Below, piece by piece: positions 1-64,000 of a stretch of DNA of 64,000 nucleotides. Made by a program: the position numbers and the translations under genes. How positions within the stretch are numbered: position 1 is the first letter of the stretch; every line of letters begins with the position of its first letter. This stretch comes from Clostridia bacterium (GTDB taxonomy: Bacteria > Bacillota > DSM-521 > Neomoorellales > SLTJ01). The DNA lies in assembly GCA_004347685.1 (NCBI GenBank), contig SLTJ01000041.1, positions 62,001 through 126,000 on the forward strand, in the 5' to 3' direction. The notes under the pieces are model-generated. The model saw nothing but the letters and a program-made list of their open reading frames with translations. It was not told the DNA's origin and searched no databases.

Positions 1-200
1 ACCCGGGGCAGGGAAAGCTCAAGCCGTTCGGCCAGGGCTGACCGCAGTGGCCTGGGCAGATCAGTCATTTCCTCCCAGGAGGAGGCCCCTTTGCGGTGGA
101 CCCAGGTAAAAAGCTGCCGCGCCCGGTAGGGCTCGGCCCCCAGGGCTGTCACCAGTTGCTCGTATTCCTCCAAGGTACAGTTATGCGCGTCCGTGGCCAA
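1..200 (-). CDS. rlmN: 23S rRNA/tRNA adenine-C2 methyltransferase RlmN, N-terminal part (cut by window edge)
   Basis: Reverse-strand translation gives an acidic helical start followed by PYRARQLFTWVHRKG and then SSWEEMTDLPRPLRSAL, the usual N-terminal accessory domain of RlmN; the radical-SAM core lies outside the window. RlmN methylates C2 of A2503 in 23S rRNA and A37 of some tRNAs. No ATG is available; the most likely start is the TTG at 200-198 behind GAAGG, which overlaps the end of rsmB by about 20 bases and suggests translational coupling. The rsmB-rlmN order is the standard Firmicutes arrangement. The family call is solid for a fragment of 66 residues; the exact start is uncertain. Confidence 0.85.
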   Translation of the reverse strand, partial: MATDAHNCTLEEYEQLVTALGAEPYRARQLFTWVHRKGASSWEEMTDLPRPLRSALAERLELSLPR

Positions 201-1506
201 CCCGCCTTCGCAGCCGCGCCATGAAGAAACCGTCCGTGCCGTGACGCTGGGGCCACAGGGTGACGGTGCCGTCCGGCTGTACCGCCTCCCGGGGGCCTGG
301 CCACGGCCCGAGATCCGCCACCTCTATCTCCGGGTGCCGGTCCAGGACGTCCCGGACTGCGGCTTCGTTTTCTTCTGCCAGCAGGCTGCAAGTACTGTAA
401 ACCATCTCCCCGCCCGGCGCCAAGGCACACACCGCCGCCTCCAGCAGGTCGCGCTGCAGGCGGGTGCTTTCCGCCACCTTTTCCGGGCTCTGCCGCCAGC
501 GGATGTCCGGCCGGCGCCGCAAAGCACCGGTACCTGAACAGGGGGCGTCCAGTAGGATGAATCGAGCCCGGCCGGCCCAGGGGCTCTTCCCCAGTTCCCG
601 GGCGTCCATGGCCATGGTCCGCACGCTGGTGAGGCCCAGCCGCCGGCAGTTTTCCGCTACCAGGTCCAGGCGGTGGGGGTGGATGTCCAGGGCGACTATC
701 TCGCCCGCATCCCCCATTAACTGGGCCAGGTGGGTGGTCTTGGTCCCGGGCCCAGCACAAGCGTCAATCACCAGGGAGCCAGACCGGGGCCGGAGCAGGT
801 GCCCCACCAGGATAGAGGCCTCATCCTGGGCCAGGGCCAGCCCGGCCTGGAAAAAACCGGCCCCGGTCAGATCCACCTGGCCCGGCACCACCACGGCGTC
901 AGGGGCATACGTAGCCGGCTCGCCGGAGAGGCCCTCCTCGGCCAGCCGCTGCAGCAACCCCTGCCGGTCACCCTTCAAGGTATTCACCCGCAGTACCAAG
1001 GGTGCGTCCTCATTATTCGCGGCGCAGAGTTTCTCGGTCTCGTCCAGCCCCAGCCTGGAGAGCCACCTCTCCAGCAACCATTCCGGGTGGGAGTACTTGC
1101 GGCTCAGGTAGGCCAGGGGATTACGGTCCCGGGAGGGAAACGGCAGCCGGCACTCATCACGGAGGATCCGCCGTAGGACGGCGTTCACCAGCCCGGCCTG
1201 GCCGGGACAGTGCTTCTTGGCCATGGCCACCGCCTCATGGCAGACGGCTGCCGCCGGGATCCTCTCCAGATAATAGAGCTGGTAAGCGGCCAAGCGCAGG
1301 ATGAGCAAGGCTGGCAGCGGAGTATGGGAAAGGCCCTGGCGCAAATAAGAGCCCAGGGCCCAGTCGAGGGTGTTCTTGTGCTTGACGGTCCCATAAACAA
1401 GCCGGGTGGCCAGACGGCGGTCGGCCGCACTTAACCTGGCTCTCTGGAGCCGGCCGGCCAGGGCCAGGTCCGCAAAGGCCCCCTTGGTCTCCACCGCAAA
1501 AATCAC
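181..1506 (-). CDS. rsmB: 16S rRNA (cytosine-967-C5)-methyltransferase RsmB
   Basis: An N-terminal NusB-like RNA-binding domain (about residues 1-135) is followed by a Rossmann SAM-dependent methyltransferase domain. Visible motifs are DACAGPGTKT (248-257, SAM binding), DAPCSGTG (320-327) and YSTCS (370-374); Cys323 and Cys373 match the paired cysteines used for release and catalysis in m5C methyltransferases. Length 441 aa is normal. The called GTG start at 1506 drops a homologous stretch: the frame stays open upstream and reads ARSLAWGV just before it, as in other RsmB N-termini, but no ATG/GTG/TTG precedes that stretch before the upstream gene's stop. It sits in the priA-def-fmt-rsmB-rlmN operon, co-directional with its neighbours. 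Confidence 0.95.
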   Translation of the reverse strand: MIFAVETKGAFADLALAGRLQRARLSAADRRLATRLVYGTVKHKNTLDWALGSYLRQGLSHTPLPALLILRLAAYQLYYLERIPAAAVCHEAVAMAKKHCPGQAGLVNAVLRRILRDECRLPFPSRDRNPLAYLSRKYSHPEWLLERWLSRLGLDETEKLCAANNEDAPLVLRVNTLKGDRQGLLQRLAEEGLSGEPATYAPDAVVVPGQVDLTGAGFFQAGLALAQDEASILVGHLLRPRSGSLVIDACAGPGTKTTHLAQLMGDAGEIVALDIHPHRLDLVAENCRRLGLTSVRTMAMDARELGKSPWAGRARFILLDAPCSGTGALRRRPDIRWRQSPEKVAESTRLQRDLLEAAVCALAPGGEMVYSTCSLLAEENEAAVRDVLDRHPEIEVADLGPWPGPREAVQPDGTVTLWPQRHGTDGFFMARLRRRVGHGRA

Positions 1507-1679
1507 ACCCCAGGCTAAGCTCCGGGCCGGGCTGATGCCCCGGGACCCGTCACCCGCGCCCGTGGCCTGCTGTCCGGCCTCAGCCGCCCGGCCGCCGGCT
1601 ACGCCCGCCGCCGCGGCTGCGGTCCCGGCCGTTCCCCTGACCCTTTCCGTCCTTCGCTCCGGTATCTGCGTGTCCGCTT

Positions 1680-2375
1680 CTATTCGTCTCGTCCTCCCAG
1701 CATCCCGGTAATGAGGAGCATCCGCACCAGGTTCAACAGCGCGGTGAGGGCCGCGGCCACGTACGTAAGGGCCGCCGCGCTCAGGACTTTGCGCGCCTGG
1801 CCGACTTCCTGGCGGCTAACATACCCCCCTGCCTCCAGCAGAACCACAGCCCGGCCGCTGGCGTTGAACTCCACCGGCAGGGTGATCAGGTAGAACACGA
1901 CTACGGCGGCAAAAAGGTAGACGCCGGCCACGGCCAAGGAGGGCAGGCCCAGGAATAAACCGATTAACAGCAAAGGGAAGGCCAGGTTGGAGCCGAAATT
2001 GGCCACCGGCACGATGGCCGAGCGCATCTCCAGGGGCAGGTACCCCACGTCGTGCTGAATAGCGTGCCCGGTTTCATGGGCCGCCACCCCTAGGGCCGCG
2101 ATGGAACTGCCTTGGTAAACCCGGGGCGAGAGCCGCAGGACCTTCTGACGCGGGTCGTAATGATCAGCCAGGTCCTGGCCGATGGTCTCAATGCGCACGT
2201 CGTGGATACCGGCACGTTCCATCAACTGCCTGGCTACCTGGGCCCCGGTCAACCCGGAGGATACCGGCACCTGCAGATAGCGATTGAAGGTAGACTGCAC
2301 CTTATACTGGGCATAAATGGTGACGACAATAGCCGGGATCAAGATAATAATGGTAGCATCAAAGAAGAACGGCAT
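1680..2375 (-). CDS. Membrane zinc metallopeptidase, YugP family
   Basis: A 231-aa membrane protein with a hydrophobic N-terminus (about residues 5-22), a central HETGHAIQH zinc-binding motif (His100, Glu101, His104), and two or three hydrophobic segments after about residue 120, including the PLLLIGLFLGLPSLAVAG region. This matches the YugP-type neutral zinc metallopeptidases of Firmicutes, whose substrates are not established. It lies between fmt and rsmB, an insertion seen in other Clostridia but not in Bacillus subtilis. The strong SD GGGAGG precedes the ATG. A role in membrane protein quality control is only a guess from fold and topology. Confidence 0.9.
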   Translation of the reverse strand: MPFFFDATIIILIPAIVVTIYAQYKVQSTFNRYLQVPVSSGLTGAQVARQLMERAGIHDVRIETIGQDLADHYDPRQKVLRLSPRVYQGSSIAALGVAAHETGHAIQHDVGYLPLEMRSAIVPVANFGSNLAFPLLLIGLFLGLPSLAVAGVYLFAAVVVFYLITLPVEFNASGRAVVLLEAGGYVSRQEVGQARKVLSAAALTYVAAALTALLNLVRMLLITGMLGGRDE

Positions 2376-2507
2376 TGCGTTACCTCCCTGCAGGTTTTGT
2401 CGGTATTATACCACATATAGGTATGTCAAGTAAACCTCTAGGGTAGGGGGCCGCCCGTAAAACTTGGCCGGGCTCTACCGGGCCATGCCGGTTTTCTCGG
2501 TGTGCTC

Positions 2508-3452
2508 CTACCCCAGACCGTCGCTGACCTTTACCCGGTAGCCGCGAAGAAAGGCCTGGATGTCCATGCTTTTTTTCCCCGCCGGTTGCACCTCCCTCAA
2601 GGCCACGCCGCCTCCCTGGCCGGCAGCCACCCACAGCTCCTTCCCGTCTGCCCTGACCACTGTCCCCGGCCGCACCTCCCGGGGCCCGCCGGCAAAAGGC
2701 GCCTCCTCCGCGCGCCAGACCTTTATCTCCCGGCCCTGCCACCCGGTATAGGCGCCGGGCTCTGGATTGAGGCCGTGGATCTGGTTCACCACCGCCCGGG
2801 CCGGCGCCTCCCACCTGATCCTGGCATCGTCCCGCGCCAGGGTCGGGGCGTAAGTGGCCCGGCTGGGGTCCTGGGGCCGCCGCGGCGCCCGGCCCCGTGC
2901 CAGCAGCTCCAGAGTAGCCACCAGCACCCTGGCTCCCAGCCCGGCCAGTTGCTCCGCGAGCTCTCCGGCTGTCATCCCAGGAGGGATGGCCACCGTTTCC
3001 TGCAGGATGATGTCCCCGGTATCCACCCCCGGGGCCAGGAACATGGTGGTTACACCCGTTTCCCCGTCCCCGTTGATGATGGCCCAGTTGATGGGAGCCG
3101 GACCCCGGTAGCGCGGCAGCAAGGAGGCGTGCACATTGATCCAGCCGTGCCTAGCCAGGGCTAGCAAGCGCGGGGGAAGGATACGGCCAAAGGCGACCAC
3201 CACCCCGGCCTCTGGCTCCAGTTGCCGGACGAAATCCTCTAGACCGCCTACCCCAGCTTCCTGCCAGACCGGCAGGCCCAGCCGGGCAGCCGCCACCTTG
3301 ATCGCCGGCGGTTTGAGGATGCCTTTACGGCCGTACGGACGATCCGGCCGGGTGACGACCGCCGGGATTTCATGCCCGGCCCGTACCAGGGCCTCTAGCG
3401 ACGGCACGGCAAATTCCGGTGTGCCCATAAAGACGATTCGCACCCGCGCCAC
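2508..3452 (-). CDS. fmt: Methionyl-tRNA formyltransferase
   Basis: Transfers a formyl group from 10-formyltetrahydrofolate to Met-tRNAi for initiation. The N-terminal hydrolase-like domain starts MARVRIVFMGTPEFAVPSL. The folate/catalytic region has NVHASLLPRYRGPAPINWA with Asn106 and His108, and GVDTGDI with Asp145, the expected catalytic triad; the C-terminal OB-like tRNA domain occupies about residues 205-314. Length 314 aa is typical. It begins 4 bases after the upstream def gene ends, and deformylase plus formyltransferase form the usual N-formyl cycle pair. Confidence 0.97.
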   Translation of the reverse strand: MARVRIVFMGTPEFAVPSLEALVRAGHEIPAVVTRPDRPYGRKGILKPPAIKVAAARLGLPVWQEAGVGGLEDFVRQLEPEAGVVVAFGRILPPRLLALARHGWINVHASLLPRYRGPAPINWAIINGDGETGVTTMFLAPGVDTGDIILQETVAIPPGMTAGELAEQLAGLGARVLVATLELLARGRAPRRPQDPSRATYAPTLARDDARIRWEAPARAVVNQIHGLNPEPGAYTGWQGREIKVWRAEEAPFAGGPREVRPGTVVRADGKELWVAAGQGGGVALREVQPAGKKSMDIQAFLRGYRVKVSDGLG

Positions 3453-3456
3453 CCCT

Positions 3457-3921
3457 TTACTCCCGGCCCTTGTCTTGCTCCACGAACCTGATCACCTTGT
3501 CAATAAACAGTATTCCGTCCAGGTGGTCTATTTCATGCTGCAAAACCCGCGCCAGGAGGCCGCTCCCCTCCACTTCCACCTCGCGACCCGAACGGTCCCA
3601 GCCGGAGACCTTTACCAGGCTGGCCCGCTTCACCTCCCCTTCCACCCCGGGAATACTCAAGCAGCCCTCCACGGCAATGTCCTCGCCCGCAGTGGTGACC
3701 ACCACGGGATTGACGAGCCCAATCAGCCCCTCGCCCGCATCCACTACGACCACTCGTTTGCTCACGCCGATCTGCGGTGCCGCCAGTCCCACCCCGTTGG
3801 CCTGGTACATGGTTTCAGCCATGTTATCGAGAAGCCGCAGGATGCTATCGGTTATCTTCGGCACCGGCCGGGCCTCTTCCCGGAGAATTTCTGCACCCAG
3901 ACGTAAAATGCGGTAGACGGC
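3457..3921 (-). CDS. def: Peptide deformylase
   Basis: Removes the N-formyl group from nascent proteins. All three family motifs are present: [16 protein letters not shown] (metal-ligand Cys) and QHEIDHLDG (two His ligands and the catalytic Glu). I place the start at the GTG at 3921, giving [18 protein letters not shown], the normal deformylase N-terminus, with GGAGAG seven bases upstream; a longer form starting at TTG 3939 is possible but has a weaker ribosome site. It follows priA closely and lies 4 bases before fmt, so the two are surely co-transcribed. Confidence 0.96.
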
Positions 3922-3944
3922 CACTGACGATCTCTCCAATCTCT

Positions 3945-6173
3945 CTACAACATATTCTGCGGGTCAACGTCCAAGACTATTATTACCCGTCCTGGCGGCG
4001 GGTACCTGCGGTACAACTCTGGCATCACCTGGCGGAGGGCCCGGTACAAAAGCTGGAGCTTCCTGCCCTTGAGGAAAACCTGCCAGCGGAACTGGTCCCT
4101 TACCTTGGTCAGGGGCGCTGGAGTCGGCCCCAACACCTCCAGTTCCGGCCCGGTAAACTCGGTCAAAGACTGAGCGGCAAATTCAGCCGCAGCCCGGCTT
4201 TCCTCCATCTCCCGGCTCATGAACAGGAGGCGAACCAGGGAGGTAAAAGGGGGGTAGCCGGCCTGCCGGCGCCGCTCTGTTTCCGCCTGATAGAAGCCCT
4301 CGGCGCGGTTACCGGCCAGGGCCAGATAACTTTCTTCCTCCGGCCAGTAGGTCTGGACGATAACCTCCCCGGGCAGCTCTCCCCTACCGGCCCGGCCCGC
4401 CACCTGAGACAAGAGCTGAAAAGTGCGCTCCCGGGCGCGGAAATCCGGGAGGTTCAGCATGTTATCGGCGTTAACCACGCCCACCAGAGTCACCCGCGGG
4501 AAGTTCAGCCCCTTGGCGATCATCTGCGTGCCCACCAAAATGCCGGCCTGCCCGCGGTGAAACTGCTCGTAATACCGCAGGTGGGCGTCCCGGGAGCGGG
4601 TGGTGTCCAGATCCACCCGCAGCACATCCACCGCCGGGAAAAGCTTTCTCAGTTCTGTCTCCACCTGCTGCGTCCCGGCCCCACGACCCTGCCAGACCCG
4701 GGTGGCACCGCAGGCTGGGCAGGGCTGCGGGTAGGGCCGCGTGTAGCCGCAGTAATGACAGCGCAACTGCTCCCGGGCCCGGTGGTAGGTAAGGCCCACG
4801 TCGCAGTGGGGGCAGCGCCAGACAAACCGGCAGTTGCCGCAATAAACGTAGGGGTAGAAGCCGCGGCGGTTGATGAAGATCAGAGCCTGCCGGCCGGCCG
4901 CCAGAACCTCCTGCAGGCGGCGGACCAGTAGGCGGCTAAAAATCCCAGTATTGCCGGCCCTTACCTCCTCCCGCATGTCCACCAGGCCGACCTGTGGCGG
5001 CCCGGTCCCGGTCACCCGCTGCTGCAGGCGGACCAGGCGGTAAGAGCCGCTTCCTGCCCGGACGTAGGTTTCCAGGCCGGGGGTGGCGCTGCCCATGACC
5101 AGCACCGCCCGGGTTATCTGGCAGCGCTTCAGGGCCACCTCCCGCGCGTGGTAACGGCAACCCTGGTCCTCTTTATAGGCCGGCTCCTGCTCCTCGTCAA
5201 GCACCACCAGACCCAGGTGCGGGACCGGAGCAAAAATTGCTGAGCGCGTGCCCACCACCACGCCGGCCAGGCCGGAAGCCGCCCTCTCCCAGGCATCGTG
5301 CCTTTGGCCCGCGGAGAGGCTGCTGTGCCAGACCACCACCTGGTCGCCACCCAGACGGCGGCGAAGCTGGGCCACCACCTGGGGCACCAGGGCGATCTCC
5401 GGCACCAGAAACAAACACTGCCTTCCCTGGCGGATCAGCGCTGCAATCAGGCGCAGGTAGACCTCGGTCTTACCGCTGGCCGTCACCCCGTGCAATAAAA
5501 AGGGGGCGAACCTGGCCCCTTCCACCGCCTCCGTAATCCGGGCCACCGCCTCCTGCTGCTCTGCCGAGAGCGCCGGCGGCCCGGCCAGGTCCGCCATTTC
5601 TTCCACACCCGGATAGCCCTCGCGGTACACGGGATAATCTTCTGCCCGCACCAGACCCCTGGCCACCAGGGCGGCCAGGGACCTCCGGGCCGGCCCAAGT
5701 TCCTCCACCGCCAGGCCGTTGGCGGTAACCAACCCCCGCAGCACCCTTGCCTGGGCCGGGGCTCTGGTCTCGAGGCGGGCCGCTTCCGCGGCCGCCACCT
5801 CTGGCGGCACGGCCAGGCTCACGTACCGCCGCTGCCTGCCCGTCCCTTCCCTGGCCGGCGGAGGCACCATCATGCCCAGCACCGCGCCTAAAGGATAAAA
5901 ATACCGCCGGCCCATCCAGCGGGCCAGATCAAGCAGGTCCGGCCCCAGGGGCCTGAGGCCGGCTACGCCGGCAATATCCCTGATGGCCACCCCGGGTGGC
6001 TGCTCCACCCACCCCACTACAAAACCCGCTACTACCTGGCGGCCCAGAGGTACCTGCACCAGGCTCCCCAGTGCCACTTTTTCCTGCAGCTCCGGCGGTA
6101 CCCGGTAGCAAAAAGACTTTTCCATTCCCCTGGCCCCCAGGTCAGGTACAACCTCCACGTAAGCATCAGGCAA
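3945..6173 (-). CDS. priA: Primosomal replication-restart helicase PriA (N')
   Basis: A 742-aa protein that loads the replicative helicase at stalled forks. It has an N-terminal 3'-DNA-binding domain (about 1-105), a winged-helix region, then a superfamily-2 helicase core with Walker [13 protein letters not shown] and Walker B DEEQ. The insertion of two zinc sites is visible as four CxxC pairs: CGNC, CPHC, CHYC and CPAC. Motif V/VI regions include [12 protein letters not shown] and QVAGRAGRG. The start is TTG at 6173 with GGAG about 10 bases upstream. PriA heads this operon fragment; in many Firmicutes the gene directly upstream is coaBC or metK, which here lie 28 kb away. Confidence 0.97.
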
Positions 6174-6403
6174 AAAAAGCCAGCTCCGTTCCTTTCACCC
6201 ATCATCACCGCGCAGTGTCTTCCCCTTGCCTTTTCGCAATCGCCATCCCTTCCACATCCCTTCCTCGTAGCTAGCAATACGTCTCTCCCGTATACGCCAC
6301 CGTTTTCTTACTCCCATTGTAAAACACAGGGGCCAAAGGGTCAAGATAAGGCGCTCCAGATCCGCCGAAAGCCGCTCTGGACGGCGGCGGCCACCGTGGG
6401 TGC

Positions 6404-7240
6404 CTACCGATTCCACGGGAAGAAATGGCGGAATGGACGCCGGGGGGCGGTAGCGGCTGCTTCCGTGGCCGCGGAGGCGATTGCGTGGCCGGAGAGGAGG
6501 GCCATGGGGTTTTCCCAGGCGATACGCCTGGCCGCCTCGGTGCCGGCCAGGGAGACCACGGCCTCGACCGCCGGCCGGAGAACGGGGGGCCGGTGGCGGG
6601 AGTGGGCATCAGAGCCGAGGAAGTGCACCAGCCCGTGGCGGAGAAAGCTTTTCGCCACCTTCTCGACTTGAGGGCCGTGGGCACCGGTGAGGCTGGGGCC
6701 GTTGAGCTGGACCAATAGACCCCTGGAGACGGCCCCCTCCAGCCATTCCGGCCTTTTGATCACGCCGGCACAACGCTCGGGGTGGGCCAGGACGGGGGTT
6801 ATCCCCTTGAGCTGAAGCTGAAACAAGGTATCGTCAGCCCAGGAAGGCAGGTGGTCCATGGGCAGTTCTACCAGCAGGAAGGAACGGTCGCGTCCCAGGG
6901 GGAGAACTCTGCCGTCCCTGACCGCTTCGGGGAGACCTGGATCCAGGTAGGCCTCCTGGCCGGCCACCAGCTCGAGGTCCAGATCGGATGCCGTCTCCTG
7001 CCAGGCAGCCACCGCCGCCTGGACTTCCTGCGGGCCGGCTTGGAAGTGACCCGGGAGATAGTGGGGAGTGAGGAACAGGATCTTGGTCCCGCTGGCTGCG
7101 GCCAGGCCCAGGAGTTCGCGGGCCTCTTCCTCGCTCTGCGCGCCGTCGTCCAGGCCGGGAAGAAGATGGGTATGGCAGTCGGCCACTGGCAAAACAATTG
7201 CTCCCTGGCTTGTTTGCGACACCCGGCTCACCTCACCCAC
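6404..7240 (-). CDS. PHP-family tyrosine-protein phosphatase (CpsB/YwqE type)
   Basis: The N-terminus carries ADCHTHLLPGLDDGA, the metal-binding first motif of PHP-domain phosphatases, followed by LTPHYLPGHF and later LAHPERCAGV and LGSDAHSRHRPPV, matching the remaining metal-ligand motifs of CpsB/YwqE. These Mn2+-dependent enzymes dephosphorylate the autophosphorylated tyrosine tail of the partner BY-kinase and so control capsule or exopolysaccharide polymerisation. It follows the kinase gene by 26 bases. A GTG start at 7240 with GGAAGGG upstream is the best choice. It is the last gene of the exopolysaccharide block; 230 bases without an evident gene or good terminator separate it from priA. 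Confidence 0.9.
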   Translation of the reverse strand: MGEVSRVSQTSQGAIVLPVADCHTHLLPGLDDGAQSEEEARELLGLAAASGTKILFLTPHYLPGHFQAGPQEVQAAVAAWQETASDLDLELVAGQEAYLDPGLPEAVRDGRVLPLGRDRSFLLVELPMDHLPSWADDTLFQLQLKGITPVLAHPERCAGVIKRPEWLEGAVSRGLLVQLNGPSLTGAHGPQVEKVAKSFLRHGLVHFLGSDAHSRHRPPVLRPAVEAVVSLAGTEAARRIAWENPMALLSGHAIASAATEAAATAPRRPFRHFFPWNR

Positions 7241-7266
7241 GTGTATCTGCCCTTCCGGGCCCGCAA

Positions 7267-7986
7267 TCAGCCCCTGTTGTTCCCCTCTCCGTTGTGCTGG
7301 CCGTAGTAATACTTGTAGTGGTAGTAATAGTAGTAACCGTCGCTTTCCGGCCGTAAGCCGTTGAGAACGGCGCCCAGGAGGTGGACACCGGTCTTCCCCA
7401 GGGAAGTCTTGGCTTCCTGCATCATGTCGAGGCGGGTGACCCCGGCTCGAGCCACCAGCACGGCTGCGTCTACCTGGGGCGCCAGGACGGCGGCGTCGGT
7501 CACGGCCAGCACCGGCGGGGTATCTATCAAGACTATGTCGTGCTCCGCCACCAGGCGCGCGAGCAGGTCCCGCATCCGGCCTGAGCCCAGGAGTTCAGCC
7601 GGATTCGGGGGCAGGGGCCCGCTGGTCAGCACTGAGAGGCCCGCGGCCAGGGTCGGAGAAATAACTTCCGCCGGGTCCAGGCCTTCCACCAGGACGCTGG
7701 TCAGGCCGCGGCGGTTGTCCAGGTCAAAAACCTTGTGCATGGTGGGCTTGCGCAGGTCGCAGTCCAGCACCAGCACCCGACTCCCGGTCTGGGCCATAAC
7801 CACGGCCAAGTTGCAGGTGGTGGTTGATTTGCCCTCTCCCGGGCCGGCACTGGTGACCAGCAGGCTTTGGACGGGCCGGTCCAGGGCCGAAAAGCTTATA
7901 TTAGTCCGCAGCGTCCGGAAGGCCTCCGCCGCCGCCGATTTGGGATGGGTCTGGGTGATCAGAGTTGGGGTGTGGTTTTCTGCCAT
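7267..7986 (-). CDS. Bacterial tyrosine kinase (CpsD/YwqD-type BY-kinase)
   Basis: A cytoplasmic P-loop tyrosine autokinase that works with a Wzz-type membrane adaptor. Walker A is SAGPGEGKSTTTCN, Walker A' VLVLDCDLRKPT and Walker B IVLIDTPP. The C-terminus is a tyrosine cluster, nine Tyr in a 12-residue stretch near residue 220, the autophosphorylation tail. The start is ATG 7986, eight bases after GTGAGG; a GTG six bases upstream is too close to that SD. It lies 10 bases after the Wzz-like gene, whose cytoplasmic tail should activate it, and before the matching phosphatase: adaptor, kinase and phosphatase on separate genes as in Firmicutes. Confidence 0.93.
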   Translation of the reverse strand: MAENHTPTLITQTHPKSAAAEAFRTLRTNISFSALDRPVQSLLVTSAGPGEGKSTTTCNLAVVMAQTGSRVLVLDCDLRKPTMHKVFDLDNRRGLTSVLVEGLDPAEVISPTLAAGLSVLTSGPLPPNPAELLGSGRMRDLLARLVAEHDIVLIDTPPVLAVTDAAVLAPQVDAAVLVARAGVTRLDMMQEAKTSLGKTGVHLLGAVLNGLRPESDGYYYYYHYKYYYGQHNGEGNNRG

Positions 7987-7996
7987 GGGCACAGCC

Positions 7997-9412
7997 TCAC
8001 TTTAGCCTGGAACCGACCTCGGGGATGGTGCCCAACAGGGGCAATCCCAGACGGCGCTCCAGGTCCTCAGGTTCTTTGACGGTGTTGTCCAGGTATTCCA
8101 GCAGGAGGGCCAGGCCCACGGCCACCACCAGGCCCACCGCCCCGGCCACGGCCAGGTTGAGCTTCTTGTTGGGCTTGACCGGAGCATTCGGCACCTGGGC
8201 CGGAGCGGCTAGCAGCAGGCTCACCTCGCCAAGGTTGACGGACTGGGCCACCCTGGTCTCGGTGACCTTCTCGGCCAGTAGGGCTTCGGCTTCCTCCAAC
8301 TGCGTCACCTGCCGCTGCAAACGGGCTTGCTCGGTGGCTTTGGTAGTAAGTTCTGCCTGCAGCTCCTCCAGGCCCTTTTGCACTTCGGCGATGATCTGGG
8401 TCAGACCAGTGATCTCGGCTTCTTTGTCGGCCACGGCCGCTTCCTTCTCGGCCAGGCTCTGCTGCAGGGAAACATAGGCCGCGTTGACCTCTTCCACCGG
8501 CACCGTGAGCTGCTCGACCGGTATGGCCGGAAGCGGAACCTCTTGTCCTTCCGCTCCCGTGGCCGGCCCGCTCTGCCTGGCCTGCAGGGCGGCAATGGCC
8601 TCTGGCGGCAGCATCTGTTTCACGGTGATGGTGGGAGGTGTCTGGGCCAGCCTGGCTTCCAACTGCGCCCTGGCGGCCTGCAACTGCTGCAACTCCACCC
8701 CGGCCAGGGTAAGCTGCGACTGGTACTGCGTTAGGTCAGCGGTCCGCTTCTCCACTTCCTTTTGCAGCAACTCGACCCCGCGCGGCTTGGCGTTAAACTG
8801 CTTCAGGGATTCCGTGGCTGTCGTGAGTTCCTGCTCGACGTTCTGGCGCTGCTGCTGCAAGAACTCCACCGATTTTGCCATCTGCGCCTCGCTGTTTTCG
8901 GAGATAAAGGCCAGGAACTCGTCAGCCAAGGTGTTGGCGATATTGGCCGCCAGTTTCGGGTCATTGTGCTGGACCTTGATCTCGATGAGGTTGGTATCCT
9001 TCACCGCCTCCACGGCGATCATCCCGGCGAGGCTCTCCGGTGTGTACAGGACGGGGTCAAGCTGCAGCTTTTTGATCACTCGCTTGAGCACCACCGGGGC
9101 GGTTATCTGGCCCACATAGGTATTGACCGTCATTTCCGGCAGGCTCGAAACGGTGCCGACCACTGATTCCAGGCCCTGCTGGTTGGCGGGACGGCTCTGG
9201 TTGTTCTGGGCCGGCCTAGTCACCATGAGCACGGCCTTGGTTTCGTACACCGGAGGGATGACGAAAAAACTGAAGATGCCGCTGGTCACCACGGCAATGA
9301 CTGCAAACAGGATGATCATGGTCCGCCACTTGCGGATGATCTCCAGGTAGTCGCGGAGTTCCATGGTGGGGACCAACGACATTCCCTGCTGGGGGAGATC
9401 GTTCAGGGCCAT
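7997..9412 (-). CDS. Polysaccharide chain-length regulator / BY-kinase adaptor (Wzz family)
   Basis: A 472-aa protein with two membrane helices flanking a long extracytoplasmic coiled coil: TM1 just after ELRDYLEIIRKWRTM, and TM2 at the segment LAVAGAVGLVVAVGLALLL near the C-terminus. The central part (about 190-380) is rich in Leu/Gln/Glu heptads, typical of Wzz/CapA chain-length determinants. The C-terminal short cytoplasmic tail probably activates the kinase. An open frame extends 50 codons further upstream, but the ATG at 9412 has GGAAGGTGA about nine bases before it and begins the Wzz homology, so I use it. Proline-rich segments in the periplasmic part are unusual but occur in the family. 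Confidence 0.9.
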   Translation of the reverse strand: MALNDLPQQGMSLVPTMELRDYLEIIRKWRTMIILFAVIAVVTSGIFSFFVIPPVYETKAVLMVTRPAQNNQSRPANQQGLESVVGTVSSLPEMTVNTYVGQITAPVVLKRVIKKLQLDPVLYTPESLAGMIAVEAVKDTNLIEIKVQHNDPKLAANIANTLADEFLAFISENSEAQMAKSVEFLQQQRQNVEQELTTATESLKQFNAKPRGVELLQKEVEKRTADLTQYQSQLTLAGVELQQLQAARAQLEARLAQTPPTITVKQMLPPEAIAALQARQSGPATGAEGQEVPLPAIPVEQLTVPVEEVNAAYVSLQQSLAEKEAAVADKEAEITGLTQIIAEVQKGLEELQAELTTKATEQARLQRQVTQLEEAEALLAEKVTETRVAQSVNLGEVSLLLAAPAQVPNAPVKPNKKLNLAVAGAVGLVVAVGLALLLEYLDNTVKEPEDLERRLGLPLLGTIPEVGSRLK

Positions 9413-9589
9413 ACCTGTGTTTTCACCTTCCTGGTTTCGACTCTGGTTCTGACATTGCCGGGCTCCGGGCACGTGCGGGGCTCGAGGTTGAAGTGGCCAA
9501 CAATTTGTGGCCCGGGCGGAGGAGCACCCGCCAACCGGTTCCTGTTTCCGGTTATTCGACAAAGAACATCCAAATCCTTTTACCGGCCC

Positions 9590-12121
9590 CTACTTTTCTT
9601 CCATGAGATCCTCATACTGGGAGCGCAGCCCCGGGTAGCGGGCCAGGTATTTCTCCGCTTCACCCGGCCGGCCCAGCCTAGTCAGGCCGGCAGCCAGCCA
9701 AGGTATGGCCTCCTGCTCGAGGGCTTTATCATGTAAGGCACCGAGCAACCTGTCCACGGCTAGACCGTAGTCGCCTGTCAGGTAGGAGGCCTGCCCCTGG
9801 ATCAGTTCCAAGCGGGGGGTGACGGCCAGTTGCGGCCCCTGCCACGGCTTGCCCTCGGCCTTCCTGGCCTGCTGTTGCACCCGGAAGGGCAGAGCCAGGG
9901 CGCGGCGTACGTATTGCCCGGCCAGTTCCTCCCTGCCGCTCCTGGTGTAGGCCTGGGCCGCGGCCAGGTACATGGCCCCCAGTTGCTCGTAGGCGCCCAC
10001 GTCCCAGGGGTTAGCTGCCACCACTGCCTCGGCCTCGGCCACGGCCCGGTCCAGGTACCCCTGCAGCAGGTAAACCAGGGAGGCGGCGGCCCTGACCTGG
10101 GGGTTGTACGGCTCCAGGGCCGCGGCCCTGGCAGCCAGGTCGCGCGCCTCCTCCAGGAGCTTCTGATCGGCCTGGGCCAGGCCGAGGCCGGTGTTCACCT
10201 GGGCCAGGTCCACGGCATAGGTGGCGGTAAAGGGGTCGAGCCTTACGGCCTCCCGGTAGTAAACTTGCGCTCGTGGCAGCTCCTTAGCCGCCATGGCCCG
10301 GGCGCCGGCCGCCCCCAAACGCCCGGCGCGATAAAGGTTATAAGAAGGCAGGAAAAGGGCCACGAAGAGCAGGGCGGCCACCAGGGCAAAGACCAGGGGC
10401 CTGTCCGCTCCGGCATAGAGGCGGGCCGGCCAGAATAGCCAGAAGGCGGCGCGCGAACCGCCGCCGGCCGGAGTTGGGGCCCTGGAAGGGCTGAGGCCGG
10501 CCTCCCCTTCTTCTGCGGCCCAAGCCAGTTCGGCTCCCCGCACCACGGCCATCAGGCTCCACAGCTCCATGCCCAGGGCCGGCAGGGAGAGGTTGAAATC
10601 AAAGAAGCTGTGTCCGGCCAGGCCAAAGGCCGCCATCCCGGCCGTCCAGCTATATCCCAGCCAGTCTTCGCCTGAAACCGTCCGGCGCAGGCGAAGCAAG
10701 GTTAGCCCAAGGACGGGCCAGATGAGGGCAAAAATGGCCAGTCCGGTAAGGCCGGCTTCTGCTCCTACCTGAAAGAAATGGCTGTGCACCTCGGTGGTGA
10801 AATATTGGCTTTCCTGGTAGGTATGATAGAGGGCGTTCCAGGCCCCGCCCCCGGCCCCGGTCAACGGGTGGCCGGCTATGATCTTGAGGGCGTCGGCATA
10901 ATAAGTCATCCTGGCCTGGAAGCTAGGCTCGTAGGCGCTGACGGCCTGGGCACGGGCCAGGACCTGGGTAGGCAGGAACTGGCCGGCCACCGACGGGAAG
11001 GCCTGGACCGCGAAGGTGAAATAGACCACGGCAATGAACACGGCGTATACAGCCGCCGCGGCGGCCAGGAAGGTGCGCATGCGCGGCTGGAGGTACCTGC
11101 GGCTGAGCTCGGCCACCGCCTGAACTGCGATTTCGGCTACCACCATGGCCGCCAGGCCAAGGGCCAGGGTCTCGGCTGCCGCCAGGTGGCGGCCGGCAAT
11201 GACGGCCGGCAGGAAGCCCCGGGAGACGAGCATGCCGATCCCCAGGTTGATGAAAAAGGTGTAAAGGGCGGAATAAAACCAGGTGCGGGGCAGGCCGAGG
11301 AAAAAGAACAGGTAGACCAGGGGATAGAGAATCCAACCGCCCCTGGACTGGGTGCTGAGGATGGCGACCAGAAGGAGGATGTTGCCTGCCCCGTAGAGGA
11401 CCCTAGCCGGGAGCCGCTCCTGGCGCGCCTGGAGGAAAAGGCCGGCGACGCTCACGGTGGTAAGGTAGGCGGCCAGGGAGTTCTTGTACTGCAGCGTGGA
11501 CATGATTATATGCCCGTCAAAGGCCCCCGGGTAGTAGATCACGCCCAGGGCGGCGCCCAGGCCGATGACGGCCACCCCGACACCGGCCCAGAAAACCAGC
11601 CCCAGGAGCTGGCCCAGGTTGCGCGGGCTCCGAACCAGGCGGGAAATGATGAAATAGAGCAGGGCTAGGGAGAGGACCTCCAGCAACTCCCCCACGGCAG
11701 CCCGCATATTGACAGCCCGGATAAGGGAGAGGAGATAGGCGGCCACATAAAGGCAAATGAGGAGGTCGAGAAAACTGGCGACCGGTATACTGGCATTGCG
11801 GGACCCAGAGATGCCGGACGTAGCCGGCCCGGCGAGGGACCCCGGAGCAGCGGCATCCCCGCGCCCCTTGCCGGGGTGCCGGGAAATCCTGTCGAGGAGC
11901 CTGTCTCCGGCCCAGAAGGCAAAGGTCAGCGCCACCAGCACCTGCACGAGGAGTTGCTCCGGGGCGAAAAACAGGCCGCGCAGGTAGGGCGGCAGGACGA
12001 CGAGCAGGGCCACGCCGGCCCACGCAAAGGGCCTCAGGTTCAGGTAGAGAACCGGCTGTACCTTCGTCTTGCGCCCGGCCTTCTCCTTCGGCGTGCTGCT
12101 TCGTATAACTGGCTGAGCCAT
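9590..12121 (-). CDS. O-antigen ligase / polymerase-like membrane protein (Wzy_C) with C-terminal TPR region
   Basis: An 843-aa protein. The first 550 residues are polytopic, with about a dozen hydrophobic helices, and carry the Wzy_C-type loop around STQSRGGWILYPL and HSHFFQVGAEAGLTGLAIF, typical of WaaL/Wzy enzymes that polymerise or ligate undecaprenyl-linked glycans. Residues about 600-840 form TPR-like helix pairs (for example ELPRAQVYYREAVRLDP and YLDRAVAEAEAVVAANPWD). It starts at ATG 12121 after a GGGGGGAG ribosome site. It is the first gene of the block leading to Wzz, kinase and phosphatase. No glycosyltransferase or flippase gene accompanies it, so the glycan it handles must be made elsewhere. 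Confidence 0.85.
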   Translation of the reverse strand: MAQPVIRSSTPKEKAGRKTKVQPVLYLNLRPFAWAGVALLVVLPPYLRGLFFAPEQLLVQVLVALTFAFWAGDRLLDRISRHPGKGRGDAAAPGSLAGPATSGISGSRNASIPVASFLDLLICLYVAAYLLSLIRAVNMRAAVGELLEVLSLALLYFIISRLVRSPRNLGQLLGLVFWAGVGVAVIGLGAALGVIYYPGAFDGHIIMSTLQYKNSLAAYLTTVSVAGLFLQARQERLPARVLYGAGNILLLVAILSTQSRGGWILYPLVYLFFFLGLPRTWFYSALYTFFINLGIGMLVSRGFLPAVIAGRHLAAAETLALGLAAMVVAEIAVQAVAELSRRYLQPRMRTFLAAAAAVYAVFIAVVYFTFAVQAFPSVAGQFLPTQVLARAQAVSAYEPSFQARMTYYADALKIIAGHPLTGAGGGAWNALYHTYQESQYFTTEVHSHFFQVGAEAGLTGLAIFALIWPVLGLTLLRLRRTVSGEDWLGYSWTAGMAAFGLAGHSFFDFNLSLPALGMELWSLMAVVRGAELAWAAEEGEAGLSPSRAPTPAGGGSRAAFWLFWPARLYAGADRPLVFALVAALLFVALFLPSYNLYRAGRLGAAGARAMAAKELPRAQVYYREAVRLDPFTATYAVDLAQVNTGLGLAQADQKLLEEARDLAARAAALEPYNPQVRAAASLVYLLQGYLDRAVAEAEAVVAANPWDVGAYEQLGAMYLAAAQAYTRSGREELAGQYVRRALALPFRVQQQARKAEGKPWQGPQLAVTPRLELIQGQASYLTGDYGLAVDRLLGALHDKALEQEAIPWLAAGLTRLGRPGEAEKYLARYPGLRSQYEDLMEEK

Positions 12122-12240
12122 TTTCTCCCCCCGCGTTGCTGACTACTGAGTATTTCCTGCCGTGTCTGGCCGGCGCCAGCCAAGCCGCATAATAACTCTT
12201 ACTATAAGTTAGCCACCAGCCCGGGATTTCCTGCCCGTCG

Positions 12241-12280
12241 AAAAAAACAAAAATTAAGGGGCTCCACCAAAGTGAGCCCC
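12241..12280 (-). terminator. Rho-independent terminator of the S-layer gene
   Basis: A seven-base-pair GGGGCTC/GAGCCCC stem (12258-12264 with 12274-12280) with a nine-base loop is followed, on the minus strand, by TTAATTTTTGTTTTTTT. It lies about 175 bases beyond the S-layer gene stop, so it ends that transcript and isolates the exopolysaccharide genes, which need their own promoter in 12122-12240 (a TATAGT box is present there but no convincing -35). Confidence 0.85.
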
Positions 12281-12453
12281 TCTTTACCCTTAGTGCGTGC
12301 TTACCGGGTTGAACTGCCAGTATTACGGCCCCGGCCGCTGGCCGGGGCCGTATCCTGCTGTCGGGTAAGGAGGCTGCCGGGGATGCCGGTTGCCGCCCTG
12401 TGCCCGGCCGCTAGGCCGGGCAACGCCGTACCCTGCGCGGCAGTAAGTAACTT
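12281..12453 (-). other. Gene-free 3' region of the S-layer transcript with a long hairpin
   Basis: No ORF of merit is present. The main structure is a 13-base-pair perfect stem at 12324-12336 and 12340-12352 with a three-base loop, GC-rich and lacking a U tract, so it is more likely a 3'-UTR stabiliser than a terminator. With the terminator it fills the 332-base interval between the ligase and S-layer genes. Confidence 0.5.
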
Positions 12454-14181
12454 CTAGCTGCCGATCTCACCCGTGCTCACCAGCAACCGCTTGAGCATGA
12501 CCGTGCTCTCTGCCCTGGTGGCGTTGGCCCTCGGCACGTAAGTGGTCGCGGTACGGCCCTTGACTATGCCTTCCTGGACGGCTACGGCTGCGGCTTCCCG
12601 GGCCCAGCCGCTGATCTGGTTGCGGTCGGTGAACTTGGCCAGCAAGGTGTCCACCTTACCGGTCACGTCCACCTTCTTGCCGGCATAGGCCAGGCCGCGG
12701 GCGACCATGGTGGCCATTTCCTCCCTGGTGATGTTGGCATTCGGCCTGAAGGTGCCGTCTTCGTAGCCCTTCACCAGGCCGGCCTCATAGGCTGCCAGCA
12801 CCGCACCGTAGAACCAGTCGCCGGAGGATACGTCCTTGAACCGGCTCTGGCCTTCCTTGGCCTCGGCAATACCCAGGCTACGGGTCAGCAGGGCGGCAAA
12901 CTGGGCCCTGGTAACCTGGCCCTCGGGCTCAAAGGTGGTCTCGGTCATGCCGCGCGCGATCCACCGGGAGGCCATGAGCTCGATATCCTTTTTGGCCCAG
13001 TGCAGCTGGATATCGGCGAAGGTCTTGTCATAGGCCATGACCGTGTACTTGCTGAAGGACGACAGCCTGGTGCTGACGGTCTTGGCTGCCCGGTCCACCC
13101 GGCCGCCTACGTAGGCCCACTCCAGGGTGTCCTCGTTATACCGGTACACGCCGAGTTTGTTCACCTCAACGCCGGCCACTGCGGTGTACGGGATGCTCAC
13201 CGTCACGGGTTTGGCCAGAGCCACCTTCTCGCTCTGGGTGCCGCGGACCACGCTCAGGTCGAGCTCCAGGATGTTCGCGGCCACCGCCAGGCCAGACGGC
13301 AGATCCCGGGTAAGCACCTGGGCCTGGGTCTGCTCCAGCACCTGGATATTGAGGCTAACCTTGGCGGTAGCGTCAGCCAGCAGTTGCGCCGGTACCACCT
13401 GCGGCGGCAGCACTACGGCCACGCCGGCCACTTCGACGCGGATGTCCTTGCCCGCCTGGGTGGCTGCGGTAACGGCCGCGGCCGGGATAGGCACGCTGAC
13501 CTCCTTGACGGTGACGTTCGCCGGAATTTCCGGCTTGATCACCACCGCCTGGGCCCCGCTGGCCACCGCCTGCTGCAGCAGGCCGGCGAACTTGCCGGCG
13601 TCAACGGCCACCTCCACGGCCCCGGTGCTGGTATTCACCGTCGTCTGGCCGAAGCCGGTGGTGGTCGTCTGGGTAGACGGAGTAACTGTACCACCGCCGC
13701 CACCGCCACCGCCACCGTCACCACCACTTATTGGCACAGGTACCGGCACTTCAACAGTTACCGACTGCAACTTGTTATCTTGCAGCCCCTGATAGGTGAT
13801 ACGGTAAGTATCCGTCTCCACCGTGTAACCGGGGTCGGGTGGACCGTAAACAAGCCACACGACGTAGTTGTATATTTCGTAGGCTACGCCGTAGGCAGTC
13901 CGGTATACCTGGTTATATACGATGCTGGATACCAGGTTGTCTATCGTCCCCAGATGCTGTACGATTTGGCCGATCACGGTGGAAAACTCCGTGGCAGTGG
14001 TGGGTGTCAGAGACACCTCGACTACCCCGCCACCTTGCGGTGACGAAGGTTTGCTGCCCTCGCTTACCGTGGGAGCAGCATTCGCCGGCATACCGGTGAA
14101 GGCGAGGGAGAACAGGAAGGCCAGGAACAGGACGAAGCAGATGTTCCCGGCCGCATACCGGTTGCGCGTAAAATACGCCAT
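12454..14181 (-). CDS. Secreted S-layer-homology (SLH) domain protein
   Basis: A 575-aa exported protein. The N-terminus has a basic region, a hydrophobic core (FVLFLAFLFSLAF) and a probable signal-peptidase site after PANA (near residue 35). Residues about 60-150 are unrecognised; a run of glycines near residue 160 and a Thr/Ser-rich segment form a linker; residues about 190-385 look like a beta-rich extracellular domain. Three SLH repeats occupy about 386-438, 448-500 and 515-570 (for example FADIQLHWAKKDIELMASRW and FKDVSSGDWFYGAVLAAYEA), which anchor proteins to pyruvylated wall polymers. The gene is monocistronic with its own promoter and terminator and a textbook SD, GGGAGGTGAG. It sits next to exopolysaccharide genes. 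Confidence 0.92.
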   Translation of the reverse strand: MAYFTRNRYAAGNICFVLFLAFLFSLAFTGMPANAAPTVSEGSKPSSPQGGGVVEVSLTPTTATEFSTVIGQIVQHLGTIDNLVSSIVYNQVYRTAYGVAYEIYNYVVWLVYGPPDPGYTVETDTYRITYQGLQDNKLQSVTVEVPVPVPISGGDGGGGGGGGGTVTPSTQTTTTGFGQTTVNTSTGAVEVAVDAGKFAGLLQQAVASGAQAVVIKPEIPANVTVKEVSVPIPAAAVTAATQAGKDIRVEVAGVAVVLPPQVVPAQLLADATAKVSLNIQVLEQTQAQVLTRDLPSGLAVAANILELDLSVVRGTQSEKVALAKPVTVSIPYTAVAGVEVNKLGVYRYNEDTLEWAYVGGRVDRAAKTVSTRLSSFSKYTVMAYDKTFADIQLHWAKKDIELMASRWIARGMTETTFEPEGQVTRAQFAALLTRSLGIAEAKEGQSRFKDVSSGDWFYGAVLAAYEAGLVKGYEDGTFRPNANITREEMATMVARGLAYAGKKVDVTGKVDTLLAKFTDRNQISGWAREAAAVAVQEGIVKGRTATTYVPRANATRAESTVMLKRLLVSTGEIGS

Positions 14182-14227
14182 TCCTTATCTCACCTCCCTT
14201 CTGCGCCGGATAAACAAATCCAAAGTA

Positions 14228-14256
14228 ATTTTACCATGGTACAGTCTGGGTGGCAA
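14228..14256 (-). promoter_or_regulatory. Sigma-A-type promoter of the S-layer gene
   Basis: On the minus strand TTGCCA and TAAAAT are separated by exactly 17 bases, about 45 bases before the S-layer ATG. The spacer contains the palindrome TACCATGGTA, which could be an operator. Confidence 0.7.
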
Positions 14257-14343
14257 GATAAAATTTCTCGCCCCCTCGCGGCCGCCCGGCGAAGGTCCGG
14301 GAGGAGAGTACCAAAGCCAGCCGGTCTGCAACGTGAGCGACAC

Positions 14344-14372
14344 TTGACTTAGTCCTTAGCTTAGTCTATAAT
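14344..14372 (+). promoter_or_regulatory. Promoter of the Phd/PIN toxin-antitoxin operon
   Basis: TTGACT and TATAAT with a 17-base spacer lie 22 bases upstream of the antitoxin ATG. The spacer holds two copies of CTTAGTC twelve bases apart, candidates for autoregulatory antitoxin binding. Confidence 0.8.
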
Positions 14373-14393
14373 TCGGCACAGGGTGAGTAACCT

Positions 14394-14630
14394 ATGGCAT
14401 TGCAGGTAAATATCCACGAAGCGAAGACCCACTTTTCCAGGCTCCTGGCCCAGGTGCTGGCCGGACAGGAAGTTATTATCGCCAAGGCCGGCAGGCCTGT
14501 CGCACGCCTGGTCCCGGTGGCGGAAAACCGGGGCAAACGGCTCCCCGGAACGGCTAAGGGCAAGATAATCATTGCCCCCGATTTCAATGAGCCGCTTCCC
14601 GAACTTATCATGGAGGAGTTTGAAAAATGA
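14394..14630 (+). CDS. Type II antitoxin, Phd/YefM family
   Basis: A 78-aa protein. The N-terminal half, VNIHEAKTHFSRLLAQVLAG followed by AGRPVARLVP, is the Phd/YefM DNA-binding fold. The C-terminal 30 residues (APDFNEPLPELIMEEFEK) form the toxin-wrapping tail. The gene overlaps the toxin start by ATGA, the classic coupled order of antitoxin first. Members neutralise the partner nuclease and repress their own promoter. Its base composition is lower in GC than the neighbours, consistent with horizontal acquisition. Confidence 0.92.
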   Translation: MALQVNIHEAKTHFSRLLAQVLAGQEVIIAKAGRPVARLVPVAENRGKRLPGTAKGKIIIAPDFNEPLPELIMEEFEK

Positions 14631-15013
14631 GAGCCCTCCTTGATACACATGCCTTCCTGTGGTGGATAACCGATGACCCGCAACTGTCACCTAAAGCCCG
14701 CGAGGTTATAAGTTACGGGGGCAACAACCTTTTCCTCAGCGCCGCTAGCGGGTGGGAGATAGCAATTAAGGCCAACCTTGGAAAGCTACAGTTGCCGGCT
14801 GATATTATTCCGTTTGTCTCAGAACAACTGGCCATAAATAGCATCGAGCCCTTACCTGTTAGGATGGACCACGCGTTACACGTTTACACCCTTCCGGATT
14901 TCCACCGTGACCCCTTTGACCGGTTGCTCGTTGCGCAGGCTCAGCTAGAAAACATGCCCATTTTGACAGCCGACCCACAGATCGCCCAGTACCCGGTAGA
15001 GGTTATTTGGTAA
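14627..15013 (+). CDS. Type II toxin, PIN-domain ribonuclease (VapC-like)
   Basis: A 128-aa PIN domain. The acidic metal site is seen in LLDTHAFLWWITDDP (Asp6), the Glu of SGWEIAIKANLG, FHRDPFDRLLVAQA and the Asp in LTADPQIA, typical of the PIN subgroup paired with Phd/YefM antitoxins. Such toxins cleave RNA, often tRNA. It starts inside the antitoxin stop (ATGA overlap), so it is translated by coupling. The catalytic residues look intact, so I expect an active toxin; the RNA target cannot be read from sequence. Confidence 0.92.
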   Translation: MRALLDTHAFLWWITDDPQLSPKAREVISYGGNNLFLSAASGWEIAIKANLGKLQLPADIIPFVSEQLAINSIEPLPVRMDHALHVYTLPDFHRDPFDRLLVAQAQLENMPILTADPQIAQYPVEVIW

Positions 15014-15071
15014 TATCTCCAGTAAAACCTCGGGCCGACCGGTCACATAATGAAACCAGAGAGGGACAGAA

Positions 15072-15416
15072 ATGCAGGTACGGTTTAAACTCTGGCTGGA
15101 AGAAGGCGGGGAGCAGGTCTTCGGCGAGGGCATTTACGAGTTGCTCCTGGCCGTAGAGCGTCTGGGATCCATCAACCAGGCGGCCAGGTTTCTGCATATG
15201 TCTTATCGCCAGGCCTGGGGCCACATCCAAAAAACTGAGAGGCGCCTGGGCGTAAAGCTCCTGGTACGGCAAGTGGGCGGTCCGGCCGGCGGCGGGGCGA
15301 GACTCACGCCCGAGGCCGAGGATATGCTGCGGCGCTACCACAGCTTCTGCCTGGACGTGGGAAAAAGCCTCAACGACCTCTATGCCAGACATTTCATCCA
15401 CCCGGCAGATGGGTAG
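15072..15416 (+). CDS. ModE-type winged-helix regulator, DNA-binding domain only
   Basis: A 114-aa LysR/ModE-like helix-turn-helix protein with the pattern GSINQAARFLHMSYRQAWGH followed by LLVRQVGGPAGGGARLT, diagnostic of the N-terminal domain of molybdate regulator ModE. The C-terminal molybdate-binding (Mop) domains are absent, as in several anaerobes where the short form is common. It starts at ATG with AGAGAGGGA upstream. No molybdate transport gene is nearby; its left neighbour is the toxin and its right neighbour converges. Target and ligand are unknown. Confidence 0.82.
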   Translation: MQVRFKLWLEEGGEQVFGEGIYELLLAVERLGSINQAARFLHMSYRQAWGHIQKTERRLGVKLLVRQVGGPAGGGARLTPEAEDMLRRYHSFCLDVGKSLNDLYARHFIHPADG

Positions 15417-15512
15417 CAGAAAGCAGGGGCTACGCTGCTGCGGTACCGGATAGCCCTACGGACCGGGATCTGGCCTCGCGCCGTTACAGATTCGTGCTCC
15501 GGTGGTGCAACC

Positions 15513-17087
15513 CTACCAGTTCTCCCAGGCCTTCTGGTACAGGTCCAAGATGACAGGGTGAACGATACTGTTGACCTCTGCCCCTTCACGTCCGGCCAGT
15601 TCGTCAGCGGAAAAGGCGAACAGGCGCGGCAGCAGATCAAGAGTCAGGTAGCGGGTAGGCACGGCGAGCCGCAGTTTTTCCGGGCTTGGGCGATACTGCG
15701 CCCCAAGCACAAAACCCCAGTCGCCAAAGCTGGGCACGTAAGCATGGTACGGGAGCACCTCCAGGCCGGCGGCCTCCATGGTTTCGCCGACGGTCCAGAA
15801 AACCTGCGGGGCGAAGTACGGGGAGGTGGCTTGGACGGCCATGGCCCCGGCCGCGGTCAGGTGGTTTTTGATCAGGCGGTAAAATTCCACGGTGTAGAGT
15901 TTGGCCAGGGATTCGTTGTTGGGGTCGGGCAGGTCAACAATAATGATGTCGTAGCGCCCTGCGTCCTGCTCGAGGAACTTGTAGGCGTCCATGTTGACGA
16001 CCTGCAGCCGGGGATCTTCCAGGCTGCCCCGGTTCAGGGAGGCTATCAAGGGGTAGGTCCGGGCCAAGGCCACCACCGCCGGGTCAATGTCTACCAGGGT
16101 CACCCGCCCGACATCCGGGTATTTGAAAACCTCCCTGGCAGCCAGGCCGTCACCGCCCCCGAGGATGAGAACCTTCTCCCGGGCCGGCACTAAACCCATG
16201 GCCGGGTGCACCAGGCTCTCATGGTAGCGGAACTCGTCCACAGAGGAAAACTGCAGGTTGCCGTCCAGATAAAGGCGTAGGTCCTGACCGCGCCGGGTCA
16301 GCACCAGGCGCTGGAAGGCGGTTTGCTCGACATGGATGACCTGGTCCCGGTAGAGCCGGGCCTCCAGGCCCAGGGCCAGACGGTCACCAAAACCGAGGCC
16401 GAGGAGGAGGAGCGCCAGTACCGCCAAGGTCACGGCCTGGAGGCAGCGGTGGTAGCGACGGCTGAGTTCGCGACGGAACAGGACCAGGCCCAGGGCCACG
16501 GTGGCCAGGTTCACCAGGCCCACAAACATGGAGCCCCGCACCAGCCCGACGCTCTTGAGCAGGTAAATATACAGGGCCACCGCCGGGACAGCGCCCAGGA
16601 AGTCAAAAAGGGTGACCTCGGCCACGGTTTGGCCGAAGCTGCGGCCGTTTTTGCGGCTGATGTGCATAAAGAGCGGGACCTGAAACCCCAGGATAAAACC
16701 GTTGGCGAAGATATAGGCCAGGGTGATGACCTGGTTCGGACCCAGGTAGACATTGACGGCATACTGGGTGAAGGCCGAAAAGCCGCCGACAACGGCGATG
16801 AGGACTTCGTTGGTGAGGACGGTCTTTTCGTGATGGACGACAAAGCGTGAGCCGAAGCCGCCCAGGCCCATGGCCACCATCATGGCCGTGATGGTCAGGG
16901 CCCACTGCACCGTGCCGTCGCCGAGGAGGTAGGAGGCCATGGCGCCGAGGAAGTACTCGTAGCTCATGGCGCACGCGGATACGGCAAACAGGGAGACGAT
17001 AATAAAGAACATCCGCCGGCGGTCAATATATTCCTGGACTGGCTCCATCCATGGCACCCGCAGTTGTCTCCACTCCCACCCGGCCAA
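15513..17087 (-). CDS. Polytopic membrane protein with spermidine-synthase-like domain
   Basis: The N-terminal 220 residues hold about six or seven membrane helices. The C-terminal half is a spermidine-synthase-type Rossmann domain with VLILGGGDGLAAREVFKY (SAM-binding loop), VTLVDIDPAVVALA and DIIIVDLPDPNNESLAKLY. Soluble SpeE enzymes are about 280 aa; at 524 aa this is the membrane-fused form found beside PspA and DUF350. Whether it transfers an aminopropyl group, and to what acceptor, is unknown; a membrane-facing substrate is plausible. The start is uncertain: TTG 17087, GTG 17057 (best spacing from GGAGTGGAG) or ATG 17048. It is last in the DUF4178-PspA-DUF4247-DUF350 run. Confidence 0.85.
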   Translation of the reverse strand: MAGWEWRQLRVPWMEPVQEYIDRRRMFFIIVSLFAVSACAMSYEYFLGAMASYLLGDGTVQWALTITAMMVAMGLGGFGSRFVVHHEKTVLTNEVLIAVVGGFSAFTQYAVNVYLGPNQVITLAYIFANGFILGFQVPLFMHISRKNGRSFGQTVAEVTLFDFLGAVPAVALYIYLLKSVGLVRGSMFVGLVNLATVALGLVLFRRELSRRYHRCLQAVTLAVLALLLLGLGFGDRLALGLEARLYRDQVIHVEQTAFQRLVLTRRGQDLRLYLDGNLQFSSVDEFRYHESLVHPAMGLVPAREKVLILGGGDGLAAREVFKYPDVGRVTLVDIDPAVVALARTYPLIASLNRGSLEDPRLQVVNMDAYKFLEQDAGRYDIIIVDLPDPNNESLAKLYTVEFYRLIKNHLTAAGAMAVQATSPYFAPQVFWTVGETMEAAGLEVLPYHAYVPSFGDWGFVLGAQYRPSPEKLRLAVPTRYLTLDLLPRLFAFSADELAGREGAEVNSIVHPVILDLYQKAWENW

Positions 17088-17108
17088 AAGAGCCGTAGGT
17101 ATCCGCAG

Positions 17109-17501
17109 TTAGACTATGGAGGCGGCCACCACCAGCCCAATGGCGACAAATAACCCGGCTATCTTATACCCGACCAGGAGGTTGTGTTCGTCCAGCTCCT
17201 TGTTTACCTGCTCCGGCGACATGAGGTCGTAAACATAGTAGGACACCAACATGAGAACCAGCCCCAGGACCGCGTACAGCAGGGCCATGAGGATGGTCTC
17301 ACTGTTGACGATGGCGGAATAAACGATCAGGGCCATGCCGACGAGAAGGCCGGCCTGCACCGCCCCAACCGCCGGGTTTTTCTCCCTGGTTTCCTGCCGG
17401 ACCTTAAAGGGAGTGACCACGTCGAAGACCTTCAGGGCCACCAGAACCAGGGCGAAAAATACGGCCCACCAGATTACGGTGGCCAGATACGGATTGGCCA
17501 T
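17109..17501 (-). CDS. DUF350 (YjfL-type) membrane protein
   Basis: A small integral membrane protein of 130 aa with four predicted helices arranged as two similar halves, the DUF350 pattern: ATVIWWAVFFALVLVALKVF, then VGAVQAGLLVGMALIVYSAI, a third helix ending in YDLMSPEQ, and a final helix near the C-terminus. ATG 17501 with GAGAGGGG seven bases upstream is a clear start; the frame extends upstream without purpose. DUF350 proteins are repeatedly found beside PspA and spermidine-synthase-like genes, as here; their activity is unknown. Confidence 0.85.
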   Translation of the reverse strand: MANPYLATVIWWAVFFALVLVALKVFDVVTPFKVRQETREKNPAVGAVQAGLLVGMALIVYSAIVNSETILMALLYAVLGLVLMLVSYYVYDLMSPEQVNKELDEHNLLVGYKIAGLFVAIGLVVAASIV

Positions 17502-17612
17502 AAGCTGTCCCCTCTCCCAGGTGAACGTTTCTTGAGCCTTGAAGATGTACCTCATGCCTATTCATAGCAGACAGTTGGCCCATTTGCGGACTTTTGCCCG
17601 CACGCCTTTCAT

Positions 17613-17632
17613 CCCCTCCCTTTCGGGAGGGG
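17613..17632 (-). other. Hairpin inside the PspA operon
   Basis: A perfect eight-base-pair stem, CCCCTCCC/GGGAGGGG with loop TTTC, lies between DUF4247 and DUF350. No U tract follows on either strand, so it is more likely an RNA-processing or attenuation element that changes the ratio of upstream to downstream genes than a full terminator. Confidence 0.4.
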
Positions 17633-17675
17633 ACTGTCCGGTGTGGGGGTTAAAAAGGTCCGCCCGCGGTCCCGG

Positions 17676-18206
17676 TTACTTGCCGGCGCTGAGACCGCCG
17701 CCGCGCACTGCCGGGCCGCCTACTGACCCTTCGCGTAGGCTCCGACCCGTGCTGACTACCGGCCCGCCTACCGGGTAGCCCCAGCCCCGGCTGCGGGGCC
17801 CGGCGAAAATGTCACGGATAATGCTGGCGGCCAGGAAGCCGGTAAAAAAGCTGCCGTCGCTGTCATAATGGTCACGCACGTACTGCTTTGACGTGAGCGT
17901 AATCAGACTCCGGCCCTCGCCTTCGGCCCGGGTGATGTCCACCACCCAATCGGGGTAGGCCAGGACCATGCGGTCATCCCCAGGGGGGTCGGTCATGGCC
18001 TCCGGCTTGAATTCCCGGACTATGGTCGCCGCCACCTCCGGAACGGGAGCCCCGGCTTCGTAAACGCGGGCTTCGTCCCGCCGGTCGTAGCTGCCGGGAC
18101 GCACGTCATAAAGGGAATAGTTGGCGTCCAGGTAATCTTGGATGGAGTATGCGCCGCAGCCGGCAGCCGCCAGCAGCAGCAATAGGATTACCAGCCACTT
18201 GCCCAT
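17676..18206 (-). CDS. DUF4247 lipoprotein
   Basis: A lipoprotein signal, MGKWLVILLLLLAAAGCG, gives a lipobox ending at Cys. The body matches DUF4247: a conserved tract VAATIVREFKPEA, a beta-rich middle, KQYVRDHYDSDGSFFTGFLA, then a Gly/Arg-rich tail with GPVV and GGPAVRGGG. The family is small, membrane-anchored and associated with PspA in Gram-positive bacteria, with no known reaction. The start is uncertain: ATG 18206 begins the signal, but the best SD (GGGGGAGG) is 16 bases away, so a non-ATG codon nearer to it is possible. Confidence 0.75.
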   Translation of the reverse strand: MGKWLVILLLLLAAAGCGAYSIQDYLDANYSLYDVRPGSYDRRDEARVYEAGAPVPEVAATIVREFKPEAMTDPPGDDRMVLAYPDWVVDITRAEGEGRSLITLTSKQYVRDHYDSDGSFFTGFLAASIIRDIFAGPRSRGWGYPVGGPVVSTGRSLREGSVGGPAVRGGGLSAGK

Positions 18207-18277
18207 CCGCCGCAGAGCACATCCTCCCCCTTTACCGGTTCTGTCTTCCGCGGTAACTCCTCTCACGCCTGCACCGT

Positions 18278-18949
18278 CTATTGGGCCTTTTTCTGCACGC
18301 GGGCCTTCAGGGCCGCCAGCTCAGCCTCCACATCAGGTTTCGCCAGTTCGGCGAGTTCCCGGTCCAGGTCAGTTTCCCCGGCCCGCATCTCCCCGGCCGC
18401 CTCGGCTTCGGCCTCGAGCTGCAGCACCTTCTCCTCCATCCGGTCAAAGCCCTCCCGGGCCGTGGCACTGCCAATGCCGCTGAAGGCCTCCTGGATCTTC
18501 TTCTGGGCCTTGGCCGCCTCGGCCCTGGCTACCAGGGTATCCCTCTTGGCCCTAAGTTTATCATACTCGCTCTTCATCTGGCGCAACTGGTCGCGCAGAG
18601 AATCAGCGCTGGCCCTGGCCTTAATCCACTGCGACTCGATATCCTTTACCTTGGTTTCATAGGTCTGTTTTTCTTCCAGGGCGCGGCGGGCGAGATCCTC
18701 CCGGTCGGACTCCAAAGCCTGGACGGCCTGCTGCTCACGCTTGGCAGTCATTTCCCGGGCCTCGTCCACCTGCTGCTTCAGCCTTTTCTCTAACGCGATC
18801 TGTTTGGCCACCCCGGTCTCGGCATCGGCGATATCTTCTTCCATGTCGCGCAGGTACTGATCCAACATCTTCACCGGGTCTTCGGCCTTGTCAAGCAAGG
18901 CGTTGATATTGGCCAGGCTGACGTCCCTGATCCTTTTGAACAAGCTCAC
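18278..18949 (-). CDS. pspA: Phage shock protein A / IM30 family (ESCRT-III-like) membrane-stress protein
   Basis: A 223-aa, almost wholly helical coiled-coil protein. The N-terminal amphipathic helix MSLFKRIRDVSLANINALL binds membrane; DPVKMLDQYLRDMEEDI is the PspA/IM30 signature; long Lys/Glu/Ala coiled coil follows, ending in a short helix (VEAELAALKARVQKK). PspA proteins assemble into rods or rings that stabilise stressed membranes. There is no PspF-type enhancer-binding protein nearby, so regulation differs from the E. coli system. It lies between DUF4178 and DUF4247, with 132 gene-free bases upstream that may hold an internal promoter. Confidence 0.94.
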   Translation of the reverse strand: MSLFKRIRDVSLANINALLDKAEDPVKMLDQYLRDMEEDIADAETGVAKQIALEKRLKQQVDEAREMTAKREQQAVQALESDREDLARRALEEKQTYETKVKDIESQWIKARASADSLRDQLRQMKSEYDKLRAKRDTLVARAEAAKAQKKIQEAFSGIGSATAREGFDRMEEKVLQLEAEAEAAGEMRAGETDLDRELAELAKPDVEAELAALKARVQKKAQ

Positions 18950-19081
18950 CAGTGAACCCCCTTATCTAGAAGTCGGAAGTTAGACTCCACAAAGCCAGTG
19001 GCTAGGATTCTCAGCCGGAGATAAGCGATAAACCACTAGCCCGGACTATACCCATATTGTTACCAGTTATACCCATAATAT

Positions 19082-19591
19082 CTAACTGCCGGCTATAATT
19101 TCCAGCTCGTAGGCCTCGATGGCCCGGCCCCAACTCACTTCAAAGTCGCCGTCCCACTCTTCCACGGAAATGCATTCTTCTTCAGCTTCATCCCAGAAGT
19201 CCCAGTAGTTAACCCACCGCCCGGGTGTCGCCCCCACCTCTCCTTCCACGATGACGATCTGAGCGTCACTGGCTTCGTCCAGGTAGTATGTCTTGCCGTT
19301 GTAGGAAATCTTGTTTCCCGGCCTGGAACTCATGGGCACGGGAATCACCTCAAACATGCCCAGCTCCAGCTCGTCGTCCTGCTCAATAGAAAGCCAGAGG
19401 TGCTTGTCGCCAGACTTCAGGTGATAGTCCTTCCACTTCCAGCCGGCGTCGTCATATACCAGGTACCCCACCACCAGGTAGTCCTCCAGGTTGTACGAGA
19501 CAATGTCGCCTACCTGGAGGTTATGGACGGTGCGCTTGATCACCGGCCGCTCCTTTTCCTTCCCGCGCCGCCAGAAATCAAATAGCGCCAA
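19082..19591 (-). CDS. DUF4178 domain protein
   Basis: A 169-aa soluble protein matching DUF4178: an early beta core (HNLQVGDIVSYNLEDYLVVG), a basic-aromatic stretch WKWKDYHLKSGDKHLWLSIE, then EQDDELELGMFEV and GKTYYLDEASDA, ending with a DFEVSWGRAIEAYELEII motif. No enzyme motif is seen. The family often neighbours PspA, DUF350 and spermidine-synthase-like genes. It is transcribed first in this cassette, on the minus strand. Function unknown; a binding domain with no transmembrane segment. Confidence 0.85.
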   Translation of the reverse strand: MALFDFWRRGKEKERPVIKRTVHNLQVGDIVSYNLEDYLVVGYLVYDDAGWKWKDYHLKSGDKHLWLSIEQDDELELGMFEVIPVPMSSRPGNKISYNGKTYYLDEASDAQIVIVEGEVGATPGRWVNYWDFWDEAEEECISVEEWDGDFEVSWGRAIEAYELEIIAGS

Positions 19592-19727
19592 CCTGAATGC
19601 CTCCCGCTATCGCCGGTACTCGCTGGGTTATTTCGGCAGCAGGGACCAAAATCCCTGCCAGGGCCACATAAGAATTTTCTCAGGTTGCCGCAAAGCCTCC
19701 CCTGCCCCCTGGAGAAGATGAGATACT

Positions 19728-19763
19728 GCTAAAACAAAAACGGCCGGCAGTAGGCCGGCTTTT
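19728..19763. terminator. Bidirectional terminator-like hairpin
   Basis: GCCGGC repeats at 19743-19748 and 19754-19759 form a stem with loop AGTAG. On the plus strand TTTT follows; on the minus strand the stem is followed by CGTTTTTGTTTT, a better U tract. It separates the PspA cassette from the AbrB/PIN operon and would block minus-strand read-through arriving from the right. Confidence 0.55.
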
Positions 19764-19785
19764 CATGTGTTTTACGTCTTTCCTA

Positions 19786-19814
19786 TTGCTTACCGTAAGA
19801 ATCCATGCTAACAT
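19786..19814 (+). promoter_or_regulatory. Promoter and putative operator of the AbrB/PIN operon
   Basis: TTGCTT and TAACAT are spaced by 17 bases, about 40 bases before the antitoxin ATG. The palindrome CTTACCGTAAG (19789-19799) overlaps the -35 box, and a related half-site, CTGTAAG, recurs nearer the gene. This fits autorepression by the AbrB/MazE-type antitoxin. Confidence 0.65.
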
Positions 19815-19853
19815 ATCACTGTAATCTAATCTACTGTAAGGGAGCGGCGCTAA

Positions 19854-20114
19854 ATGGAATACGTTTCTCCCACCCCCCGCGGGCAGGTGACCATCCCCAA
19901 ACGTATCCGGGACGCCCTGGGCCTCTCTCCAAAGACCAAGCTGCGGGTGTACGCCGAGGGTGACAGGGTGGTATTGGAACCGATTTCGCCCCTAGATCCC
20001 CTCATGGAATCCCTGGAAGCTGAAGCTAAGCAAAAGGGATACACCAGGGAAGACCTGGAGCGGGAAGTGGAGGCCGTCAGGGAGCATCTGGTCAAAAAAC
20101 TTTACGGAGAGTAA
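19854..20114 (+). CDS. AbrB/MazE/SpoVT-family antitoxin
   Basis: An 86-aa swapped-hairpin DNA-binding protein: TPRGQVTIPKRIRDALGLSP followed by KLRVYAEGDRVVLEPI is the AbrB signature. The C-terminal 35 residues (SLEAEAKQKGYTREDLEREV) form the acidic toxin-binding helix. It precedes a PIN toxin by three bases, so this is a second type II toxin-antitoxin pair, unrelated in fold on the antitoxin side to the one at 14.4 kb. Confidence 0.92.
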   Translation: MEYVSPTPRGQVTIPKRIRDALGLSPKTKLRVYAEGDRVVLEPISPLDPLMESLEAEAKQKGYTREDLEREVEAVREHLVKKLYGE

Positions 20115-20117
20115 CTT

Positions 20118-20528
20118 GTGCGCGTAATGTTGGATACCAACATCCTCATCTCGGGTATGGTGTTCATCGGGCCAGAGCGGCGCCTACTGGAACTCCTGAG
20201 AGAAGGGCATACCCTCTTGGTGAACGATTACCTTCTGGCCGAGGCTAGGGAAGTTCTGGCCCGCAAGTTTCCGGGCAAAGAACTGGTTCTTGACCAGATT
20301 CTTGAATCCTTGGCTATTAAAATGCTGCCACTGCCTCCGGCGGGAAAAGTGCGGGAGGCGGCACAGCGCCTCCGCGACCCGAAGGATGCTGTAGTCGTAG
20401 CTTCGGCGCTCGCCGCCTGCCCGGACATATTTGTGAGCGGGGATAAGGATCTTCACACTCCGGAAGTGCTGGCATTAGTACAGGTGTCTACTACCAGGGA
20501 GGCCCTGGCGCTACTGAAGAAGAAGTAA
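20118..20528 (+). CDS. PIN-domain toxin (VapC-like)
   Basis: A 136-aa PIN protein. The N-terminal MLDTNILISG supplies the first Asp; LLAEAREVLARKF carries the conserved Glu; RDPKDAVVVASA and FVSGDKDLHTPE supply the remaining acidic residues, so the metal site appears complete. The start is GTG with GGAGAG seven bases upstream. Its 3' end abuts the TnpB remnant. The partner antitoxin is the AbrB-type gene just upstream; RNA target unknown. Confidence 0.9.
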   Translation: MRVMLDTNILISGMVFIGPERRLLELLREGHTLLVNDYLLAEAREVLARKFPGKELVLDQILESLAIKMLPLPPAGKVREAAQRLRDPKDAVVVASALAACPDIFVSGDKDLHTPEVLALVQVSTTREALALLKKK

Positions 20529-20529
20529 G

Positions 20530-20848
20530 TCCCTCACCTACGGCGGCCTGAACTCCCGTTACGTGGATGATGCCATACTCAAGGCTAAAGAGGTTATCGA
20601 GTCCCAACAAGAATTGCTGATTCTGGAGATCGAGGAGACCGAAACAAAATTGGCCCGGGCGAAGAAGAAACTGGGTTGGCCGGAAAGTAATTGAAGCCGT
20701 CATGCGGGAAGCTTTCAGGGAGGGGGTAGGCGTAAAGCCCGTCTGGCCGGCGCACACCTCCACCACCGGTTACTGGAAGTACATGGAGCGTTACGCCATC
20801 ACCATCCACCAGGCCGCCAGTTTGGTTATCGCCCGGGTTTCCCGTTAG
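20530..20848 (+). pseudogene. Degraded TnpB (IS200/IS605-type OrfB) transposon nuclease remnant
   Basis: Two open fragments in the same strand remain. The first (20530-20694) encodes YGGLNSRYVDDAILKAKEVI and a basic tail LARAKKKLGWPE ending in a stop; the second (20702-20848) encodes HTSTTGYWKYMERYAITIHQ then AASLVIARVSR. These resemble, respectively, the N-terminal region and the extreme C-terminus (HQAAALVIARR-type) of some TnpB proteins of thermophilic Firmicutes. The RuvC and zinc-finger core is missing, so a large internal deletion is implied. The assignment rests on remembered family patterns and is moderately sure. Confidence 0.6.
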
Positions 20849-21053
20849 TCCGTGTCTTGTGCCCGTTAAGCGCCGTACTCCCGTCCGGGTCGGGTACCCA
20901 CCGCAGGTGGGTGGTCCCGGGGTCGAGGTCTCCCTGTCGCATTGTCCACTCCCAGGGGTGGGCGAATCCAATCCGAAAGGAGCGAGAACCTGGTCATGGG
21001 GAGGCCGGCTATATTGATTAAAACAGTTAGCTTTTTTGAACCAGGACGGGGAA
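20849..21053 (+). other. Hairpin-bearing region beyond the TnpB remnant (possible transposon right end or reRNA relic)
   Basis: No gene. Two hairpins are seen: ACCCACC GCA GGTGGGT (20896-20912, perfect seven-pair stem) and a CCAC/GTGG stem around 20946-20961. TnpB elements carry a guide RNA (reRNA) overlapping the tnpB 3' end and the transposon right end, so this could be its relic; it could equally be ordinary leader sequence of the following gene. No tnpA gene is visible. Confidence 0.3.
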
Positions 21054-22358
21054 ATGTTTGAACCGGCTATCACCAGGGTAAAGGATTGGGGGGACGGTTC
21101 CCTGTATCTAATTGATTTGCCGCAGGAACTGCGGGGGTACCACCACTTTATTTCTTCCTGGGCCATTAAGACCGAAACCGGCAACCTGCTGGTTGACGTA
21201 GGTCCGGCGGCCACAATCCCGTTGCTGCGCCAGGCCCTGAAAGACCTGGAGATTAACCGGGTGGACTATGTTCTCCTCACCCACATCCACATTGACCATG
21301 CCGGCGGGACCGGCCTCTTGCTCGAAACTTTTCCCCAGGCCAGGGTGGTGTGCCACCCTCCCAGCCAGAGGCACCTGCTGGATCCAGCCCGGCTCTGGCA
21401 AGGGAGCCTGGAGGTGCTGGGGGAGGTAGCGGTAAAATATGGGCCGATCAACCCGGTACCGGACGGTAGGCTGGCCGAAACCGCACCGGATGTAAAGGTT
21501 ATCTCCGCGCCGGGGCATGCCCCACACCACCTGGCCTTCCTTTACCGGGACTGCCTGTTTGCCGGTGAGGCCGGCGGCGTCTATTTTGATGTTGGGGAGG
21601 TCTACCTGCGCCCGGCTACCCCGCCCACATTTCTCCTGCCGGTGGCCATGGCTACCCTGGACCGGCTCCTCGCCTTTAATCTGGAGGGCTGCACGATATG
21701 TTACGGCCATTACGGCTGGGCATCGTCTGCGGCCAGGATGCTCGAGCGGCACCGCGGTCAGTTGCTGCTCTGGGACGAAGTGATCCCCCGGGTGGCCGGG
21801 AAAAGACCGGGAAGGAGTGACGGTGATAAGGAGCTGATTTCTGCGGTCTGGAAAGAACTGGAGGGTAGCGACGAACTTTTTGCTCGCTTTTATCTTCTCC
21901 CGGCCGACATCCAGGAACGGGAAAGGTACTTTATCACCAACAGCATCAAGGGTTTCCTGGGTTACCTCTTATCTGGCCCGGGCGATCAAGGGGCTAATGG
22001 CCCAGGTCACAACCAGGAGTATGAAGGCCGGAACCCAGGCCTGGGCCAGGAGCAGCGGCCAGGCGGTGGATACCTGTCCGGCAGCGGCCCGCAGACCCAC
22101 TGGCATGGCTCCCAAGGGGAGAAAGCGGCTGAAGGAAGCCATAAAGCTGCCCTCTGGCCAAGGGGAAAAGAGCCCGGCCAGGGCCAGCAGGGGGAACAGC
22201 ACCAGAACTGCGTACAGGTGCACCTGCACCCCGGAATCGGCCAGGCCGCCCAGGAACACCCCCAGCAGGTTGGCGGCCAGGAGGGAGAGCAGGCCCAGCA
22301 GCAAGAGGAAAGCAAAAGGGACAGGCCCGCCCTCATTCACGGCCGCGAACATCACTAA
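21054..22358 (+). CDS. Metallo-beta-lactamase-fold hydrolase with abnormal C-terminal read-through
   Basis: The first 305 or so residues form an MBL-fold enzyme: THIHIDHAGG (metal ligands HxHxDH), SAPGHAPHH, and CYGHYGWA supply the metal site. Substrate unknown; hydrolase or thioesterase families share this fold. The start is ATG 21054 with AGGACGGGG before it. The homologous part ends near SIKGFLGYL (about 21968). The frame then runs on for about 125 codons of Gly/Gln/His-rich sequence directly antisense to the ABC permease, codon boundaries in register, which looks like shadow translation after loss of a stop codon. The true protein may still be longer than relatives. Confidence 0.85.
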   Translation: MFEPAITRVKDWGDGSLYLIDLPQELRGYHHFISSWAIKTETGNLLVDVGPAATIPLLRQALKDLEINRVDYVLLTHIHIDHAGGTGLLLETFPQARVVCHPPSQRHLLDPARLWQGSLEVLGEVAVKYGPINPVPDGRLAETAPDVKVISAPGHAPHHLAFLYRDCLFAGEAGGVYFDVGEVYLRPATPPTFLLPVAMATLDRLLAFNLEGCTICYGHYGWASSAARMLERHRGQLLLWDEVIPRVAGKRPGRSDGDKELISAVWKELEGSDELFARFYLLPADIQERERYFITNSIKGFLGYLLSGPGDQGANGPGHNQEYEGRNPGLGQEQRPGGGYLSGSGPQTHWHGSQGEKAAEGSHKAALWPRGKEPGQGQQGEQHQNCVQVHLHPGIGQAAQEHPQQVGGQEGEQAQQQEESKRDRPALIHGREHH

Positions 22359-22676
22359 TACAGGCAACACCTGGAGCAGCCCGAGAAGGGTGCGGACGAG
22401 GGCGGGTTCCAGGATGCAGCGGCGGGGAGAGCGTGGCGTGAGGAACAGCCTGGCCAGCGCGCCCTGCTGCCGGTCCTGGGCCAGGCTGGCTCCGCTCCCG
22501 AAGACGCCGGTAAAAGCGACCAGCAGTGTGATTACGGTCGCCGTCACCCCGGGCGGGGTCGTGCCCAGGAGCATGTGGGCGGTCAGGGCCCCGGGGTACA
22601 CCAGCTTCAGGGCCAAGCTGCGCCGGTCCCGGGTGATTTCAAGGAGTTCCTTCTGCCACATACTGGTTGGCAACAT
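21969..22676 (-). CDS. ABC-2 / CcmB-like transporter permease
   Basis: About 235 aa with six hydrophobic helices. After a short cytoplasmic start (MWQKELLEITRDRRSLALKL), helices include VTATVITLLVAFTGVFGSGA, FLLLLGLLSLLAANLLGVFL and WPLLLAQAWVPAFILLVVTW; LAQDRQQGALARLFLTP lies in a loop typical of ABC-2 and heme-exporter-type CcmB permeases. It overlaps the upstream ATPase gene slightly, so the two form one transporter. The start is ATG 22676 or ATG 22661. The cargo is unknown; no cytochrome c maturation genes lie nearby, so a heme role is not supported. Confidence 0.85.
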   Translation of the reverse strand: MLPTSMWQKELLEITRDRRSLALKLVYPGALTAHMLLGTTPPGVTATVITLLVAFTGVFGSGASLAQDRQQGALARLFLTPRSPRRCILEPALVRTLLGLLQVLPVLVMFAAVNEGGPVPFAFLLLLGLLSLLAANLLGVFLGGLADSGVQVHLYAVLVLFPLLALAGLFSPWPEGSFMASFSRFLPLGAMPVGLRAAAGQVSTAWPLLLAQAWVPAFILLVVTWAISPLIARAR

Positions 22677-23613
22677 CTCGGGGCATCTCCTCTCCGGTGA
22701 GTTGCAGGAAGACATCTCCCAGGTGGGGCTCGGCTACCTGAAGGGACAGGAGGCGCCCGCCTGCCTCACCCACGGCTTCCACTACTCGTGCCAGGAGGCC
22801 GTCGTGCGGGACGGCCCATATCTGCAGTTTGTCTTCCACCTGGGCCACCTGCTCTACCCCGCTTACTTGTAGCAGATAGGCGGCCACCCGGGATACCCGG
22901 CCAGCCAGGGCGATCTGTACCCGCACCCTGGCCCGCAGGGGAGCGAGCAGGGCCTCGGGCGAGCCCTGAGCCACCAGGCGCCCGCGGCTGAGGAAGACAA
23001 CCCGGTCGCAGACCGTTTCTGCCTCCCGGACATCATTGGTGGCCACCATTACCGTCACCCCGTTTTCCCGCGCCAGTTGTCGCAGCTGCTGCCACAGCTT
23101 GACCTGGGCCGGGTAGTCCAGGCCCGGGGACGGCTCATCCAGGAGGAGCACCGGCGGCCGGTGCACCAGGGCTTCAATGAGGCTGAGCTTTCGCCGCATG
23201 CCGTAGGAGTAGCCGCGAACCAGGTCGCAGGCTTCAGCCTCGAGCTGGGCCCATTCAAACAGGGCCTTGAGGCGCAACATTATCTCCTCCCGGGGCAGGC
23301 CGAAGCTCGCGGCCCAGAGCCAGGCGTTTTCGCAGCCAGTAAGATGGTCGAAATGGGCGTCCGGCTGCAACACTACCCCCAGGAGCTGGCGCAACCGGGC
23401 CTCGTTACCGGATGCTACACCCAGGATCCGGTACCGCCCCCGGGTGGGGCGGTACCAGGTGGCCAGGACCTTCAAGAGGGTGGATTTACCGGAGCCGTTC
23501 GGCCCCAAAAGCCCTACTATCTCTCCCCTGGCCACCCGGAGATCTATTCCACCGATGCCCGGGTGGCGGCCATAGTCGTAGGTTAGGTTTTCAATTTCTA
23601 TGGCAAGATCCAT
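22639..23613 (-). CDS. ABC transporter ATP-binding protein
   Basis: A 324-aa ATPase with Walker A GLLGPNGSGKSTLLKVL, a Q-loop at VVLQ, the signature region YSYGMRRKLSLIEAL (SYGMRRK in place of LSGGQ), Walker B VLLLDEPSPGLD and a switch His replaced by an MVATND segment. The last 95 residues form an extra domain common in drug and Na+ exporters of the CcmA/NatA type. It precedes and overlaps its permease. An export role is likely; substrate not deducible. Confidence 0.9.
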   Translation of the reverse strand: MDLAIEIENLTYDYGRHPGIGGIDLRVARGEIVGLLGPNGSGKSTLLKVLATWYRPTRGRYRILGVASGNEARLRQLLGVVLQPDAHFDHLTGCENAWLWAASFGLPREEIMLRLKALFEWAQLEAEACDLVRGYSYGMRRKLSLIEALVHRPPVLLLDEPSPGLDYPAQVKLWQQLRQLARENGVTVMVATNDVREAETVCDRVVFLSRGRLVAQGSPEALLAPLRARVRVQIALAGRVSRVAAYLLQVSGVEQVAQVEDKLQIWAVPHDGLLARVVEAVGEAGGRLLSLQVAEPHLGDVFLQLTGEEMPRDVANQYVAEGTP

Positions 23614-23625
23614 GGGGACAGCCCT

Positions 23626-23823
23626 TTAAATAAAGTTAAACTGGGTATGTTTGGTCACCAGCACCGGGCCGGCGGGGACGGTTTCAGCTACCTCATAGAC
23701 CAGAACACTGTCTCCCGGCGCCAGCATCTTGCCCTGGGCCTGGGCCACGGCAATGTGGCGGTGGAAATCAGGCGCTAGCTTTTTCAGCTTCCGCAACACC
23801 ACTATCTTGGCTTGAGCTGGCAT
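23626..23823 (-). CDS. Small conserved-looking hypothetical protein (65 aa)
   Basis: The translation begins MPAQAKIVVLRKLKKLAPDF and ends GPVLVTKHTQFNFI; a KMLAPGDSVLVYEVAET stretch suggests a small beta-barrel. I do not recognise a family. Its coding start lies inside the 3' end of the preceding stress-protein gene (55-base overlap), where a perfect GGAGGTG site occurs ahead of ATG 23823; such a site within a coding region argues the gene is real. It ends 12 bases before the ABC ATPase gene. Confidence 0.6.
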   Translation of the reverse strand: MPAQAKIVVLRKLKKLAPDFHRHIAVAQAQGKMLAPGDSVLVYEVAETVPAGPVLVTKHTQFNFI

Positions 23824-24823
23824 GGCCGGCATCACCTCCAGCACATATAAGGACGTTGGTCGGGGCCAGGCGATAAATGTTTTCCGCGTTGCTGCCGATC
23901 TCGGCCCCGGGAGTGAAATGCAGGCCGTACCGGCCCATCACTACCAGGGCGGGCCTGGTCTGCTCCACGTGCTCGAGGAAGGTGGCGAAGATTTTACCGC
24001 TGAGGATTTTCGTATGGAGATCCACCCCGTGCTGAGCGGCCAGAGCCCGGGCCTGCCGCAGGTAACCCTCCCCCACCTTGCTCAGGCCCATGTTGATAAT
24101 CTCGTCGTGGAGTTTCTGCTGTTCCTGGAACCTGAAGACGGACGCTGCTTCGGGGGACAAAACCTCAGCCAGGCGGCTGAAGGCCACGTCGTGGAAAAAG
24201 GGGTCGTAGACGTAAATGGCCTCTACCTGAGAGTTATAGGCCCGGGCCAGGAACAAGGCCTTTTTAAGCGCCTGGAACGAGTAGTCGCTGCCGTCAATAC
24301 CTGCCAGGATCCGGCCCCCCTCCATGCCGTCTACATGGCGCACCACCAGAACGTCCTTTCTCATCCGCCGTACCGCGCGCTCGCAGACACTGCCCACCGG
24401 CGCCTGCTCGAACTTGCCCAAACCGCGGGCCCCAAGCACCACTAGGTCATACCCGTTGCGGTTGGCTTCGGCGGCTATTTCATGGAAATGTTTCCCCTCC
24501 ACTACTTTGCTGCTCGACTGCACTCCGGCTTCTGACGTGCGGCGAGAAAAGTCCTCGAGATAGGAATGAGAGATGAGTTCCAAGCCGTGCCGGATCAAGC
24601 CATCATGAATGCGCCGCTGCCGGGCTAGTTCTGCCGGCTCTTGGTAATTGGCCGGCAGGCCCGCCTCCATGCGCTGGAACGCCCGGTCGTGGAGGCTGGC
24701 GGCGTAGACGTGCATGCCGACTATCTCACGGCAGGAGGTCTTCCTGCCGATGTCAATGGCAACCTGGACGCACAAGGGGGCCCAGTCTGAATTGTCCAGG
24801 GGCAGGAGAATGTGACTGTACAC
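23768..24823 (-). CDS. Tandem universal stress protein (two UspA domains)
   Basis: A 351-aa protein with two UspA folds. The first starts with YSHILLPLDNSDWAPLCVQV and ends near DLVVLGARGLGKFEQAPVGS and RKDVLVVR; the second starts GGRILAGIDGSDYSFQALKK and contains ALVVMGRYGLH, then PTNVLICAGG. The Gly-rich ATP-binding motif (GxxGxG-like) is present in domain one and weaker in domain two. The start is GTG 24823 with GGAGGTGAG upstream. It follows the CydA-like gene by 157 bases, so a stress-response link to that enzyme is possible. The last 25 residues exceed the domain and overlap the next gene. Confidence 0.92.
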   Translation of the reverse strand: MYSHILLPLDNSDWAPLCVQVAIDIGRKTSCREIVGMHVYAASLHDRAFQRMEAGLPANYQEPAELARQRRIHDGLIRHGLELISHSYLEDFSRRTSEAGVQSSSKVVEGKHFHEIAAEANRNGYDLVVLGARGLGKFEQAPVGSVCERAVRRMRKDVLVVRHVDGMEGGRILAGIDGSDYSFQALKKALFLARAYNSQVEAIYVYDPFFHDVAFSRLAEVLSPEAASVFRFQEQQKLHDEIINMGLSKVGEGYLRQARALAAQHGVDLHTKILSGKIFATFLEHVEQTRPALVVMGRYGLHFTPGAEIGSNAENIYRLAPTNVLICAGGDAGHASSSQDSGVAEAEKASA

Positions 24824-24980
24824 TTATCTCACCTCCACAATACCTGGGATCTCCTCAGTTGCTCCTCCCTGGGCCGGGAGCAGGAGTGCCAGGCCATCCC
24901 GGCCCCGGTAACTGGTAATCTAGGTTGCACCGGCCGTGCAGATTTCCCAGGGGGGCACAAACGTTGCTGCTGAAATAGAG

Positions 24981-26564
24981 TTAGACGCCGGCTGCCTGGG
25001 TCACCCGGGCCCTCACCGGCTCCATGGCAGGCGCCGCCTCCACTGCCGGCACATGGGTGAGCTTCAGGCCGATGAGGATAAAGATCGCGTCCAGGATAAC
25101 GGCTACGGTCACCACCAGGAGGACATGGCCGGCTGTGGTCTCCATGCCAGTGGGGGCCGTGGAGTGCGGTGCCATGTCCGCGATCCGCATCACTCCCGGA
25201 ACCAGGTAGGGGAACCTGGCCATTTCCCGCACAAAGCCCATGACTCCGATGGTATAGGTCACGATTATCGAGGTGACCATGGCCGCGTAGTAGCCCCATG
25301 CAGGAATGTCCACGCTGAAGTCAATTCCCTTGGACTTCTGCACGTAGTTCACCACGGCGATAAGGGCCCCGGTGACTAGAAACACCAGCCCTATGTAGTC
25401 CTCGGTCATCCCGCCGATGTTTACCACCAGGAGCAAGCCACCCACCAACTGGAGCATAAGGCTACCGTAGCCCACGGTCCCGCCGTTGGCCCGGCGCACG
25501 AAGTAGGCCGAGGTGGCAATGACCATGAGGCTCAGGAAGGCTACCAGAGCGGTGAAGGTCCAGTTCTTGGTAATCATAATGTTGGTGAAAGGGGCGTACA
25601 TGGTGCCGGCACCGTTGCCGGTGAGGGCCTGGTACAACTGCGGGATGGCCTGGCCAAAGGACTGCTGGTAATCCCTGATGGCGCTCACATACTCAAAGCC
25701 GATGAGGGGCATGAAGAAGACCGGGATCACGCCCCACAGCAGGCTGTAGCCGGTGGCCCAGTTGTAGAAGGAACGGGATTCGGACTGCCTGTCCCTCAGG
25801 GCGTAAAAGGCCATTACTGCGGCAAAAAGAAAACCGACAAAGCTAATATTGGCTACAAACCGGTGTAGGTTAAGGATCATCCAGGTAGGATTACCTAAAT
25901 AAAGGAGGCTGGCGGCCAGTCCCAGACTGATTTCCGGCAACTGCTTGATCCCACCTGAGGCCAGGTCCTGCAGGACGGGCACCAGCCCTTCCGGAGGGGT
26001 AAGCATGATGGCGCCGACGCCGTTGATGATGAGCATGGTTATGGTGCCAAAGATGATGTTACCCACACCCAGGGAGAGGTGCAACCCGCGGCGGTCAGCC
26101 ATGCGGTCCCACATGTACCAGTAGGCATAGAGGGTGGCCGCCTCCAGGAAGAACATAATTCCTTCCAAAACCAGCGGCCAGGTAAAGATATTGACCCCCA
26201 ACATCCAGAAACCTGGTGTCAGGGCGGCAAAAAGTACCACAATTACCACGCCGAAGGTGGCGCCGACGCTAAAGACGATGGCCGTGAACTTCAGGACGGT
26301 CTTGGCGAAACGGTCGTAGCGGAGATCCCGGCGCACCGTGCCGAGGATCTCGCTGATCAGAGCCACAATCGGCCCGCCAAGGGAAATGGCCGGAAAAATA
26401 ACATGGCCGACGGCAAAGGCGCCGATGGCAAAGTTCCTCCCGAGAATGGGGAACTCATGTACGGGCAGGATGGCCTCGACCTGGGCCATGGCTGTCCGCG
26501 ACGCTAGCAGTGATACGATTCCCAGCACTGCTGCCGCGAGCAACAAAACGTTTCGTTTGTTCAT
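24981..26564 (-). CDS. Orphan CydA-like cytochrome bd family subunit
   Basis: A 527-aa membrane protein with about nine to ten helices, related to CydA. Matches to E. coli CydA, by my alignment: His54 in VGHVIFP (His19, heme b595), Glu134 and Glu141 in LEGIMFFLEA (E99, E107, spaced seven rather than eight), His234 in LNLHRFVANISFV (His186), Met370 (Met393), and Glu447/Arg450 in REMARFP (E445, R448 of GRQP). The quinol-binding Q-loop is not recognisable. It starts with a signal-like hydrophobic N-terminus ending near TAMAQ, unusual for CydA. No cydB lies anywhere nearby. GRQPW is replaced by MARFPY. The SD is AAGGGGAGGATAGG. Whether it reduces O2 is open. Confidence 0.8.
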   Translation of the reverse strand: MNKRNVLLLAAAVLGIVSLLASRTAMAQVEAILPVHEFPILGRNFAIGAFAVGHVIFPAISLGGPIVALISEILGTVRRDLRYDRFAKTVLKFTAIVFSVGATFGVVIVVLFAALTPGFWMLGVNIFTWPLVLEGIMFFLEAATLYAYWYMWDRMADRRGLHLSLGVGNIIFGTITMLIINGVGAIMLTPPEGLVPVLQDLASGGIKQLPEISLGLAASLLYLGNPTWMILNLHRFVANISFVGFLFAAVMAFYALRDRQSESRSFYNWATGYSLLWGVIPVFFMPLIGFEYVSAIRDYQQSFGQAIPQLYQALTGNGAGTMYAPFTNIMITKNWTFTALVAFLSLMVIATSAYFVRRANGGTVGYGSLMLQLVGGLLLVVNIGGMTEDYIGLVFLVTGALIAVVNYVQKSKGIDFSVDIPAWGYYAAMVTSIIVTYTIGVMGFVREMARFPYLVPGVMRIADMAPHSTAPTGMETTAGHVLLVVTVAVILDAIFILIGLKLTHVPAVEAAPAMEPVRARVTQAAGV

Positions 26565-27022
26565 TTCCTATCCTCCCCTTTTGCCATTGATTACAAGGTA
26601 CGGTCAGAACTTTTTACCTGAACTCCCCGCAGTTTCCACCTCCCGGCCAAACCTGGTCTCTCCCCGGCTGCGACACCGGTCAGACTAATATTTCACCCCC
26701 TTTCTTGTCGTCCCTAAAGCCCTCGGGCGGCTTTACAGCACCCCAAGAGCCAGACTGGGTTTCCCAGCGGACTCCCGTCAATTTATGTGGCCCAGAATTA
26801 CGTGACCCAAAAAACACCTAATGTTATCTTTATGGATCTATATAGTCCATTATGGGCGTATGAACAACCCTAGGCGGCCGTCCTATACATCTCACGTACC
26901 CCACATCCAGGGTACCTGCCCGCCGGTGCTTAGGTTACTGCTTTTCATAAATACAGTGCCTGCTGAGCCATCCGGCGAGCGAGTACGCACCGGTCATACC
27001 GGAGATCGGCCCCGGCCTGCTG
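26565..27022 (-). promoter_or_regulatory. cydA-like gene upstream region with a palindrome (candidate operator)
   Basis: These 458 bases hold no credible gene. At 26832-26850 lies ATGGA-9 bases-TCCAT, and its centre contains the palindrome CTATATAG. It lies about 270 bases upstream of the CydA-like ATG and downstream of the Rrf2 gene, on an AT-rich island within GC-rich DNA, fitting an operator for a dimeric regulator such as Rrf2 overlapping a TATA-like box. I could not find a fully convincing -35/-10 pair. Confidence 0.45.
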
Positions 27023-27418
27023 TCAGCCGGCAACTATCTCCTGGATGCTCAGTTTCTGCAATTCCTCCAGAAAGGCCATTTGCGCCCGCACCCAGACCGG
27101 GTGTGCCGGACAAAAGCCCACGCGTTCACACGTCGTCCCTTCCAGCAAGCAGCGGTTAAGGGCCACTGGGCCTTCCACCGCCTCGATAACGTCACGCAGG
27201 GTTATCGCGAAGGCCGGACGCGCCAGGCGGAGGCCGCCTCTGGCCCCCCGCGCAGTCTCCACCAGGCCGGCCCGGCTCAGGCATCCTACTGTCTTGTGGA
27301 AAAAAGCTTCTGGTATCCCCTGCCGTTCAGCCACCTCCCTCGCCGCCTGCCACTCGTCATGAACCGCCAGGTCAAGGACGATCCTGACCGCATAATCACC
27401 TTGCCTTGTAAGCTGCAA
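27023..27418 (-). CDS. Rrf2-family transcriptional regulator with cysteine cluster
   Basis: A 131-aa winged-helix protein: QLTRQGDYAVRIVLDLA is the typical Rrf2 N-terminus, and PEAFFHKTVGCLSRAGLVET is the recognition region. CLLEGTTC-ERVGFC places three cysteines (CX6CX5C) where IscR/NsrR bind an Fe-S cluster, so it may sense O2, NO or iron status. The start is TTG 27418 with AAAGGGAG upstream; an ATG further out lacks an SD. It is upstream of, and co-directional with, the CydA-like gene, so control of that gene by O2 or NO sensing is the obvious hypothesis. Confidence 0.9.
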   Translation of the reverse strand: MQLTRQGDYAVRIVLDLAVHDEWQAAREVAERQGIPEAFFHKTVGCLSRAGLVETARGARGGLRLARPAFAITLRDVIEAVEGPVALNRCLLEGTTCERVGFCPAHPVWVRAQMAFLEELQKLSIQEIVAG

Positions 27419-27512
27419 TGGAGCTCCCTTTTTCATTGAGGATATTATGGATCTCTTTGGTTAGTATTCTCGCTCACAACAAAAATTCCTGCTGGGGCAC
27501 AAAATTTTTTTT

Positions 27513-28157
27513 CTACTTCACTCCCAGCCTCTGCAGCATCCGTACCATGTTTTGCCCGACAAGCTGGGCCGACTGGACAGCCAGGGGATCTTCTTCAATG
27601 CTGCGGTACCACTGCAGCCCGTCCGGCCCGTAGCCGGAATAGAGGGTGCTGATGCCGCCCGAACTGATCAGCGTCCGCTCCGGCGGCACCTCCGCGATGG
27701 GCTCTATCCCCGGTACCACTATCAAGCCCTGCCCCATCAAGAATCTTTCCAGGAAAACCAGCACCATTTCCTGCCCGCCGTGGCGCAACCCGGCATGCGT
27801 CAGGATTCCCGCTACTTTTCCCTGCAGGAGATTCTTTGTCATGTGCATCCAGCGGGTACGGTCTATAAAGGTTTTCATGCGGCCGGATACGCCGCCGAAA
27901 TATGTAGGGCTGGCCAGGATGATCCCGTCGGAATCTATCATCATCTGGCCCAGCATGGCCATGTCGTCGTCCTCGATGGAGCACTTGGCCTGGCGCATGC
28001 ACTTGTTGCAGCCCTTGCAGTACTGGATGTTATAATCGGTAATTTCCAAGGCCTTTGTCTCAGCCCCCAGTTCGGCCGCGGCATCAAGCGCGATTTCCAA
28101 AAGCTTGGCGGTGTTTTTCCCCTTGCGGTGACTTCCGTTGATACCTAAGATCTGCAA
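27513..28157 (-). CDS. Iron-sulfur flavoprotein (flavodoxin-fold NAD(P)H-FMN reductase family)
   Basis: A 214-aa flavodoxin-fold protein. The FMN-binding loop GSHRKGKNTAKLLE occurs near the N-terminus and SPTYFGGVSGRMKTFIDR is the isoalloxazine-binding segment. The motif CKGCNKCMRQAKC is the compact cysteine cluster that holds a 4Fe-4S centre in archaeal and clostridial Isf proteins. Such proteins reduce O2 or peroxide or pass electrons from ferredoxin; which applies here is unknown. TTG 28157 follows GGGAGGAG. It is a neighbour of the Rrf2 and CydA-like genes, consistent with an oxygen-response set. Confidence 0.9.
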   Translation of the reverse strand: MQILGINGSHRKGKNTAKLLEIALDAAAELGAETKALEITDYNIQYCKGCNKCMRQAKCSIEDDDMAMLGQMMIDSDGIILASPTYFGGVSGRMKTFIDRTRWMHMTKNLLQGKVAGILTHAGLRHGGQEMVLVFLERFLMGQGLIVVPGIEPIAEVPPERTLISSGGISTLYSGYGPDGLQWYRSIEEDPLAVQSAQLVGQNMVRMLQRLGVK

Positions 28158-28232
28158 TGTGCTTCTCCTCCCGGATAAATTCTTTTCTGCGGTTTAATTC
28201 CATCCCGCCCGTCCACTTTCCTGCCAGCATCG

Positions 28233-28256
28233 AAAAAGGGGGCCGACCCGGCCCCC
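28233..28256 (-). terminator. Rho-independent terminator of rnj
   Basis: A perfect eight-pair stem, GGGGGCCG/CGGCCCCC, with a three-base loop is followed on the minus strand by TTTTT. It lies about 25 bases past the RNase J stop, so it ends that transcript. The adjacent flavoprotein gene therefore needs its own promoter. Confidence 0.9.
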
Positions 28257-28282
28257 TGGTTTTACGGCGGTTATCTGTCCAC

Positions 28283-29950
28283 CTACACCTCCATGATGAT
28301 GGGAATAATCATGGGACGGCGTCTGGTCTTCTCATAGAGGAACTTGCCCAGGCAGTCGCGAACGCCGGCTTTAATGTTAGACCAGTCATTGACCCTTTGC
28401 TTCTCGTACTTTTCCATAATCTGGATGACCTTACTACGCGCCTCCTCAAGGAGAGGCTCCGACTCCCTAACGTAGACAAAGCCCCGGGAGACAATATCCG
28501 GCCCGGCCACTATCGCCCCCGATTCCCTGTTTAGCGTTATCACCACAATCAGGATGCCGTCCTGGGCCAGTTGCTTTCGATCGCGCAGGACGATGTTGCC
28601 TACATCTCCCACCCCGAGGCCGTCAACCATTACCCTGCCAGCCGTGACTCTTCCGGCAAGAGAGGCTTTTGTGCGGGTGAACTCCAGCACCTGGCCGTTT
28701 TCGATAACGAAAACATTGCTCTCCGGAATACCCATTTCCTGAGCCAGACGGGCATGCTTCACCAGCATCCTGTACTCGCCGTGCACCGGGACAAAGAACT
28801 TCGGGCGGACCATGCCGAGCATCAATTTCAGCTCTTCCTGGCTGCCATGGCCGGAAACGTGAACCCCAGAAATAGCCTCGTGGATAACGTCGGCCCCCAG
28901 GCGGAAGAGCTGGTCCACCGTCCGGGCCACGGTTTTCTCGTTACCGGGGATCGGGGTGGCCGAGATCACCACCGTGTCTCCCGGCAGTATCCCGACCTGC
29001 CTGTGATCGGACATGGCTATGCGGCTGAGGGCCGACATGGGCTCGCCCTGACTGCCGGTGGTGAGAATTACCACCTCATCCTTGGGCAGGCTATTAATTT
29101 CCTCCAGTTCAATCAGCGTTCCCGGCGGAATAACCAGGTACCCCAGGTCAGCAGCTATGGAGACCACATTCTGCATGCTGCGCCCGGTGACGGCCACCTT
29201 GCGCCCGTAACGGTACGCCGTGTTTATTACCTGCTGTACGCGCGGCACATGGGAAGCGAAGCTGGCCACCAGGATCCGGCCTTTGGCCTGGCGGAAAAGA
29301 TCTTCAAAGGTACGACCTACCACCCGTTCGGACAAGGTGTAACCCGGACGTTCCACATTGGTGCTGTCCGAGAGCAGCACCAGCACCCCGGCGTCGCCCA
29401 ACTGAGTAAGACGGGCAAAGTCGGCCATTTCCCCGTCTACCGGCGTCTGGTCGAACTTAAAATCGCCTGTATAAAGGATGGTGCCTACCGGCACCTGCAC
29501 GGCCACGGCCAGAGCATCGGCAATGCTGTGGTTGACGCGGATAAACTCAACCTTGAACGGCCCCATTTTGACCACGTCCCTGGGCCTGACTTGGTTGAGT
29601 TTCGCCGACCCATCAAGTTGGAATTCCTTTAATTTGCCCTCTAGCAACCCCAAAGTCAGGCGGCTGCCGTAAATGGGGACATTGAGTTCCCGCAGCACGT
29701 AAGGGAGGGCACCGATATGATCTTCGTGCCCATGAGTAAGAACAATGCCCCGCACCAGGCTCTTATGTTCCAGAAGATAAGTGATGTCGGGGATGACAAT
29801 GTCCACCCCGAGCATTTCATCTTCAGGAAAAATAAGACCCGCATCTACCACCAGGATGTTATTTCCGTACCTTATTGCCAGCATGTTCTTGCCAATTTCC
29901 CCCAATCCCCCTAGAGGGATCAGGGACACCTTCTGTTCATTTTCTCCCAT
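28283..29950 (-). CDS. rnj: Ribonuclease J
   Basis: A metallo-beta-lactamase/beta-CASP 5'-exonuclease and endonuclease that turns over mRNA in Firmicutes. LTHGHEDHIGALPYVL holds the metal motif HxHxDH; LSDSTNVERPG, VSGHGSQEELKLMLG and FVPVHGEYRMLVKHARLA are the later conserved beta-CASP motifs; a C-terminal domain ends with RRRPMIIPIIMEV. Length 555 aa is normal. The start is ATG 29950 with AGGAGG seven bases away; the frame extends seven codons further. It has its own promoter, a leader with a hairpin, and a terminator, so it is monocistronic. Confidence 0.97.
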   Translation of the reverse strand: MGENEQKVSLIPLGGLGEIGKNMLAIRYGNNILVVDAGLIFPEDEMLGVDIVIPDITYLLEHKSLVRGIVLTHGHEDHIGALPYVLRELNVPIYGSRLTLGLLEGKLKEFQLDGSAKLNQVRPRDVVKMGPFKVEFIRVNHSIADALAVAVQVPVGTILYTGDFKFDQTPVDGEMADFARLTQLGDAGVLVLLSDSTNVERPGYTLSERVVGRTFEDLFRQAKGRILVASFASHVPRVQQVINTAYRYGRKVAVTGRSMQNVVSIAADLGYLVIPPGTLIELEEINSLPKDEVVILTTGSQGEPMSALSRIAMSDHRQVGILPGDTVVISATPIPGNEKTVARTVDQLFRLGADVIHEAISGVHVSGHGSQEELKLMLGMVRPKFFVPVHGEYRMLVKHARLAQEMGIPESNVFVIENGQVLEFTRTKASLAGRVTAGRVMVDGLGVGDVGNIVLRDRKQLAQDGILIVVITLNRESGAIVAGPDIVSRGFVYVRESEPLLEEARSKVIQIMEKYEKQRVNDWSNIKAGVRDCLGKFLYEKTRRRPMIIPIIMEV

Positions 29951-29990
29951 CCATGCACCTCCTGTAGACAAGTATCACCTGGCGCCGCGA

Positions 29991-30025
29991 CTGTAAACTA
30001 AAATTGCCGGCTGCCTGGCCGGCAA
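29991..30025 (-). promoter_or_regulatory. Terminator-like hairpin in the rnj 5' leader (candidate attenuator)
   Basis: Between the rnj promoter and start codon lies TTGCCGGC-6 bases-GCCGGCAA, a perfect eight-pair stem, followed on the transcribed strand by TTTTAGTTTAC. In form this is an intrinsic terminator placed about 55 bases before the ATG, hinting at control of RNase J by premature termination or self-cleavage of its leader. Confidence 0.5.
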
Positions 30026-30062
30026 CGTGAGAAGCCGAACCGAACATATACCAGTTGTTATT

Positions 30063-30091
30063 ATTATAGACCTTTCCTCGGACTAAAACAA
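30063..30091 (-). promoter_or_regulatory. Sigma-A promoter of rnj
   Basis: On the minus strand, TTGTTT, 17 bases, TATAAT. The start of transcription would be near 30055, giving a leader of about 105 bases. Confidence 0.8.
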
Positions 30092-30151
30092 GAGCCTAGA
30101 AAACGCCCCGAAAAAAATAATCCCGGTCCCTACACACCCAGGCCGATAATG

Positions 30152-30160
30152 TGGTATAAT
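30152..30160 (+). promoter_or_regulatory. Extended -10 promoter of the 163-aa flavin-fold gene
   Basis: TGGTATAAT matches an extended -10 (TGnTATAAT). There is no good -35. It is 115 bases upstream of the GTG start, and the leader shows no recognised riboswitch. Confidence 0.55.
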
Positions 30161-30275
30161 TCATGGTACCGGCCCTCTTAGCTTGCAGCTCTGTGATGGC
30201 ACTGATTGTCCCATCATAACCTGCGTACCGCTAATGGGGGCCGGCCGCCAGCGCGGATTGGAGGGGTTCGCTCAA

Positions 30276-30767
30276 GTGAATTCACAGGAAAGCAATCACC
30301 ATGATACCATATACCAGAAAGCCTGGGCCTATTTGCAGTCCCACAACACCGTCGTCCTGGCCACTTGCAGCCAGGGTATCCCTTGGTCGGCAGCGGTCTT
30401 CTACGCCAACCGGCAGTGGGGCCTGTATTTCGTCTCCGAGCCCCATACCCGCCACATGCAGGACATCCAGGCCAACCCTGGCATCGCCGCCACCGTTACC
30501 GAGGATTACAAAGACTGGCAGGAAATAAAAAGCCTGCAGATGCGCGGCCGGGTGGAGCAGGTCGGCACCCTGGAATGGCCTCTGGCGGCAGAGGCGTACC
30601 TCGCCAAATTCTCCTTCGCCCGTCAATTCCTCCGCCCGGACAAACTGTGGCAGGTAGCCGGTAAGAAGCTAAACGCCCGCTTTTACCGCTTCACCCCGGA
30701 AGAAGTCTACTTTCTTGACAACGCCAGCGGCTTCAGCAATCGCACGCAGGTGACGATCACCTTCTAG
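30276..30767 (+). CDS. Pyridoxamine 5'-phosphate oxidase-like flavin-binding protein (163 aa)
   Basis: A split-barrel protein: NTVVLATCSQGIPWSAAVFY and GLYFVSEPHTRHMQDIQANP match the FMN/heme-binding PNPOx-like family; a C-terminal tail begins LNARFYRFTPEEVYFLDNAS. The start is GTG 30276 with GGAGGGG nine bases before it; the frame is open 31 codons upstream. Family members bind FMN, F420 or heme and act as oxidoreductases or binding proteins; the ligand here is unknown. It is transcribed alone, divergent from rnj. Confidence 0.85.
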   Translation: MNSQESNHHDTIYQKAWAYLQSHNTVVLATCSQGIPWSAAVFYANRQWGLYFVSEPHTRHMQDIQANPGIAATVTEDYKDWQEIKSLQMRGRVEQVGTLEWPLAAEAYLAKFSFARQFLRPDKLWQVAGKKLNARFYRFTPEEVYFLDNASGFSNRTQVTITF

Positions 30768-30941
30768 AGCGGCAGGCACTCCGGATGAATAGGGCCATCT
30801 AATCAGGCCAGTTATCTTCTAACGCACCTGGCCTACCAGTGGGAAAAATGGCTGTGTTTTCCGGTAAAAATGGCAGAAATGAAAAAAGGAGGCAAGGTGG
30901 AGGAATACCTGTTTGGCCGCAGGACGCAAATAACCCAATAG

Positions 30942-30968
30942 GGCAAAATGGATTTTGCCTAATTTTGC
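30942..30968 (+). terminator. Possible terminator of the flavin-fold gene
   Basis: GGCAAAA-TGGA-TTTTGCC (30942-30959) gives a seven-pair, AT-rich stem followed by TAATTTTG. It is moderately convincing and 175 bases past the stop. It could also act on the minus strand downstream of the tRNA. Confidence 0.4.
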
Positions 30969-31038
30969 CTAAAACCGCTTTCTATACCTTAATGGCAGAG
31001 GTTTCCATCCCCGGAAGCCTTGCCATTTCTAACTTTTT

Positions 31039-31113
31039 TGGAGCCGACGGTGGGATTCGAACCCACGGCCTGCGCATTACGAGTGCGCTGCTCTACCACT
31101 GAGCTACGTCGGC
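31039..31113 (-). tRNA. tRNA-Thr (anticodon CGT)
   Basis: On the minus strand, GCCGACG pairs with CGTCGGC as acceptor, followed by T and an encoded CCA. The D arm GCTCAGTGGTAGAGC, anticodon arm GCGCA-CTCGTAA-TGCGC and T arm GTGGG-TTCGAAT-CCCAC fold canonically. The anticodon CGT reads ACG, so threonine. It is a single tRNA, with its own promoter upstream. Confidence 0.98.
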
Positions 31114-31202
31114 TTTCGTTGGCTTCATGCGGTAACCCTTATCCAAATCAACGCCGGCAAACCAGCACCGGAGCACGGATCAGCCTCCCCTGGGTCAAGG
31201 GT

Positions 31203-31231
31203 ATTATAGCAGAAGCCGGGTTGAGGCGCAA
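31203..31231 (-). promoter_or_regulatory. Promoter of the tRNA-Thr gene
   Basis: TTGCGC, 17 bases, TATAAT on the minus strand, about 90 bases before the mature tRNA 5' end. It lies between typA and the tRNA, so the tRNA need not rely on typA read-through. Confidence 0.7.
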
Positions 31232-31290
31232 GGGGCCGGTGTGGAAAATGGGGAAAACCAGGGTAGAGTCAAAGTGATAAATTGCTAAGT

Positions 31291-33108
31291 CTATTTGGCA
31301 AGGTGCCGTGAGGTTCGCATCCTTTCAGCCCGGTCGAGGATCTTCTTGCGGATTCTAATGCTCTTGGGGGTGACTTCCACCAGTTCATCTTCGGCGATAA
31401 ACTCGATGGCCTCCTCCAGGCTCAGGATTCGCGGCTCTTTGAGCCGTAGGCTTTCGTCGGAACCACTGGCACGCATGTTGGTTAGGTGCTTGCGCTTGCA
31501 GACGTTGACTTCCAGGTCGTTTTCCCGAGTGTGCTGCCCTACCACCATGCCCGCGTAGACCCTGGTCCCCGGTACGATGAAGAGGGTGCCCCGGTCTTCA
31601 AGCTGGTGCATGCCGTAGGCGTTGGCCAACCCTTCCTCCCACGCGACCAGGGAGCCCTGGAGGCGGCCCTTGATTTCCCCCTTGTAAGGCAGGTAGTCGT
31701 AGAAGTTGTGGCTCATTACCCCGCGGCCGCGGGTATTGGTCATTAACTCAGACTTGAAACCAATTAGACCCCGAGCCGGTACCAAGAACTCCAGGCGCAC
31801 TTCGTTCGCTCCAATTGCGGTCATGTTGAGCATTTCGCCCTGGCGCTGGCCCAGGTTGGCAATAACCGCTCCAGCCGTCTCCTCGGGGGTAGCAACGATG
31901 AGGAGTTCCACCGGCTCCATCAGCCGGCCGCCAACTGTCTTGCAGATTACTTCCGGTTTGGACACCATCAATTCGTAGCCCTCACGGCGCAGGTTTTCAA
32001 TTAGGATCGCCAGGTGCAGCTCGCCCCGCCCGGATACCTTGAAGGCATCGGGGCTGTCCGTATCTTCAACCCTCAGGCTTACGTTGGCATCCACCTCGCG
32101 GTAGAGGCGTTCGCGCAGCTTGCGGGAGGTGACGTAAACGCCCTCTTGCCCGGCAAATGGCCCGTTGTTTACCATAAAGTACATGGACAGTGTGGGTTCA
32201 TCTACAACCACGGCCGGCAGGGCTTCAGGAGCCTGGGGTGAGGCCACCGTTTCGCCAATGTTTACACCGGTAATGCCAGCCAGGGATACTATCTCTCCAG
32301 CGGTTGCCAGGTCTACCTCCCGCTTTTGCAGTCCCTCAAAGACAAACACCTTGGCCACCTTGGCGGGCTCAGCAGAGCCGTCCTTTTTCAGTACCAGCAC
32401 CTGCTCCCCCGGCTTGATGGTGCCGCGGTTGATCCGCCCCACGGCATAACGGCCCAGGTAGCTGTCGTATTCCAGGTTGGCCACCAGGAGTTGAAATGGC
32501 TGTCCCGGATTGACGTCAGGGGCCGGTACATGGGCCAAAATGGTATCAAAAAGGGGCTTGAGGTCATGGCCGCTCATGTCACCTACCAGGTTGGCCAGGC
32601 CCTGCTTGGCCGACGTGTAAACCACGGGAAAGTCCAGTTGCCGCTCATTAGCCCCCAGTTCTACAAACAGGTCAAAGACCTCGTTCAGCACCTCGTCGGG
32701 CCGCGCATCGGGCCGGTCAATCTTATTGACCACGACGATAGGGTTAAGGCCCAATTGCAGCGCTTTGCGCAGCACAAAACGGGTCTGGGGCATGGGGCCT
32801 TCAAAGGCATCCACCAAGAGGAGGGCACCGTCAACCATGCTCAGGGCGCGCTCCACCTCGCCGCCGAAATCAGCGTGCCCTGGGGTGTCAACAATGTTGA
32901 TCTTAACCCCTGCGTAAAAAACAGCGGTATTTTTTGCCAGGATGGTAATACCCCGCTCACGTTCCAGGTCATTGGAATCAAGTACTCGTTCCGCCACCTC
33001 TTGGTTGGCCCGGAACACGCCGCTTTGCCTGAGCAAGCCGTCTACCAGGGTGGTCTTACCGTGGTCCACATGGGCGATGATTGCTATATTACGAAACTGC
33101 TCTGCCAT
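31291..33108 (-). CDS. typA: Ribosome-associated GTPase TypA/BipA
   Basis: A 605-aa translational GTPase. G1 is [17 protein letters not shown]3 DTPGHADF, G4 VVNKIDRP; the switch I region has ERGITI. Domain II, the two alpha/beta domains and the C-terminal BipA-specific domain ([20 protein letters not shown]) are complete. BipA aids 50S assembly and growth under stress such as cold. A single gene with its own promoter, divergent from mscS. Length matches the family. Confidence 0.97.
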
Positions 33109-33153
33109 AAGTTAGTTGTACCCCTTCCCCGAAGCTTACAATGCAACCTCTAT

Positions 33154-33182
33154 ATTGTAAAGCTAGTTGCACCAGCTCGCAA
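33154..33182 (-). promoter_or_regulatory. Promoter of typA
   Basis: Minus-strand TTGCGA, 17 bases, TACAAT, about 45 bases before the typA start. Confidence 0.75.
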
Positions 33183-33221
33183 GGGCCGCCTCCAGGGCTA
33201 GAATTCCTCGCTATTTGTTGG

Positions 33222-33250
33222 TTGCCCGGTTGGGCATAAGGTGGTACAAT
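33222..33250 (+). promoter_or_regulatory. Promoter of mscS-like gene
   Basis: Plus-strand TTGCCC, 17 bases, TACAAT with a TGG extended -10. It lies 110 bases before the TTG start, back to back with the typA promoter. Confidence 0.7.
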
Positions 33251-33359
33251 AACCCTGGTTTATGCGGCGAAAAGCATCGTCGTCAGCCGCACCGGGGACT
33301 GCCGACCGCCCTACATGGATGGACTTGGCTAGTTACGGCCTTTGAAAGAGGTGGACCCT

Positions 33360-34316
33360 TTGGACTGGACCTGGGTTATTAACCTATGGGAACATGCCCG
33401 CCTTCAGCTTGATACTATCTTAGCGAAGGTTTTCTGGACCGTGGTAATCTTAATCGCTGCCTATCTGGCCATTATGGTGATCAGGCACCTGGTGAGCCGG
33501 CTCTTTGCGGCGACCAAGATGGATGAAAATAAGGAAAAAACCCTGGCTGCGCTCCTCAACTCGGCTTCCCGGTATATCATCTACGCCCTGGCCGCCATGC
33601 TCATCCTGGACCTCTTCGGGGTGCCCATTACCGCCCTCCTGGCCGGAGCCGGGGTAGTCGGCCTGGCCATCGGTTTCGGGGCCCAGAGTTTGGTCAAGGA
33701 TATCATCACCGGGTTTTTCATTCTCTTTGAGGACCAGTTTCACGTCGGGGATTTTGTCGAGATCAACGGCACGGTGACCGGAACCGTGGAGGAATTGGGC
33801 CTGCGCACCACCAGCATCCGGGAGTGGTCGGGCCGAAAAGTCTATCTCGCCAACAGCGAAATAAACCGGGTCCGCAATTTTAACCGGCAGCAGCTACGGG
33901 CCATTGTTACCGCTACTTTTCCCTTTGACGAGGACCCAGTGCGGGTGCGGGCCACCCTGGAAGAGGTGTGCCGCGATATGGTGGAACAGCACCGGGACTA
34001 CTTTCTGGCCGACGCCTCCGGGGCACTCATCGAGCCGCCTCAGATCTACGGGGTCACTGATATTGACAAGAACGACAAGGGAGCCCAGGTGACCATCATC
34101 GCCCTCACCAAACCGCAATCCCTATGGACGGTGGAGAAGGTGCTGCGGGAAATGGTTTGGCAGAAATGCAATGCCCATGGCATCCGGTTAGCCTACCCGC
34201 GGCGCGTCTACGAAACCCAGGGTGGCAGTACACTTTCGCTTGCGGCCGACGCTCTCGGCCAGGAGTCCGGCGATTGGGGCGAAAGGGCCGGCCAGTTTCC
34301 CGGCCAGCCCGGCTAA
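33360..34316 (+). CDS. Small-conductance mechanosensitive channel, MscS family
   Basis: A 318-aa membrane protein with three N-terminal helices. The pore helix segment ITALLAGAGVVGLAIGFGAQ and then SLVKDIITGFFILFEDQFHV are the MscS TM3 and beta-domain linker signature. A C-terminal alpha/beta domain ends with RLAYPRRVYET; a 50-residue low-complexity tail follows. The channel releases osmolytes upon hypo-osmotic shock. The start is TTG 33360 behind AAAGAGGTGG; the earlier TTG at 33342 lacks an SD. Confidence 0.93.
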   Translation: MDWTWVINLWEHARLQLDTILAKVFWTVVILIAAYLAIMVIRHLVSRLFAATKMDENKEKTLAALLNSASRYIIYALAAMLILDLFGVPITALLAGAGVVGLAIGFGAQSLVKDIITGFFILFEDQFHVGDFVEINGTVTGTVEELGLRTTSIREWSGRKVYLANSEINRVRNFNRQQLRAIVTATFPFDEDPVRVRATLEEVCRDMVEQHRDYFLADASGALIEPPQIYGVTDIDKNDKGAQVTIIALTKPQSLWTVEKVLREMVWQKCNAHGIRLAYPRRVYETQGGSTLSLAADALGQESGDWGERAGQFPGQPG

Positions 34317-34386
34317 AGACGCTCCAGCCCCATATCCTGATACCCTACAAGTGTCCCACTTCCCACCTCTCATTTTCAGGATTGCC

Positions 34387-35571
<1,185 letters not shown>

Positions 35572-35577
35572 ACGAGT

Positions 35578-36774
35578 TCACTCCTTATCAACCATCTTTA
35601 CTACTTCTGCCAGTATTCTCCTCGCTACCTCTTTCTTCCCGAGCTGGGGAAGCTCCTTTACCGAACCGTCAGCGAAAATCAAGGTGACGATATTAGTGTC
35701 ACTGCCAAACCCGGCCCCGGGCCGGGTAACGTCGTTAGCCACCAGCAGGTCAAGGTTTTTCTCAGCCAGCTTCCTCTGGCCACTGTCCAGGAGGTCATGG
35801 GTTTCAGCCGCAAACCCGACCAGAATCTGCCTGGTTTTTCTTCTCCCGAGCTCGGCCAGGATGTCGGGAGTAGGCGCCAGTTCCACAATCAAAGGTTGCC
35901 CTTGCTTCTTGATCTTCTGGGAGGCGGCCTTTACCGGACGGTAATCAGCGACCGCGGCTGCCTTGAAGACAATATCCACGCCGGGGAAATGCTCCAGCAC
36001 GGCCTGGTACATCTCCGCGGCGGTTTCTACCGGGATAACCACGGCCCCCGAAGGCGGGGCTAAGGCGGTGGGGGCGGTTATCAACACGACCTCCGCGCCC
36101 ATTTCGAGAGCGACTTCGGCCACAGCATAGCCCATTTTCCCCGAACTGCGGTTACCGATGTAGCGGACGGGATCCAGGGGCTCACGCGTCCCCCCGGCTG
36201 TTATCAGCACCTTCCGCCCGGATAACTCCGTGCCGGCCCCCAACACTTCCTCCAGCACCGCCAGAATGGTTTCCGGTTCCGGCAACCGCCCCTCGCCCAC
36301 CGCGCCACACGCCAGCCAGCCGCTACCAGGGGCCATGACGTGGTATCCCAAAGCCTTCAGCCGCTCCAGGTTATCTTGTACCGCCCGGTGCCTGTACATC
36401 TGCACGTTCATGGCCGGGGCAACTATCACCGGGGCCCTGGTGGCCAGCACCAGGGTGGTCAGCAGGTCGTCAGCCAAACCATGGGCCAGCCGCCCGACAA
36501 CATGGGCCGTAGCCGGGGCAATGAGCACGGCTTCAGCCTGTTCGGCCAGGCGGATGTGCGGTATGGGAGTGGGGCCGGGGGCAAACATCTCCGTCCAGGT
36601 TTGCCGACCGGTCAGGCTGGCAAAGGTAAGCGGGGAAACAAACTCCTGCGCGGCCCGCGTCAGGACTACCTCTACCTGTGCCCCACACTTGACCAACTGA
36701 CTTACCAGTTCAGCACTCTTGTAAGCCGCAACGCTTCCGGTTATGCCCATCAGGATTGTTTTTCCAGTTAACAA
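35578..36774 (-). CDS. coaBC: Bifunctional phosphopantothenoylcysteine decarboxylase / phosphopantothenate-cysteine ligase
   Basis: Coenzyme A synthesis steps 2 and 3. The CoaC flavoprotein half (about 1-180) has GITGSVAAYKSAELVSQLVK, an IAPATAHVVGRLAHGLADDL loop and APAMNVQMY. The CoaB half has LITAGGTREPLDPVRYIGNRS, a nucleotide-binding turn, and VFKAAAVADYRPV. A 398-aa fusion as usual. It lies 164 bases downstream of rpoZ; no gene is visible in that gap. Confidence 0.97.
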   Translation of the reverse strand: MLTGKTILMGITGSVAAYKSAELVSQLVKCGAQVEVVLTRAAQEFVSPLTFASLTGRQTWTEMFAPGPTPIPHIRLAEQAEAVLIAPATAHVVGRLAHGLADDLLTTLVLATRAPVIVAPAMNVQMYRHRAVQDNLERLKALGYHVMAPGSGWLACGAVGEGRLPEPETILAVLEEVLGAGTELSGRKVLITAGGTREPLDPVRYIGNRSSGKMGYAVAEVALEMGAEVVLITAPTALAPPSGAVVIPVETAAEMYQAVLEHFPGVDIVFKAAAVADYRPVKAASQKIKKQGQPLIVELAPTPDILAELGRRKTRQILVGFAAETHDLLDSGQRKLAEKNLDLLVANDVTRPGAGFGSDTNIVTLIFADGSVKELPQLGKKEVARRILAEVVKMVDKE

Positions 36775-36938
36775 GTCTGGCTACCCCCCGCCCTTTTAAA
36801 CCCTTACTTCCGCACATCTGCGCCCAGTGGAAAGGAATCACGCGCAGCGTTTGGTTCCGGCTGGTCCGGGTTGGGAGAGTGCTGCAGAAATCTTTTCGCT
36901 GGGCGGCAGGGCTGGAGTTCTGCAACCGCTTTCCAGCT

Positions 36939-37151
36939 TCACTTAATGCCTCGCCGCGTCTGCTGGTAGATGATTTTGCCCCTGGCAATTTCTTCGAGGG
37001 CCGTACTGACCGGACGTATTACCAGGGCGCTGGGGTTGAGATTGCCTTGCTGGAGGGCCGTTAACTGGCGCGCCCTCTTGGCCGCCAGGACGGCCAGCGT
37101 GTACTTGCTGGGGATGTACCTGGTCAGTTCGTCAATGGTCGGCTTGTTCAC
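36939..37151 (-). CDS. rpoZ: RNA polymerase omega subunit
   Basis: A 70-aa protein: NKPTIDELTRYIPSKYTLAV, then AAKRARQL and a C-terminal helix, ending LEEIARGKIIYQQ. This matches omega, which chaperones beta-prime. The start is GTG 37151 with AGGAGAGGTG upstream; the open frame runs 13 codons further, inside the gmk end region, without homology. Its position between gmk and coaBC is the standard one. Confidence 0.93.
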   Translation of the reverse strand: MNKPTIDELTRYIPSKYTLAVLAAKRARQLTALQQGNLNPSALVIRPVSTALEEIARGKIIYQQTRRGIK

Positions 37152-37156
37152 CCTGC

Positions 37157-37732
37157 TCACCTCTCCTGCATTACCCTCGCGCAACGACATTTTTCGGCTG
37201 TGAGAATGGACTTTATCTTTTCTACGGCGTCTTTCACTACATCATTGACGACCACATAGTCGTAACTGGAGACGTCCTTTAGTTCGTTCTCAGCCCACCT
37301 CAAGCGGATTTCCATGTCCTCCGGCGATTCGGTCCCTCTGCCTGCTATGCGCACCGCCAGCTCCTGTAAGGAAGGAGGGCAAACAAAGATAAAAACCCCC
37401 GCGGGGAACCTCTCCTTTACTTGGGAGGCTCCCTGGGTGTCTATTTCCAAAAGCACGTCATAGCCGGAAGCCAGATACTCCTCAACCTTTTCTCGCGGTG
37501 TCCCGTAAAAATGGTCGTAGACCTGGGCCCACTCCAGGAAGGCCCCCCGGGCCACCATCTCCTCAAATTCTTTCCGGCTGACAAAATAATAATCCACCCC
37601 GTCTTTTTCCCCGGCACGCGGGCTTCGGGTAGTAACGGAGACGGAGTAGCGTATCTCAGGCAACTGGGACAGCAGTTCGCGGCAGATAGTGCCCTTCCCC
37701 GCCCCTGAGGGGCCGGAGAGGACGACGAGCAA
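37157..37732 (-). CDS. gmk: Guanylate kinase
   Basis: Phosphorylates GMP to GDP. GPSGAGKGTICREL is the P-loop; SVTTRSPRAGEKDGVDYYFV is the GMP-binding core; EIDTQGASQV and RIAGRGTESPEDMEIRL (lid and Arg residues) follow. Length 191 aa is slightly shorter than common bacterial enzymes. The start is TTG 37732, with only weak ribosome sites just before it, so translation probably couples to remA, whose stop lies 8 bases upstream. Confidence 0.96.
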   Translation of the reverse strand: MLVVLSGPSGAGKGTICRELLSQLPEIRYSVSVTTRSPRAGEKDGVDYYFVSRKEFEEMVARGAFLEWAQVYDHFYGTPREKVEEYLASGYDVLLEIDTQGASQVKERFPAGVFIFVCPPSLQELAVRIAGRGTESPEDMEIRLRWAENELKDVSSYDYVVVNDVVKDAVEKIKSILTAEKCRCARVMQER

Positions 37733-37739
37733 CCCCAGC

Positions 37740-38018
37740 TTATTCTTCAGAGACTTCCTCCTCCCGCAGAACCGTACTTTTGGCCGACAGCCGGTGGGCC
37801 ACCGTTTCCGGCTGCACTGCCGAAAGAATTATGTGGTCACTGTCGGTGATGATTACCGCCCGGGTACGGCGGCCATAAGTAGCGTCAATAAGAACACCCT
37901 TATCCCTGGCATCCGAGATAATGCGCTTGATAGGCGCCGACTCGGGGCTGACAATGGCCACGATCCGATTGGCCGAAACAATATTGCCGAAACCGATGTT
38001 AATAAGCTTAATACCCAC
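37740..38018 (-). CDS. remA: Extracellular matrix regulator RemA (DUF370)
   Basis: A 92-aa protein with the conserved core [20 protein letters not shown] and [20 protein letters not shown], the RemA/DUF370 signature. In B. subtilis RemA binds DNA as a wrapped ring and activates matrix and osmoprotection genes. The C-terminal 15 residues are charged and variable. Position between yicC and gmk is conserved. Here it may regulate the exopolysaccharide and S-layer genes about 25-30 kb away, which is only a hypothesis. Confidence 0.95.
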
Positions 38019-38074
38019 TCCCCGAACCTCCCCACTTGCTTTTTCGGCCCATAAGCCTGAGAAACCTTCACCTC

Positions 38075-38953
38075 CTATTCCAGGTTCTGCACCTGCTCCC
38101 GCATCTTCTCAATTTCGCCCTTGGCCTCTATCACCTGACGGCTGATTTCCAGGTTACCGCTTTTAGCCCCGATGGTGTTTACTTCACGGTAAAGCTCCTG
38201 CAATAAAAAATCGAGTTCCTTGCCTGTAGGCCCCTGGCGTTCCAGGCACTCCCCTACCCGCGACAGATGGCTTTTCCAGCGCACAACCTCCTCGGTAATA
38301 TCGCTGCGTTCGCTATAAAGGAGAACCTCGGCCGCCAGCCGCTGCGCATCCACCAGACCGGCGGCCCCCAGATCGGCCAGCCTGCGCTCCAGCCTTTCCC
38401 GCACCTCGGCCGGTATCCTGCCGGCCACCGCGGCTACCCCGGCCTGCATTTCGGCCAGGGCCTCGGCCCGAACCCACAGGTCAGCGGCCAGCCGGGCTCC
38501 TTCTGCTTCCCTGGCCTTGGTTAACTCCGTCAGGGCCTCCTTCACCACGGTGGCCAGATACGGCCACACCGTTTCTGGGCCGGCGACAACTTCCCTGACC
38601 TTGATTATCTCAGGAAAGCGGCTGAGGGCGAAGGCGCCAACATTCACCGGAATATCCAGAATTTGAGCCATTTCCCTCAAGGCCTTATGATAAGCCATTG
38701 CTAGGCCCTTGTCAACCTCTATAACGCGATTTTGCTCCCCCAGCCACTGGATATCTACAAAAATGTCTATGTGGCCCCGGAATACCTGTTCGCGCACCAA
38801 TTGCCTGACTTGACCCTCCAGGGGCCAGAGTTGCCGTGGCAGGCGGATATTCATTTCCAGGGAACGACCATTCACCGCCCGGACCTCTACCTGTACCGCC
38901 AAGTCCGCGCCGGTCACCGCGGCTCGCCCGTATCCAGTCATGCTCCTGGGCAT
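38075..38953 (-). CDS. yicC: YicC-family endoribonuclease
   Basis: A 292-aa protein: [13 protein letters not shown] at the N-terminus and [18 protein letters not shown] match the YicC/YloC N-terminal domain; [17 protein letters not shown] and [20 protein letters not shown] match the C-terminal one. YicC members are endoribonucleases affecting small RNAs. It heads the remA-gmk-rpoZ-coaBC-metK run, and its start abuts the dapL stop (adjacent codons), so it is likely co-transcribed with dapF-dapL. Confidence 0.96.
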
Positions 38954-40138
38954 TTACCCCGGCCTCGCTACGTCCAGGTGGCCAAAGGCGTTTTGCAGGC
39001 GTTCCAGACTTTCCCGCAGCAAATCCTCACCAATGGTCAGGCTGGCCCGGAAGTAACCCTCGCCGCAAGCGCCGTACTCGTTGCCGGGCGTAATTATTAC
39101 TCCGGCCTTCTCCAGAACTTCTTCAGCGAACTGGCCGGAAGTGTAGCCACGGGGAACGGGGGCCCAGACATAAAACGTGCCTTTAGGTTTGTCCAAGTGC
39201 CAGCCCAGGGAATTCAGGCCGTCAACCAAGATATCCCGCCGCTGCTGGTACACCTGACGCAGCTTCTCAATATTTTCCTGGGCCGCGGTTAGGGCTTTAA
39301 TGCCGGCGTACTGGACGGCCTGGAAAACCCCGGAATCGATGTTGGATTTTAAGGTAGTCAGGGCTTTGATAATTTCCGCGTTCCCCACCGCCCAGCCCAG
39401 CCGCCACCCGGTCATGTTATATGGTTTGGACAGGGAGCCAAATTCTATGCCTACTTCCCTGGCGCCCGGCACTTCCAGAAAGCTGGGGGCCCGGTAGCAG
39501 TCGTACGTAAGTTCCGTATAGGCCGCGTCGTGGCAGATAATGAGGTCGTAGAAGCGGGCAAAGGCCACCGCCTCCTGAAACCGTTCCCGGGAGGCGACGG
39601 CCGCTGTGGGGTTGTTGGGATAGTTGAGGAACAGTATTTTGGCCTTCCGGGCCACTTCGCCGGGAATCAGGCTGAAATCAGGCCAAAAATCGTTGCCTGC
39701 CAGAAGGGGCATGGCATAAGGCTCGCCGCCAGCCAGGATGGTGCCGATCTTGTATACCGGATAGGACGGGTCGGGAACCAGGTTTATATCTCCAGGGTCC
39801 ACGTAACACATAGAGATGTGGGCAATTCCTTCCTTGGAACCGAGCAGGGTCACCACTTCTGATCGCGGATCGAGCTCCACCCCGTAGCGCTCCCGGTGCC
39901 AGGAAACTACCGCCTGGCGGAATTCCAGCATGCCGGCCGAAGTGGGGTAGCGGTGGTTGGCCGGGTCCCCGGCGGCCCGCTCCAGTTCGGCGATTACGGT
40001 CTGGGGGGTGGGGGAGTCCGGATCGCCGATACCCAGGCTGATGAGTTTCTCGCCCTGCTCCTTGGCCCGGGCGATCTTTTCCTCAATCCGGGCAAAAAGA
40101 TACGGTGGTAAATTCTGTAATCTGGCAGCCAAGTGCAC
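38954..40138 (-). CDS. dapL: LL-diaminopimelate aminotransferase
   Basis: Transfers an amino group from glutamate directly to tetrahydrodipicolinate, making LL-DAP for lysine and peptidoglycan. PLP class I/II fold: [40 protein letters not shown] and the lysine segment [15 protein letters not shown]. Length 394 aa. It pairs with dapF upstream (17-base gap), giving the DapL shortcut common in Clostridia. Other class-I aminotransferases share the fold, but the pairing with dapF makes this the best call. Confidence 0.9.
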
Positions 40139-40155
40139 CTAAAAACTTACCTCCT

Positions 40156-40986
40156 CTATTTTAGCCTTCCCCGGAAAACCTCGGTAGCCGGACCCTTCAT
40201 GAAGACGTTTTTCCCCGGCTCCCAGGCAATCTCCAGAACCCCGCCCGGGAGCTCCACCCTGGCGGGGCCGGTGACTTTACCGTTCAGTACGGCCGCCACC
40301 AGCGCGGCGCAGGCACCGGTGCCGCAGGCCAGGGTCGGTCCGACACCCCGCTCCCACACCGTTACTGCCAGGCGGTCGGGAGCCAGGACTTCCACCAGTT
40401 CGACGTTGGTGCGCTCCGGGAAGGCGGCGTGCCTTTCGATCCTGGGCGCCAGGGCAGAAAAATTCAGCCGGGCGGCATCTTCCTGGAAAATGACGCAGTG
40501 GGGGTTGCCCATGGACACGCAAGTCACGGGAATGGCCAGCCCGTCCACCTCGAGTTCCCAGCCCACCACCGGGTTTTTGGCCGCCACCACCGGGATGACC
40601 TCCGGGCTGAGCCGCGGCGGACCCATATCCACGGTTACCGCGGTCACCCGGCCGCCAGTGACTTCCAGCGCCAGCGCCACTATGCCGCTGGCGGTCTCCA
40701 CCTCCACCCTGGACCGGGAAGCCAGCCCCTCTTCATATAGGTACTTGCCCAGGCAGCGAACCGCATTGCCACACATTTGCGCTTCGCTGCCATCGGCATT
40801 GAAGATACGCATCCGGGCCCGACCATCACCAGCCGGCCAGAAGACAACCAGGCCGTCGGCCCCGATACCAAAGTGGCGGTCGCAGACTGACAGGGCCAGG
40901 CGGCCCAGATCCTCAGACAAGGCCTGGGCACTGGCATCCACCATGACAAAGTCATTCCCCAGGCCGTGCATCTTGACAAAATCCAC
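40156..40986 (-). CDS. dapF: Diaminopimelate epimerase
   Basis: Converts LL-DAP to meso-DAP without cofactor. FNADGSEAQMCGNAVRC and ACGTGACAALVAA carry the two catalytic cysteines in the expected motifs; GLGNDFVMVDA begins the protein. 276 aa. It lies just upstream of dapL. Gene order dapF-dapL suggests both make meso-DAP for wall synthesis in this spore former. Confidence 0.97.
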   Translation of the reverse strand: MDFVKMHGLGNDFVMVDASAQALSEDLGRLALSVCDRHFGIGADGLVVFWPAGDGRARMRIFNADGSEAQMCGNAVRCLGKYLYEEGLASRSRVEVETASGIVALALEVTGGRVTAVTVDMGPPRLSPEVIPVVAAKNPVVGWELEVDGLAIPVTCVSMGNPHCVIFQEDAARLNFSALAPRIERHAAFPERTNVELVEVLAPDRLAVTVWERGVGPTLACGTGACAALVAAVLNGKVTGPARVELPGGVLEIAWEPGKNVFMKGPATEVFRGRLK

Positions 40987-41062
40987 TCCAGGCCACCTCT
41001 CCTTTAGCGTGCGGGACCGGATTGCCCGGCCGCGCCCGGTCAGGCAAGTTCCGCCGCCTGTG

Positions 41063-43801
41063 CTAAGCCCTGACCACCACCAACCTCCGCCAGATCCCAG
41101 CCACCAGAAGTTTCTGTAGCCCGACCAGGAGGGTCCAGAGGCCGGCGGCGACCAAGGCCATGGTCATCTGAATAGGACTGAGGGGAACCGTCTCAAACAG
41201 TACCTGCAACGGCCCCCAGTAAGTGACGGCTAGCTGCATCAAAACCGATACGGTTACTGCCAATAAAAGGTAATAATTGCTGCGCAAGTTGCTCCAGCCG
41301 CTGATTTCCAGGACGTAGAACAACTGGCTGAAAACCAGGGTGTTGAAGGCCATGCTGCGGGCCAGGGCCAGGTTGGTGTGACTCCAGAGCAGGGCCAGAA
41401 TAAACACCGATATGGTGCCGGCACAGATCAGGCTCCCGCGTACCAGAATGTGGGTGGCCATGCCGTGGGCAAAAAAGCCTTCCCTGGGGGAGCGGGGCGG
41501 CTGCCGCATGAGATTCATCTCCGGGCGGTCCAACCCCAGGGCCATGGCCGGCAGCCCGTCCGTCACCAGGTTCATCCAGAGTATCTGGATAGGCAGGAGC
41601 GGGACCGGTATCCCCACGACCATGGCCAGCATCATGGTCAAGACTTCACCGGCATTGCAAGAAAGCAGGTACTGAACGAATTTGCGGATGTTGTTATATA
41701 TGGCCCGCCCCTCTTCAACGGCCGCGGTAATAGTAGCGAAATTATCATCGGCCAGCACCAGGGCCGCGGCCTCCCGCGTTACTTCCGTTCCGGCCTGGCC
41801 CATGGCCACGCCGATATCGGCCTCCTTTATCGCCGGGGCATCGTTTATCCCGTCGCCGGTCATGGCCACCACATGGCCTTTGGCCCGCAGGGCCCGCACC
41901 AGCCGCAGCTTGTGGTGCGGTGAGACGCGGGCAAACACATCTACTTCCTCGACCGCCGCCGCTAGTTCCGCGTCACTCATGGCCTCCAACTGCATCCCGG
42001 TCAGGCTGCGGAGTTCCTCCGCGCCCAATCCCGCCTGGATAGCAATGGCCCTGGCCGTCAACTCGTGATCCCCGGTCACCATCACCGTCTTGATGCCCGC
42101 TGTCCGGCAGACCCGAATGGCCTTGGCGGTTTCCGGCCGCAGGGGATCAATAATCCCGGCCAAACCCACAAAAACCAGGTCTTTTTCTACCTGGCCGGCA
42201 GAATCGAGAGCGGCAAAGCCGGGGGGCAGATCCCGGTAAGCCATGGCCAGAACCCGGTAGGCCTGTCCAGCCAGGGCGTCATTCTGGGCCAGGATCCTCG
42301 CCTGGCGGGCCTCTGTCAGGGGCTCCACCCCGTGGCTGGTAAGAACGCCGGTACACAACTTAAGGACAATATCCGGCGCCCCCTTGATCCAGGCCCGGGC
42401 CATCCCCCCCGGCCGCCGCGTCACCACTGTCATGCGTTTACGCTCAGAATCAAAGGGGATCTCTGCGGCTCTCGGCTCTCTACTTTCGACATCTTCACGC
42501 CAGAATCCTCCTTTGGCCGCCGCTACCAGCAAGGCTCCCTCGGTAGGGTCACCCGCCACCTGCCACTCTGGGCCGGGCTTACGCCGCAGCCAGCCGCCCA
42601 CAGTGATATTATCCTTCTTGAGGACGGCGTTATTGCATACCGCCGCTATCTGCAGAAACATTTCCAATTGCGGGTCCTGGTCCAGCCTTCGCCCTGCTTC
42701 GTGAAAATCACCCTGGGGCACATACCCTTCACCGCTAACCACGATTTTCCGTTCCGGCAAGGCTATTTCCCGTACCACCATCTTGTTTTGCGTCAGGGTG
42801 CCGGTCTTGTCGGAACAGATGCAGGTGGCGCAGCCCAGGGTTTCTACTGCCGGCAGTTGGCGAACAATGGCGTTGCGCCGGCTCATCCTCTGCACGCCTA
42901 TGGCCAGGGCCACGGTGACAATGGCTGGCAGCCCCTCTGGAATGGCCGCCACCGCCAGGCTCACCCCGGCCAAGAACATCTGGTAAGTGGGCAGGCCCCG
43001 GGCCAGACCCAGAAAAACGACCAGGGCGCAGACCCCGAGACAAACCGCCACCAGCCACCGGCCCAAGACCCCCAGACGCCGCTGCAAGGGTGTCTCCTGC
43101 CCTCCTGCTTCTTCAATCATCCCCGCGATCTGTCCCATCTGGGTATCCATGCCCGTAGCCACGACCATCCCCCGGCCCCGGCCCCTAGTCACCACTGTCC
43201 CCTGGAAAACCATATTCCGCTGATCCCCCGGCCCCGCCGTCCCCGGCAATGGCGCTGTGCTCTTGGATACCGGGACAGATTCCCCGGTCAGGGCCGATTC
43301 ATCCACCTCCATGGCCACGGTCCCCACCAGGCGGGCATCGGCCGGCACCCGGTCCCCGGCCTCCAGGACCAGGATATCCCCGGGGACGATCGCATCTGCC
43401 GGAAGGCGTTGGGTTTCTCCGGCCCGCATCACCCGGGCCTCGGGGGCGGTAAGCCGGCGCAAAGCCTCCAGGGATTTTTCCGCCCGGTATTCCTGCATAA
43501 AACCCAGGACGGCGTTTAACACCACGATAGCCAGGATGGTGACCGCGTCCAGCCATTCGCCGAGGAACGCACTCACGGCAGCGGCCCCCAGCAACACCAG
43601 GACCATGAAATCGGTAAATTGCCTGGCCAGGAGGATCGCGGGTGCCAGCCTTTGCCCGGCCCTCAGCCGGTTCGCCCCAAAAGAGGCCAGCCTCCGGGCC
43701 GCTTCTTCTGGAGAGAGCCCGCTTTCGGCGTCGCTCTGCCATACCTGGGCCACTTCCGCTACCGGCATCTGGTACCAGGCGACATCGGTTTTGGTATTCA
43801 T
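41063..43801 (-). CDS. P-type ATPase, SERCA-like Ca2+ transporter (P2A)
   Basis: A 912-aa ion pump. The phosphorylation site is [17 protein letters not shown] loop in [14 protein letters not shown]; hinge [14 protein letters not shown]. Ion-site residues are those of [24 protein letters not shown] (M4), [14 protein letters not shown] (M5, Asn and Glu) and [15 protein letters not shown] (M6, Asn, Thr, Asp). So Ca2+, possibly Mn2+, export is expected. Ten membrane helices. A lone gene, converging on nothing, with a 174-base gap to the divergent rqcH. Confidence 0.93.
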
Positions 43802-43975
43802 GTTACCCCCTCACCTGCTGGTAAGTTTAGCCATGAAGATCTATATTCGCTGGTGGCCTGGAAAATGCCTCGCTATTGACAGCTCTGCCCAGCCACCATC
43901 CTTGACAACAGACAAAACTCTCCTTAAGATAGAAAGGCCAAGGTTTGAGTGTTTCTGACAAGGGGTGGGGAACAG

Positions 43976-45769
43976 ATGGCCTTTGACACCGTAATGACAA
44001 CGGCCGTGGTGGCGGAACTAGCCGGCAAATTGCTTTTCGCGGGCGTTGACCGTATCTGCCAGCCGGGCCGCCTCCAGATAGCTCTGCACCTGCACCAGCG
44101 CTGGCAACCGCTGGGCTGGCTGCTCCTCAGCGCCGAGGCTACTTCGTCCCGGGTGCACCTGAGCCAAGCCGATCCGCAGGTGCCACCCGTGCCTCCGGCC
44201 TTCTGCATGGTGCTGCGCAAATACCTGGAGGGGGGCAGAATACTCAGCGTTTCCCAGCCAGAGATGGAGCGCGTGATTGTTTTTGCAATAGCCAACCCCC
44301 AAGCTTCACTTCCCGGGGAAAAGTACCTGCTGGTGGCCGAGATCATGGGCAAGCACAGCAATATCTTGCTGGTGGATCCCGCTACCGACCTAGTTGTTGA
44401 CGCCGTCAAACGCTATGGCTCAGAAACAAGCCGGTACCGGGAGGTTTACCCCGGGCAACCCTATCTGCCGCCCCCGCCCCAGAAGAAAGCCGACCCCCTG
44501 ACAGTCAACCCGGAGACCTTCACCAGCCTGCTGCTGGCCGAGGACCTGGATAGCGAGGTCGCCGCGGCCCTGGCGGCCACCATTGCCGGGACCGGCCCGC
44601 AACTGGCCAGGGAAATCGTGGCCCGCGCCGGCCTGGACCCGCGGCTCCGGCTGGAGCTTTGCGGCGAAGCGGAATTCGCCGCCCTGTGGCAGGCCCTACA
44701 GCAACTTTGGCACCAGGTGCAGGAAAAAGACTTTTCCCCCACTCTGGTGAGGAATGCCAGGAAAGAGCCGGAGGCTTACAGTGCCTTGCACCTGGCCCAG
44801 TATCCCCCGGAGGCGCAGGAAGCCTGGGACAGCGTCAATGGACTGCTGGATTACTATTTTACCTGGCAGGATAAGTCGCAGAAGGTGGCCTGGTTAAAGT
44901 CCAGCCTGCAACAGGTGGTAGCCCGGAAGATGGCCCATGTCAGCGGCGAACTCGGCCGCCAGCAGGAAGAACTGCAGTTGGCCGGTTCAGCCGGGAAATA
45001 CCTGGAATTCGGCGAGATAGTCAAAGCCAACCTTTACCGCCTCCAGCCCGGGCAGGAGGTGCTGGCGGCGGAGAACTTCTTCACCCCTGACTGCCCGGTG
45101 GTGACCATTCCCCTGGATCCGGCCCTTACGGGAGTGGAAAACGCGCAGGCCTATTTCCGCCGTTACCGCAAAGCCGGGCGCAAGGAAGAACAGGCCCGGC
45201 GCCGGCTGGCCGAACTGGAGGCGGAAAAGGTTTACCTCGAGAGTGTGGCCCTCAGCCTGGAAAACACCCTGGAGCTGCCCGACCTCGAAGAAATACGCCA
45301 GGAGCTCGTTCAGGCCGGCTATCTGGCCCCCGCGCCGCAGCCGGGGAAACCCTCCGGCCGGCCGGATAGGGAAATGATGCCCCGCCCCCTGGAAGCAGTG
45401 GCCTCGACCGGCGTGAAAATCCTCGTAGGCAAGAATAACCGCCAGAACGACCGCCTGAGCACCAAAATGGCGCACCCGGGGGACTACTGGTTTCATGCCC
45501 AGGGGGTCCCCGGCTCTCACGTAGTGCTGCGGACCGGGGGAGAGACACCGGAACGCCAGGCCCTGGAGGAAGCGGCCCTGTTGGCGGCCTACTTCAGCCG
45601 GGGCCGGGAGGCTGGCAAGGTGGCCGTGGATTACACCCGGGCCAGCCATGTGTGGAAGCCAAAGGGCGCCCCACCCGGAAAAGTCCTGTACGACCACCAG
45701 CAGACCCTGATGGTAAGAATAGATGCTCACCGGGTAGCCAAACTGCTGGCGCCCGGAGAGAGTTCGTGA
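43976..45769 (+). CDS. rqcH: Rqc2 homolog RqcH (NFACT/FbpA family)
   Basis: A 597-aa protein binding stalled 50S subunits and adding alanine tails for degradation. N-terminal NFACT-N domain with MVLRKYLEGGRILSVSQPEM and VAEIMGKHSNILLVD; central HhH and coiled coil (RRLAELEAEKVYLESVALSL); NFACT-R end with AHPGDYWFHAQGVPGSHVVL and VDYTRASHVWKPKGAPPGKV. The start is ATG 43976, with AAGGGGTGGGG upstream. The older name, fibronectin-binding protein A, is misleading. A single gene. Confidence 0.95.
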   Translation: MAFDTVMTTAVVAELAGKLLFAGVDRICQPGRLQIALHLHQRWQPLGWLLLSAEATSSRVHLSQADPQVPPVPPAFCMVLRKYLEGGRILSVSQPEMERVIVFAIANPQASLPGEKYLLVAEIMGKHSNILLVDPATDLVVDAVKRYGSETSRYREVYPGQPYLPPPPQKKADPLTVNPETFTSLLLAEDLDSEVAAALAATIAGTGPQLAREIVARAGLDPRLRLELCGEAEFAALWQALQQLWHQVQEKDFSPTLVRNARKEPEAYSALHLAQYPPEAQEAWDSVNGLLDYYFTWQDKSQKVAWLKSSLQQVVARKMAHVSGELGRQQEELQLAGSAGKYLEFGEIVKANLYRLQPGQEVLAAENFFTPDCPVVTIPLDPALTGVENAQAYFRRYRKAGRKEEQARRRLAELEAEKVYLESVALSLENTLELPDLEEIRQELVQAGYLAPAPQPGKPSGRPDREMMPRPLEAVASTGVKILVGKNNRQNDRLSTKMAHPGDYWFHAQGVPGSHVVLRTGGETPERQALEEAALLAAYFSRGREAGKVAVDYTRASHVWKPKGAPPGKVLYDHQQTLMVRIDAHRVAKLLAPGESS

Positions 45770-45815
45770 CCATTCCGCACCGGGAGTTGTGCCCGGTGCC
45801 AGCCCTGCCGCTGCC

Positions 45816-47747
45816 TTACCTCCCTCCCCTATTTTCCACGTAAGGGCGTACCCGCCCCTCCAGGTGGTACTGGCGGTTATACCCCAGTAGCCGGCAGCAG
45901 AATATGGCCAGCTTTACTGGCCACGGAGAAAGCCTGCGCCGCAGCTCCAGCCTTTCCTCCTGTAGGTCGGCGATCATTTGCTGCAAATCCTGGTTGGCAG
46001 CCAGAGATGACTGCAGGCGCTTTTCCGTCTCCTTCAGTTTCTCTTTCAAACCCGCGTACTCTGCCTGGGACTTGCTCAAAGCATTGTTAAATGACCCCTG
46101 CAACTGCAGCACCCGGGATTCCAGTTGCCCGGCCCGGCTGCTGAGGGCTTCCTTTTCCGCCTGCAAGGCACTAGCTTCCTCCTCGGCCCGCTGCAGTTCA
46201 GCCCGGAGCTGCTCCTTGCGCCGGTGTAGTTTTTCCATTTCTGCCCGTAACTGCTGGTTTTCCGCAGCCAACTGCTGCACCCTGGCTTGCAAAAAGCCCC
46301 AGTTCTGTTCCTGCAAGCGCAGCTGCTCCAGCTCACTGAGGAGGCTGTCCTTTTCATCCATCAGCAGGCGGGTTTCCTCGAGGGCCGCGGCCACTTCCTC
46401 CCTGACCGTGTGGATTTCTTCCTGCCACCGGTCCCAGGCTTCCTTGGTACGGCTGTTAAAACACCACGTCTGCCCGGCCACTTCCTCGAAAAAGGGAAAT
46501 TTCCGCAGGATCTCGCCCACTTCCCCGCTCCGCGCCGGATCCAAGTTTTCAACTATCCGGACGATTTCTTGCTCTCCCAGCCCTTCGGGGAACCGCTCCA
46601 GGATGCGGGCTAAAAACACCTCCCCAGGCCAGGTGGCCGCATTGTCTTCCGCCTGCCACCGCTCCAGTTCCCGCACCCGCTCGGCCTCAGCGTAGACCTC
46701 GGCCTCCCGCTCGCCGGTGTGGACCATCTCGTAGGTCTGGGCCAGGTCGGCTACCTTTCTTACCTCCAGCTTGCTGCCGGGGGCAAGCTGGCACCGCTCA
46801 AACCATTCCCTTAAGCCGGAGATCAACTTCTCCTCCTGCCAGTACCAGGCATCAACCGGCCCGGTCGGAGTATAAAACTGCAGCCAGGCTATTGGCGGCA
46901 GCGAGCCGAAAAACTTTTCCAGCCGCCGGTTGACCCGCAATATTCCGCGGGCCAAATCCATGGAGCTCAGGATGTAAACCCGCCGGTTGGGGTCATTGTC
47001 CTGAAAGGTGAGCATGAGCTCGGCTCCCTGCAGGGCCGCCTCTTCGGGCTGCCGCAAAAAATCCCACGGGTCCTCCACAGCCAGATCCAGATCGCGCAGG
47101 GGGGGCAGGCTTTCCTTCAAGAACCAGAAATCACCCCCCACCCAGACAAACCGGGGGTCTCCTTCCAGACAGGCCGGGAGATCGCTTTCTTCCAGAGGCA
47201 CCTCCAGAACTTCTGCGGCCAACTCGGCCAAAGCTAAGGGCACAGATGACCGGCGCAGGGCGGAAGCCACCCGGTCTATTTCCCGCTCCGAAACAGCATG
47301 TTTCAATCTCCAGGCCACCGGCATCCACTTGCCCCCTTTGAGGCGGAGAAACCGGCCGTCGTACACCAATTGCCTCTCCCCACCAATGGCCTGCCCCCGG
47401 CCGGTCAGGGCCGCATTGATTTCTGCCAGGGTCATGGGTGACCCAATTTCTTTCAAAACCTGGTAGGCCGTGGCATTGGCCGGGTTGCCGTTCAGATCCA
47501 GGGCCCACAGGCCCCGGCTCTGCTCGTAGAAAGACGAGTTCTTCTGTAGGCATCGTAAAACATTTTTTTCCAGCCGGTTCGGGCTCGTTTTTCCCCCCAG
47601 GCGCAGCCTGGCCTGAGGCAGCATCTCACTTACCGACTGCGGCTCATATTGAAAGAGGAGTTGTTTGAGAATATCGGTCAGAGAATCTGGCCGACCGCTG
47701 ATAATGGGGTTAGGATTAACCACCTTCTTTTTCAATGCACCCACCAC
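45816..47747 (-). CDS. Uncharacterised protein: four winged-helix-like modules plus long coiled coil
   Basis: A 643-aa protein I cannot place in a named family. Segments at about 22-85, 92-146, 152-212 and 372-431 each look like a winged-helix/HARE-HTH module, ending in an aromatic strand such as FYEQSRGLWALD, FLRLKGGKWMPVAW, FVWVGGDFWFLKE and FEEVAGQTWCFN. Between modules three and four, residues about 225-360 form an unassigned alpha/beta region. Residues about 436-605 are a continuous coiled coil (Leu/Glu/Gln heptads), followed by a hydrophobic, cysteine-containing end WPVKLAIFCCRLLGYNRQ. No enzyme motif is seen. It is a lone gene, converging with rqcH. The start is GTG 47747 or TTG 47735. 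A DNA- or RNA-binding scaffold is my inference. Confidence 0.7.
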   Translation of the reverse strand: MVGALKKKVVNPNPIISGRPDSLTDILKQLLFQYEPQSVSEMLPQARLRLGGKTSPNRLEKNVLRCLQKNSSFYEQSRGLWALDLNGNPANATAYQVLKEIGSPMTLAEINAALTGRGQAIGGERQLVYDGRFLRLKGGKWMPVAWRLKHAVSEREIDRVASALRRSSVPLALAELAAEVLEVPLEESDLPACLEGDPRFVWVGGDFWFLKESLPPLRDLDLAVEDPWDFLRQPEEAALQGAELMLTFQDNDPNRRVYILSSMDLARGILRVNRRLEKFFGSLPPIAWLQFYTPTGPVDAWYWQEEKLISGLREWFERCQLAPGSKLEVRKVADLAQTYEMVHTGEREAEVYAEAERVRELERWQAEDNAATWPGEVFLARILERFPEGLGEQEIVRIVENLDPARSGEVGEILRKFPFFEEVAGQTWCFNSRTKEAWDRWQEEIHTVREEVAAALEETRLLMDEKDSLLSELEQLRLQEQNWGFLQARVQQLAAENQQLRAEMEKLHRRKEQLRAELQRAEEEASALQAEKEALSSRAGQLESRVLQLQGSFNNALSKSQAEYAGLKEKLKETEKRLQSSLAANQDLQQMIADLQEERLELRRRLSPWPVKLAIFCCRLLGYNRQYHLEGRVRPYVENRGGR

Positions 47748-47858
47748 CTACCTAATTTGGAAGAACATGTAATTCAGATTAGACAAGCATAGCCCTATTT
47801 CCTTCGGGAAAATTGCCTTCTTTTGTCACACCGGTCCAAAAGTGGAGCCATAGGGCAC

Positions 47859-47887
47859 TTGACAATGGATTAACTGAATGGCAAAAT
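47859..47887 (+). promoter_or_regulatory. Promoter of the 130-aa flavin-fold gene
   Basis: TTGACA, 17 bases, CAAAAT, followed 40 bases later by the ATG. The -35 is perfect and the -10 is weak. Confidence 0.7.
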
Positions 47888-47926
47888 TATTAGTGGTTGG
47901 ACAAAAATAACGGAGGAGGCTCACGC

Positions 47927-48319
47927 ATGGCCGTACTTACCGAGGAAATGAAGAAAATGATTGGCGAGCAGCAATGTTTTATCGCCACCGCGGACAAGGC
48001 AGGGCACCCCAACATCGGCCCCAAGAGGTCTACCCGCGTGCTGGACGATGAAACCATCATGTTTGTGGAGGCCACGGCCAAGAAAACTTACGCCAACGTT
48101 AAGGAGAACCCGCAGGTGGCCATTGCCGTAGTGGAAAAGGGAAAAATGGATGGCTACCGCTTCGTGGGCCCGGCCCAGGTCATAGAGTCCGGCGAACTCT
48201 TTGACAAGGTGTCGGCAGAAATGCAAAAGGCCGGTATCAAGCCGGTAGCCGTGGTGACGGTGAAGGTGGACGAAATCTACTCCCTTAAGCCCGGCAAGGC
48301 AGGCGAGCGGATAGCGTAA
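47927..48319 (+). CDS. Pyridoxamine 5'-phosphate oxidase-like flavin-binding protein (130 aa)
   Basis: A short split-barrel protein: CFIATADKAGHPNIGPKRST, TIMFVEATAKKTYANVKENP and RFVGPAQVIESGELF are the conserved FMN-binding elements; it lacks any extra domain. A strong GGAGGAGG precedes ATG 47927. Family members bind FMN and reduce small substrates, with unknown specificity. It is unrelated in gene neighbourhood to the 163-aa homologue at 30.3 kb; the two share only the fold. Confidence 0.88.
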   Translation: MAVLTEEMKKMIGEQQCFIATADKAGHPNIGPKRSTRVLDDETIMFVEATAKKTYANVKENPQVAIAVVEKGKMDGYRFVGPAQVIESGELFDKVSAEMQKAGIKPVAVVTVKVDEIYSLKPGKAGERIA

Positions 48320-48371
48320 CCCTCGGACCATGGTCGGGCGACGCCGGCCCGGAGGGAGAAGGTCCTGCCCC

Positions 48372-49548
<1,177 letters not shown>

Positions 49549-49565
<17 letters not shown>

Positions 49566-50010
49566 GTTCAGAACCGGCCTCGCTTTGACCAAAGACGGTG
49601 ACGGCCAGCAACAGCACCCCGATAACGATGGCCACATCCGCCAGGTTAAAAATAGGCCAGAACCGCAAATCAATGAAGTCAATCACATAACCCAGGCGCA
49701 CCCGGTCCACGAAGTTCCCCAGGGCCCCGCCCACCTGCAGGCCCAGAGAAACGCTTAACCAGGGAACCTGCCTGCCGGCCCGGTGGTAGATCAGAAACAG
49801 CAGGGCGATTACCGCCACGGTGACGACCACGAAGAAGGAGGTGCGGTCAGGAAACAAGCCAAAGGCTGCCCCTGAGTTTTGGGCATATGTCATATATACC
49901 GCGCCATTGATGACCGGAGTGCTTTCTCCAGGGATCATAAGCCGATCAACGATTATTTTCGTAGTCTGATCGAGGCCAAAGGCCATGACCAGGGCCAGCC
50001 AGAAGCGCAA
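49549..50010 (-). CDS. lspA: Lipoprotein signal peptidase (prolipoprotein peptidase II)
   Basis: Cleaves the signal peptide of lipidated prolipoproteins. Four membrane helices; the conserved boxes are GLDQTTKII, NSGAAFGLF, GGALGNFVDRVRLGYVIDF (catalytic Asp121) and FNLADVAI (Asp135). The start is TTG 50010 with GGAGG seven bases before it; the longer ORF upstream is antisense shadow of thiD. 153 aa is normal. Substrates here include the DUF4247 lipoprotein. Confidence 0.97.
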
Positions 50011-50089
50011 GTACTTTCCTCCCCCGGATAGTTTTTCGCCTGGGGCCCACCGTGGTCCCGCCCCTATTTTAGCACAAAGCTTCACATAA

Positions 50090-50899
50090 CTACAAGCCGG
50101 GTGCCAGACCCCGCCAGACCCCGCCAGGGTCGAGTACGGGGTACCCCTTCCCCAGCCGCAGGGCCCGGCTGATGGCCCTGGCCACCAAGGCTTTGGCCCG
50201 CCAGGCCGCGTCTGGCGGCGACAGTCCCCGGGCCAGGTAACAGACCAGGGCCGCGGACAGGACACAGCCGGTCCCGTGGGCCGTCCCGGGGAAACGAGGG
50301 CCTGTCAGCCAGTAAAACCGGCCCCGGCGGCAGTCGTACAGGAAATCGAGAGCCGTACCGGAGGCGCCGAAATGCCCCCCTTTGGCCAGGACAAACCCGA
50401 CCCCGGTTTTTCTCAAAGAGGCGGCCGCTTCCTGCCAGTCGGCCGGGGACCTTATCCTGCCTCCGGCCAAAATCTCCAGTTCCGCCAGGTTGGGAGTAAC
50501 CGCCCGGGCCAGGGGCAGGAGCTCCTTGGTCAGTGCCGTCACTGCTTCCGGCGCCAGCAGGCGGTGGCCGCTGGTAGAGACCATGACCGGGTCCACCACC
50601 AGGCTGGCCGGAGCCACCGGAGCCAGAAACGAGGCCACTACCTGCACAGTAGCGGCATCGGCCAGCATCCCGGTTTTGACCGCCACCGGTCTGAGATCGT
50701 TCCAGACCGCCTCCAACTGCGCCCGCACCATTTCCGGGGGCAACACATGCACGCCGGTCACTCCGGCAGTGTTCTGCGCGGTGACGGCGGTAATGCAGGT
50801 GGTGCCCCAAAAACCCAGGGTCTTAAACGCTTTTAGATCCGCCTGGATGCCGGCCCCGCCCCCGGAATCCGACCCGGCAATGGTAAGCGCTACCTGCAT
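50090..50899 (-). CDS. thiD: Hydroxymethylpyrimidine/phosphomethylpyrimidine kinase
   Basis: Thiamine biosynthesis: phosphorylates HMP to HMP-PP in two steps. ALTIAGSDSGGGAGIQADLK at the start and VVDPVMVSTSGHRLL, then TPNLAELEILAG and GTGCVLSAALVCYLARG (anion hole/catalytic Asp region) are family motifs. 269 aa. It is the only thiamine gene in the window and sits inside the ileS-lspA operon, an unusual position. No TPP riboswitch is visible in the 83-base gap upstream. Confidence 0.95.
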   Translation of the reverse strand: MQVALTIAGSDSGGGAGIQADLKAFKTLGFWGTTCITAVTAQNTAGVTGVHVLPPEMVRAQLEAVWNDLRPVAVKTGMLADAATVQVVASFLAPVAPASLVVDPVMVSTSGHRLLAPEAVTALTKELLPLARAVTPNLAELEILAGGRIRSPADWQEAAASLRKTGVGFVLAKGGHFGASGTALDFLYDCRRGRFYWLTGPRFPGTAHGTGCVLSAALVCYLARGLSPPDAAWRAKALVARAISRALRLGKGYPVLDPGGVWRGLAPGL

Positions 50900-50982
50900 T
50901 ATCTTACCTCCCCCAGGTCCAGCAAACGCTCCGCCAAGCCAGGATATGCGCTTCGTACCGCCGGAACCAAAACGGCAAACGC

Positions 50983-51591
50983 CTATTCCACCGGCCAGGC
51001 ATCGCTCTCCGGCCGGCCACCCTTCTCTTTCCTCTTATCTTCGTAAAACATGCCGGTATCAGCGTCCCGGTAGTAAGGGATCTCGTCCACTGCCTCGACT
51101 GCTCCCCGGTCTTCTTCCCTGGCCGCATCGTCGCCGTAATAACTCCCGGCTCCAGCCCCCTCGGCGTGTTCGTTCCACCGGGCCACTTCCTGCCAGGCAT
51201 CTTCGTCGTCATATCCGACCTGTTTATCGTAATCCTGCCGGGGGAAGGGTGGGTTAAGTATGTCCTCCTCGACCGGCCGCCCGTACCGGCTGTCTTCCTG
51301 CTCCACCCGAGCCTGGCACTCCAAGCAGTAGGCGGCCTCCGGCTCCACCGCGAGCCGATCCGGGTCAATGGGCCGGCCGCAGCGCTGGCACAGACCGTAT
51401 CCCCCTTGTTCCAGGCGCTGCCTGGCAGCTTCGATCTTCTCCAGCCTGAGGCTGAACATGTCCCGCAGGCTCAGATCTTTGCTCCGCTCAAAGGTTTCGC
51501 TGCCTACGTCACCTGGATGGTTATCGTAAAGGGAAAGTTCGCCAATTGACGTTCCCTCAGGCTTTCCCAGCCCGGCCCGGAGCGTGGTCAA
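50983..51591 (-). CDS. DksA/TraR-type zinc-finger protein, YteA family
   Basis: A 202-aa protein with a C4 zinc finger (CQRCGRPIDPDRLAVE then CLEC) between helical parts; ELSLYDNHPGDVGSETFERS is the YteA core. The C-terminal 90 residues are acidic and variable. The called TTG at 51591 cuts the family's N-terminal coiled-coil arm, which the frame continues upstream as QDQEYFRQRLEEARKETL back to an ACG at 51654; AGAGGGG lies just ahead of that ACG, so a non-canonical start is possible. It follows the DUF5665 gene and precedes thiD. Function in Firmicutes is unproven. Confidence 0.85.
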   Translation of the reverse strand: MTTLRAGLGKPEGTSIGELSLYDNHPGDVGSETFERSKDLSLRDMFSLRLEKIEAARQRLEQGGYGLCQRCGRPIDPDRLAVEPEAAYCLECQARVEQEDSRYGRPVEEDILNPPFPRQDYDKQVGYDDEDAWQEVARWNEHAEGAGAGSYYGDDAAREEDRGAVEAVDEIPYYRDADTGMFYEDKRKEKGGRPESDAWPVE

Positions 51592-51681
51592 ACGGGTCAG
51601 GGTTTCCTTCCTCGCCTCTTCCAGCCGCTGGCGAAAATATTCTTGGTCCTGCGTAGGCTTGCCCCTCTCTTATTCTGCTTT

Positions 51682-51984
51682 TCACGGCAGCGAACGGTTC
51701 ATGACCATCTTCACGATCTCGGCAATAAAGGAACTTATCCCCGGAAGGTTGAGGAGGACTACCCAGCGCAGGATATAAATCACCAGGGCCCCCAGGACGG
51801 TGAACCCCACCGCCATACCCAGGCCCCGGGCCAGACCGGCCATGAAGTTCACCGCCAGCATCCGCCTGGGGTGGCTGAGCATGTCCAGGTACTCACCCAA
51901 CTGCAACTGCTCCAGGTTATGGGCAAACTGCACCAACTGGCGGTAAAGACGCTGTTCTACTACCGGTAGCCGTCGCTCGCGCAC
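51682..51984 (-). CDS. DUF5665 membrane protein
   Basis: A 100-aa protein with one strong hydrophobic helix pair: residues about 45-80 contain AGLARGLGMAVGFTVLGALV and VVLLNLPGISSFIAEIVK. The N-terminal half is charged (VEQRLYRQLVQFAHNLEQLQ). The start is GTG 51984 with TGGAGG nine bases upstream; the longer ORF starting within ileS is a shadow. It matches the small DUF5665 family of Clostridia. Gene order ileS-DUF5665-yteA is common there. No activity known. Confidence 0.85.
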   Translation of the reverse strand: MRERRLPVVEQRLYRQLVQFAHNLEQLQLGEYLDMLSHPRRMLAVNFMAGLARGLGMAVGFTVLGALVIYILRWVVLLNLPGISSFIAEIVKMVMNRSLP

Positions 51985-52016
51985 GACCCAAGGCCTCCAG
52001 GCATAATTTGCCCATC

Positions 52017-54785
52017 TCAGGCCGGAATATGCCCCTGCTGCCGCAGCACCTCCAGGCAGCGCCGGCATAAATCCTGGTGCTGCGGGTCTTCCCCCACCGT
52101 GGGGTGGTAGATCCAGCACCGGCCGCAGCGCAGGCCCCCAGCCGGCTCCACCGCCACCCGCACCCCTTTTTCTCCGGTCGGCGCCTCCTGCAGTTCTATC
52201 TGGGAGACAATGAGGATCGCGGGCAGGTCCGCGGCCAGCGACCGGTAAAAGGCATAGTCCTCTGATCCGCAGGTAACGACTACCTTGCCCTCCAGGCGCT
52301 GGCCAATGGTCTTTTCCCGCACCGCCACCTCCACTTCCTGGTTTACCTTCTCCCGCAGGTCCAGGAGGCGCTCCCACCGGGTCTCGAGGTCGGGGTCAAG
52401 CAACTCGGAGTTAACCTCGGGCCAGCCGGCAAGCTGTACGCTCAGCGGCGCCCCGGGAGTCTTCGGCAGATAACGCCAAATCTCCTCGGTGGTGAAAGCC
52501 AGGATAGGGGCCAGCATGCGGACCAGGTCGTAGGCCAGGCGCCAGAGGACAGTCTGGGCCGAACGCCGTTCCCGGGAGGTGGCCAAGGAGGTATAGAGGC
52601 GGTCCTTGATCACGTCCAGGTAGAAACCACTCAGGTCGGTAACGCAGAACCGGTGCAGGGCAAAGAAGGCGTGGTGAAACTCGTACTCCACGAAGTGCTG
52701 CGTCACCTGCGCGATCACCTGCTGCAAGCGCAGCATGGCCCACCGGTCTATTTCCAGCCATTGTTCCGCCGGCAGGTCGTCCTGGCCGGGGGTGAAATCG
52801 TATAGGTTGGCCAGGAGAAACCTCACCGTATTGCGTATCTTCCGGTAGGAATCAGCCACCTGCTGGAAGATATTGCGGGAGGCCGAAACATCGCGCCGGT
52901 AGTCAGCCGAAGCCACCCACAGCCGCAGGATGTCCGCCCCCAGTTCCTGCACCACCTCGGCCGGATCAATCCCGTTGCCCAGTGATTTGGACATCTTCCG
53001 GCCCTGCTCGTCCACCACGTAGCCGTGGGTGAGCACGATCCGGTACGGCGCCCGGCCCCGGGTGGCCACCGCCGTGGAGAGGGAGGAGTTAAACCATCCC
53101 CGGTGTTGGTCACTGCCCTCCAGGTACAGGTCCGCCGGCCAGCCCAGCTCGGGCCGGGTCTCGAGCACTCCGGCGTGGCTGCTGCCGGAATCAAACCAGA
53201 CGTCCATGGTATCAGTTTCCTTGCGGAACTCGCGGCCGCCGCAAGCGGGGCAAGTAAAGCCGGGAGGCAACAGGTCACGGGCCTCCCGCTCAAACCAGGC
53301 GTCGGACCCGTGTTCGCGAAAGATTTCCTGCACCCGGCGGATGACATCTTCCCCCATCACCGGCTGCTCACAGGCGAGGCAATAGAAAACCGGGATGGGA
53401 ACGCCCCAGGTACGCTGGCGGGAAATGCACCAGTCGCTGCGATTGGCTATCATGTTGTAGATACGTTCCTGGCCCCAGGCCGGGATCCATCTTACCCGCT
53501 CGATTTCCTCCAGGGCGCGCTGGCGAAAACCGTCAATGGAAGCGAACCACTGCCTGGTAGCCCGGAAAATCACCGGCTCTTTGCAGCGCCAGCAGTGCGG
53601 GTACTGGTGTTCCAGCCACCCCCGCCCGAGCAGGAGGCCCGCCTGCTCCAGGCGCTCCATAATGGGCCGGTTGGCCTCAGCATACAAAAGCCCCTGCCAG
53701 TCCGGCTCCGCCCCGGTAAACCGGCCCTGGTCGTCCAGGGGGCTGTATACTTCGAGCTGGTAGCGCTGCCCCACTTCGTAATCCTCCAGCCCGTGGCCCG
53801 GAGCGGTATGGACGCAGCCGGTACCCTGTTCCAGAGTAACATGGTCGCCCAGGATCACTGGCGATTCCAGCTCCGGATGGAGTGGATGGCGGCAGATTAT
53901 GCCCTCCAGGGCCTGGCCGGAGAACTCACCCTCCACCTGCCAATCGGCCAGGCCCAGGTGTTCCATGACCGGGGGAACGAGCTCCCGGGCCACCAGAAGC
54001 CGGCCAGCGGAGGTGCGGACCAGGTCATAGGTAAAGCGGGGGTTCACGGCCACCGCCCGGTTGGCCGGCAGGGTCCAGGGCGTGGTGGTCCAGATCAGCA
54101 CGTAATTCTCTCCCGCCGGCAAGCGGCCCCGGCCCTCCTGAACCTGGAACTTGACATAAATGGAAGGTGAGCGGTCCAGCTCGTACTCCACTTCCGCTTC
54201 GGCCAGGGCTGTTTCACAACCGGGACACCAGTAGACCGGCTTGTGGCCGCGGTAGATGAAGCCCCTGGCTGCCATCTGGCCGAAGACCCCGATCTGGGCG
54301 GCTTCAAACTCGGGCTCCAGGGTCAGGTAGGGGCGCTCCCAGTCGCCTCGTACGCCTAGCCGGCGAAACTGGCGCCGCTGCACGTCCACGTATTTGCGGG
54401 CGTAGTCACGACAGCGGCGGCGAAATTCCACCGCGGAAATCCGGCTCCGGTCCAACCCCAAATCCTTGATGGCCTGCTGCTCGATGGGCAAGCCGTGGGT
54501 ATCCCAGCCCGGGACATATGGGGCCTCCTCTCCCCGCATGGAGTGGAATTTTACCACCATATCCTTGAGGATCTTATTGAGGGCCGTGCCGAGGTGAATA
54601 TCGCCATTGGCGTAAGGCGGGCCGTCATGAAGAATGAAACGGGGTCGTCCCCGGTTTTGCTGCTGTGCCTTCTGGTAGATGTCTGTTTCGTCCCAGAAGC
54701 GCATTATCTCAGGCTCACGCTGCGGCAGGCGCGCCCGCATGGGGAAATCCGTCCTTGGCAGGTTTACTGTCTGGCTGTAGTCCAA
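52017..54785 (-). CDS. ileS: Isoleucyl-tRNA synthetase
   Basis: Class Ia synthetase, 922 aa. GDIHLGTALNKILKDMV (HIGH), GRKMSKSLGNGIDPAE (KMSKS), an editing domain between about 190 and 390, an anticodon-binding region, and a C-terminal zinc motif CGRCWIYHP with CRRC. Bacterial-type (IleS1). No T-box leader: only 54 bases separate it from the upstream gene, so it cannot be controlled by a standard T-box. Confidence 0.99.
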   Translation of the reverse strand: MDYSQTVNLPRTDFPMRARLPQREPEIMRFWDETDIYQKAQQQNRGRPRFILHDGPPYANGDIHLGTALNKILKDMVVKFHSMRGEEAPYVPGWDTHGLPIEQQAIKDLGLDRSRISAVEFRRRCRDYARKYVDVQRRQFRRLGVRGDWERPYLTLEPEFEAAQIGVFGQMAARGFIYRGHKPVYWCPGCETALAEAEVEYELDRSPSIYVKFQVQEGRGRLPAGENYVLIWTTTPWTLPANRAVAVNPRFTYDLVRTSAGRLLVARELVPPVMEHLGLADWQVEGEFSGQALEGIICRHPLHPELESPVILGDHVTLEQGTGCVHTAPGHGLEDYEVGQRYQLEVYSPLDDQGRFTGAEPDWQGLLYAEANRPIMERLEQAGLLLGRGWLEHQYPHCWRCKEPVIFRATRQWFASIDGFRQRALEEIERVRWIPAWGQERIYNMIANRSDWCISRQRTWGVPIPVFYCLACEQPVMGEDVIRRVQEIFREHGSDAWFEREARDLLPPGFTCPACGGREFRKETDTMDVWFDSGSSHAGVLETRPELGWPADLYLEGSDQHRGWFNSSLSTAVATRGRAPYRIVLTHGYVVDEQGRKMSKSLGNGIDPAEVVQELGADILRLWVASADYRRDVSASRNIFQQVADSYRKIRNTVRFLLANLYDFTPGQDDLPAEQWLEIDRWAMLRLQQVIAQVTQHFVEYEFHHAFFALHRFCVTDLSGFYLDVIKDRLYTSLATSRERRSAQTVLWRLAYDLVRMLAPILAFTTEEIWRYLPKTPGAPLSVQLAGWPEVNSELLDPDLETRWERLLDLREKVNQEVEVAVREKTIGQRLEGKVVVTCGSEDYAFYRSLAADLPAILIVSQIELQEAPTGEKGVRVAVEPAGGLRCGRCWIYHPTVGEDPQHQDLCRRCLEVLRQQGHIPA

Positions 54786-54839
54786 ATCTTCCCTTCACCC
54801 CTTATATTTCCCGAGCAGTTTCCCCTGGAGTCTATCGGC

Positions 54840-55481
54840 TTATTCTAACGGCTTCGCTCGTGGGGAGCAAATACGCAAGTTTTCCAGCGTACCCTTTACC
54901 ATCCAGAATAGCTTTTTCGCCGTCTCGCCTTCTCCTTCGTCGTCACCGCCGGCGGCCACGGCGTTCAGCGACAGGAAGGGAATCCCCTGCTCCCACGCCA
55001 GAGCCGCCACCCGGGATTGCGGCCGGCTAACGCCAAACAACTCCGGATGGGCTTCGCCCCGGGGAGCCTCGGCCCATAACTGGGCCACCAGCACCTTGCC
55101 CGGCAGGGCTTGGGCGAGTTCCTCGCCTGATTTCAAGGCCAGGTCAATCAGGCGGTCATAGCTGGCGCACACCTGACCATCTTCTAGGTGAACCTCTCCA
55201 GAGAGGAGGATGTCTGGGGTCTTTAGGTAGGGTACCGGCGTTTCCACCCGGCCAACGCCGATAATATATTGCACCGGTGCGAGTTCCGGAGGGAAGTATG
55301 TCGCGCCTGCCTCCCAGACTAACAACCCCGTTTCCCACCCGGCCAGTCGCCCCGTAATAAGGCCATTTACACCTCCCGCCGGCTCCGGGTGCGCCATGTT
55401 TTCCCGGAGCAACCCGGTAAAAGCCGGCAGGCTGCTGATAATGGATACGTCCATCTTGAAAATCAAGGCACCTCTTTTCAC
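54840..55481 (-). CDS. Hypothetical protein of the ileS operon (213 aa)
   Basis: I do not recognise a family. An initial segment KMDVSIISSLPAFTGLLREN is followed by alternating strands and helices (YIIGVGRVETPVPYLKTPDI, LLSGEVHLEDGQVCASYDRL, KVLVAQLWAEAPRGEAHPEL), then an acidic loop GGDDEGEGE and a final helix. There is no signal peptide and no convincing membrane helix. The start GTG overlaps the DUF167 stop as GTGA, so the two are translationally coupled. Its constant company is DUF167, divIVA and ileS, but that does not show a role. Confidence 0.7.
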   Translation of the reverse strand: MKRGALIFKMDVSIISSLPAFTGLLRENMAHPEPAGGVNGLITGRLAGWETGLLVWEAGATYFPPELAPVQYIIGVGRVETPVPYLKTPDILLSGEVHLEDGQVCASYDRLIDLALKSGEELAQALPGKVLVAQLWAEAPRGEAHPELFGVSRPQSRVAALAWEQGIPFLSLNAVAAGGDDEGEGETAKKLFWMVKGTLENLRICSPRAKPLE

Positions 55482-55771
55482 CGTTCTGGCTCAAACCTGG
55501 CCGCAAAAGCCTGCAGGCTGATCCCGGCTATCTCTATCTCCTTTCGCCGGCTGGCCAGGCCCGAGACGATACGTACCGCCCCTGGCCGCACTCCGAAAAA
55601 CTCCGCCAGCAGTTCCCGCAGGGTGTCATTGGCCCGGCCCGCTACCGGCGGCGCCGTAACATTTACCCGTAACAAATCCCCCTCTCCCAGGGAAATCCGG
55701 TTCCTGGCCGAACCCGGCTGCACCCGGACCGGAAAGCGCACACCGCCGGGGATTTCTTTACCGGCCGGCAT
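55478..55771 (-). CDS. DUF167 / YggU-family protein
   Basis: A 97-aa alpha/beta protein: RVQPGSARNRISLGEGDLLR, VNVTAPPVAGRANDTLRELL and VSGLASRRKEIEI are the YggU signature. Its function is unknown; the structure resembles nucleic-acid binding folds. The start overlaps divIVA by 14 bases, and its stop overlaps the next gene's start. Confidence 0.92.
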   Translation of the reverse strand: MPAGKEIPGGVRFPVRVQPGSARNRISLGEGDLLRVNVTAPPVAGRANDTLRELLAEFFGVRPGAVRIVSGLASRRKEIEIAGISLQAFAARFEPER

Positions 55772-56252
55772 CCGGGTCTGCTCCTTCCAATCCTTCCAAG
55801 GCCGCCGCAGCCTCCTCCTGCCCCTCAGTCAGCTCCAGTTGGGCCACCAGGAAGGCTCGCAGGCGGGCCCGCAGGGCCTGGTATTTCTTGCCAAGGGCCT
55901 CCAGTTCCTCCAAGGCCTGCCGGTGCCGGGCGGCGTCCTCGGCCTGGAGGGACGCCATTTCCTGCCGGGCGACCGCCAGCATCGCCTCGGCTTCCCGGGC
56001 TGCACTGGCTTTAACCCCCTCCGCCGCCTGCTGGGCCACCACCAGAGTGGACTGCAATGTCTCCTCCAGGCTCTGGTAATGCTTTAGTTTTTCCTCCAGC
56101 CGTTGTAAACTCTCCCGCAATTCCTGGTTTTCGCGGTATAGTTCCTCATAGCCCCGGCCTATCTCGTCCAGGAACCTGTCCACTTCTTTCTGATCGTACC
56201 CGCGAAAGGACCGGCTGAATTCACGGTTCTGGATATCTAACGGGGTAAGCAC
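55758..56252 (-). CDS. divIVA: DivIVA-domain cell-pole/division protein
   Basis: 164 aa. LTPLDIQNREFSRSFRGYDQ and KEVDRFLDEIGRGYEELYREN form the N-terminal membrane-curvature-sensing motif with conserved Phe and Tyr; the rest is coiled coil (about 60-150). DivIVA binds strongly curved membrane at poles and septa. It occupies its usual place after ylmH. The C-terminal part (GLEGADPDAGR) is short. Confidence 0.93.
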   Translation of the reverse strand: MLTPLDIQNREFSRSFRGYDQKEVDRFLDEIGRGYEELYRENQELRESLQRLEEKLKHYQSLEETLQSTLVVAQQAAEGVKASAAREAEAMLAVARQEMASLQAEDAARHRQALEELEALGKKYQALRARLRAFLVAQLELTEGQEEAAAALEGLEGADPDAGR

Positions 56253-56336
56253 GGTTCGCCACTCCTCGCCCGGAGGTGGTTAAAGACTTCGTCTATTCCC
56301 AGCCCCCGGGAAATCTGCCACATGCTCCTAAGAGAA

Positions 56337-57122
56337 CTACATCAGCCGCTGGATCTTCACATATAGCCGGTTCTTGCGGCTGACACCGCCGATTTCTTCC
56401 ACGACAATTCGACCCCGACCCCGGCAGGAGATTACTTCCCCGGCCTTCACCTGGTAGTCGGGCTTATTCACCACCCGCCAGTTAACCCGCACCTTTTCCG
56501 CCTTTATCTCCCTCTCCATCCGGGAACGTGACAGGCCGAAGCCCTGGCTGGCAATGGCATCCAAGCGGGGAGAGGCGACCGTGGTTCTGATTTCCTTACT
56601 GCGCTGGCCGGGAATGTCCAGTTCGTCGCGGCTGAGTTCCCGCACCCTGGCCGGAGAACGTCCCACCAGCTTCAGGTGCCCGCAGAGATACGCTACCAAA
56701 GATCTGTCAACCACCGCCTGGCACCGGTTATCCTGTACCAGCAGGTCGCCCACCTTCTCCCGGCGTACCCCCAGCCCTAGAACAGCCCCCAAAAAATCAC
56801 GGTGAGTAAGCCCGGCAGCCGCCTGACCGGTTTCGATTTGCACGTAACCCGTATTGGGATCCACCATCCCGGCGTCAAAAAAGGCCGGAGCCATAATCAG
56901 GCGCTGCCTTTCGGCCCCGGGGTAACCCCCGTAAAGGCGGAAATTCAAGCCAGCCAGGGAGAAGATCCTTTCCCGGCACCACTGGGCCTGCCCCGGATCT
57001 AGGAAATCGCTGACCGCCGGCTGCGCCGCGGTTTCCACCCTGGCTACCAGATCGAGCAAATGCCGGAGGGCCAGCTTCTCCTCGTCGGGCACGCCGGCCA
57101 GTAACCCTTCATACCCGGACAC
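56337..57122 (-). CDS. ylmH: YlmH-family RNA-binding (S4) protein
   Basis: 261 aa. N-terminal region VSGYEGLLAGVPDEEKLALR and LNFRLYGGYPGAERQRL, then HRDFLGAVLGLGVRREKVGD, and a C-terminal S4 domain, ASQGFGLSRSRMEREIKAEK. YlmH binds stalled 50S ribosomal complexes in Firmicutes. The real start is GTG 57122, overlapping the yggT stop by one base (TAGTG); the frame upstream is shadow of yggT. Length and order fit. Confidence 0.93.
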   Translation of the reverse strand: MSGYEGLLAGVPDEEKLALRHLLDLVARVETAAQPAVSDFLDPGQAQWCRERIFSLAGLNFRLYGGYPGAERQRLIMAPAFFDAGMVDPNTGYVQIETGQAAAGLTHRDFLGAVLGLGVRREKVGDLLVQDNRCQAVVDRSLVAYLCGHLKLVGRSPARVRELSRDELDIPGQRSKEIRTTVASPRLDAIASQGFGLSRSRMEREIKAEKVRVNWRVVNKPDYQVKAGEVISCRGRGRIVVEEIGGVSRKNRLYVKIQRLM

Positions 57123-57379
57123 TAGAGCGTGAGCACCACCTGAATGACCACCCTCTCTACCAGATACAGGACCAGCATGGCGGCAAAGGGAGAAAAGTCT
57201 ACCGGACCCACGGCCAGCCACCGGCGGAAAGGCCGCAGGACCGGTTCGGTAACTTCGTAAATAAAATCCGTCAGGATATTCCCCCGGCTCACGGGAAACC
57301 ATGACAGGACGACCCTGACGAGGACAAGGAGTTCCATCATTTGAAAGATAATGTGGATCACCTGAACGACAAAATACAC
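57122..57379 (-). CDS. yggT: YggT-family membrane protein
   Basis: 85 aa with two hydrophobic helices: the first spans about residues 1-25 (VVQVIHIIFQMMELLVLVRV), the second about 60-84 (FAAMLVLYLVERVVIQVVL), with the loop SWFPVSRGNILTDFIYEVTE carrying the conserved EPVLRPFR. This family affects K+ tolerance and division; the mechanism is unclear. It lies 10 bases after proC. Confidence 0.95.
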   Translation of the reverse strand: MYFVVQVIHIIFQMMELLVLVRVVLSWFPVSRGNILTDFIYEVTEPVLRPFRRWLAVGPVDFSPFAAMLVLYLVERVVIQVVLTL

Positions 57380-57389
57380 TACTCCACCC

Positions 57390-58187
57390 CTATTCGCCCA
57401 GCTCTCCGGCCCGTTTTACGGCCTGGGCTACGGCCTCCATGACGGCTCCCCTGACGCCGGCTTTTTCCAATACCTCCAACCCGGCCATGGTTGTCCCCCC
57501 GGGTGAGGTAACCATATCTTTTAATTCGGCCGGGTGACGACTGCTGGTAGCCACCATGCCGGCGGCTCCAGCCACCGTAACCGCCGCCATTTGCCGGGCC
57601 GCTGCCCGGGGCAGCCCCTGCCGTACCCCGGCGTCAATCAGGGCTTCCACAAACAGAAAGACATACCCTGGACCGCTGCCGCTCAGGCCGGTGGCTGCAT
57701 TCAGCAGTTCTTCCGCGAGAACAATAGTTTCGCCTACTGAAGCAAAAATCTGTCGCGCTCTCTCTAGCGACACTGCCTCCACCCCGGGCCCCGGACTGAG
57801 GACTGAGATGCCCTGACCGATAAGGCACGGCGTATTGGGCACTACCCGCACTACCGGCGTCCCGACCGGGAGAAGCTCAGCCAGTTGCGCCAAGGGTACC
57901 CCGGTAACAATGGAGATAAAAAGCTGCTGCGGACGGAAATGGCCCTGGAGCGGAGCCACGGCCTGCCTCCATACCTGCGGCTTCACCGCCAAAATGACCG
58001 TGTCCGCTTGCGCAACCACTTCATTATTGTCTGCGACAACCGCCACCCCATATTCCTGGGACAGCCAGGACTGCCTGGCCGGGTTGGGTTCCCCCACCCG
58101 GATGTCTGCGGCTGTACTCCGGCCGCTGCGCAGTACTCCGGCGATCAGGGCCTCGGCCATGGCCCCCCCGCCAATGAAACCAAGCAC
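57390..58187 (-). CDS. proC: Pyrroline-5-carboxylate reductase
   Basis: Last step of proline synthesis. LGFIGGGAMAEALIAG (Rossmann GxGxxA region), AVKPQVWRQAV, and SGSGPGYVFLFVEALIDAGV with VTSPGGTTMAGLEVLEKAG (proline/P5C binding). 265 aa. Start GTG 58187. It is located between sepF and yggT, as in many Firmicutes. The C-terminal oligomer helix is present. Confidence 0.97.
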   Translation of the reverse strand: MLGFIGGGAMAEALIAGVLRSGRSTAADIRVGEPNPARQSWLSQEYGVAVVADNNEVVAQADTVILAVKPQVWRQAVAPLQGHFRPQQLFISIVTGVPLAQLAELLPVGTPVVRVVPNTPCLIGQGISVLSPGPGVEAVSLERARQIFASVGETIVLAEELLNAATGLSGSGPGYVFLFVEALIDAGVRQGLPRAAARQMAAVTVAGAAGMVATSSRHPAELKDMVTSPGGTTMAGLEVLEKAGVRGAVMEAVAQAVKRAGELGE

Positions 58188-58212
58188 GGTTATCTATTAT
58201 CCCCCTCCCTCA

Positions 58213-58602
58213 CTACATGGCGGCTGTCCCCAGTTCGTACAACTGCTCACCGGTCAGCTCAATCCCCTGGGGGGCCAACACGAAGACCGCCTGCGTGACT
58301 TTGACCATCCGCCCTTCCAAAGCATAAACCGTGCCGCCAAGAAAGTCAATGATCCGCTGAGCCTCGGTACGCGGAGTGTTTTCCAGATTAAGCACCACCG
58401 GGCAACGGTTACGCAAGGCCTCCGCTATCTTCTGCACGTCGGCGTACTCCAGGGGGTGAAACAGGCATACCTTTACCGACCGGGCCGACGGGAGACGAAT
58501 GATATTGGAACGCTGCGTTTCATTCTCTGGCTCCCATGATTCTTCCTCTACCTCTTCCTCCAGTCCTAAGAAGGACCACACCCTATTGAAAAAGCTGGCC
58601 AA
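58213..58602 (-). CDS. sepF: Cell division protein SepF
   Basis: 129 aa. MASFFNRVWSFLGLEEEVEE is the membrane-targeting amphipathic start; SARSVKVCLFHPLEYADVQK, ALRNRCPVVLNLENTPRTEA and IIDFLGGTVYALEGRMVKVT build the SepF ring-forming core. It tethers FtsZ to the membrane. The TTG start at 58602 has GGAGGTAAGG upstream. It follows yggS, as in Bacillus ylmEF. Confidence 0.96.
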   Translation of the reverse strand: MASFFNRVWSFLGLEEEVEEESWEPENETQRSNIIRLPSARSVKVCLFHPLEYADVQKIAEALRNRCPVVLNLENTPRTEAQRIIDFLGGTVYALEGRMVKVTQAVFVLAPQGIELTGEQLYELGTAAM

Positions 58603-58658
58603 AAACCCTTACCTCCTTCACCCCGCCGCCATAAGGCTTCGCCACACCCGGCCGCCTC

Positions 58659-59348
58659 CTAACGCCGGCCAAAAATCGCGGTCCCTATCCGCACCATATT
58701 GCTCCCCTCTTCGATGGCCACTTCAAAATCCTGGCTCATGCCCATGGACAAATACTGCATTTCTACCCCCGGCCTAGCGCCCGCGGCTATTCTTTCCCCC
58801 AGGAGGCGAAGTTCCCTGAAGACAGGACGAGTATCTTCGGAGTTGCCTGTGAGGGGGGCGATGGTCATCAGACCACATACCTTCAGCCGGGGATAGTCGG
58901 CCAGCCGGTGCAAAAAGGGCATAACCTCTCCCGGGGCCAAACCGTGTTTGCTGATCTCCCCGGCCACGTTTACCTGCAGCAACACCCTTATCGCTTCCTG
59001 GTCGGTCCTTTCGGCCTGCCTCTGGAGTTCAGCCGCCAGCCCCAGCCGGTCCAGGGAATGGATAAGGTGAACCCATGGCAGTAATTGCCGTACCTTGTTG
59101 GTCTGCAGGTAGCCGATAAGATGCCATTCCACCGCGTGGCCAAGCTGGGCATACTTGGCAACAGCCTCCTGCACCCGGTTCTCACCCACGGCCGTAACCC
59201 CGGAGGCTATCGCCTCCTGCATTCTCTCCACCGGGACATTCTTGGTAACCGATATGAGCCGCACTTGGGAAGGATCCCGGCCCGACCGCCGGCAGGCGGC
59301 CGCAATCCGCTCCCCGACCCTTGCCAGATTGGCCGCAATCTCGCTCAT
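58659..59348 (-). CDS. yggS: YggS-family pyridoxal phosphate homeostasis protein
   Basis: 229 aa alanine-racemase-like barrel. LISVTKNVPVERMQEA holds the PLP Lys, VGENRVQEAVAKY, WHLIGYLQTNKVRQ and MSMGMSQDFEVAIEEGSNMV follow. It controls free PLP. Start ATG 59348; the longer frame upstream is shadow of the pgeF gene. It lies 59 bases after pgeF. Confidence 0.95.
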   Translation of the reverse strand: MSEIAANLARVGERIAAACRRSGRDPSQVRLISVTKNVPVERMQEAIASGVTAVGENRVQEAVAKYAQLGHAVEWHLIGYLQTNKVRQLLPWVHLIHSLDRLGLAAELQRQAERTDQEAIRVLLQVNVAGEISKHGLAPGEVMPFLHRLADYPRLKVCGLMTIAPLTGNSEDTRPVFRELRLLGERIAAGARPGVEMQYLSMGMSQDFEVAIEEGSNMVRIGTAIFGRR

Positions 59349-59407
59349 GGTTGTTCTACACCCATATTCAGGAATCCTTCCATATTCCAAAACCGGTGCC
59401 GAATTTT

Positions 59408-60259
59408 TCAGGCCAGGCCTATCAGGGTGGCAAAACGACCGGTCACGCCCCCGGCGGCCCGGTACGAGAAAAAGGCCTGGTGGTGACAGGAGGTACAGGC
59501 GTCCGCCACCTGGATATTGCCGGGGACGACACCGGCCTCGGCCAGGGCCAGGACATTGGCCCCGGCCAGGTCCAGGTAGCCCTTTCCTTCCCGATACCGC
59601 CAAACCTGACCCCAGGCCGGCCCGAAGGCCTGTTCACCAGCCGTTCTTACCTCTTCACCCACCTGGTAACAGCATGGGCCAATATGCGGTCCCAGACATA
59701 CCTGGCAGGACTCCGCCCGGGTGCCAAAGGACCGGCACATCACCTCCAGGACGGCCTGCGGGGTTTTTAGCACCGTACCCCGCCACCCGGCATGGGCCAG
59801 GCCGATAACGCGGTTTTCCGGATCAAAGATCAGCACCGGCACGCAGTCGGCAAAATAGGCGGCCAGCACTACCCCCGGGGCATTAGTGACCATACCGTCT
59901 GTCTGCGGCAGGGCTGTGGAGTGAGTTACCGCCCCCCGCCCCTGGTCCTTGGCTCCTACCACGGCTACCTGCCGGCCGTGGACTTGCCCAGCACTTACCC
60001 ACGTCTCCCAGGGAAACCCGGTATCTTCCCCTACCCGGCGCCGGTTCTCCCGCACCGCGACCTCGTCGTCGCCAACGTGATAGGCGAGGTTCAGGCTGGA
60101 ATACGGCCCCGCACTGACTCCGCCCCGGCGGCCGGTAAAAAAGGCCCTGACACCAAAGGACGCCCATTCGGCCACCTGGTAGAGTTCTACCTGGCTGTCT
60201 GTAGCTGGGAACAAGGCTGTCCTTGGTGGAGACGGAGCGGGTGCAGTTCCCGGATCCAA
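59408..60259 (-). CDS. pgeF: Peptidoglycan editing factor PgeF (YfiH/laccase-fold)
   Basis: 283 aa. SAGQVHGRQVAVV, FADCVPVLIFDP and LAHAGWRGTVLKTP, then GPHIGPCCYQVGEEV place the metal-binding His and Cys in the polyphenol oxidase/YfiH family, now known to edit peptidoglycan precursors. TTG 60259 with GGAGG eight bases upstream is the start; GTG 60268 overlaps the SD. It is the first gene of the minus run, with a divergent TCS promoter region upstream. Confidence 0.95.
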   Translation of the reverse strand: MDPGTAPAPSPPRTALFPATDSQVELYQVAEWASFGVRAFFTGRRGGVSAGPYSSLNLAYHVGDDEVAVRENRRRVGEDTGFPWETWVSAGQVHGRQVAVVGAKDQGRGAVTHSTALPQTDGMVTNAPGVVLAAYFADCVPVLIFDPENRVIGLAHAGWRGTVLKTPQAVLEVMCRSFGTRAESCQVCLGPHIGPCCYQVGEEVRTAGEQAFGPAWGQVWRYREGKGYLDLAGANVLALAEAGVVPGNIQVADACTSCHHQAFFSYRAAGGVTGRFATLIGLA

Positions 60260-60390
60260 GAGTTTCACCTCCAGATAGACGCCCTACCACCTTCGCGGCA
60301 CCACCCACGACCCCACGGCCAGATGTTTAGTTAATCTTACCGTTTTCCTGGGCTGGCGTCAAGCAACGGGAGGAATCCGAAAAATTTCAT

Positions 60391-60420
60391 TTGGAATTAT
60401 GGCGGTACTGGAGTTATAAT
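60391..60420 (+). promoter_or_regulatory. Promoter of the two-component operon
   Basis: TTGGAA, 18 bases, TATAAT. The leader (about 100 bases) has an AGGCCTTTAAGCCT hairpin but no known riboswitch. Confidence 0.7.
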
Positions 60421-60523
60421 ATAGGTAAAGGCAGAACCCCCTTAGGCCTTTAAGCCTATTACGGCTGGCGCTCGAGGGTCGGACCTGAACCGAAGCCCTG
60501 ACGGCTCCAGGGGGGATCTCTGC

Positions 60524-61924
60524 GTGACTCTTATTGACCTGCTCAACTTTGTTCTGGGGCTGGCATACTTTATCACCGGCTTTGTTATTATGTTGCAGTT
60601 CTTCCAGTACCGGGAGCTCAGTGAGTTGAAGATCGTCAACAACCTCTGGCTGCTGGGTATGTTCGGGCTCCTCCTTGGCGTCAGCCTGTGGCTGCAGTTT
60701 TTTCTGCCTTTCCTCCCGCCGGAGGCGGTACAAGCCGAGTACGTGATGCTGCTCCAGGTCCTGGCGGGGGCGGCGGCGTATGCGTTATTCTATTTCTACG
60801 GAGCGCGCCTCCTGCGCATTACCAACCCCCGGTACCGCCGGTGGCAGGCGACCAGTTTTTTCTTGGTAATTCTGTGGCTGGCGATTTTTATGCTGGCGGC
60901 CGTTTACTACCAGGATCGCCAGGAATGGCTGCGCAGCAGCATGGCTTGGGCCAATTACCTGCTCGGCCTGCCGGGTGTGCTACTGGTGGCCCTGGCTTTC
61001 AGCAGCCAATTGCACCAGTTCCGCCATGAGGCCGAGCCTTTTCTCAACCACTGTCTGCACGGAGCCATAGCTTGCCTGGCCGTGTATGCCGCCATCACCA
61101 TGGTCAGAATACCGTACACCCCGTTGGGAGAATTCTTTTTCGGCGACCAGACTGCGAACCTGGTGGACATACTGCTTCAGGTTCTCCTGGCCTTGTGCGG
61201 GCTGGTGTTGAGCTGTTTCATCCTGAGAATCATGCAGATTTTCGACCTGGAAAACTGCCGTAAACTGGAGGATGCGCAACGAAAACAGGCAATTCTCCAG
61301 GAGAGGTTGCGCATCGGCCGCGACCTCCACGATGGGGTAATCCAGTCTATCTATGGCACCGGATTGCAGATCGAGCAAGCCCTGCGCAAGCTGGACCCGG
61401 CCAGCCCGGCCGCCGCGTCCCTCGTCTGCTCCCTGCAGGACATGGACCGGGTGATTGAAGACATCCGGGGCTATATCATGAAGCTCTCGCCCATGCAGGA
61501 GGAGACAGGCGGCCCCACGCGGGCACTCCAATCCCTCTTTACCGAATTTACCCGGCGCTCCGGTATTCCGGCCGACGTGAAGTTTATCGGCCGCCTGGAC
61601 GGGGCCGTAGAAGCCGATGTTTTTCACCACCTTTACCACGTGCTTAAAGAGGCCCTGGCCAATATTACCCGGCATGCCCGTGCCGGCACGGTGGAGGCTA
61701 TGATCGAGGTGCGGCCTGGGGAACTTCACTGTACCCTGCGGGACGACGGCATTGGCCTACCCCGGATCTTTCCTCTCGGCGGGTACGGGTTGCGCAACAT
61801 CCGCGACCGCGTGGCCTGCCTGGGAGGGGAAGTAAAGTGGTCGAGTGAGCCCAAGAAGGGAACCGAACTGAGGATAAGACTCCCGCTGGGGGTGAGAAAT
61901 CATGCGATTGCTGATAGTGGATGA
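60524..61924 (+). CDS. Membrane sensor histidine kinase, HisKA_3 (NarL-type partner)
   Basis: 466 aa. Six to seven membrane helices in residues about 5-235 with only short outside loops, so it senses in or at the membrane. Phospho-acceptor: IGRDLHDGVIQSIYGTG with His269; HATPase region HVLKEALANITRHARAGT (N box) and LRDDGIGLPRIFPLGGYGLR (G boxes), the NarX/DesK-like organisation. GTG start behind AGGGGGG. It overlaps the response regulator by 23 bases. The signal is unknown. Confidence 0.93.
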   Translation: MTLIDLLNFVLGLAYFITGFVIMLQFFQYRELSELKIVNNLWLLGMFGLLLGVSLWLQFFLPFLPPEAVQAEYVMLLQVLAGAAAYALFYFYGARLLRITNPRYRRWQATSFFLVILWLAIFMLAAVYYQDRQEWLRSSMAWANYLLGLPGVLLVALAFSSQLHQFRHEAEPFLNHCLHGAIACLAVYAAITMVRIPYTPLGEFFFGDQTANLVDILLQVLLALCGLVLSCFILRIMQIFDLENCRKLEDAQRKQAILQERLRIGRDLHDGVIQSIYGTGLQIEQALRKLDPASPAAASLVCSLQDMDRVIEDIRGYIMKLSPMQEETGGPTRALQSLFTEFTRRSGIPADVKFIGRLDGAVEADVFHHLYHVLKEALANITRHARAGTVEAMIEVRPGELHCTLRDDGIGLPRIFPLGGYGLRNIRDRVACLGGEVKWSSEPKKGTELRIRLPLGVRNHAIADSG

Positions 61925-62543
61925 CCACGAGATAGTGCGGATAGGTCTGCGGTCTCTTTTCAGCCAGCAGCCGGGTTTTGAGGTGGCGGGAGAAGCGGCT
62001 TCGGTGGCCGAAAGCATGGCCATGGTGGAGGAACTGCGGCCGGACGTGGTCTTGATGGACGTGCGGCTGCCGGACGGCAGTGGCATTGAAGCCTGCCGGG
62101 CCGTCCTGGAGAGATTCCCGCACGTCAAAGTGCTGATCCTCACTTCTTATGCTGACGAGGAGGCGGTGGTAGCGGCAGTCATGGCCGGCGCCCATGGCTA
62201 CGTGTTGAAAAAGATTTGGAGCCACGACCTGCTGGCGGCCGTCGAGCAGGTGGCTCGCGGGCAGACCTTGATGGACCAGGAGATGGTAAGAAAAGCTCTT
62301 CGCCACGTCCAGGAGCGGGCCGGCCTTGACCAGCTTACGGCCCAGGAAAAAAAAGTCCTCACCTTGATGGGGGAGGCCAAAACCAACCGCCAGATAGCAG
62401 AGACTCTTTTCTTAAGCGAGAAGACGGTGCGCAATTATGTTACCAGCATCTTGCACAAGCTTGACCTCAGCAACCGGGCTCAGGCCGCCATTTTTGTCCA
62501 GAAACACGGCCTCCTCACCACGTCACCGGGCTCTGAGCCGTGA
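61902..62543 (+). CDS. NarL/LuxR-family response regulator
   Basis: 213 aa. Receiver with DDHEIVRIGLR and phospho-Asp53 in VVLMDVRLPDGSG, Thr/Lys in LTSYADEEAVVAA and VLKKIWS; LuxR HTH at about 146-200 (LTAQEKKVLTLMGEAKTNRQ then IAETLFLSEKTVRNYVTSIL). Partner of the kinase just upstream. Its likely operator may be the palindrome at 62863. The 3' end overlaps the antisense 54-aa ORF by 29 bases. Confidence 0.96.
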   Translation: MRLLIVDDHEIVRIGLRSLFSQQPGFEVAGEAASVAESMAMVEELRPDVVLMDVRLPDGSGIEACRAVLERFPHVKVLILTSYADEEAVVAAVMAGAHGYVLKKIWSHDLLAAVEQVARGQTLMDQEMVRKALRHVQERAGLDQLTAQEKKVLTLMGEAKTNRQIAETLFLSEKTVRNYVTSILHKLDLSNRAQAAIFVQKHGLLTTSPGSEP

Positions 62544-62679
62544 ACAGGGCATAAACCAGGAGACCGGCCAGGAAAGAAAAGATGACTATGCCCGTTCCGA
62601 TCCCAATACCAGCGGCCCTCTTCGCGCCCAACTTCTCAGCCCCCCACGCCATGCCTAACATGAGCAAAAAGACGTCCAC
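62515..62679 (-). CDS. Small predicted membrane protein (54 aa)
   Basis: A short reverse-strand reading frame, starting GTG at 62679 with AAAGGAGGTG about 11 bases before it, a perfect Shine-Dalgarno. The product has two hydrophobic stretches: VFLLMLGMAWGAEKLG and AAGIGIGTGIVIFSFLAGLL, ending in AQSPVTW. I do not recognise a family. It faces the response regulator and overlaps its 3' end by 29 bases antisense, so the two transcripts collide. The ribosome site and hydrophobic pattern support it; the lack of homology evidence keeps confidence moderate. Confidence 0.6.
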   Translation of the reverse strand: MDVFLLMLGMAWGAEKLGAKRAAGIGIGTGIVIFSFLAGLLVYALFTAQSPVTW

Positions 62680-62862
62680 GGGGTTAGTACACCTCCTTTG
62701 GCCTCAATGGACTCCAGCCTCAGGAAAATCCTTTGGGCGGGTGGCCGCCTGCGGGCTCTGCCTCCAGGATTTCCTTGCGGTTAATGGCCGGTACGGCTCA
62801 GCCTTCAGCTAGGATTTATTTACCTAAAGTTTAGCATCAACTGTCCTGCCGCAGTAGAGATC

Positions 62863-62887
62863 AATGTCCTGATAATATCAGGACATT
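62863..62887. promoter_or_regulatory. 25-bp perfect inverted repeat
   Basis: AATGTCCTGAT-AAT-ATCAGGACATT, arms of 11 bases with a three-base centre. No U tract follows on either strand, so a protein-binding site is more likely than a terminator. It lies in the 299-base gap between the 54-aa gene and ylmC. Candidate binders are the NarL-type regulator nearby or an Fnr/DNR-like protein. Confidence 0.5.
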
Positions 62888-62896
62888 TGTCATAAA

Positions 62897-62919
62897 ACAA
62901 GAAGCTCGCCGAAGCGAGC
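62897..62919 (-). terminator. Terminator of ylmC
   Basis: GCTCGC/GCGAGC stem with a CGAA loop, followed on the minus strand by TTCTTGTTTT. It would end the sigG-spoIIR-ylmC transcript before the two-component region. Confidence 0.6.
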
Positions 62920-62978
62920 CATAAAAAAGAGGTACCCATAATTGTTGGAAAGCCAGGCGAAGTTTTTCGGGGCCACCC

Positions 62979-63215
62979 CTACGCAGGTAAGTCTACCAGG
63001 ATTACATCCACACCTAGTTTTCTTACCTGGTCCCAGGGGACAACCACATCTTCATTTCGGCCCAGCAGACCCAGCAGGCGCTGGTTGCCCGGAAGGATAA
63101 TGGCCTTGATCCGTCCATCTTCCAAATCCAGATCCACATCCTTGATCAGTCCCAGCCGCCGGCCATCCGAGACGTTCACCACGTCCCGCGCCTTCAGGTC
63201 GGCAATGCGCATCAT
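62979..63215 (-). CDS. YlmC/YmxH-family PRC-barrel protein
   Basis: 78 aa. IADLKARDVVNVSDGRRLGL, DVDLDLEDGRIKAIILPGN and NEDVVVPWDQVRKLGVDVIL form a single PRC-barrel, as in sporulation-associated YlmC/YmxH. Usually follows sigG. It was separated from pgeF by the insertion of the two-component genes. Its sporulation role is unproved. Confidence 0.93.
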   Translation of the reverse strand: MMRIADLKARDVVNVSDGRRLGLIKDVDLDLEDGRIKAIILPGNQRLLGLLGRNEDVVVPWDQVRKLGVDVILVDLPA

Positions 63216-63289
63216 CGCGTCTCACACCTCCCGTAAGATTGCCCATGTTCTACTATATGATCCTGCCGGAAGATGTGTGCAATGAAACC

Positions 63290-63901
63290 CTACTTTCGGG
63301 CCAAATATTCCCGCGAGGCGCGGAAAACCTCCATCAGCCGGGATCTGACTTCTATCCGAGCCGCCCCCGCCTGCCCGGGGCTGTCATGGCTGCCCATGGC
63401 AGGAACGGCTTCCGCTTCTCTGGCCACGTCAACGAAGCACAGGGGCGGGAACAGGATACACCACCAGTTCTCCCCTTTCCCCTCTCCTAGAACCAGTCTG
63501 ATGGCCTCATACTCCCCGGCCGGGAGGGTAAAATTATTGTAGGAGCGTGTGGGAAAGCTGTAATATCCCATCTCGGCCCGCACCGGGTAGGTCCGGCCGG
63601 AGACTGCCAGCTCCTGTGCCGCCACCTTTTCCATCAGGGGCAGGCTCGCAAGGGCGATGCTCCGGGCTTGTTCTACGGTACTGGCGTGGGCCAGTTTCGG
63701 GGTCAGGGCGGCCATAACCGCATCTCGCACCTGGAGTTTCACGGCCTGTTCCCCGGGCTCGTCGCTCGTAGCCATGACGTGAAACCGGATAAGGTTATCA
63801 GGAGTGTATGCCTGGTCTACCTTTTCGCCCTGCAGCAGATAGGCAGCACTGCCCAGAGCGATAACTACCAATAAGAGTACCGAAATCATCCGCTTCTTCA
63901 T
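63290..63901 (-). CDS. spoIIR: Stage II sporulation protein R
   Basis: 203 aa, secreted from the forespore to trigger SpoIIGA-mediated processing of pro-sigma-E. N-terminal signal/anchor helix (VLLLVVIALGSAAYLLQG), then LIRFHVMATSDEPGEQAVKL, SYNNFTLPAGEYEAIRLVLG and ENWWCILFPPLCFVD, all SpoIIR hallmarks. ATG 63901 with GGAGGTGA is the start; the GTG at 63910 overlaps the SD. It lies downstream of sigG, in this lineage's order. Confidence 0.96.
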   Translation of the reverse strand: MKKRMISVLLLVVIALGSAAYLLQGEKVDQAYTPDNLIRFHVMATSDEPGEQAVKLQVRDAVMAALTPKLAHASTVEQARSIALASLPLMEKVAAQELAVSGRTYPVRAEMGYYSFPTRSYNNFTLPAGEYEAIRLVLGEGKGENWWCILFPPLCFVDVAREAEAVPAMGSHDSPGQAGAARIEVRSRLMEVFRASREYLARK

Positions 63902-63932
63902 GGATATCACCTCCAGAATATACTTGGTGTGC

Positions 63933-64000
63933 TTACATATGCTTGCGCATGTGATTCAGGGCTGCTTTTTCCAGCCGGGAAACCTGGGCCTGGGAAATCC
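63933..64000 (-). CDS. sigG: Sporulation sigma factor SigG, C-terminal end (cut by window edge)
   Basis: The reverse frame reads ISQAQVSRLEKAALNHMRKH and stops. This is the region 4.2 recognition helix and tail of forespore sigma-G. Only 22 codons are inside the window; sigma-F or -E have different ends, so G is the best fit given the downstream spoIIR and ylmC genes. Confidence 0.85.
   Translation of the reverse strand, partial: ISQAQVSRLEKAALNHMRKHM

Follow-up and report, generated by a model that had tools for sequence, protein, structure and literature searches.

The CydA-like gene and its neighborhood

The window, that is, the whole stretch of 64,000 nucleotides of a Clostridia bacterium that was analysed, contains at positions 24981-26564 an intact open reading frame on the minus strand that encodes a protein of 527 amino acids, P0001; the plus strand is interrupted there by stop codons. 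The original prediction of a CydA-like gene at this site accordingly holds for the gene itself, an intact CydA homologue, provided that it is read on the minus strand. P0001 is a member of the superfamily of cytochrome bd subunit I: PF01654 matches residues 49-491 with an E-value of 6.8e-25 and a score of 87.9 bits, the cut-off being 26.2, and in sequence comparison the first half of the protein matches solved bd oxidases. An AlphaFold2 model obtained with 38 input sequences has a mean pLDDT of 75, and its significant matches in the PDB are subunit I chains of bd oxidases and no others. The gene lies on a chromosomal contig of 127 kb, with RNase J-like and TypA-like neighbors recognized by eye. 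Comparison with a close relative, encoded at the locus L061 in a MAG of Nitrospirota, gives a pN of 0.23 against a saturated pS of 0.86, which indicates strong purifying selection. Between them, the long contig with its ordinary chromosomal neighbors and the strong constraint rule out a pseudogene or an assembly artefact.

All the genes of the cluster are on the minus strand. An Rrf2-family regulator with three cysteines, a possible further member of the unit, is encoded on the same strand 458 bp upstream (27023-27436; PF02082, E-value 3e-34; NCBIfam rrf2_super above its cut-off), and promoter and inverted-repeat scans of the intervening gap yielded nothing convincing. The next gene downstream encodes a tandem-domain universal stress protein (Usp) of 351 aa with two PF00582 matches (23768-24823), followed by a DrrA-like ABC transporter ATPase of 324 aa (22639-23613; PF00005) and an ABC-2 type permease of 248 aa (21969-22715; PF01061), the start of which overlaps the ATPase gene. 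At L061, the same three genes follow the cydA-like gene in the same order and orientation, with products that are 42%, 39% and 35% identical, respectively, to those of the window. The stress protein beside the oxidase gene, which had been pointed out at the outset, is retained at the locus in both genomes. The L061 contig stops 156 bases upstream of its cydA-like gene. Elsewhere in the window, at 19854-20528 on the plus strand, a small AbrB-like and PIN-domain-like pair resembles, by eye, a VapBC-type toxin-antitoxin module.

The group labels OR-N, OR-N5 and OR-C were assigned in this analysis from literature descriptions and gene context. OR-N is the later name for the bd-like oxidases, for which a cytochrome c donor and CydAA' pairing have been supposed, both unconfirmed (PMC10839748, PMC12342949). 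No full-length homologue of the tandem Usp was detected in the 21 other genomes of the window's class; this distribution points to joint movement of the oxidase and Usp genes at least. Three further Nitrospirota genomes (L202, L203 and L204) likewise encode a tandem Usp with the same construction near an OR-N gene, so that the link to Usp recurs in a second OR-N lineage. Also encoded at these three loci are molybdopterin oxidoreductase subunits, a radical SAM (SPASM) protein and two monoheme cytochromes c; in contrast to the Nitrospirota OR-N loci, the P0001 cluster contains no gene for a c-type cytochrome. About 3.8 kb downstream, the Nitrospirota MAG encodes a protein of the hemerythrin family. 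A protein of 220-229 aa with no Pfam match is found near the OR-N-type gene both at L061:4766-5428 and at L203:10665-11354, the two versions being 60% identical.

Quinol site, heme ligands and N-terminus

The motif QPxK..E, present in 11 of the 11 qOR comparison proteins, occurs in neither P0001 nor its relative (0 of 2), and GRQPW is not present in P0001. At the place of the periplasmic Q-loop of qOR, the AlphaFold2 model and hydropathy predict two extra membrane helices, residues 335-358 and 362-380, that form a helical hairpin (25425-25562, minus strand). The proposed lack of a recognizable quinol-binding loop is borne out by these observations, and the replacement of the loop by the hairpin argues against an electron supply from quinol at the usual site. 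The general architecture was already known, since the Nitrospina gracilis genome paper describes bd-like oxidases of Nitrospina and Nitrospira that have three helices at the place of the Q-loop and have lost all quinol residues (PMC3578206).

In a column-by-column alignment table, P0001 and its relative both keep His54, Glu134, Glu141, His234, Met386, Glu447 and Arg450, and the predicted heme-ligand set is complete. His54 (26403-26405; this and all following codons on the minus strand) shares its column with H19, a heme ligand at the active site of E. coli CydA, and is kept in nearly all families; Glu134 and Glu141 (26142-26165) are the equivalents of E99 and E107, and Glu447-Met-Ala-Arg450 of the REMARFP motif (25215-25226) contains those of E445 and R448. 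His234 (25863-25865) is aligned with the heme b558 ligand H186 and Met386 (25407-25409) with the b558 ligand M393 of E. coli; the methionine is shared by the L061 relative, qOR and the long OR-N proteins, and both the b558 His and Met are missing from OR-C. The ligands originally named are the same with a single exception: Met370 is replaced by Ala in the relative, and it is Met386 that occupies the M393 column.

The spacing between the two active-site glutamates had been read as one residue short, which proved mistaken. A spacing of 7 is usual in Geobacillus-type qOR, OR-C and OR-N5, and 8 is found in the E. coli-like branch alone. In the long Nitrospirota OR-N proteins, the E99 column holds Tyr or Phe (15 of 15 sampled) and the E445 column mostly Ser. 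OR-N5a proteins have the active-site set but lack the b558 Met in this alignment, and a paralogue accompanies them. The sampled Nitrospirota OR-N either lack the E99/E445 glutamates or come as paralogue pairs, in contrast to P0001, which has all ligands and no paralogue.

The supposedly added, signal-like N-terminus corresponds to a real hydrophobic segment, residues 1-27 (26484-26564, minus strand), detected by hydropathy and alignment. Such an extension is common to most of the sampled Nitrospirota OR-N proteins and is therefore a trait of the group, not an oddity of P0001. The protein contains no cysteine and no CxxCH motif. Four histidines, residues 504, 480 and 467 (25053-25166) and 36 (26457-26459), are kept in both members of the lineage and are absent from nearly all comparison families. 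They may be candidate extra metal or heme sites, although with two sequences at 67% identity their conservation could be due to chance.

Partner genes and distribution

The host genome is 99% complete, with 0.16% contamination. Whole-genome profile searches found in it neither a match to CydB (PF02322), which is matched in 10 of 14 control genomes, nor a second CydA (PF01654) protein; one PF01654 protein is encoded in the host and one in the Nitrospirota MAG. The original prediction, based on the absence of cydB nearby, of an orphan subunit is thus valid genome-wide and not just within the window, and the search for a distant CydB-like partner that it called for had a negative outcome. These results rule out a canonical quinol oxidase with a CydB encoded elsewhere. 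The host does possess a cytochrome c maturation cluster encoding CcmF/NrfE, NrfF/CcmH, CcmA, CcmB and CcmC-like proteins (G000:C1, about 47500-53600; L259:13548-19564), so, to judge by its genes, it can probably make c-type cytochromes.

A scan of GTDB contigs returned one close relative among the matches listed, the Nitrospirota protein, which is 67% identical to P0001 over nearly the full length. No homologue was detected in the 21 other genomes of the window's class, and the matches in 398 other genomes of the phylum Bacillota are of the qOR type or OR-C, with low identity and partial length, none being comparable (the best, E-value 2.5e-18, is a qOR-type protein). Likewise, no further close copy was found in about 395 other genomes of Nitrospirota or in 149 others from the order of the MAG, and no close relatives were found in viral contigs and plasmids. 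Two sequences, P0001 and its L061 relative, define the lineage as sampled here. Base composition gives no signal of a recent transfer of the gene, the GC content of 59% here and 44% in L061 tracking that of each host.

Phylogenetic placement

A tree of the CydA superfamily, a step suggested by the original prediction, was built under a mixture model from 47 proteins, with a comparison set drawn from Bacillota, Nitrospirota and many other phyla and without reference OR-N3 and OR-N4 sequences. In this tree, P0001 and its relative form a separate branch (100/100) that is excluded from both the qOR clade (100/100) and the OR-C clade (100/100). The branch is sister to the long Nitrospirota OR-N proteins with support of 88/82, which drops to 73 (141 of 200 bootstraps) upon addition of the OR-N5-type pairs (L246, L247 and L249, located beside alternative complex III in Nitrospirales; the label is from PMC12342949). 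In approximately unbiased (AU) tests, qOR, OR-C and OR-N5 as alternative sisters were not rejected (p 0.16-0.28). The two proteins can safely be called a separate deep lineage. It most likely lies on the OR-N side of the superfamily and, at bootstrap values of 73-88, is probably an early offshoot of the OR-N or "bd-like" oxidases that have no quinol site. With no cydB elsewhere in the genome and no place in the canonical quinol oxidase clade, the view of P0001 as a divergent member of the bd superfamily that lacks a quinol site stands.

Two narrower assignments were considered and dropped. Membership in OR-N5a was suggested by the shared active-site set; the sister relation has no support in the tree (9 of 200 bootstraps), although it survives the AU test (p 0.276). 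Membership in OR-C was suspected from the EFPxxG and REMAR-type motifs; P0001 has no fused heme c and keeps the b558 ligands.

Proposed function and alternative interpretations

From the features of the protein and of the locus, we infer its heme content, O2 reduction, electron donor and physiological role. The reading that we favor, and that we consider evenly poised between right and wrong, is that P0001 is a quinol-site-less, OR-N-like O2 reductase subunit of the bd superfamily that works without CydB or a CydA paralogue and draws on a non-quinol donor. Four core helices would hold the two active-site hemes through H54, E134, E141 and E447, and H234 and M386 would bind the third heme, of the b558 type, from which electrons reach the active site. 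The source of these electrons would most likely be a c-type cytochrome or another periplasmic carrier, and in an anaerobic host the enzyme would serve to clear trace O2, possibly NO, as opposed to supporting growth. The family and fold, the complete ligands, the missing QPxK..E motif, the helical hairpin, the lack of both CydB and a paralogue, the position on the OR-N side of the tree, the cytochrome c maturation genes and the strong purifying selection all count in favor of this proposal, as do the conserved cluster with a stress protein and the hemerythrin-family protein in the Nitrospirota MAG. The absence of a cytochrome c gene from the cluster, the AU p-values and the two-sequence lineage count against it. 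A different electron donor or a role in O2/NO detoxification, as originally put forward, is what we likewise infer. It also weighs against the proposal that no one-subunit bd-type enzyme is known to have been purified. A bolder version, in which P0001 represents a previously undescribed, self-sufficient lineage of one-gene, CydB-free and paralogue-free O2 reductases with three hemes, a non-quinol donor and a dedicated Usp/ABC cluster, the lineage having moved between Nitrospirota and Bacillota or having reached both from an unsampled source, is in our estimation a tentative and rather doubtful one.

Catalysis itself can be questioned. Many Nitrospirota OR-N proteins lack E99 and E445 and are encoded beside Mo-oxidoreductase and cytochrome c genes, which makes roles other than that of an oxidase plausible in this group; combined with the Usp linkage and with a cluster that offers no partner or donor gene, this would be compatible with P0001 being a heme-bearing membrane conduit or a redox or gas sensor that either sends signals to the tandem Usp or is itself under its control. 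We regard such a function as unlikely because P0001, in contrast to those relatives, retains all the active-site residues, and this retention under strong purifying selection argues for catalysis rather than mere conduction of electrons. The identity of the donor is the other point of contention. The b558 ligand pair, which in qOR holds the heme that accepts electrons from quinol, is complete in P0001, and the AU tests do not reject a sister relation to qOR (p 0.16 and 0.24); both points speak for a menaquinol oxidase with a quinol site rebuilt without a Q-loop. Set against the absence of QPxK..E and GRQPW, the helices at the place of the loop and the position outside the qOR clade, this interpretation appears distinctly improbable.

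The substrate, finally, could be mainly NO or peroxide, the enzyme serving against nitrosative stress under the control of an NsrR-like sensor. The upstream regulator is indeed of the Rrf2 type with three cysteines, and the NsrR model is among those that match it (E-value 5e-16); however, the RirA and IscR models score better, none of the three curated cut-offs is reached, nothing else in the cluster was recognized as nitrosative, and bd active sites reduce O2 by default. Even though bd oxidases take part in NO detoxification (PMC10839748), we consider this specialization very unlikely.

Comparison with known bd-type systems

With the subunit I of qOR, as represented by the structures from Geobacillus (5doq) and M. 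smegmatis (9r2g), P0001 shares the core fold and all the heme ligands and, with the Geobacillus type, the Glu-Glu spacing of 7; unlike qOR, it has no Q-loop, QPxK..E, GRQPW or CydB. The OR-C proteins of Bacillus, Paenibacillus and many phyla resemble it in the EFPxxG start, the active-site Glu pair and the RExxR-P motif but possess a C-terminal heme c (CxxCH in 14 of 14), lack the b558 His and mostly have a CydA' gene next door. In this group, a second divergent CydA-like gene often lies directly after the gene with fused heme c (L009 and L069-L140; Bacillus, Paenibacillus and others). Two further loci, L198 (a frame of 891 aa, minus strand) and L205 (884 aa, plus strand), encode an OR-C-type CydA with a long C-terminal stretch containing many CxxCH motifs, an apparent fusion of oxidase and multiheme cytochrome that recurs in the order of the Nitrospirota MAG.

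With the OR-N proteins of Nitrospirota and Nitrospinota (PMC3578206, PMC10839748, PMC12342949), P0001 has in common the signal-like N-terminus, the (E)FPxxG start and the HR motif with the b558 His and Met; like them, it has lost the quinol motif, has additional membrane helices at the place of the Q-loop, and lacks both CydB and a fused heme c. Unlike the long Nitrospirota OR-N, it still has Glu at both the E99 and the E445 position; it is a single gene without a paralogue, has two extra helices instead of three, resides in a host from Bacillota, and has ABC transporter genes for neighbors in place of cytochrome c. OR-N5a has the same Glu, His and Arg residues at the active site and resembles P0001 in its core motif (FWPxxLEGxxFFxEA); it differs in its adjacent paralogue (5b), in the missing Met where the b558 ligand aligns and in the unsupported sister relation. 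The CydAA' pairing of paralogues in OR-N is a published hypothesis and not a proven definition of the group (PMC10839748), and the composition, function or O2 affinity of quinol-site-less bd-like proteins are called unconfirmed or unknown in the literature (PMC10839748, PMC12342949, PMC3578206).

P0001 extends these proteins to Bacillota. Most of the sampled quinol-site-less bd-like proteins either occur as paralogue pairs in large nitrifier or alternative complex III clusters or have lost the active-site glutamates; P0001 is the simplest-looking member of this poorly understood group. As a single gene that keeps every heme ligand, it offers the least complicated system for finding out whether O2 reduction by a bd-type protein requires CydB, a paralogue or quinol.
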